In this document: positions 1-25,871 of the stretch, in pieces | Layout: each line of letters opens with the position of its first letter | How positions within the stretch are numbered: the first letter of the stretch is position 1 | Origin: a virus | Length of the DNA: 25,871 nucleotides | Strand: one strand, 5' to 3' | IMG/VR virus record: IMGVR_UViG_3300022929_000170 | Span: 1-25,871 of that record | Made by a program: the position numbers and the translations under genes | Notes under the pieces: generated by a model | Told to the model about the DNA's origin: nothing | What the model saw: the letters and a program-made list of their open reading frames with translations, nothing else | Database searches by the model: none

Positions 1-97
1 CGGTAACTTCACGACGGTATTGGTCACCAATTTTAGAAACGCCTTCCGCTTCTAGGATTGGGGACCACTTTTTCAATAATTCTGGACGTGTTGCCAT
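1..97 (-). CDS. 23: Major capsid protein gp23, N-terminal fragment
   Basis: Partial gene running off the left edge: 32 codons from an ATG at 95-97. The readable N-terminus begins MATRPELLKKWSPILEAEGV, which resembles the start of T4 gp23 (a KxELLxKWxPLLExEG pattern); in that family it belongs to the propeptide removed by the prohead protease. A ribosome site (AAAGGA) lies just upstream in the 30-bp gap after gene 22. Its place directly after the protease and scaffold genes is exactly that of the T4 major capsid gene. gp23 forms the hexameric shell of the head. Only the N-terminus is visible, so nothing can be said about the capsid fold itself. Confidence 0.9.
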   Translation of the reverse strand, partial: MATRPELLKKWSPILEAEGVSKIGDQYRREVT

Positions 98-127
98 TTT
101 ATATTTTCCTTTAAAAGATTTAATAGA

Positions 128-1039
128 TTACTTAGATGACCTAAACGCTGTTAAGTATCTTTCCATGCGAGGGTCGATTTGAGCTTTTACGCTCTCGTCT
201 AATTGCTCGACTGGTTCATCAGTTACGACAGTATCAACTTTGGCAGTTTGCTGCTTCTGGCCGAAATAGTTTTCTTTGATAGTTTCAAGCTTTGTTTTAA
301 AAGTTTCAGAGTCTTCAAAAGATAACTCTTCGGCTAAAGCTTTGAACTTTTCAGCGTCTGTATCTGCTAACTGTGAAGAAACTTCATCAATTGCAGAAAC
401 TCGTACCATCTGGTTCAACTTGGCGGACAAATCTACGTTAGTAGATAGTTGCTCGTCTAGCTTAGATTTCATGTCAACAATCTCTTGCTGCATATCACCT
501 AAGATGTCAAACTTGTCTTCAGGTACTTCGATATAGTGCTCTTGGAACAAACCCTTCATGCCGCTTACGAAGCTTTCTAGGATTTCATTCTTTAAGCCAT
601 TTTCAAGGGCGATTTCATTATCAGTCATCCACTGCTCAACAACGTAGTTGAGATATCCATCAACTTTTTCAACTAACCCATCTTTGATTTCTTCAACTTG
701 TTCAGCAAGTTGAGTTTCAAACTGTTCTTCGAGTTTAGCCATTTCTGACTTAACACGAGTTACCACAGCAGCTTCGAAAATCGTAGCAGCTTTGGTTTTA
801 AATTCTTCGCTAAGTTCTTCGCCGTTAACTAAAGCAGCAACGTCAGCAGAAACGTCAACTGATAACTCAGCGGTTTCTTCTTGGGCTTCTTCAGCAACAA
901 CTTCAACTTGCTCTTCCGTAGCGGCTTCTTCAGCTACTACTTCTTCAGTTGCCTCTTCAGCAACAACTTCTTGTGACTCTTCAGCCTGGAGCTTTTCAGA
1001 CTCTTCCATTAGCTGAGCGATTTTTTGATCAATTGACAT
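128..1039 (-). CDS. 22: Prohead core scaffold protein gp22
   Basis: A 303-aa, strongly acidic, largely helical protein between the protease (21) and capsid (23) genes, where T4 has the main scaffold protein (269 aa). Residues about 18-58 are low-complexity repeats of VVAEEA and similar acidic blocks. The rest is rich in E, K, Q and L with coiled-coil-like spacing, and the C-terminus is basic (near PRMERYLTAFRSSK). In T4, gp22 forms the internal core on which the gp23 shell assembles and is degraded by gp21 during maturation. The start is supported by AGGAGA upstream of the ATG. The identification rests on position, acidity and coiled-coil composition more than on a clear motif. The acidic tract is probably length-variable. 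Confidence 0.82.
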   Translation of the reverse strand: MSIDQKIAQLMEESEKLQAEESQEVVAEEATEEVVAEEAATEEQVEVVAEEAQEETAELSVDVSADVAALVNGEELSEEFKTKAATIFEAAVVTRVKSEMAKLEEQFETQLAEQVEEIKDGLVEKVDGYLNYVVEQWMTDNEIALENGLKNEILESFVSGMKGLFQEHYIEVPEDKFDILGDMQQEIVDMKSKLDEQLSTNVDLSAKLNQMVRVSAIDEVSSQLADTDAEKFKALAEELSFEDSETFKTKLETIKENYFGQKQQTAKVDTVVTDEPVEQLDESVKAQIDPRMERYLTAFRSSK

Positions 1040-1055
1040 GTGTAATCTCCTATTG

Positions 1056-1071
1056 ATTGGATATATCCAAT
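1056..1071. repeat. Perfect 16-bp palindrome in gene 22 leader
   Basis: ATTGGATATATCCAAT is a perfect inverted repeat in the 49-bp gap between genes 21 and 22. In the minus-strand transcript it could form a small hairpin (6-bp stem, UAUA loop) just upstream of the gene 22 ribosome site. It may stabilise the mRNA, act as a translational operator, or be a protein-binding site. No function is established. Confidence 0.5.
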
Positions 1072-1082
1072 GGTGTTAATAT

Positions 1083-1090
1083 TATTTATT
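1083..1090 (-). promoter_or_regulatory. Possible T4-type late promoter for genes 22-23
   Basis: The minus strand reads AATAAATA here, 7 of 8 matches to the T4 late box TATAAATA. It overlaps the last bases of gene 21 and lies about 45 bp upstream of the gene 22 ATG. That placement matches the exact late boxes elsewhere in the window, but the one mismatch and the AT-rich context keep this tentative. Confidence 0.4.
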
Positions 1091-1742
1091 ACTTTAAAGA
1101 ATTCAAGAATTTTTCAAAAGCAACAGCTGATACTTCAGTCAAGTGCTTTGTTGAAGTACTTTTGATTAACTTTCGAGTTTGTTCTATCTGCTTTTCCACG
1201 TATTTCCCATCGACATAAACCCATTCGTGACCTTCCATGATACCTCTTACGAAAGCATCAGGCGCTGAAGGATCAGCGACAATATCAGCAGCAGTAGAAA
1301 GGACAAAATCGTCTTGTACGACTTGTATTCCATCCCTGTTGGTTTTTAACGAACCGAGCGCTCTGCTAGATACACCAAGATTAGCACCGCCATCTAGTAA
1401 GCCACGAGCAATCTGTCCCATAGGAGTTGCAAGTACTTTAGCTTTACCAATCCAATTTGTACCTTCTTTTCTCAAATCTGTGATAATGTGTGACACACGA
1501 TCTAGATTGATACTTGGTGTATCAGGATGACCTAATTCACCATAAGCACGTTTTTGGTTAACGTAATTTTCCACATAACTCTTAACCGCATTATCCATCG
1601 TAGGCTCTGGGTACATACGACCATTACGGTTTTTTAATTCTGATTGAAGAAAAATACCTTCGATGAAGTATTCTTTTTCTTGTCCTAGTTTGTTTTCCGT
1701 AATTAAATTTACGGATTCAACTACTTCTCTAATAAGTTTCAT
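1089..1742 (-). CDS. 21: Prohead core protease gp21
   Basis: A 217-aa homologue of the T4 prohead protease (T4 gp21 is 212 aa), which cleaves scaffold, core and capsid proteins during head maturation. The family signature is visible: an FIEGIFLQ strand and NRNGRMYP near residues 26-45, the histidine motif GELGHP (His72), and the serine motif GVSSRALGS (Ser125/126). His and Ser are the expected catalytic residues of this protease family with the herpesvirus-assemblin-like fold. The ATG has a good ribosome site (AGGAG) starting within the 12-bp gap after the preceding gene. Its neighbours are the core proteins upstream and the scaffold downstream, so protease and substrates are expressed together. 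Confidence 0.94.
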   Translation of the reverse strand: MKLIREVVESVNLITENKLGQEKEYFIEGIFLQSELKNRNGRMYPEPTMDNAVKSYVENYVNQKRAYGELGHPDTPSINLDRVSHIITDLRKEGTNWIGKAKVLATPMGQIARGLLDGGANLGVSSRALGSLKTNRDGIQVVQDDFVLSTAADIVADPSAPDAFVRGIMEGHEWVYVDGKYVEKQIEQTRKLIKSTSTKHLTEVSAVAFEKFLNSLK

Positions 1743-1754
1743 GAAATACTCCTA

Positions 1755-2153
1755 TTAGTATGGAATAGTTGTGTACTGCTGAGGATCGGCGGTTGAGTAA
1801 CCATCATCTTTTCTCAACAATAAGTATACTTGCATATCGCCACTAGTGACAATCTTGATATCTTCCGTCGGAGTAACCGATTCAGAAAATTCAGATCCAG
1901 CAAAATTGATAGTGGTTGCGCACTCGCCTTGAACAATTGCAATCGGCACTGCGGAAGTGCCACGCGTGATTGTGGCGTATGCTCCCGCAGCTCCCATCCA
2001 TGTGATTGATAGAATGCTAACTGATTGTGTTTGATCAATAGTTTCAGCTGCTAATTTGCAATCGGACGCCAACGTAATTGTTTCAGTTACGTCAGTCCCG
2101 TTTACTTTAACGGCAACCTTCTTGTCTGTTAGTTTTAAAATGTGTTTTGCCAT
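1755..2153 (-). CDS. Small beta-rich protein of the head operon, unknown function
   Basis: A 132-aa protein inserted between the gp68-like and gp21 genes, where T4 has nothing. It begins MAKHILKLTDKKVAVKVNG and is predicted by eye to be almost all beta strand (alternating T/V/I), with a conserved-looking ITWMGAAGAYATITRG centre and a C-terminus ending QQYTTIPY. It has no signal peptide, membrane segment or coiled coil. Start: ATG two bases after the previous stop with GGAAG upstream, so it is translated with its neighbours. A head-associated role such as a decoration or accessory capsid protein is my inference from location and composition only; I cannot assign a family. Confidence 0.75.
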   Translation of the reverse strand: MAKHILKLTDKKVAVKVNGTDVTETITLASDCKLAAETIDQTQSVSILSITWMGAAGAYATITRGTSAVPIAIVQGECATTINFAGSEFSESVTPTEDIKIVTSGDMQVYLLLRKDDGYSTADPQQYTTIPY

Positions 2154-2155
2154 AG

Positions 2156-2665
2156 TTATCTTCCAAGTTCTTGTATTACAGCAACAAAGTTGTCTTTAGA
2201 CTGTTTCATAAAATCTACTAATTTATATTTATCTACATTTAAAGATAGCAATTTTTTGATAGTAGATTCATTGATTGCGACCACAGAATTATCATTTAAG
2301 ATAAATTCGGTTTTACCGTAAATAGAAGATTTACCTTCTTTAAGTTCTAATACAACCGGATCTAGAGTAAATTCTCCTGCAAGAATTAACTCTTTATATG
2401 ACTCTACTAATGTATTCGTCAGCTTGATTCCATGGTGTCGCATCGCAGTATTTACGATAGACTCCGTAGTAACAACTTCGGCAGTCTCTAAAACGACTAT
2501 AGAATCAATGTATGACTTAGCATACAATTTACCTGCACCATTGCTGATGCAGTCTTCTAATATTAGTTCCGAATCGACATATACGTTATTTTCGGATATA
2601 GTGATGACATGGCCTTTATATGCTACGTCATCACTTGGTTTTCTCATGGAACTAATGAATTTCAT
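2156..2665 (-). CDS. 68: Putative prohead core protein gp68
   Basis: A 169-aa protein in the position of T4 gene 68 (T4 protein 141 aa), directly after gene 67 and overlapping its stop as TAATG, which implies translational coupling. The N-terminal half contains short beta strands (HVITISENNVYVDSELI) and the C-terminal half is helical and lysine-rich, ending KQSKDNFVAVIQELGR. In T4, gp68 is a minor internal core protein that affects head shape. Sequence similarity to T4 gp68 is not obvious by eye, so the name is positional. It may be a lineage-specific core protein that replaced 68. Confidence 0.6.
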   Translation of the reverse strand: MKFISSMRKPSDDVAYKGHVITISENNVYVDSELILEDCISNGAGKLYAKSYIDSIVVLETAEVVTTESIVNTAMRHHGIKLTNTLVESYKELILAGEFTLDPVVLELKEGKSSIYGKTEFILNDNSVVAINESTIKKLLSLNVDKYKLVDFMKQSKDNFVAVIQELGR

Positions 2666-2856
2666 TATTCTGTTTCTTCTGGGGCAATAGCCTCTACAGC
2701 TTCGGGTGCCGGATTGAACATACTATTAGCAATGCTCATCTTCATGGCATCTAGGCCGCCTGAAATACGTTCTGACATTGCTGCATCAAACGTAGTTTCG
2801 ATTGACAGTGAATCTCCGCTAATTAAAGCATCAACTAAATTACGGGTTGTAGACAT
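2665..2856 (-). CDS. 67: Prohead core protein gp67
   Basis: A 63-aa protein starting MSTTRNLVDALISGDSLSIE. It carries the gp67 pattern: a short helix (LVDALISGD), then a helix with FDAAMSERISGGLDAMKMSIA, then a Pro/Ala/Glu-rich acidic tail (EAVEAIAPEETE). T4 gp67 (80 aa) has the same two parts with a longer acidic tail and is an abundant core component cut by gp21. An upstream GTG at 2862 is open in frame, but the ATG at 2854-2856 lies 5 bases after a perfect AGGAGG, so I take the ATG. The gene overlaps the 3' end of gene 20 by 17 bp and its stop overlaps the next start (TAATG). Confidence 0.82.
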   Translation of the reverse strand: MSTTRNLVDALISGDSLSIETTFDAAMSERISGGLDAMKMSIANSMFNPAPEAVEAIAPEETE

Positions 2857-4402
2857 CTTCACCTCCTAATTGTGTATTATCTGTATTATCTGATTCTGGC
2901 TGCTGTTGCTGTTGCCCTTGTTGCATTTCGAGCTGTTGCCTTTGCAGTTCCATTTGCTGTTTGTTATACTCTTCGTTCTCTTCATCCATCTCTTCAATTT
3001 CTTCATCAGTTAGTTTCAAGATATTTTTCTTGATCCATGTTGGAGAGTAGTACTTACCGGCAAATTGATCTACGGTCTGAAGTATATTCAATCTAGACTG
3101 CGTAATCTCGGACTCTTTAATTTCCGCAAAGTAGTTATCTTTTTGGAAGTCAAAGCGGATATCTTGCGACATATCATCCCATTCTTCTGGGTTGATAATG
3201 CCTTTAGCAATCAATTGAACTCTTAGCGCATCTAAAAATATATTAGAGAACTTCTTACGAATTCGTTGAATGAATTTAGTAAACTTTATTTCGTCACGAG
3301 TAATTTCTGACGAACGACCTAAGTTAAATCCTTGTTCGCCCTTTAGACGAGAGGCTGGAACATTTAAAGCCTGGAATAGTTTATTCTGGAAGAATTCAAT
3401 ATCTTCGATTTGTCCAAGCGTCTGACCACCCGGCAACGTTGTAATTTCTGTACCCTTGCCGCCTTCACGACGTGGCATCCAGAAGTCTTCCATCATTGAT
3501 AAGTGTTTACGATCATCTCGTACTTCACCTGTGGTTGCATCATATACAACCTTGTTCTTAAACTTATTCATCAAGTCGTTGACGTATTGTTCCGCCTTCA
3601 TCTTAGGAAGGTTTCCAACGTCAACGTAGAAAATACGACGCTCAGGCGCACGACTGATACGATAGATGACTAATGCATCTTCCATCATTTTTAATTGATT
3701 GACTAATTTAATAGCTTTGTGTAGGTATGATAATGCCATACCTGTATTTTGATCTGTGATTCCAGATGGAACGTAAATTACTGAATCTATTGGTAATTTA
3801 ACGCCCTTTACATCACCTTCTTGAATGCCTTTATCATTGTAGATATAGTACTCGTCAATAGACTTAACTATCTCCACGCCATTCGCATTCTTTTGTTTCT
3901 TAACGTTTTTGATTTTACGAATCTTTCGCGGATCAATATAACGTAGTTCTACAATACCATTCTTGGGATTATTCTCATCAATCAAGATGTGATAATACAT
4001 TCTACCATCAATATACCAACTTCTAAACATATCATGACCTTTTTGGTCAAACTTTAGAAGCCTCATGACTTGATAGAATTCTTCAGTGATCTTCTTTTTA
4101 ATTCCAGAAGACACTTTAAGATCATCTAGAACAATCTCAACAGGGATATCATCTTCTTCAGATACAATCGCCTCGTTGGCAATATCATCAATTGCCGAAT
4201 CGCAATCCGGATACTGCGAAATCTCCCGATAGCGACGAATGATATCGTTTTCTGAACGAATCGTCGCTTCGAGATTAATCATCTGGCCATAATAACCACC
4301 AGCGGATGTTACAACGGTAGCGCCGTCATCATGTGCTGGCGCTACAGGTGTAAGTTGGACTTCCGTCTTTTTACGCTGGATTTCAAATCCAAATATATTC
4401 AT
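2840..4402 (-). CDS. 20: Portal vertex protein gp20
   Basis: A 520-aa protein very close in length to T4 gp20 (524 aa), the dodecameric portal at the unique head vertex through which DNA enters and to which the neck attaches. Recognisable stretches include RYREISQYPDCDSAIDDIAN (about residues 55-75), an RSWYIDGRMYYHILID strand region, ELRYIDPRKIRKIK, and LNVPASRLKGEQGFNLGRSS (about 350-370), all typical of T4-like portals. The last 50 residues are Gln-rich (runs of QQ) and acidic, an extended tail likely to face the head interior. No strong ribosome site precedes the ATG; gene 19 ends 28 bp upstream, so it probably relies on read-through transcription from the gene 19 promoter. Confidence 0.96.
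   Translation of the reverse strand: MNIFGFEIQRKKTEVQLTPVAPAHDDGATVVTSAGGYYGQMINLEATIRSENDIIRRYREISQYPDCDSAIDDIANEAIVSEEDDIPVEIVLDDLKVSSGIKKKITEEFYQVMRLLKFDQKGHDMFRSWYIDGRMYYHILIDENNPKNGIVELRYIDPRKIRKIKNVKKQKNANGVEIVKSIDEYYIYNDKGIQEGDVKGVKLPIDSVIYVPSGITDQNTGMALSYLHKAIKLVNQLKMMEDALVIYRISRAPERRIFYVDVGNLPKMKAEQYVNDLMNKFKNKVVYDATTGEVRDDRKHLSMMEDFWMPRREGGKGTEITTLPGGQTLGQIEDIEFFQNKLFQALNVPASRLKGEQGFNLGRSSEITRDEIKFTKFIQRIRKKFSNIFLDALRVQLIAKGIINPEEWDDMSQDIRFDFQKDNYFAEIKESEITQSRLNILQTVDQFAGKYYSPTWIKKNILKLTDEEIEEMDEENEEYNKQQMELQRQQLEMQQGQQQQQPESDNTDNTQLGGEDVYNP
2862..2867 (-). promoter_or_regulatory. Ribosome binding site AGGAGG for gene 67
   Basis: A perfect AGGAGG on the minus strand, inside the end of gene 20, five bases before the ATG at 2854-2856. 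It decides the start of gene 67 in favour of that ATG over the GTG at 2862, which overlaps the site itself. Confidence 0.8.
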
Positions 4403-4430
4403 TATATTTTAAACCAATCTAAGTTGCTAA

Positions 4431-4991
4431 TTAACCGATTTCAATGTTAACATTAACGTAACCAGTGGACTCAGTAGTTGTCCAGTAGTTGTATGTGAAG
4501 TTGACATCAAATGTTTCGATCTGATTAGTTGTATCAAAGTCCAATGCGATTGGACCAATTTCTGTTGGATACGCATCAACGAATTTATAGGTCTTTAGTG
4601 TAGCACCGTTGCGATCTAACTGGTGAACTAATAGATCTACTTGATATGCACCTGGGCTTGTCAAACCGGTAGTATCGGTCAAGCTTTGAACGCCATCGGC
4701 CCACTTTTCTAGAGCGTTACGGATACCAAAGTCTGTGTCATTATAGACGGTAACCTGCCATGGAGCAAAGGTACGCTCGCCAGCAATGTTAACAACACGA
4801 CCGCGGTAATTAATCGGCATATTGTCGATTGTTGAACCAGGCAATGATGCTGATTTACACAAGAATTGGGACGATTGGCCGATAGAAGCACTAACACCAA
4901 CGTAAGAAGGGAAAGATAGTTCCACTCTAAACTGGTTAGCGCGAGCGCCACCGCCGCCCATTTGTGCCTTAAAATCTGAGATTCTAGCCAT
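4431..4991 (-). CDS. 19: Tail tube protein gp19
   Basis: A 186-aa homologue of the T4 tail tube subunit (163 aa), which stacks as hexamers inside the sheath to form the DNA channel. Visible family features are the N-terminal ISDFKAQ...GGARANQFRVELSFP, the FLCKSASLPGSTI loop, NYRGRVVNIAGERTF, PWQVTVYNDTDF, and the C-terminal FTYNYWTTT. Start ATG has AAGGAG seven bases upstream. It sits downstream of its own late promoter box and of a strong hairpin that follows the sheath gene, consistent with separate high-level expression of the tube. Confidence 0.96.
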   Translation of the reverse strand: MARISDFKAQMGGGGARANQFRVELSFPSYVGVSASIGQSSQFLCKSASLPGSTIDNMPINYRGRVVNIAGERTFAPWQVTVYNDTDFGIRNALEKWADGVQSLTDTTGLTSPGAYQVDLLVHQLDRNGATLKTYKFVDAYPTEIGPIALDFDTTNQIETFDVNFTYNYWTTTESTGYVNVNIEIG

Positions 4992-5021
4992 TTAAGACTC
5001 CTTTGTTTTAACTGTTATATG

Positions 5022-5029
5022 TATTTATA
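5022..5029 (-). promoter_or_regulatory. T4-type late promoter upstream of gene 19
   Basis: An exact TATAAATA on the minus strand, 30 bp before the gene 19 ATG. TATAAATA is the whole recognition box of T4 late promoters, read by the gp55 sigma-like factor. It begins 4 bp after the end of the hairpin that follows gene 18. Confidence 0.82.
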
Positions 5030-5033
5030 CAAG

Positions 5034-5057
5034 TAAGCAGGGGTCTCCCCCTGCTTA
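5034..5057 (-). terminator. Strong GNRA-capped hairpin after gene 18
   Basis: Perfect 10-bp inverted repeat (TAAGCAGGGG / CCCCTGCTTA) with a 4-base loop. In the minus-strand RNA the loop is GAGA, a GNRA tetraloop, so the hairpin should be unusually stable. It starts 2 bp after the gene 18 stop. What follows (CUUGUAUAAAUA) is only weakly U-rich, so it may be an inefficient terminator or a 3' mRNA-stabilising element rather than a full intrinsic terminator. Confidence 0.65.
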
Positions 5058-5059
5058 TA

Positions 5060-7372
5060 TTATGCGCCTAATTCGCTGAAGCTTACTGAAGAGCGAGCCG
5101 CAACAAAGTTTAGAGTGATGAAGTTGATTGAACGGTTTGGCTTGATGTAGATATCAGCAGCAAATTCGTTACGATCGATAACTTCGCCAGTGTTATTTGT
5201 TTCATCACAAACAACCTTGAAGTCAACAACACCACGGCGACCTTGTACATCACGTAGGAACGGTTCAACCAAGTTGCGGAACTGAGCACGAGTAAATGAA
5301 TCGTTAAATTCAAACAACTGGTACTTAGCAGCGGTAGCAATGGATTTTTCCAATACGATGAACAAGCGACGTACGTTAATACGATCGAATGCTGAAGGTT
5401 TAGCTAACATAGTCTTATCTCCGTATAGAACAGTTCCCTGTCCTGGGAAGATAACTACTGGGTTAATACCTTCTGTGTATAGTGCATCACGTTGAGTTTG
5501 GTTAGGGTTGTAGCCCAACTTAACAACGTTCTTAATCTGACCGCGGTTGAAACCACCTGGTGAATACCATGGATCGGCAGTAAAGTCAACGCGAGCACAT
5601 AAGCCAGCAGTATCACCATTCAATGGAACCCAACGGTACTTGTCATTGTATGCATCATACTGGTACTTCCAGCCAGAATCAATAACACCGTATGAAGAGC
5701 TAGCGTTAACCGCATTTTTGTATGCAATCGCTGCATTTTCTGGGGTTACGCCGGCTTGAGTAGAGGTGATCCAATGATTACCGCTAGCATTGCGTGGAGA
5801 GATGAATACGATACAATCTTTACGAACTTCAGCCAAAGATGTGATTAGATAGTTTGCAACCGTTGTAGAAACATTACCAGCAACAACTAAAGAGATTTCG
5901 TAATCGTCTGTGTTAGCAAAAGCTGCATATGCTTCTTGAACTTGACCGTCAGTAGGAGCTGAACCATCAGCACCACCAGCCAAAGCAACACCATCAGTAA
6001 ATGTAGAATTTAAAACGGCCAATTGGAATCCGCTATCAACTATGATGTCAGAAGAACTTCCCCAATTATATGCATCTCCAACGCTAGTGACAGCTACTGC
6101 AGCAGTTTCGGCAATAGTTTCACTAGTAACTGTAATAACGTATGCAGTGATAGCATCGTTAGCTGTAGTTGTGGTAATGCCAGAAATAGTGTGCACACCT
6201 TCGTTTGAACCGCCAAAAAGACTTAGTTTGAATTCGACAGCACTATTAGATGCATTGAACTCGTTCATGAAGCTTGAAAGCTCTGCAAACTTAGTACTAT
6301 CAGAAATAGTAATATTGCCGGCATCATCTGTTGTAGTGGAAGTTACACCAAGAGCTAAAGCTTTTTCCTGAATAGCAGCTGGAGTAGCTAGTGCCCACAA
6401 GTAGTTAGACTGGTTATTAACAATATCTTTATAGTAGATATTGGTGCCATCAGATCTCTTAGCATCACTTAGTTTAGAGACATATTCAAACTTCTCTAAT
6501 ACTGCACCGCTTACGCCAGTAAAAGAGCCCTTAGAATTGTCAACAACCAAGATGTGCAATTCGTCTAATGCATTAGCGCCAACGTTTACAGCAGCGTAAT
6601 CAGAAGTACCTGGAGCGCCAGTAAATTGTTTCTGAACTGTAACTGGCATTGAAGCCCAGTTGTTTGCATCAATCAAGTATACTGTAACACCGTTAGCACG
6701 TGTGCCTGGATACTTAGCAGCAAACTCTCCGTTATGCAAATGCGTTTCAGAAAAATTATTTTGGTAGTCATCGATATTTTTGATCTTGACGCCGGTTTTT
6801 ACAATTCTTGATACTGCAGCAGTTGCAGTAGTACCAGCAGCAGGATCACTGATAGTAATTGCTGGTGGATTAACGTATCCACCACCGGCAGAAGTTAGTT
6901 GAATACCGCTAACGCGCCATAGGCCGTTAATTGCATCGTACTCTTCCCACATCAATGTGCCTTCTGCTGTTGAACCGCCGATAAGTGGTTCAGCAAATTC
7001 TACTGTTGCAGTTAGAGTTTCAGCAGCAGTGTAACCACTACCTTGCTCTGTGATAGAAATATCCGCTGAAGCTACAGGACCAGACTGTACGCTAGAAGCG
7101 TTTAGCAGGCCATCACCGTCAGTACGGTTAACATATAATGTATTCGTGTAGGCTAAGAAATTGCCTGCAGAAAAGAATGATTGATAATTCGCATCAGTAG
7201 GCTTTCCTAGTTTTGAAACTAGTTCGTTTTCTGAAGAAATTCTCAATGGTGAATTAACTGGTCCCCATGAAAATGGGCCAGCAAAAGCGCCGGTAGATGA
7301 AGAGACCGCTGGTACAATTGAACTAAAGTCTTTCTCGACTACTGCTACGCCTGGGCTAACTAGAAAAGGCAT
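5060..7372 (-). CDS. 18: Tail sheath protein gp18 with inserted domains
   Basis: A 770-aa contractile sheath subunit (T4 gp18 is 659 aa). The N-terminus MPFLVSPGVAVVEKDFSSIV, then AGPFSWGPVN, and the C-terminal region (KPSAFDRINVRRLFIVLEKSIATAAK, FNDSFTRAQFRNLVEPFLRDVQGRRGV, YIKPNRSINFITLNFVA) are classic sheath signatures. Residues about 92-192 look like an insertion between VNRTDGDG and VKIKNIDDYQ; it contains two Gly-rich turns of the phage GxGYxxPP type (GSGY at 111-114, GGGYVNPPAITI at 163-174). A second Ser/Thr-rich segment (about 335-470) precedes LAGGADG. Both are likely surface domains on the tail. AAGGAGT lies 7 bases before the ATG, and a late promoter box lies 44 bp upstream. Confidence 0.96.
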   Translation of the reverse strand: MPFLVSPGVAVVEKDFSSIVPAVSSSTGAFAGPFSWGPVNSPLRISSENELVSKLGKPTDANYQSFFSAGNFLAYTNTLYVNRTDGDGLLNASSVQSGPVASADISITEQGSGYTAAETLTATVEFAEPLIGGSTAEGTLMWEEYDAINGLWRVSGIQLTSAGGGYVNPPAITISDPAAGTTATAAVSRIVKTGVKIKNIDDYQNNFSETHLHNGEFAAKYPGTRANGVTVYLIDANNWASMPVTVQKQFTGAPGTSDYAAVNVGANALDELHILVVDNSKGSFTGVSGAVLEKFEYVSKLSDAKRSDGTNIYYKDIVNNQSNYLWALATPAAIQEKALALGVTSTTTDDAGNITISDSTKFAELSSFMNEFNASNSAVEFKLSLFGGSNEGVHTISGITTTTANDAITAYVITVTSETIAETAAVAVTSVGDAYNWGSSSDIIVDSGFQLAVLNSTFTDGVALAGGADGSAPTDGQVQEAYAAFANTDDYEISLVVAGNVSTTVANYLITSLAEVRKDCIVFISPRNASGNHWITSTQAGVTPENAAIAYKNAVNASSSYGVIDSGWKYQYDAYNDKYRWVPLNGDTAGLCARVDFTADPWYSPGGFNRGQIKNVVKLGYNPNQTQRDALYTEGINPVVIFPGQGTVLYGDKTMLAKPSAFDRINVRRLFIVLEKSIATAAKYQLFEFNDSFTRAQFRNLVEPFLRDVQGRRGVVDFKVVCDETNNTGEVIDRNEFAADIYIKPNRSINFITLNFVAARSSVSFSELGA

Positions 7373-7415
7373 GTTGCAACTCCTTATTATTAAAAATCCA
7401 ACTCGGATGATTTAT

Positions 7416-7423
7416 TATTTATA
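7416..7423 (-). promoter_or_regulatory. T4-type late promoter upstream of gene 18
   Basis: An exact TATAAATA on the minus strand in the 63-bp gap between genes 17 and 18, 43 bp before the gene 18 ATG and 12 bp after the gene 17 stop. It would give the abundant sheath protein its own late transcript. Confidence 0.8.
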
Positions 7424-7435
7424 ATTTCACTGTTT

Positions 7436-9046
7436 TTATGATGAAAGAAGCTGTCGGATGGAAGCTTCTTCGTCTGTTTCTCGACCATCATTATAAAAAC
7501 CAAAGGGTGTCAACTGATTCTCAATTGCTGCCATATGATTCTCATAGATCGCTTGCCTTATATTTATATTACTTAAATCTTCAAAGTAATTACTACTAGA
7601 AGCCCAAGCAAACAGAACTAAACACATTACTAAGTCATCATGGTAGCCTTCATCGGCTGCATACGATCCTTTAGATTCAATGAAAGTAGAAATTTCAGAT
7701 ATAAGATCAGCGTCATTCACTAGCAGTTTTTTACCCTCTAAGAGACTTTTCAGGTTAAAACAGCCCATTCTTTTTGTTTTCTTGTCGGTATATACACCCA
7801 ATTGGGTTTTACCTCCACCAAAACCTGCTGAAACGCTCTGACCTTTAGTATCACGCGTAACAAACATTAAATTCTCATATTCCATATCGTTATAAAGAAT
7901 GTCGGCAACTTGTTCACCAGCATTCAATTCTATTAGAACATAAGCTTGATTATAATCGGTTCCCAACTTATGTATCACGGTAGGAAATAGCATAGGAAGA
8001 ATATTTTTATTCCTGTACTTAGCAACGGTGCGATATGGAACTTGTGTTATATCTACGACAACAATTGCCGAGAAGTCTCCACCGACTCCCTTGGCAGGAT
8101 CCACCGCCATAGCGTATACATGACCTTCTTTAGGTTTTTCGTATATATCCAATCCGTCATTGGAAGAAAACTCGGCAGCTGCCGGTGCCATTTGTGCAAT
8201 AGTGTCCGCGGCAACTAATGTCAAACTAGAACCAAGGAATGTACACAGCACTTCTTGGTTAAACTTAATCTCACCAAGAAGTCTACGCTGTTCTTCTGCC
8301 CACTTCTCATCTCTACCTGGAATCTCCCAGTACGGAATAAACAAGTTAACGAATCCGTTCTTGTCCTGTTCAGCATCGGTCCAGAATTTCCAGAAGTGAT
8401 TATATCCAAGAGGAGTTGAGCTTAATAGAATCTTAGTAGTCTCACCAGCAGAGATTGTAGGATATACTGATGTGAAGAATGATTCGGCAACATTGTTTGG
8501 AATAATTGCAGCTTCGTCAACGTATAGTAAGTTAACCGATTTACCACGAATACCAGATGTAGATGTTGCAGCGGTGAATACCTTAGAACCGTTTTCTAAT
8601 TCAATATCACCCTTGTTCCATGTAGTAACACCCTGCTGTAACCATTTTGGAAGACCTTCGTACATTGTCTGATATCTATCAAGTACTTCCATAGCTGCTG
8701 CTTTCTTGTTCGCAAGAATAGCAACGGTCTTATTTGATTGGAATAAAGTGTACCATAGAATGTATGCAGCGGAAGTGGTAGTTTTACCCTGCTGTCGTCC
8801 TTCCATGAGAATAACCTTTCGGTTTTCATGGATGACTTTGACCTTGTTAATCTGACATGGGTACAGATTGAACGGTTGTAAACCGTGGTCCAATGTTACA
8901 ATTTTACAATAAGTCTGAATAAAATAGACGGGATCTTCCGAACACTTCAAATATTCTTCGATTTCATGCTGGGAGAACGGTATTGCTTGACCTGCCCCCT
9001 TAAGATTCGAATTACTGTTGTAAACTTTTAATTTATTCAGGTCCAT
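7436..9046 (-). CDS. 17: Terminase large subunit gp17 (packaging ATPase-nuclease)
   Basis: A 536-aa DNA-packaging motor (T4 gp17 is 610 aa). Walker A is GRQQGKTT at residues 83-90, Walker B LLYVDEAA with Asp177/Glu178, and the ATPase coupling motif LLSSTP is at 207-212. The RNase H-like nuclease domain shows its acidic triad at Asp316 (MAVDPAKG), Glu373 (LIELNA) and Asp470/471 (GYHDDLVM). The ATPase pumps DNA through the portal and the nuclease cuts the concatemer. All key residues are present, so the protein should be active. The ATG lies 30 bp after gene 15; no clear ribosome site is seen. The usual partner gene 16 is not between 15 and 17. Confidence 0.97.
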   Translation of the reverse strand: MDLNKLKVYNSNSNLKGAGQAIPFSQHEIEEYLKCSEDPVYFIQTYCKIVTLDHGLQPFNLYPCQINKVKVIHENRKVILMEGRQQGKTTTSAAYILWYTLFQSNKTVAILANKKAAAMEVLDRYQTMYEGLPKWLQQGVTTWNKGDIELENGSKVFTAATSTSGIRGKSVNLLYVDEAAIIPNNVAESFFTSVYPTISAGETTKILLSSTPLGYNHFWKFWTDAEQDKNGFVNLFIPYWEIPGRDEKWAEEQRRLLGEIKFNQEVLCTFLGSSLTLVAADTIAQMAPAAAEFSSNDGLDIYEKPKEGHVYAMAVDPAKGVGGDFSAIVVVDITQVPYRTVAKYRNKNILPMLFPTVIHKLGTDYNQAYVLIELNAGEQVADILYNDMEYENLMFVTRDTKGQSVSAGFGGGKTQLGVYTDKKTKRMGCFNLKSLLEGKKLLVNDADLISEISTFIESKGSYAADEGYHDDLVMCLVLFAWASSSNYFEDLSNINIRQAIYENHMAAIENQLTPFGFYNDGRETDEEASIRQLLSS

Positions 9047-9076
9047 ATGGTATAATGTATCTCTAGATACTAATAA

Positions 9077-9805
9077 TTAAAAGTTATTCCAAAGATCACT
9101 TGTTACATCACCCGTTGATGAATCACCTGTTGCAGAATAATTGCCTATAGCTGCACCAGTATCCGGATTAGTCATATCAACTACAGTAGTAGTAATAACT
9201 TTACCATCCTTAATTGGTCCATACATGTATGCTTTAAGAGTAAAGTTTAACGTATATGTAATGAATCTTCTAGTCTGGAAATCACCTTCATAATCATCTT
9301 GTAAGCTAATATTATTTAGAATAACTGGAACATCGACCACCAAATCATTATCGGTAATAGGTTGTAATGATAATGTATATTCTGGTGAAAATGTTGGTAA
9401 TATTTGTTCTACGATCTGTAGCGCATCTTCTTGAGTTTTACTTATTACATATAATGAAATTTCGAAATTATATGGAACTGGAGAATACATTCTTTGCACT
9501 GTATCAGTACCATCGCCACACGAAATATAATTCATACGATTAACCTTGCGAGTTGAATCGTATGTTAAACCGGTCATTTCAAATGAAAGCCGCGGCAAAG
9601 ATGTATAGACATATGAATCCAAATTCGGATCCTGGTCGATACGCATAATCCATTTTTCCTTAGGAGCGTATGCAATAGGTACTTCCATACCTTGCACTTC
9701 AATCCCTTCGTTAGATCGAATAATTTTAATATTACTGAATAGAGCACCAAAAGCTACGATAATCTTTCGCGTGATCTGGTGATAATATATATTGTTACTT
9801 AACAT
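9077..9805 (-). CDS. 15: Tail sheath stabiliser / tail terminator gp15
   Basis: A 242-aa homologue of T4 gp15 (272 aa), the hexameric ring that caps the finished tail and joins it to the neck. Diagnostic stretches are the N-terminal YYHQITRKIIVAFGALFSNI, VPIAYAPKEKWIMRIDQDP, YTSLPRLSFEMTGLTYDS.RKVNRMNYI, and MYSPVPYNFEISLYVISKTQEDALQIVEQILP. This pattern is common in T4-like marine phages. Its ATG overlaps the stop of the upstream fibre-like gene as TAATG, implying coupled translation. The C-terminus (after YMYGPI) is a low-complexity Asp/Thr/Gly tail. Confidence 0.93.
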   Translation of the reverse strand: MLSNNIYYHQITRKIIVAFGALFSNIKIIRSNEGIEVQGMEVPIAYAPKEKWIMRIDQDPNLDSYVYTSLPRLSFEMTGLTYDSTRKVNRMNYISCGDGTDTVQRMYSPVPYNFEISLYVISKTQEDALQIVEQILPTFSPEYTLSLQPITDNDLVVDVPVILNNISLQDDYEGDFQTRRFITYTLNFTLKAYMYGPIKDGKVITTTVVDMTNPDTGAAIGNYSATGDSSTGDVTSDLWNNF

Positions 9806-10761
9806 TAGACAATTTTCTTAATAGTCACGTTAACATTAGAAATATAACTCACTGCGCCAGCATCAACTTCTGTATCTGAAGCTGTAAACCAAATTTGGTT
9901 TGATTCTAGCACAGGACTAGTAAATCTAACAATCGTACTTAGTGTTGCCGTTGATCTATTTACTACATCAAATTCTGTGCCGATTGTGCCCAAATTTGCA
10001 GTAGCTCCATCGTCCCCAGCTTTAATAGTAACCGCCATCGTAGACCTAGCATTATTGCCTATTGCGCTAAATACTGCAGTAATTTCATATACGCCGCTCT
10101 GGTAAAATCCGTTAAATTTTCCAGTACTATCTGGAGCAGGAATATGTTCTAATGTTGGATTACTTGCCGCAGAAGATACAAAACCCTGTTCATATGTATA
10201 CGGTCTCCAAGATCCTGAAGCTCCTTGGCCAAGGATAACACTTACGTCAGTTATCTGTGTAAACACATATTTGCCAAAATCTTGGCCTAAATATGCACGA
10301 TACTGTATGCCATCTGCAAATTGAATTCCGGCAAATTCTGGAACAGAGGTAGTTAACAGCTGTTGATCGAGGACCGGAATATCCGGAGTATTTGTCAAAT
10401 CGTTATATGATCCGCTGAATAATATTGGCAAATCATCGAGACTATTATATGAGCCATTAAATGCATCAGTAATACCATAACCAGCCAAAGTGGTTGGAAG
10501 ATTGGTTAGTGAAGAAAATTCACCGTCAAAAAATACAGGACGGTCACTAAGATCATTAAATGAAGTTTGCGGAACATCAGTAAGATCATTATATGATCCG
10601 CTAAATAGTTCTGGCGCTCCAATTAGATCTGTATATAAACGACTAAATTGGATCGAATATAATTCGCCAAACATTTCGTTGGTTTTAATAAAGGCGGCTC
10701 TGAGTGTATCGCCGTTTCCGTCGTTTGCTGATGCGCCTACTTCAATTACTTGTCTTGCCAT
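9805..10761 (-). CDS. Fibre-like virion protein with NDL repeats and C1q-like head
   Basis: A 318-aa protein inserted between neck gene 14 and tail gene 15, where T4 has no gene. Residues 1-36 form the common phage motif IEVGASANDGNGDTLRAAF..TNEMFGELY, seen at the N-termini of many T4-like fibre proteins. Residues about 43-128 hold six copies of a roughly 12-aa repeat of the type S(Y/F)NDLTD.P..F, a shaft-like segment. The C-terminal 120 residues (GFYQSGVYEITAVFSA ... YISNVNVTIKKIV) resemble a C1q/TNF-like jelly-roll head, often trimeric. I infer a trimeric whisker- or collar-fibre-like appendage attached near the neck. The gene starts 1 bp after gene 14 and its stop overlaps the gene 15 start, so it is firmly part of the neck operon. 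Confidence 0.8.
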   Translation of the reverse strand: MARQVIEVGASANDGNGDTLRAAFIKTNEMFGELYSIQFSRLYTDLIGAPELFSGSYNDLTDVPQTSFNDLSDRPVFFDGEFSSLTNLPTTLAGYGITDAFNGSYNSLDDLPILFSGSYNDLTNTPDIPVLDQQLLTTSVPEFAGIQFADGIQYRAYLGQDFGKYVFTQITDVSVILGQGASGSWRPYTYEQGFVSSAASNPTLEHIPAPDSTGKFNGFYQSGVYEITAVFSAIGNNARSTMAVTIKAGDDGATANLGTIGTEFDVVNRSTATLSTIVRFTSPVLESNQIWFTASDTEVDAGAVSYISNVNVTIKKIV

Positions 10762-10762
10762 G

Positions 10763-11500
10763 TTAGTCTAAGTCCACTGTGAATAGATCCGAATCTACTA
10801 AAATTGATGTTGAGTCTGCTGTTTCAGAGTACCGTACTTTTGCAGTTTCAATAACATCACCGAATGGGTTTGTCGTGTCGAAGATAATATCTGCAGCTTC
10901 TTGTCTGTACAAGTTATTATCGGCAACACGATCTTGATCATCAATGAATGTCTGTTTCTCTACATCGAATGATTGTAGAGATTCAAACGCATCGATCTCC
11001 TCAATGCCAGTTGCAATTTTCTCTGATGCATACTGGAAGAGTTCAACTTCAAGTCTGTATACATACAATTTTCCAAGTTGATAAAACGGATCCTGATGCT
11101 CTACAAACTTGATTTCAAATAGACCGTCAGTTAGAGGGAAATATAATAAATCTCCTTCTGCCGGTCTACCTGGCAAAACTGTCTGACCATACTGTCCAAC
11201 AAATCTTTGCCATGTTCTTTTAGGGACAGTCAGTGTTGCAGACTGCTCCATCATTAAACCGAATTTACTTACAAAGGCACCTTGTCCTTCAAAGCCAGTA
11301 TTCGATTCTAAATACATCTCTACAGGATACGCATGTCTAAATTCAGACAAACGATCTTCACCGAGAATATTGTCTTTACCGACAAGTGTCCTTGGTATAT
11401 AGAAAAAGTCTTGTCCCCAAATTCTAACAGCTTCAATAATTAGATCTTCTAATAAAAGCTGTTCTCTTTTGGTTCCATGTGAAAAATATACGCTACGCAT
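10763..11500 (-). CDS. 14: Neck protein gp14
   Basis: A 245-aa homologue of T4 gp14 (256 aa), which with gp13 forms the neck that seals the filled head and receives the tail. Typical family sequence includes IIEAVRIWGQDFFYIPRTLVGKDNILGEDRLSEF near the N-terminus, NTGFEGQGAFVSKFGLMM, and the central PGRPAEGDLLYFPLTDGLFEIKFVEHQDPFYQLGK followed by YRLEVELFQYASEKI. It starts 3 bp after the gene 13 stop. The fibre-like gene follows after a single base. Confidence 0.95.
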   Translation of the reverse strand: MRSVYFSHGTKREQLLLEDLIIEAVRIWGQDFFYIPRTLVGKDNILGEDRLSEFRHAYPVEMYLESNTGFEGQGAFVSKFGLMMEQSATLTVPKRTWQRFVGQYGQTVLPGRPAEGDLLYFPLTDGLFEIKFVEHQDPFYQLGKLYVYRLEVELFQYASEKIATGIEEIDAFESLQSFDVEKQTFIDDQDRVADNNLYRQEAADIIFDTTNPFGDVIETAKVRYSETADSTSILVDSDLFTVDLD

Positions 11501-11503
11501 TAC

Positions 11504-12244
11504 TTATCCCAAGAAAAATTCCAATGGAGCAGATTTTGAGATTAGCGTATCTTCTAATTCTTTAATTTCTTCTATGGCTTCTGCATAGAGTTTATCTCCA
11601 TCCATCGTAACGCCGCCTGGAAGTTGCAATCCACTAAATTTCTTTATGTTAACTGCCCACTGTTTCTTAATAAGCGCTGTGGTATAGTGCTTTAACCATG
11701 GATCACCATAAACTGCAGGATAAGTCGCCGGATCAAGAGCTCTATAACTCTCAACTAGAACGTATGAATCGACGGGAATATTGTCTCCCCATGATTCGTC
11801 GATATACAATCTTCCAGTGTGTCTATTAAATCGGTACAACTGTGAACCGTTCAATGTATGATCTAGTAACGCCAAATGACCCATAACCTGTTTATAGTAT
11901 ATAACTGAAACAGAGGTTAAATCATACAAATCATTTAAGCGAAGTTGGTACTGTAAATCGAATATTGACTTTGATGTACCTGTTCCAGCGGCAATTGGAA
12001 ATACCTTGGTAACGCCGTAAACATAATCAGGAATAGGAATAGACCGAGCATCAACATCGTCTTGAGTTACCTGATGCTTTAGATACATTTTCTCAATGCC
12101 ATCGTAATGATACATTCTCCAATGTTCTATGGCTTCGTCAACGCGGTCTTCCACTTGAGCGTCATCAATGTTGATTTCAACTACAGGTTCGCCGAGCGCT
12201 CTTAAGCAATAATCGATTAATCCATCTCGTGTTGTTACTGCCAT
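11504..12244 (-). CDS. 13: Neck protein gp13
   Basis: A 246-aa neck protein, shorter than T4 gp13 (309 aa) but with the standard landmarks: an N-terminal helix region LIDYCLRALGEPVVEINID..Q.EDRVDEAIEHWRMYHYDG, the VTKVFPI strand, LNDLYDLTSVSVIYYKQVMGHLALLDHTLNG, FNRHTGRLYID, and DPWLKHYTTALIKKQWAVNIKKFSGLQLPGGV near the C-terminus. It completes the head after packaging together with gp14. AGGGAAT precedes the ATG and a late promoter box lies 27 bp upstream. It is the first gene of the neck-terminase unit and directly follows the adhesin block. Confidence 0.95.
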   Translation of the reverse strand: MAVTTRDGLIDYCLRALGEPVVEINIDDAQVEDRVDEAIEHWRMYHYDGIEKMYLKHQVTQDDVDARSIPIPDYVYGVTKVFPIAAGTGTSKSIFDLQYQLRLNDLYDLTSVSVIYYKQVMGHLALLDHTLNGSQLYRFNRHTGRLYIDESWGDNIPVDSYVLVESYRALDPATYPAVYGDPWLKHYTTALIKKQWAVNIKKFSGLQLPGGVTMDGDKLYAEAIEEIKELEDTLISKSAPLEFFLG

Positions 12245-12270
12245 TTGAATTCCCTATTGTTCTTATCTTC

Positions 12271-12278
12271 TATTTATA
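12271..12278 (-). promoter_or_regulatory. T4-type late promoter upstream of gene 13
   Basis: An exact TATAAATA on the minus strand, 26 bp before the gene 13 ATG, in the 77-bp gap that separates the adhesin genes from the neck genes. It would drive 13, 14, the fibre-like gene, 15 and 17. Confidence 0.8.
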
Positions 12279-12288
12279 CGTTTCTATT

Positions 12289-12321
12289 TTAACCAGCTTG
12301 GAAGATATATGCTTTACCAGA
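12289..12321 (-). pseudogene. Relic 3' end of a second adhesin gene
   Basis: Immediately after the TAA of the 565-aa adhesin, the same frame continues as SGKAYIFQAG and a second TAA. The complete 693-aa adhesin ends SGKAYIFKAG and stop, so these ten codons plus stop match another family member with one change. The bases that follow (TTAAAATAGAAA) also resemble the gap that follows the 579-aa gene. I read it as a recombination scar: an older gene end left behind when a new propeller with its own stop was placed before it. Confidence 0.75.
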
Positions 12322-14019
12322 TTAGCCGCCGACAAAGATATAAGCAGCACCAGCATCACCAGTGCCATCGGGGTCTTCATATTTTGCACCAACAATTACA
12401 GTATCGCCAGATATTGCAACTGATGTACCGAATTCATCACTTGATGCTCTATCCGATGCTAGAATCTTGATTTGCTGTGTCCATGTAGTGCCATCTCTGG
12501 TAAAGATATATGCTGAGCCAGCACTAGTAAGACCGGCAGGGTCTTCAACCGGCGCAGAAACAATTACCGTATCAGCCTCTATTGCAACAGAGTACCCAAA
12601 TAGATCGACTGCTTCTGGATCAGACGCCTGAATCTTAGCTTGTTGTGTCCATGTGGTTCCTGATCTGGTAAATACATATGCTGAGCCGGCAGCATTAGCA
12701 CCTGTGTCTTCACCCCAAGCACCAACAATTACCGTATCGCCATCTATTGCTACTGAGTGACCGAACTTATCCTCTGCCTGTATATCGGATGATAAAATCT
12801 TAGCTTGTTGTGTCCATGTAGTGCCTGATCTGGCAAATATATATGCAGCGCCAGTTTCTGCATTTTTTCCGAAAGCACCAACAATTACTGTATCGCCGTC
12901 TATTGCTGCTGAGCTACCAAAGTAAGCGCTTGTTGATCGATCCGATGCCTGAATCTTTGCTTGTTGTGTCCATGTAGTGCCTGATCTGGTGAAGATATAT
13001 GCAGCGCCAGTATTAGTAGCACCAGTGTCTTCACCCATTGCACTAGCAACTATTGTATCTCCATCTATTGCTACTGAGTAACCAAACCAATCATCTTGTT
13101 GTATATCAGTTGATATAAGTTTAGCTTGTTGTGTCCATGTAGTACCAGATCTGGTAAATACATATGCAGCGCCACGGTCGTTAGCACGATAGCCACCAGC
13201 AACTAATGTATCGCCCGATATTGCTACTGAGAAACCAACCCATACATTTTGAATCCCTCCGATATCAGTTGCTGCTAACTTTGCTTGTTGTGTCCATGTA
13301 GTACCAGATCTGGTAAATACATATACAGCACCAGCATTAGTACCAGTGGAGTCTTCCTGATAAGCACCAACAGCTACCGTATCACCATCTATTGATACTG
13401 AGTAGCCAAAGTAATCATTTCCTTCTTTATCAGACGCTTGTATCTTGGCTTGTTGTGTAGTTAATGTCCAATCTGATCCAAATGTTAATGTAAACGAACT
13501 CACTGAAGTATCAATATTAACACCGTCTGATGCTGTGAATGCCAGATCAAATGTTGCTGGCGCTGTTCCAGGAGTAATTGTGAATACATTATCCACATTA
13601 GTAACTGTAATATCTTCTAACGATCCGCTGGTAACTTGATATCCCCAGATAATTGGTGTTCCTTCAGGGTCTGTCGCCTGAAGTGTAATAACAGTTGGAG
13701 TACCATCAGAGTTCAATGCATAAGTTGCATCAGCACCAGCGGTAATAGTAGGTGCTGTGTTGATAGTAGCGATCTCAAACCAACCACTGCCAGTAAAGAT
13801 AAACAACTTGTTACCGTCTTGAACAAATGCCTTTGAACCAGCTGCAACATCTGTCAAAGGAAGACTCTGCACATCAACATATCCTTGAGTTGTCAGTGCA
13901 TTATCTTCTGGTGCATCCGGAGTTGCAACTGACCAAGAATTGGATGCAGATGAATATTTAAATGTACGCCCGAACTCTGTATGAAGATCGTCGTTAGATG
14001 GTGATGTTGGAAATGCCAT
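12322..14019 (-). CDS. Adhesin with docking tag, cadherin-like domain and seven-bladed propeller
   Basis: A 565-aa virion adhesin. Residues 1-30 carry the shared tag (MAFPTSPSND..TEFGRTFKYS...SW). Residues 52-88 form the LPLTD...KAFVQDGNKLFIFTGSGWFEIA module. Residues about 90-181 are a cadherin-like domain (ATYALNSDGTPTVITLQATDPEG ... FTASDGVN). From 184 seven repeats of 50-57 aa follow, each with a WTQQAK start, FG.S.AI.GDT.IVGA and GAAYIFTRSGTTW. This is an integrin-like FG-GAP pattern, one blade per repeat; the N-terminal DWTLTTQQAK probably closes the ring. No signal peptide. Binding to the cell surface is inferred. Its stop precedes an in-frame relic of a paralogue's C-terminus. Confidence 0.8.
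   Translation of the reverse strand: MAFPTSPSNDDLHTEFGRTFKYSSASNSWSVATPDAPEDNALTTQGYVDVQSLPLTDVAAGSKAFVQDGNKLFIFTGSGWFEIATINTAPTITAGADATYALNSDGTPTVITLQATDPEGTPIIWGYQVTSGSLEDITVTNVDNVFTITPGTAPATFDLAFTASDGVNIDTSVSSFTLTFGSDWTLTTQQAKIQASDKEGNDYFGYSVSIDGDTVAVGAYQEDSTGTNAGAVYVFTRSGTTWTQQAKLAATDIGGIQNVWVGFSVAISGDTLVAGGYRANDRGAAYVFTRSGTTWTQQAKLISTDIQQDDWFGYSVAIDGDTIVASAMGEDTGATNTGAAYIFTRSGTTWTQQAKIQASDRSTSAYFGSSAAIDGDTVIVGAFGKNAETGAAYIFARSGTTWTQQAKILSSDIQAEDKFGHSVAIDGDTVIVGAWGEDTGANAAGSAYVFTRSGTTWTQQAKIQASDPEAVDLFGYSVAIEADTVIVSAPVEDPAGLTSAGSAYIFTRDGTTWTQQIKILASDRASSDEFGTSVAISGDTVIVGAKYEDPDGTGDAGAAYIFVGG
12325..13465 (-). repeat. Seven tandem propeller-blade repeats (565-aa adhesin)
   Basis: Seven in-frame copies of a roughly 150-170 bp unit. 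The constant part encodes FTRSGTTWTQQAK; the variable parts are the residues flanking FG and the acidic loop after IVGA. Copy length differs by several codons, so this array is older or more drifted than the one in the 693-aa gene. Confidence 0.85.
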
Positions 14020-14039
14020 TTTATGTTCTTTCTTCTATA
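14020..14039 (-). repeat. Conserved adhesin joint, 588/565 gap
   Basis: The minus-strand gap ends AGAAGAAAGAACATAAA before ATGGCATTTCC. Almost the same bases occur before the 850-aa gene (20552-20568) and, slightly changed, before the 588-aa gene (15807-15823). AGAAAG is the likely ribosome site. The shared joint could serve as a homologous crossover point. Confidence 0.65.
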
Positions 14040-15806
14040 TTAACCAGCTTTGAAGATATCGACTCTACCCATATCTGATCCTGGACGAGTTAGTCCAGCA
14101 TAAGCGTAAAATCCTGAGATTGCTACAGTGACTCCGAACCCTTCATTTGCGTTTCCAGTTGGATTGCCTGTATAAAACAATAGATTACCTGTTGATACTT
14201 CAAAAATCCAAATCGCCCCGACATTTTGAGTTCCATTTGAAGCCCTTTCATTGGAACCTACGATCATATATTCTCCTGATATGTCAATTGATCTTCCAAA
14301 ATAATCTGCGAAATATGTCGGTTCAATTAAATTCGGATCTTTTATAGAATATACTAGTGATCCTGTATTAGAATTATACACATACACATATCCACAATTA
14401 TCATCGTATAACCCATCATCTTCATTTGTAGCCGCAACAGCAATATATCCATCCGATATTGCAACTGTGTTGCCAAAGTAATCATACCTAAAACTCTCTC
14501 CGGAGTTCTGAGGGCTCGGATTATTCAATGTCCAAATTAACGCCCCTGATGAAGCGTTAAAAACATATACTTTACCTTGATCAAACGCAGTTGTTGAACT
14601 GTCTTCATTAGGAGTTCCCACAACAATTTTAGATCCGTCAGTTGCAATTTTTTTGCCAAACTGATCGGCTACCTGACTCCCCGCATATGCATTAGGATTT
14701 TCAATCGTATACTGAATCGTCCCTGTAGAAGCGCTATAGACATATGCCCGACCTCTTGATCCGTTATAGTCCGGTTGACCAATAACTACTACATCGCCTG
14801 CAAGAGCTACAGACCACCCGAAGCTGGTTCCGGATGCTGGATTTTCTATTGTATGAGCTAAAGTAGTATCGGTCCAATCACCAGAAACTGTTTTGAAAAT
14901 AAACACTCTACCTGCATTTGTTACGCCAGCTTTATCATCTCTTGGACTCCCGACAACAAGACAGTTGCCGTCCAAAGAAATAACTTCTCCAAACCAATCA
15001 TTATATGTTCCATCATAGGGACTTGGATTTGGTATAGAGCTTATGAGAGCGCCGGTTGAAGCACTAATAATGTGAACTGCTCCGGAGTCGTATCCTGTAC
15101 TAAGTCGCTCTCTATATGCACTTACAGCCAGATAATCTCCTGAGATTGATAATGCCGATCCAAAATTATAACTTGTTGGATTCTCATACGATTCCACTGT
15201 GTATGGACCTACAGAAGCAAGAAAACTAGCAGCAGTCCAATCTGGAACAAACGATAACGAGAATGTGCTTACTGAAGTATCAACATTGACTCCGTCAGAT
15301 GCGGTAAATGTTAAACTAAACGATCCAGCATCTGCTGAGTTAGTACTGGGAGTAATGGTAAATACATTATCTACATTCGTAACTGTAGTACCACCGAGCG
15401 AACCACTGCTAACAGTATAACTCCACGTCAATGGAACGCCTTCAGGGTCATTTGCAGTTAGAGTAATAACAGTTGGTGTACCATCGGTGTTTAACGTATA
15501 TGACGCTTGACCTCCAGCAGTAATAGTAGGATTAGTATTAACCAATGCAATCTCAAACCATCCAGTGCCGTTCCAGACATACAATCTATTAGATTCCTGA
15601 ACATATGACATTGCACCAATCTCGTTTCCTGACATAGGTAAGTCGACTGCTTGTGTCACAGAAGAAGTTGTGGGCGCAGCTTCTTGGATTGGAGCGACAG
15701 TAGGACTACTGACAATATCCCATGCCCCTTTGTTGGCTTTGTATCTAAATCTTCTGCCGAATCGTTCGATAATATCGTTATCGTTTGGATTTATTGGAAA
15801 TGCCAT
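14040..15806 (-). CDS. Adhesin with docking tag, cadherin-like domain and divergent seven-repeat propeller
   Basis: A 588-aa member of the same family. Tag at 1-30 (MAFPINPNDN...RFGRRFRYKANKGAW), LPMSGN...SYVQESNRLYVWNGTGWFEIALV at about 56-90, a cadherin-like domain at about 93-195, then seven degenerate repeats of about 45-62 aa. The repeats keep the core (YFG..VAIS.GY.AV.A....GYVYVYNS.TGSL.Y) but share little identity with one another, unlike the 693-aa protein. Several acidic loops (NEDD, RDDKAG) could bind calcium as in FG-GAP proteins. It ends DIFKAG like its neighbours. The role as a surface-binding virion protein is inferred from the modules and operon position. The 5' gap is 17 bp. 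Confidence 0.8.
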   Translation of the reverse strand: MAFPINPNDNDIIERFGRRFRYKANKGAWDIVSSPTVAPIQEAAPTTSSVTQAVDLPMSGNEIGAMSYVQESNRLYVWNGTGWFEIALVNTNPTITAGGQASYTLNTDGTPTVITLTANDPEGVPLTWSYTVSSGSLGGTTVTNVDNVFTITPSTNSADAGSFSLTFTASDGVNVDTSVSTFSLSFVPDWTAASFLASVGPYTVESYENPTSYNFGSALSISGDYLAVSAYRERLSTGYDSGAVHIISASTGALISSIPNPSPYDGTYNDWFGEVISLDGNCLVVGSPRDDKAGVTNAGRVFIFKTVSGDWTDTTLAHTIENPASGTSFGWSVALAGDVVVIGQPDYNGSRGRAYVYSASTGTIQYTIENPNAYAGSQVADQFGKKIATDGSKIVVGTPNEDSSTTAFDQGKVYVFNASSGALIWTLNNPSPQNSGESFRYDYFGNTVAISDGYIAVAATNEDDGLYDDNCGYVYVYNSNTGSLVYSIKDPNLIEPTYFADYFGRSIDISGEYMIVGSNERASNGTQNVGAIWIFEVSTGNLLFYTGNPTGNANEGFGVTVAISGFYAYAGLTRPGSDMGRVDIFKAG

Positions 15807-15823
15807 TGTTTATTCTTTCTTTA
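15807..15823 (-). repeat. Conserved adhesin joint, 693/588 gap
   Basis: A 17-bp gap reading TAAAGAAAGAATAAACA on the minus strand between the AAAGCTGGTTAA end of the 693-aa gene and ATGGCATTTCC of the next. It is a variant of the joint seen at 14020-14039 and 20552-20568. Confidence 0.6.
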
Positions 15824-17905
15824 TTAACCAGCTTTGAAGATGTATGCTTTACCAGAACCAATACCACCAGCTTCATCTTCACCAAAAGCACCAACAATAG
15901 CGTAATTGCCATCTATTGATATAGTGTCACGGCCAAAAAAATCAGACAAACTTGTATTGTAAGCATTGGGGTTATCTAATGTTTTTACTAATGCACCAGT
16001 CGTCACATCAAAGATATATGCTTTACCTGAACCAGTACCATTAGCGTCATCTTCCATATAAGCTCCAAGAATAGCATAATTACCTGATATTGATACTGAA
16101 TGTCCAAAACGATCATCATCACTTGTATCATAAGCATTCGGATTATCTAATGTATGAACCAATGCTCCAGTAGTGACATTGAAAATATATGCTTTACCTG
16201 AAGTGTTTCCGCCAGCATCATCTTCTGCATAAGTACCAACAATTGCGTAATTACCAGATATTGCTACTGATGAGCCAAAGTAATCATTCTGACTTGTGCC
16301 ATATGCAGTTGGATTATCTAATGTATGAACTAATGCTCCAGTTGTGACATCGAAGATATATGCTTTTCCCGCACGTATGCCGCCAGTATCAGCTTCAACA
16401 TAAGCACCAACGATTGCGTAATTGCCATCTATTGCTACTGCGAAACCAAATTGATCATTAGCACTTGTACTATAAGCATTCGGATTATCTAATGTATGAA
16501 GCAGCGCACCTGTAGTGACGTTAAAGATATATGCTTTACCTGAACTACCACCACCAGCATCATCTTCAGTATGAGCACCAACGATTGCATAGCTATCTGA
16601 TATCGCTAATGCGTAACCAAATTGATCAGTAGCGCTTGTATCATAAGGATTAGGATTATCTAGCGTATGAACTAATGCACCTGTAGTAACGTTAAAGATA
16701 TATGCTTTACCTGAACTAGTACCACCAGCATCATCTTCAGAATAAGTACCTACAATTGCGTAATTACCAGATATCGCTACTCTGGAACCAAATTGATCAC
16801 CAGCACTTGTGCCATAAGCATTCGGATTATCTAGCGTATGAACTAATGCACCTGTAGTAACGTTAAAGATATATGCTTTACCTGAAGTACTAGCACTAGC
16901 ATCATCTTCGGATGCTGCACCAACGATTGCATAGTTACCATCTATTGCAATGGATCGACCAAAATCATCACCAGCACTTGTGCCATAAGCATTCGGATTG
17001 TCTAATGTGTGCAGAAGGGTTGCAGTAGTCCAATCTGGACCAAATGCCAATGTAAACTCTGCAACATCCGTATCTGATGCAGCGCCGTCAGATGCAACAA
17101 ATCTCAACTGAAATACACCAGCGTCACTAATATTTGTACTAGGAGTAATTGTAAATACCGATCCGACATTGGTGACCGTTGTACTTCCCAACGATCCACT
17201 AACAACTTCATATGACCAAGTGATTGCGTGACCATCGGCATCGGTTGCAGCTAATGTGATAACAGTAGGTGTTCCATCACTAGCCAATGTATAAGTCGCA
17301 CTAGGACCAGTACCGATTACTGGTGCAGTATTACTCATTGTAAACTGACTAGACGTGACAATTGTATTTGAACCATCAGTCGCTTTAAACGTCAGACCAA
17401 AGGAACCAATATCACTCGCTCTTGTGCTTGGTGTGATTGTAAAAACATTATCTGCTTGTGTTACTGTAGCAGTTCTACCAAGAGATCCTGTAGTAACTTC
17501 GTATGACCATGTAGGAGAAGTCAATCCACTTTGACTCAATGTAATAACAGTTGGAGTTCCGTCAGTAGCTAAAGTATAAGAACTGTTTGCACCAGAGATA
17601 GATGAAGATGCTCCTGCAATAGTTGCGATATTATACCATCCTGTACCACTCCATAGATACAGTCGATTTGTTTCTACGACGAATGCCATTGCACCAGCAG
17701 TATTGCCGGACAATGGTAATTCTACGGCGGTTTGATATGTGGTTGTATTACTTGCAGATACGGCTTGTTCAGCAGTGCGAACTTCTGCTACTGATGCAAG
17801 TGTTGATATTGGGGTCCACGATTCAGTGGTTTCGGAATATATGAATCTACGACCAAACTTCTTATGAGTTTGTCCAGTTCGTGCACTCCGTGGAAAATTT
17901 GCCAT
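15824..17905 (-). CDS. Adhesin with docking tag, two cadherin-like domains and a near-perfect seven-bladed propeller
   Basis: A 693-aa protein, first of its transcription unit. Tag at 1-31 (MANFPRSARTG...FGRRFIYSETTESW), LPLSGN...AFVVETNRLYLWSGTGWYNIA at about 63-95, two cadherin-like domains (about 103-192 and 195-289), then seven 57-aa blades from 291. Each blade follows LDNPNAY.TS..D.FG..VAI.GNYAIVGAY.EDDAGG..SGKAYIFNVTTGALVHT. Constant positions are nearly invariant while D.FG.. and the EDD loop change from blade to blade. The last blade lacks its outer strand, supplied by N-terminal DWTTATLLHT, a normal ring-closing arrangement. GGAGA precedes the ATG; promoter and terminator lie in the 93-bp gap upstream. 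Receptor binding is inferred. Confidence 0.83.
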   Translation of the reverse strand: MANFPRSARTGQTHKKFGRRFIYSETTESWTPISTLASVAEVRTAEQAVSASNTTTYQTAVELPLSGNTAGAMAFVVETNRLYLWSGTGWYNIATIAGASSSISGANSSYTLATDGTPTVITLSQSGLTSPTWSYEVTTGSLGRTATVTQADNVFTITPSTRASDIGSFGLTFKATDGSNTIVTSSQFTMSNTAPVIGTGPSATYTLASDGTPTVITLAATDADGHAITWSYEVVSGSLGSTTVTNVGSVFTITPSTNISDAGVFQLRFVASDGAASDTDVAEFTLAFGPDWTTATLLHTLDNPNAYGTSAGDDFGRSIAIDGNYAIVGAASEDDASASTSGKAYIFNVTTGALVHTLDNPNAYGTSAGDQFGSRVAISGNYAIVGTYSEDDAGGTSSGKAYIFNVTTGALVHTLDNPNPYDTSATDQFGYALAISDSYAIVGAHTEDDAGGGSSGKAYIFNVTTGALLHTLDNPNAYSTSANDQFGFAVAIDGNYAIVGAYVEADTGGIRAGKAYIFDVTTGALVHTLDNPTAYGTSQNDYFGSSVAISGNYAIVGTYAEDDAGGNTSGKAYIFNVTTGALVHTLDNPNAYDTSDDDRFGHSVSISGNYAILGAYMEDDANGTGSGKAYIFDVTTGALVKTLDNPNAYNTSLSDFFGRDTISIDGNYAIVGAFGEDEAGGIGSGKAYIFKAG
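15827..17012 (-). repeat. Exact 171-bp tandem repeat, seven copies
   Basis: The same landmark (GCATTCGG/GCAGTTGG-like, followed by the complement of TTAGATAATCC) recurs at 15963, 16134, 16305, 16476, 16647, 16818 and 16989, six intervals of exactly 171 bp. Adjacent copies share identical runs of about 60 bp (for example the stretches starting near 16650 and 16821). Each unit encodes one 57-aa propeller blade. Confidence 0.95.
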
Positions 17906-17928
17906 TGGGTATCTCCGATTATAGCGCT

Positions 17929-17966
17929 AAAAAATAACACTATGATTTTACTCTATAGTGTTATTT
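17929..17966 (-). terminator. Intrinsic terminator after the LamG adhesin gene
   Basis: Perfect 12-bp inverted repeat (AAATAACACTAT / ATAGTGTTATTT; arms 17932-17943 and 17955-17966) with an 11-base loop. In the minus-strand RNA the 3' arm runs straight into a U tract (six U, three within the stem), about 33 bp after the 850-aa gene stop. The stem is AT-rich, so efficiency may be moderate. Its 5' arm overlaps the late promoter box. Confidence 0.7.
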
Positions 17967-17969
17967 ATA
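17962..17969 (-). promoter_or_regulatory. T4-type late promoter for the 693/588/565 adhesin unit
   Basis: An exact TATAAATA on the minus strand, 57 bp before the 693-aa ATG. Its last five bases are the first bases of the terminator stem. A transcript initiated a few bases downstream would lack the 5' arm of the hairpin and so would escape termination. Confidence 0.78.
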
Positions 17970-17998
17970 CCTAGTTTGGTCTAAGATTAAAGTTCAGA

Positions 17999-20551
17999 TC
18001 ACTCTGCGTTTTCAAAACCAAGTGCATCTGTTGGCGGTGTGAAGTTAGCGGTATATCTTGCAACACCCTGCGTCCATCTAAAGTCTTCGACATATCCTCG
18101 GAAACTAGAAGTACTGGTAGCTGCATAGTATCCAATTGTTACATCTGCCGAGCTGTGTCCACCAGTTTCTGAAACCGAGCCAGCGTTAACACCGTTAATC
18201 CATAGTGTAGTGTTTGTGCCATCATACGTCATTGCCACGTGATGCCAAGCGTTAAGCGCACATGTCTCTGAGGCAGTTATCCGTATACCCACACCTTGTT
18301 TATCAACTTCAATCTTAGTGGCGGATCCATCCCATTTTAAATTAAAAAAGTTTCCAGAGTTACGTCCAAGAATATATTGCCTGTTATAGTTATAATCCGG
18401 ATAAAACCAAAATTCAACAGTATAAGGAAAAGTTTGATTTAACCACTGACCAGTTTCCCATGGAATGACTAGTCTGTCACCATTTCCATCAAAATATATT
18501 GCTGTGTCATTATACTTTGTCTGTGTTGTTGATGTAGTAATATCGCCAACCATTTGAAAGTGTTGCTTAGTCATCTCATCATAAATACCAGCATTGCTCA
18601 TGTTTAATAGCAACTCTGTGCCGGAAACAGCGGTCAATAATTGTGTTGGAGGAGTAAAGTCTGATGTGTACAGTGCTGTACCTGCAACATATCTAACATT
18701 TGAGATATAACCGTCCATGATGTAAGCGGTAGATCCCTTTCGTCCTATCTCGAGATAGCTTAAGCTCCCTGTTTGTAAAACAGTAGAGCTAGTCAATAAC
18801 AACGTTCCATCTATAAACGCTCTGGTTGTACCACCAGAATCTCTAGAGACAGCTATATGCACCCAGCTGTTTTTCGGAGCTATCCACGAGGCGGATATAT
18901 TGGTTGAACCGTCACCAATATAAAATGTACTGGTACTCCATTGAATATAATATTTTATATTTGCCGCTCCAATTAAAGCTCTGCTGCCTGAACTATTAAT
19001 CCAAACCCATCCCTCAATAGTATATGTTGTGGCACCAAGATTGCTCACTGGTGTAATATCTGCGGTGAGATAATCGCCACTACCATCAAAGGATGCTGAT
19101 CCGCCATGAACGGTTGGATCATATTGATCAGATGGAACATATGGTGATACAGAGATAGTACCACACTGACCATATGAAGTTATAGTGTGATTATTAGTTG
19201 AATTATCAATGAATCGATTGTTTTGACAGGTCAGTAGGCTAGTGTTGGTGATGGCAGTGAGGGGCTCGGTAGCCGGGGTAAATGCTGATGTATAGACAGC
19301 TACACCTTTAACAATTCTTAAATCAGAAATCCAACCATTCCACAAATTACCGGTATCACCTGATGTGCCAATCTTTAAATCTTTTGGCGAACCATTGTAA
19401 TAGACAATAGTACCAGTTTCACTTTGAGCACCACCGGAATCAGCAACCCCATTAATGTAAAAATAAATGTTATTATTATTTCTAACTACAGCAACGTGAG
19501 TCCATTCATTTTCTGGTACTGTATCAGTAGAAGTCTTGTTTACGGACGCTGTTGTCCGGTATGATAACTGAAGTTTATTTGCATTTGTTAATCTAAAAAT
19601 AAATGCGCCGCCAATCTGCCAGTTGTTAACAATTCCTTGCTCTGTACCAGAATCTGTGGGATATATCCACGCTTCGATCGTAAAATCCCCATCATCAAAA
19701 ACAAAATCATTTGAGGCTGGAATAGTTAAATAATCTCCACTACCATCAAAACTAGCGGCCCATCCAGAAGGTGAGTAAGGACTTGATGATATTTGATATA
19801 CATCGCCATAGCGTGTTATAGTATGTCCATTAGTAGACTCATCAACAAACGTGTGGTTATTTAGTACTGATGTGGATTTTAACAAGATATAATTGTTGTT
19901 ATAGTATTGATCAGCTGCGCCAAACGCTAATTTAAACGAACTGACCGCTGTCGCCAGATTAACACCATCAGAAGCAGTGAATGTAATACTAAATTCACCA
20001 ACATCATCTTTATCAGTACTAGGAGTAATAGTGAATACGTTACCTTCTTGCTGAACTGTAGCAGTACTTCCCAATGCGCCTGAGGTAACAGTATAACTCC
20101 ATGTGATAGGAAGTTCTTCCGGATCCTGTGCTTCTAGTGTTAATACGATCGGTGTGCCATCGGTTGCGAATGCATAACTTCCATCCGGACCAACTATAAT
20201 TGACGGATTGGTATTAACAAGTGCAACGTTAAACCATCCTGCGCCGGTGTAAATATACAATCTGGAAGTATCTGTGACATACGCCATTTGACCAGCGACA
20301 TTACCAGTCAACGGCAATTCACTTTGATACACAGAGAGTAGATTTATTTCGTCTGGTACAAATTTAGTTCCAGACCAGACCAAAGTTTCTCCGGCTGCTG
20401 GAGGCGTTGTAGTAACGTCAACGTCGGACAATTCGGTTAATTGAATTCCGCTCTTTTTAACTTTCCACATCGATAGAGCTGCTTCATACTCATACGTTCT
20501 ACCATATCTGATATATGTATCGCCGTCACTTGGATTGCTTGGAAATGCCAT
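17999..20551 (-). CDS. Adhesin with docking tag, cadherin-like domain and three LamG domains
   Basis: An 850-aa protein. Tag at 1-30 (MAFPSNPSDGDTYIRYGRTYEYEAALSMW), a short LSDVDVTTTPPAAGETLVWSGTKFVP motif at 40-66, LPLTGN...AYVTDTSRLYIYTGAGWFNVALV at about 79-113, a cadherin-like domain at about 115-210, then three LamG/concanavalin-like domains (about 220-425, 432-645, 650-848). Each LamG repeat shows FDGSGDYL.IP, (YT/FT)IE.W.YP, W.HVAV.RD, FINGV and a C-terminal ISDVRIVKGVA.YT..FTPPT.PL motif. The third is more divergent. Such jelly-roll domains commonly bind glycans, so a surface polysaccharide receptor is plausible but inferred. Upstream joint resembles those of the 588- and 565-aa genes; a terminator follows. 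Confidence 0.85.
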   Translation of the reverse strand: MAFPSNPSDGDTYIRYGRTYEYEAALSMWKVKKSGIQLTELSDVDVTTTPPAAGETLVWSGTKFVPDEINLLSVYQSELPLTGNVAGQMAYVTDTSRLYIYTGAGWFNVALVNTNPSIIVGPDGSYAFATDGTPIVLTLEAQDPEELPITWSYTVTSGALGSTATVQQEGNVFTITPSTDKDDVGEFSITFTASDGVNLATAVSSFKLAFGAADQYYNNNYILLKSTSVLNNHTFVDESTNGHTITRYGDVYQISSSPYSPSGWAASFDGSGDYLTIPASNDFVFDDGDFTIEAWIYPTDSGTEQGIVNNWQIGGAFIFRLTNANKLQLSYRTTASVNKTSTDTVPENEWTHVAVVRNNNNIYFYINGVADSGGAQSETGTIVYYNGSPKDLKIGTSGDTGNLWNGWISDLRIVKGVAVYTSAFTPATEPLTAITNTSLLTCQNNRFIDNSTNNHTITSYGQCGTISVSPYVPSDQYDPTVHGGSASFDGSGDYLTADITPVSNLGATTYTIEGWVWINSSGSRALIGAANIKYYIQWSTSTFYIGDGSTNISASWIAPKNSWVHIAVSRDSGGTTRAFIDGTLLLTSSTVLQTGSLSYLEIGRKGSTAYIMDGYISNVRYVAGTALYTSDFTPPTQLLTAVSGTELLLNMSNAGIYDEMTKQHFQMVGDITTSTTQTKYNDTAIYFDGNGDRLVIPWETGQWLNQTFPYTVEFWFYPDYNYNRQYILGRNSGNFFNLKWDGSATKIEVDKQGVGIRITASETCALNAWHHVAMTYDGTNTTLWINGVNAGSVSETGGHSSADVTIGYYAATSTSSFRGYVEDFRWTQGVARYTANFTPPTDALGFENAE

Positions 20552-20568
20552 TTTATGTTCTTTCTATT
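20552..20568 (-). repeat. Conserved adhesin joint, 579/850 gap
   Basis: Minus-strand gap AATAGAAAGAACATAAA before ATGGCATTTCC. The last 13 bases match the gap before the 565-aa gene, and TTAAAATAGAAA also appears after the relic gene end near 12280-12290. Confidence 0.6.
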
Positions 20569-22308
20569 TTAATTAGCTTTGAAGAAATACACTCCGCCAG
20601 AGTTATTATATCCAGTTCTATTTTCGCCAGTGTTGACTATGACAATGTGTTTTCCATCTGCACTAATATTACCCCAGTTAGTAGTTTGGGATCCTTGCAG
20701 ACCAGTGAAAGTAAAAGATGCAGCACCTTCAAGTTCACTTATATTCCAGCTTCCATTGGAAAACGTTAAAACTTTGGGAGACGTATTAGGAGAATTACTA
20801 AATTCTAATAAAAAATTTCCAGGTCCCACATTGCCGGAGAATTTAAATCTAGCCGGGTCAAAGGAGAGGTCATTTAACTCAGTACCTGTGACGCTCCAAT
20901 TCAGGGCAGAATCTCTTTTATAGCCACTGATTCCACCGCTACTATTATTCCTATATACTACGTATTGTCCATCAGGAGAAACTGCATTCGCCAAACCAAA
21001 GTTACCGTATGTTCCTGATGCTGATATATTAACAACTAATTGATAAGTGGTTCCGTTCCATTCATATATATGGAATTTCCTTTGCCCACTAAGTACATCC
21101 TGGATCTGACACGAAATTACATCTAGATTAGAAGAGCCTGCTGGAATCTGCGAATACTCGTATGTACCATAGGTATATGAACTTGTATCACCTCTTAAAA
21201 CCCAGTTTGATCCAGACTTCTGATATACTATCATATGTCTAGGATCATAAAGACAACCAACCAGTATACGGGTTCCGTCTTGACTTAGTTGAACATATTC
21301 TCCAAAATAAGATGAGAATGCACCATAATTTACCGTGTTCTGCAAACTCCAGTTAGATCCGGACCCAGACCAGATTTCAAACGATCCATAATTACCGCCT
21401 GGGCGATCATCGCCTCCACGAGAAACAGCTATAGTAGTTCCATCGCCGGATATAGAAACATTCATAGCATATCTATCGCTAATATTAGATCCTGTATATG
21501 CTAATGTCCATGTTGATCCGTTTCGTGTATAAACTCGAAACGTTGCCAGAGAGTCGGCAGATGATCCTACGACGGCGACAGTTCCGTCATCATTTATTGC
21601 CGCTGTTGTAAGATTAGCATTTGTAACGTTCGTTGTTAGGACCGACTGTAAGGTTCCACCTGAAGTCCAACTTGGAACGAATGACAGAGTAAATGAACTA
21701 GCTGATGTCTGAGCTAGATTGATACCATCTGACGCCGTGAACGTTAGATCAAATGTTGCTGCAACTGTTCCAGGAGTAATTGTGAATTCAGAACCATCAT
21801 TAGTAACGGTAGTATCTTCTAACGAACCAGATGTAACAGAATATGTCCATGCGATAGGAACTTCTTCCGGATCAACTGCAGCCAATGTAATCACTGTAGG
21901 AGTACCATCGTTATTCAGTTCATACGTTGCATTTGGTCCAACCGTGATTGATGGAGATGTATTAATTAATGCTACTGAAAACCAGCCTGCACCATTCCAA
22001 ATATATACACGATTATTTTCAGAAACTACTGCTATATTTCCTGCTATGTTTCCTGACAGGGGAAGTTCTGCAATAGTTGGATATATCTTTGGGAGATTAA
22101 CAGTGGACTTGGTAAACAATGTACCATCGCTGACTAATATATCTCCCACATCAGGGGTTTCGAATTGATCCATGCCAATGATGTCAGATGTCTTCGGAGC
22201 GATAGAGACCGGATGCCATGCACTTTTCAATGAAGAATACTCATAAGTTCTACCGAATGTAGTATAGGTATCTCCATTTTCTGGATTAAGTGGGAATGGT
22301 GATGACAT
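20569..22308 (-). CDS. Adhesin with docking tag, cadherin-like domain and divergent seven-repeat propeller
   Basis: A 579-aa protein counted from the ATG at 22306-22308, five bases after the DUF4376-like gene. An in-frame TTG at 22323 would overlap that gene and is not preferred. Modules: tag (MSSPFPLNPENGDTYTTFGRTYEYSSLKSAW), GDILVSDGTLF motif, LPLSGN...AVVSENNRVYIWNGAGWFSVALI, a cadherin-like domain (about 110-205), then a propeller of about seven divergent blades, each with a S.DGT..AV strand and a Y...GSNW end (W spacing as in Kelch/WD-like repeats). It ends VYFFKAN, a variant of the family terminus. It differs from the FG-GAP-type proteins in blade sequence but shares their framework. 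Receptor binding is inferred. Confidence 0.78.
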   Translation of the reverse strand: MSSPFPLNPENGDTYTTFGRTYEYSSLKSAWHPVSIAPKTSDIIGMDQFETPDVGDILVSDGTLFTKSTVNLPKIYPTIAELPLSGNIAGNIAVVSENNRVYIWNGAGWFSVALINTSPSITVGPNATYELNNDGTPTVITLAAVDPEEVPIAWTYSVTSGSLEDTTVTNDGSEFTITPGTVAATFDLTFTASDGINLAQTSASSFTLSFVPSWTSGGTLQSVLTTNVTNANLTTAAINDDGTVAVVGSSADSLATFRVYTRNGSTWTLAYTGSNISDRYAMNVSISGDGTTIAVSRGGDDRPGGNYGSFEIWSGSGSNWSLQNTVNYGAFSSYFGEYVQLSQDGTRILVGCLYDPRHMIVYQKSGSNWVLRGDTSSYTYGTYEYSQIPAGSSNLDVISCQIQDVLSGQRKFHIYEWNGTTYQLVVNISASGTYGNFGLANAVSPDGQYVVYRNNSSGGISGYKRDSALNWSVTGTELNDLSFDPARFKFSGNVGPGNFLLEFSNSPNTSPKVLTFSNGSWNISELEGAASFTFTGLQGSQTTNWGNISADGKHIVIVNTGENRTGYNNSGGVYFFKAN

Positions 22309-22313
22309 CTGTA

Positions 22314-22697
22314 TTAGATCCAATTAGACATTAATTGAGACAAAGCTAAATCATGAACTTCTGCAAGGGTCTCTAGAGAAATCTCTGCAGAAACGTTATT
22401 GGCAAGTTTCCAATTGACCATGGCGTTTGTATAACAAGCGGCATATGCACTAGGACCAGTCGATCCACTAGAACGAGCCTTTGTATATTTAGCTGCTGCA
22501 TTTGTTAGATAATATCCCATCCTGGTGATACTTTCTTCATTAGCATCAAATACCATATCATTCGCCGCAACAGTAGACGTATGAATCTTTTCGGCACGTT
22601 TAGCTTTACTTCCCTGTAAAGGCAGTTTCTCGTTAACGAATACCGAATTGATCTTATATACTTGAGGTTCTACTAACTTAGGTTCTTTTTGTAACAT
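22314..22697 (-). CDS. Small DUF4376-like tail-associated protein
   Basis: A 127-aa protein between two adhesin genes. The C-terminal 80 residues follow the DUF4376 pattern: FDANEESITRMGYYLTNAA, a variable linker (KARSSGSTGPSAY), then NWKLANNVSAEISLETLAEVHDLALSQL ending NWI. This domain (of the type FDAD.ESI.RM ... W..ADN..V.LT..EL) occurs at the ends of phage tail-fibre and fibre-assembly proteins; its biochemical role is unknown to me. The N-terminal 45 residues are basic and proline-containing. AAGAGAT precedes the ATG. Likely roles are a fibre assembly factor or a small baseplate/tail component, which is inference from context. Confidence 0.6.
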   Translation of the reverse strand: MLQKEPKLVEPQVYKINSVFVNEKLPLQGSKAKRAEKIHTSTVAANDMVFDANEESITRMGYYLTNAAAKYTKARSSGSTGPSAYAACYTNAMVNWKLANNVSAEISLETLAEVHDLALSQLMSNWI

Positions 22698-22709
22698 AGA
22701 ATATCTCTT

Positions 22710-25292
22710 TTAAAGTTCTGTGAATAGATCTAGTCTAATTGTCGAGATCTCTGTGGAAGGACCAGCACCATCAACCTGAATCTGGAGCGCTCTAGAATCG
22801 AGTTCGATCGGATCAGACGACCAAGTAATATCAGCGTCACCGGCATTGAGTGATACTAGCGTCGGTGTTAATGTCACTGGAATAGTTCTCTCCTTGACAT
22901 GAATAGATGTCGGCGCTACTGTTTGTGCGGCAAAAGTGATCTCATACTTTTGTAAAGTTTCTGCACGAATCTGGTATTCGTATAATGCACCAGCTATTGT
23001 GAGAACGAAGAATTTAGTTCCATCATCAGATAGATACGCATCAGTTATAACTGCATCCGGATCTCCATCTAGAGTAATTCCTGCTGGGAACGATGTCCCG
23101 AGTAACACAGATGGATCATCTTTAACCACCTTCATCGAACCAGTACCAAATCCGTCAGAAGTACCTCCAGATCCACAGAAGATTATGATACTCTTATCCG
23201 AGTTAAACCTTTCAAATGCTCCTCGATATGAGGCAGTAGTAACGTCAGCAGTTTCATTTCTGGTAAAATTAAAGTTTGCACTTGATGCAGTCCAATCACC
23301 TGTTAGCGAAGTGACGTCCCAAGCAGAAATACTAAGAGCGACTCTATTTGCTAAGTTAGAGCTAGACGTACTTGTTGTAAGGAATAATATAACTAATGAG
23401 GTACCTCCTTGATCGATATATATATCAACGTTACGTAAGGAACTATAGGTTGAGTTAGTAATATCAGGCGAGGCCCAAGTACTACTAATAGTATATGGAT
23501 CCCATGGAACCATTAACTCCGATTGAGTAATTCGAATGTCAACAACGCCAATGGAAAAGAACGTGAACATTCGTGTACCATCGTCTGAAAATTGAATTCC
23601 TAGAAATTTCTCATAAGTTTGACGCATGTCAATATAGACACTAGCGAATCCAAACTGAGTGGGAGGTATAACTCCCCTAGCATCTGGAGACATTGTGGTA
23701 GTATCCCAAGGAATTTCTAAATTATAACAAGCTATTCCATGCTTGTATAGTTCACCAGAAGATTCGGAATTAAATGCAACGAACAGTTTCTTTCCATCAG
23801 GAGAGAACGTCATTTTTGGAGAAGGTCCTTGATGAACATCCAGAGTGGTCGGATCTCCTCCATAGCCTACATTAGCGATATTTAATAATTTATTACCATC
23901 TGTCACATCAAGGCTTATATAAGGAAGACCATCTAGAGTTTCAGTAACTCCAGTCAAAACAACTTCGTCCGATCCATTTAAGATTATAGTATCACCGACT
24001 TCTAATTTATTAGACTCTATGTGACCAACGACTGCGGAACTAGTGGTGACTGTACTATTCTCCAACCATAATTGTTCGGTGATAGAAGATACTCTTGATG
24101 CATCGTTAGCAAAGGAAATATTCGCTTTCAGATCATTGATTAAAATAACTTCTGAGGGAACTTCGGTTAGTCCCGCAGTTGATATATCAATTCTAGTTGG
24201 AATGTTTAGTCTAGTATAAACGTCTACCAACCTATTATAAGAATTAGCAACACCACCCATCAATGTCGTATGACGCAGGTCTTCTGAAAATATTGCTCTA
24301 GAATAACCGTTATTGCTAGTAGACCCAAGTAACCCACCAAAAGTGCTGGTAGATAGTATGGTTTCTGATGGGCTGGTTACATCGAATGGTGGTGAAAACG
24401 TTATTAACTTAATATATGGACCAGCGGCAACGTCATCATAATAAGTCATCATATATTTACCATTCGGCGTAATATGTGCGTATGTATAAGTAGTTTGATT
24501 ACTAACTAACGATACTGTTCCGTAGTCAACGATGGACATGGAAGTGACTTCAAATGGAGTTTGCATAGTATACTTACTATATCCACCGTTAGGCTCAAAA
24601 AGCATCATTGTTAGCCCATCTTCACTAATAGCCCCAGTAGTCCATTCTGAAAATGTAAAACCACTGTTCCATGTATGAGTTACTAAATTATATGCAGTAC
24701 TAATATCATAACGTGTAGATAAAGTATATCGATGCATCCGATAAAGAGTAGTTCCCATGAAAATATATCTACCATTATCTGCAAAAAACCAACCATGATT
24801 ATTGGTCCCTTGATCTAGTGCAGATAAATTGACTCCTGATGAAGTCATAGTAGTAACATCAAATGGAGTACTCAAATTATATTGAATAAGACCAGTGCCG
24901 GTTGCGTTCGACCATAACTTAGTACCATCATTACTAAATATTCTCTGACCTGGATAATTAAAATTAATTGCCTGTTCGCCAGTGACAGTCCAATATGTAT
25001 TGTCATCTATTTGTCTAGTAATTTCAATTCCACCGGTAGGATTATTTTTAGCAACCGACTCTGCGGTAACTTCATGATATTCGCCGTCACTTAACTTAAC
25101 TAAGAGTTTATCACCAGGCTGTACGTCAAGGTTTTGATATGAAACTAACTCAGTCGCAGATGATTCTGAATCTAGAATAATTCTAGGATGTCTAGCTTCA
25201 ATTTGCGGAGATGCTAATGCCCAATTTCCTTCACCGACTTCCTGTGAATATATTTTACTTGTCCATTTTGAATTTCTAGAAAGTGCTCTCAT
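22710..25292 (-). CDS. Large internally duplicated propeller-repeat virion protein
   Basis: An 860-aa protein counted from the ATG at 25290-25292, one base after the 159-aa gene stop, with TGGGAATTC upstream. The longer frame from a TTG at 25331 overlaps the previous gene and is not preferred. It lacks the family tag. Two similar halves are visible: a small beta domain (VQPGDKLLVKLSDGEYHEVT near 55-75; LEVGDTIILNGSDEVVLTGV near 425-445), each followed by about five propeller-type repeats (FS.DGT+.F....G....Y.L..PWDVTTM). The last 80 residues (ITFAAQTVAPTSI..) are a separate beta domain. Repeats of this kind occur in phage and bacterial surface proteins; a receptor-binding or baseplate role is inferred. 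Confidence 0.72.
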   Translation of the reverse strand: MRALSRNSKWTSKIYSQEVGEGNWALASPQIEARHPRIILDSESSATELVSYQNLDVQPGDKLLVKLSDGEYHEVTAESVAKNNPTGGIEITRQIDDNTYWTVTGEQAINFNYPGQRIFSNDGTKLWSNATGTGLIQYNLSTPFDVTTMTSSGVNLSALDQGTNNHGWFFADNGRYIFMGTTLYRMHRYTLSTRYDISTAYNLVTHTWNSGFTFSEWTTGAISEDGLTMMLFEPNGGYSKYTMQTPFEVTSMSIVDYGTVSLVSNQTTYTYAHITPNGKYMMTYYDDVAAGPYIKLITFSPPFDVTSPSETILSTSTFGGLLGSTSNNGYSRAIFSEDLRHTTLMGGVANSYNRLVDVYTRLNIPTRIDISTAGLTEVPSEVILINDLKANISFANDASRVSSITEQLWLENSTVTTSSAVVGHIESNKLEVGDTIILNGSDEVVLTGVTETLDGLPYISLDVTDGNKLLNIANVGYGGDPTTLDVHQGPSPKMTFSPDGKKLFVAFNSESSGELYKHGIACYNLEIPWDTTTMSPDARGVIPPTQFGFASVYIDMRQTYEKFLGIQFSDDGTRMFTFFSIGVVDIRITQSELMVPWDPYTISSTWASPDITNSTYSSLRNVDIYIDQGGTSLVILFLTTSTSSSNLANRVALSISAWDVTSLTGDWTASSANFNFTRNETADVTTASYRGAFERFNSDKSIIIFCGSGGTSDGFGTGSMKVVKDDPSVLLGTSFPAGITLDGDPDAVITDAYLSDDGTKFFVLTIAGALYEYQIRAETLQKYEITFAAQTVAPTSIHVKERTIPVTLTPTLVSLNAGDADITWSSDPIELDSRALQIQVDGAGPSTEISTIRLDLFTEL

Positions 25293-25293
25293 A

Positions 25294-25773
25294 TTAGAAT
25301 TCCCAATCAATAGAAGAAGAGTCGGTTCCAAATACGCCTATGATAATAGCAGTATCTGCTTGAAGATTTATAACTACGTCTGATACTAAAATATCATACT
25401 GAGCGGTTGAAGATATACCAGCTCCAGGTAGTGTTGCATATATGTATATAGAATGCGTTATGTCGGCATTATCAGCTGCAGGAAGAGTCCATGAAATAGA
25501 ATCTTCTGTTCTGACAAACGTACCTCCTGTGACAGATACATAATATGTAGCCAAAGGATCATAGTTTGAAATGGTGATCGTTGTGGTTTCCAATTCGTTT
25601 ATAGTAGAAACCTCTCCGGACAATACCGGAGTGTCTACTGCCACTATAGCTGGAATCGGTCCATTTGGTCTACGAAACCAAATTCCATTAGCGGCAGACC
25701 ACTCAAAGGTCTTACCGCTATACGTAAATGTATCCCCATCAGTTGGGGAAGATGGAAAGTTAATTGATGCCAT
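25294..25773 (-). CDS. Short virion protein with docking tag and one beta domain
   Basis: A 159-aa protein. Residues 1-36 are the family tag (MASINFPSSPTDGDTFTYSG.TFEWSAANGIW), close to the form seen at the N-terminus of many marine phage structural proteins. Residues about 55-135 look like an immunoglobulin- or cadherin-like beta sandwich (TTITISNYDPLATYYVSVTGGTF ... SIYIYATLPGAG). It ends VFGTDSSSIDWEF. It has the anchor but no large C-terminal head, unlike its paralogues, and the head-only 860-aa gene follows after one base. AAGGGG precedes the ATG. I suspect the two products form one appendage, but this is inference. Confidence 0.75.
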   Translation of the reverse strand: MASINFPSSPTDGDTFTYSGKTFEWSAANGIWFRRPNGPIPAIVAVDTPVLSGEVSTINELETTTITISNYDPLATYYVSVTGGTFVRTEDSISWTLPAADNADITHSIYIYATLPGAGISSTAQYDILVSDVVINLQADTAIIIGVFGTDSSSIDWEF

Positions 25774-25787
25774 CTTTATTTCCCCTT

Positions 25788-25871
25788 TTAAGCCTGTGAC
25801 TCAGACCAAGTAATTCTAGCACTGGTTGAGAATGGGTTACTGGATTTAATACCACCAGTATCCACAACTTT
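25788..25871 (-). CDS. C-terminal end of an upstream virion gene, unidentified
   Basis: The last 27 codons and TAA of a gene that enters from the right edge; the readable end is IKSSNPFSTSARITWSESQA. The frame is open to the window edge and the stop lies 14 bp before the next ATG, fitting the tight spacing of the operon. In T4 the genes in this direction are baseplate wedge and fibre genes (10-12), but the fragment is too short to assign. Confidence 0.55.
   Translation of the reverse strand, partial: KVVDTGGIKSSNPFSTSARITWSESQA

Follow-up and report, generated by a model that had tools for sequence, protein, structure and literature searches.

A seven-bladed FG-GAP propeller with a variable face in a putative adhesin of a marine T4-like phage

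What kind of protein is built from near-identical 171-bp repeats that differ mainly at a few fixed positions, and what makes those positions differ? The question is raised by a tandem array in a 25.9-kb viral fragment (25,871 nucleotides, here called the window). An initial annotation read the array as a repeat-protein binding surface under diversifying selection, its scaffold kept uniform by gene conversion or duplication. Here we analyze the gene that carries the array, its predicted fold, its relatives in other viral contigs, and its genomic neighborhood.

Results

The array lies in P1, a gene for an adhesin-type protein of 693 amino acids (positions 15824 to 17905 of the window, minus strand, as are all parts of P1 given below). 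The protein runs from an N-terminal anchor through two Ig/cadherin-like domains to a seven-bladed FG-GAP_2 propeller that forms its C-terminal half. Comparison of translations showed that the anchor (residues 1 to 95; 17621 to 17905) is a module common to the adjoining adhesin genes. The two Ig/cadherin-like domains (residues 96 to 288; 17042 to 17620), a probable stalk, are beta-rich in the AlphaFold model, and Pfam models Big_9 and Cadherin_5 match the equivalent region of the neighboring gene P2. Seven TLDNP landmarks lie at P1 residues 300, 357, 414, 471, 528, 585, and 642, an exact interval of 57 codons, or 171 bp. TRF delimited the array at 15837 to 17008 (period 171, 6.8 copies, score 1122). 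The Pfam family FG-GAP_2 (PF14312) matched P1 in seven stretches (248.7 bits against a curated cut-off of 23; E = 3e-75), and the array is therefore not attributable to chance. The exact spacing of seven landmarks noted in the initial annotation is thus confirmed, and every motif that it quoted was found in P1. Neither the DxDxDG cation-binding motif nor a relaxed form of it was found in P1, which places the array with the FG-GAP_2 repeats rather than with the integrin/VCBS type.

Landmark spacing sets the limits of blades 1 (16838 to 17008), 4 (16325 to 16495), 5 (16154 to 16324), and 6 (15983 to 16153). Blade 2 (16667 to 16837) shares with blade 1 an identical 49-nt tract over codons 41 to 57, blade 3 (16496 to 16666) carries the strain polymorphism described below, and blade 7 (15827 to 15982) has a one-residue insertion (RDTISIDG) and is without strand D. 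Identity between blades ranged from 61 to 86%, with a median of 70%. Across the six full blades, 30 of the 57 positions were invariant, and four to five different residues occurred at each of positions 13, 15, 18, 33, 40, and 41; variation is indeed confined to fixed blade positions, as had been proposed.

AlphaFold predicted the C-terminal part of P1 as a closed ring of seven four-stranded blades (mean pLDDT for P1, 83). By DSSP on the model, strands A, B, and C span unit positions 16 to 23, 26 to 31, and 43 to 49, and strand D comprises positions 55 to 57 and runs on into the start of the following unit. The strand D that blade 7 lacks is predicted to come from residues 296 to 302 ahead of blade 1 (17000 to 17020), a Velcro closure. 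A search of PDB sequences with P1 returned no match; the best PDB match by Foldseek was the integrin alphaIIb head (1tye_A; E = 7e-17, 16% identity), and the viral Foldseek matches included FG-GAP proteins from both cyanophages and giant viruses.

To avoid circularity, a list of variable positions (13, 15, 18, 32, 33, 39, 40, and 41) was fixed beforehand from distant phage FG-GAP families. A search with an alignment of the close family then identified 201 viral stretches that encode relatives, and the loci kept among them (42 distinct new phage genes, 401 blades) yielded a refined list of 12, 13, 15, 18, 32, 33, 40, and 41. In the 401 blades, variability ranked in the order 18, 33, 15, 41, 40, 32, 13, and 12, at 2.87 to 3.70 bits, the next position reaching 1.95. 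Eight positions per blade amount to about 56 exchangeable face residues per ring. Blade number is likewise regular: 82 of 104 propeller units had exactly seven blades and five more were 14-blade runs, so that proteins carry arrays of 7, 14, or 21 blades, on many different N-terminal stems. Other counts were few, about half of them touching the edge of an open reading frame or contig. Three single genes (in L190, L222, and L252) encode 21 blades of the P1 family, or three seven-blade rings each.

In an antiparallel blade, loops B-C and D-A emerge on one face of the propeller and turns A-B and C-D on the opposite face, and we assigned faces from the strand topology of the predicted blades on this basis. 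Seven of the eight variable positions fell in the D-A loop (12, 13, and 15) or the B-C loop (32, 33, 40, and 41; Fisher P = 0.005), and the eighth, position 18, comes third in inner strand A, at the end that adjoins the loops. None of the eight lay in the A-B or C-D turns. The initial annotation had anticipated a constant scaffold with its variable surface on one face, as opposed to variable sites scattered over buried strands, and the model agrees with the former. The variable loops had lower model confidence (pLDDT, ∼64 to 76). Strand topology in the model thus supports the placement of the variable positions on a single propeller face.

The residues found there are also restricted. Positions 15/18 and 32/33 carried tyrosine at 24 to 28%, where 4.6% was expected (5- to 6-fold enrichment), compared with 7 to 12% in bacterial FG-GAP blades; lysine accounted for 0 to 1%, and cysteine was almost absent. 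Conserved residues D14, E34, D35, and D36 are interspersed with the variable ones. In FG-GAP blades of cellular origin, too, these positions rank among the most variable, and fold constraint therefore accounts for part of where variation is allowed.

We then compared selection at variable and scaffold positions. In P1 alone, dN/dS was 1.26 at variable positions (bootstrap pN/pS, 0.77 to 2.23; not significant) and 0.15 elsewhere. In the relative L005, pN/pS at variable positions was 1.57 (1.23 to 2.47). Because comparisons between blades are nearly saturated, ortholog pairs provide the better test, and two such pairs were used: L230/L218 (90.3% identical) and L228/L253 (92.5%). Here dN(HV)/dS was 1.92 (95% interval, 1.22 to 2.86) with the refined list and 1.70 (1.04 to 2.58) with the list fixed beforehand, while the scaffold ratio was 0.22 to 0.25. 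Nonsynonymous and synonymous changes stood at 62:9 at variable positions versus 47:65 in the scaffold (Fisher P = 3e-10), P values in this comparison being optimistic since blades are not independent samples. Loop variation that is mainly synonymous, an outcome checked as evidence against the initial proposal, was thus not seen. Taken together, these comparisons provide significant evidence that diversifying selection acts on face positions in the orthologous relatives; for P1 by itself, the proposal of such selection is only suggestive. A tree-based codon model of the whole family, with an omega of 0.25, was set aside as saturated and partly unconverged.

The proposed homogenization by gene conversion or duplication was mostly not borne out. 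Between P1 blades, pS was 0.47 in the scaffold and 0.48 at variable codons. Since the scaffold is near saturation at synonymous sites, what preserves it is purifying selection on the protein sequence, and the uniform synonymous divergence does not support gene conversion or recent duplication as its main homogenizer. Weak homogenization was detected in the 49-bp tract common to blades 1 and 2. Blades of one gene shared codons at 0.72, versus 0.62 between phages, and blades did not correspond by ring position between phages; this slightly higher sharing within genes, together with the lack of a ring-position match, indicates turnover that is old or partial. Similarity between blades of the same gene was strong in one lineage only. 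Transfer of loops as cassettes was also rejected: codons 15 and 18, although separated by just two others, were in linkage equilibrium, and linkage among variable codons was limited to adjacent ones.

In four relatives (L005, L006, L007, and L008), synonymous diversity at sites flanking the variable codons (codons 6 to 19 and 30 to 44 of each unit) was ∼2- to 6-fold lower than in the rest of the blade. Pooled with P1, these relatives gave 0.34 near variable codons versus 0.75; P1 pooled with a 946-amino-acid propeller gene of the same phage gave 0.45 versus 0.80 (P = 0.003). This synonymous valley was present in 26 of 42 further genes, with a mean difference of 0.06, and absent from distant phage FG-GAP families. 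It was therefore rejected as a general feature and appears lineage specific. Candidate causes are localized recombination within this lineage, codon constraint in the loops, or selection against long exact repeats where the strands are invariant.

Strain variation was assessed in further assemblies of this phage (L001, L002/L098, L097, L099, L115, and L177), which are 99.5 to 99.95% identical. The neighboring propeller gene P3 had no SNPs in four covering assemblies. P1 had a single SNP in two covering assemblies (AGT to AAT, S454N, at window position 16545 in blade 3); this nonsynonymous change, at hypervariable position 41, was the only strain SNP in the 5.5 kb of three propeller genes. Arrays were almost unchanged in near-identical contigs of relatives as well. 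Among same-phage assemblies the array is thus nearly free of polymorphism, and nothing points to hypermutation at present.

The window reads gp22, gp21, gp20, gp19, gp18, gp17, gp3, gp14, and gp13, followed by P3, P2, P1, P4, P5, and P6. It includes a T4-like structural module with portal (Portal_T4; E = 9e-184), terminase, sheath, tube, and neck proteins. The portal is most similar to that of Methylophilales phage Melnitz (56% identity), followed by that of Pelagibacter phage Mosig (54%); the source is a marine T4-like myovirus. In the phage collection, tblastn returned no close relative of P1; all 16 matching records were below 60% identity.

Five consecutive paralogs, P1 to P5 (12322 to 22323), share one N-terminal module and an Ig-like domain and differ in their C-terminal ends: three FG-GAP propellers, a LamG triplet, and a degenerate propeller. 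On the minus strand, P3 (12322 to 14019) is a paralogous adhesin with a seven-blade FG-GAP_2 propeller of another blade family (Pfam E = 4.6e-116, seven stretches), and P2 (14040 to 15806) joins the common module to a divergent FG-GAP_2 propeller (E = 2.9e-42, six stretches). In P4 (17999 to 20551, minus strand), three LamG/ConA-like lectin domains (PF13385; E = 2.1e-51, three stretches) come after the module. The battery, P1 included, lies just upstream of the conserved neck gene gp13 (11504 to 12244, minus strand; PHROG 211, head-tail adaptor), which bounds it. In the sister phages examined, gp13 is 71 to 80% identical and the adjoining slot is occupied by large unrelated genes. Judged by this shared architecture, P1 to P5 constitute a battery of exchangeable adhesin heads.

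On a 42.7-kb contig from this phage, the battery runs on upstream. That contig also holds the 946-amino-acid gene mentioned above (L178, 3820 to 6657), which encodes two FG-GAP propellers, the second in the P1 blade family. A near-complete record of the same species (L099, 136,533 bp) begins within the terminal part of a P2-like gene, and its other end falls inside a large fiber gene; its assembly therefore breaks exactly at the adhesin battery. P6 (22710 to 25331, 873 amino acids) resembles a degenerate beta-propeller in sequence; it has no Pfam or PHROG match, and the sole relative found in viral contigs is from the same phage. In the last LamG domain of P4 (18147 to 18433), 19 to 20 SNPs occur within 287 bp, ten of them nonsynonymous, between strains whose nearby sequence is otherwise 99.8% identical, and independent same-phage contigs break at ∼18.5 to 18.6 kb. 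The SNP cluster and the contig breaks suggest either that alleles of this lectin domain coexist or that it contains a recombination tract.

Discussion

These results are best accounted for if P1 is a host-adhesion protein of the tail-fiber type whose diversifying propeller face binds changing bacterial receptors, a reading that we consider probable. Weighing against it are the nonsignificant ratio in P1 alone, the whole-family omega of 0.25, a significant test confined to two ortholog pairs, and the near lack of array polymorphism in the population. The N terminus would anchor the protein to the virion, the Ig-like domains would form a stalk, and the seven-bladed FG-GAP propeller would turn one face to the bacterial surface. 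Strong purifying selection would maintain the scaffold, while diversifying selection on face positions would allow different or changing surface receptors to be bound, with host variation as the presumed selective force. Sequence and model together support reading the variable face as a binding surface. P1 also bears the signature of a receptor-binding gene, combining a variable cassette beside conserved tail and neck genes with a diversifying surface. Replacement of an entire locus, as seen among the sister phages, is characteristic of genes for receptor binding.

The variable residues could instead reflect relaxed constraint, with neutral variation in unimportant loops of a structural decoration protein. 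The dN/dS at variable sites of P1 alone is compatible with 1, and the positions concerned also belong to the most variable ones of cellular blades. We nevertheless regard this as unlikely given the ratio above 1 in orthologs, a residue palette far from neutral in its excess of tyrosine and near absence of lysine and cysteine, and the conserved acidic residues interleaved with the variable ones. Slightly less likely still is that the propeller is no adhesin but a head, neck, or whisker component of the virion or an enzyme that processes polysaccharides. T4 carries fibritin (wac) immediately upstream of gp13, and cyanophage relatives are annotated only as "virion structural protein." Against such a role, the neighbors of P1 include LamG lectin-type and other propeller proteins built on one N-terminal module, the whole locus is replaced among sister phages, as receptor-binding genes typically are, and Pfam detected no catalytic family.

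Targeted hypermutation, in which a diversity-generating retroelement (DGR) or similar system rewrites the variable codons, is very improbable. In its favor, codons 15, 18, 33, and 41 of the closest relatives are near random in each of their three bases, and flanking synonymous sites are unusually conserved in one lineage. The adenines beside the variable codons (GAT, GAA, TCA, and AAA) are nevertheless constant, unlike those of DGR targets, the array is nearly identical between strains, and the synonymous valley did not replicate across the 42 further genes. No reverse transcriptase (PF00078) was found in eight related records, including the 136.5-kb record of the same species. A DGR was accordingly rejected as the source of variation, which is not adenine directed.

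Returning to the adhesin reading, P1 can be set beside several known propellers. Like the integrin alphaIIb head (1tye), it is predicted to have seven four-stranded blades with the FG motif and Velcro closure and long variable loops on one face; in integrins, this is the ligand face. P1 differs in being a phage protein with 16% identity, no DxDxDG calcium motif, and blades ∼70% identical to each other. In its logic, the arrangement appears closest to that of the fungal HNWD WD40 propellers (het-d/het-e/het-r), which have near-identical blades with a few interaction-face codons per blade under diversifying selection (PMC1805685, PMC2873952). Face codons with dN/dS above 1 on a conserved scaffold recur in orthologs of the P1 family (P1 alone, 1.26, not significant). 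HNWD proteins, however, are intracellular NLR receptors with WD40 blades that are homogenized by concerted evolution and reshuffled, whereas P1 has FG-GAP_2 blades with scaffold synonymous sites near saturation, in a family whose blade count stays at multiples of seven. With a median blade identity of 0.70, P1 falls among the highly repetitive beta-propellers, defined by a median above 60% in a survey whose FG-GAP members come from bacteria and archaea (PMC9218822). Set against those members, P1 is a phage structural gene, and its synonymous divergence shows that it was not newly amplified. DGR-diversified receptor-binding proteins of phages such as tentaclins, tail proteins with a hypervariable surface (PMC10743442), likewise combine a constant fold with surface variation; P1 differs from them in that no reverse transcriptase was found in related records and in variation that is not adenine specific. 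Melnitz (MZ577097) has the same gene order into gp13, with genes annotated "tail fiber" in the slot by the neck gene; the tblastn matches to P1 did not include these. Our literature search found no paper on FG-GAP phage tail fibers.

The family and the fold were thus known; new is the arrangement, which combines a phage FG-GAP ring, units of seven, eight selected positions per blade, and a diversified array for which no mutator was found. We suggest, tentatively and with rather less confidence than for P1 itself, that uncultured phages share an evolvable FG-GAP binding scaffold, in rings of seven (7, 14, or 21 blades) on many stems, whose eight exchangeable positions per blade diversify codon by codon under selection without a dedicated mutator. 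If so, this family, found in ∼200 stretches of viral contigs, would be a phage counterpart of repeat-protein recognition repertoires; the design of near-identical propeller blades with one diversified face, previously described in fungal self-recognition genes, would extend to a phage adhesin family. The model predicts which adhesin residues set specificity, making receptor choice in uncultured marine phages testable, and offers a natural scaffold with its ∼56 face positions per ring open to exchange.

Between gp3 and gp14 in the window, a 318-amino-acid gene (9805 to 10761) matches gp9-type baseplate/tail-fiber connectors over its first ∼36 residues only, and its strain SNPs are mostly nonsynonymous (four nonsynonymous and two synonymous in L001).
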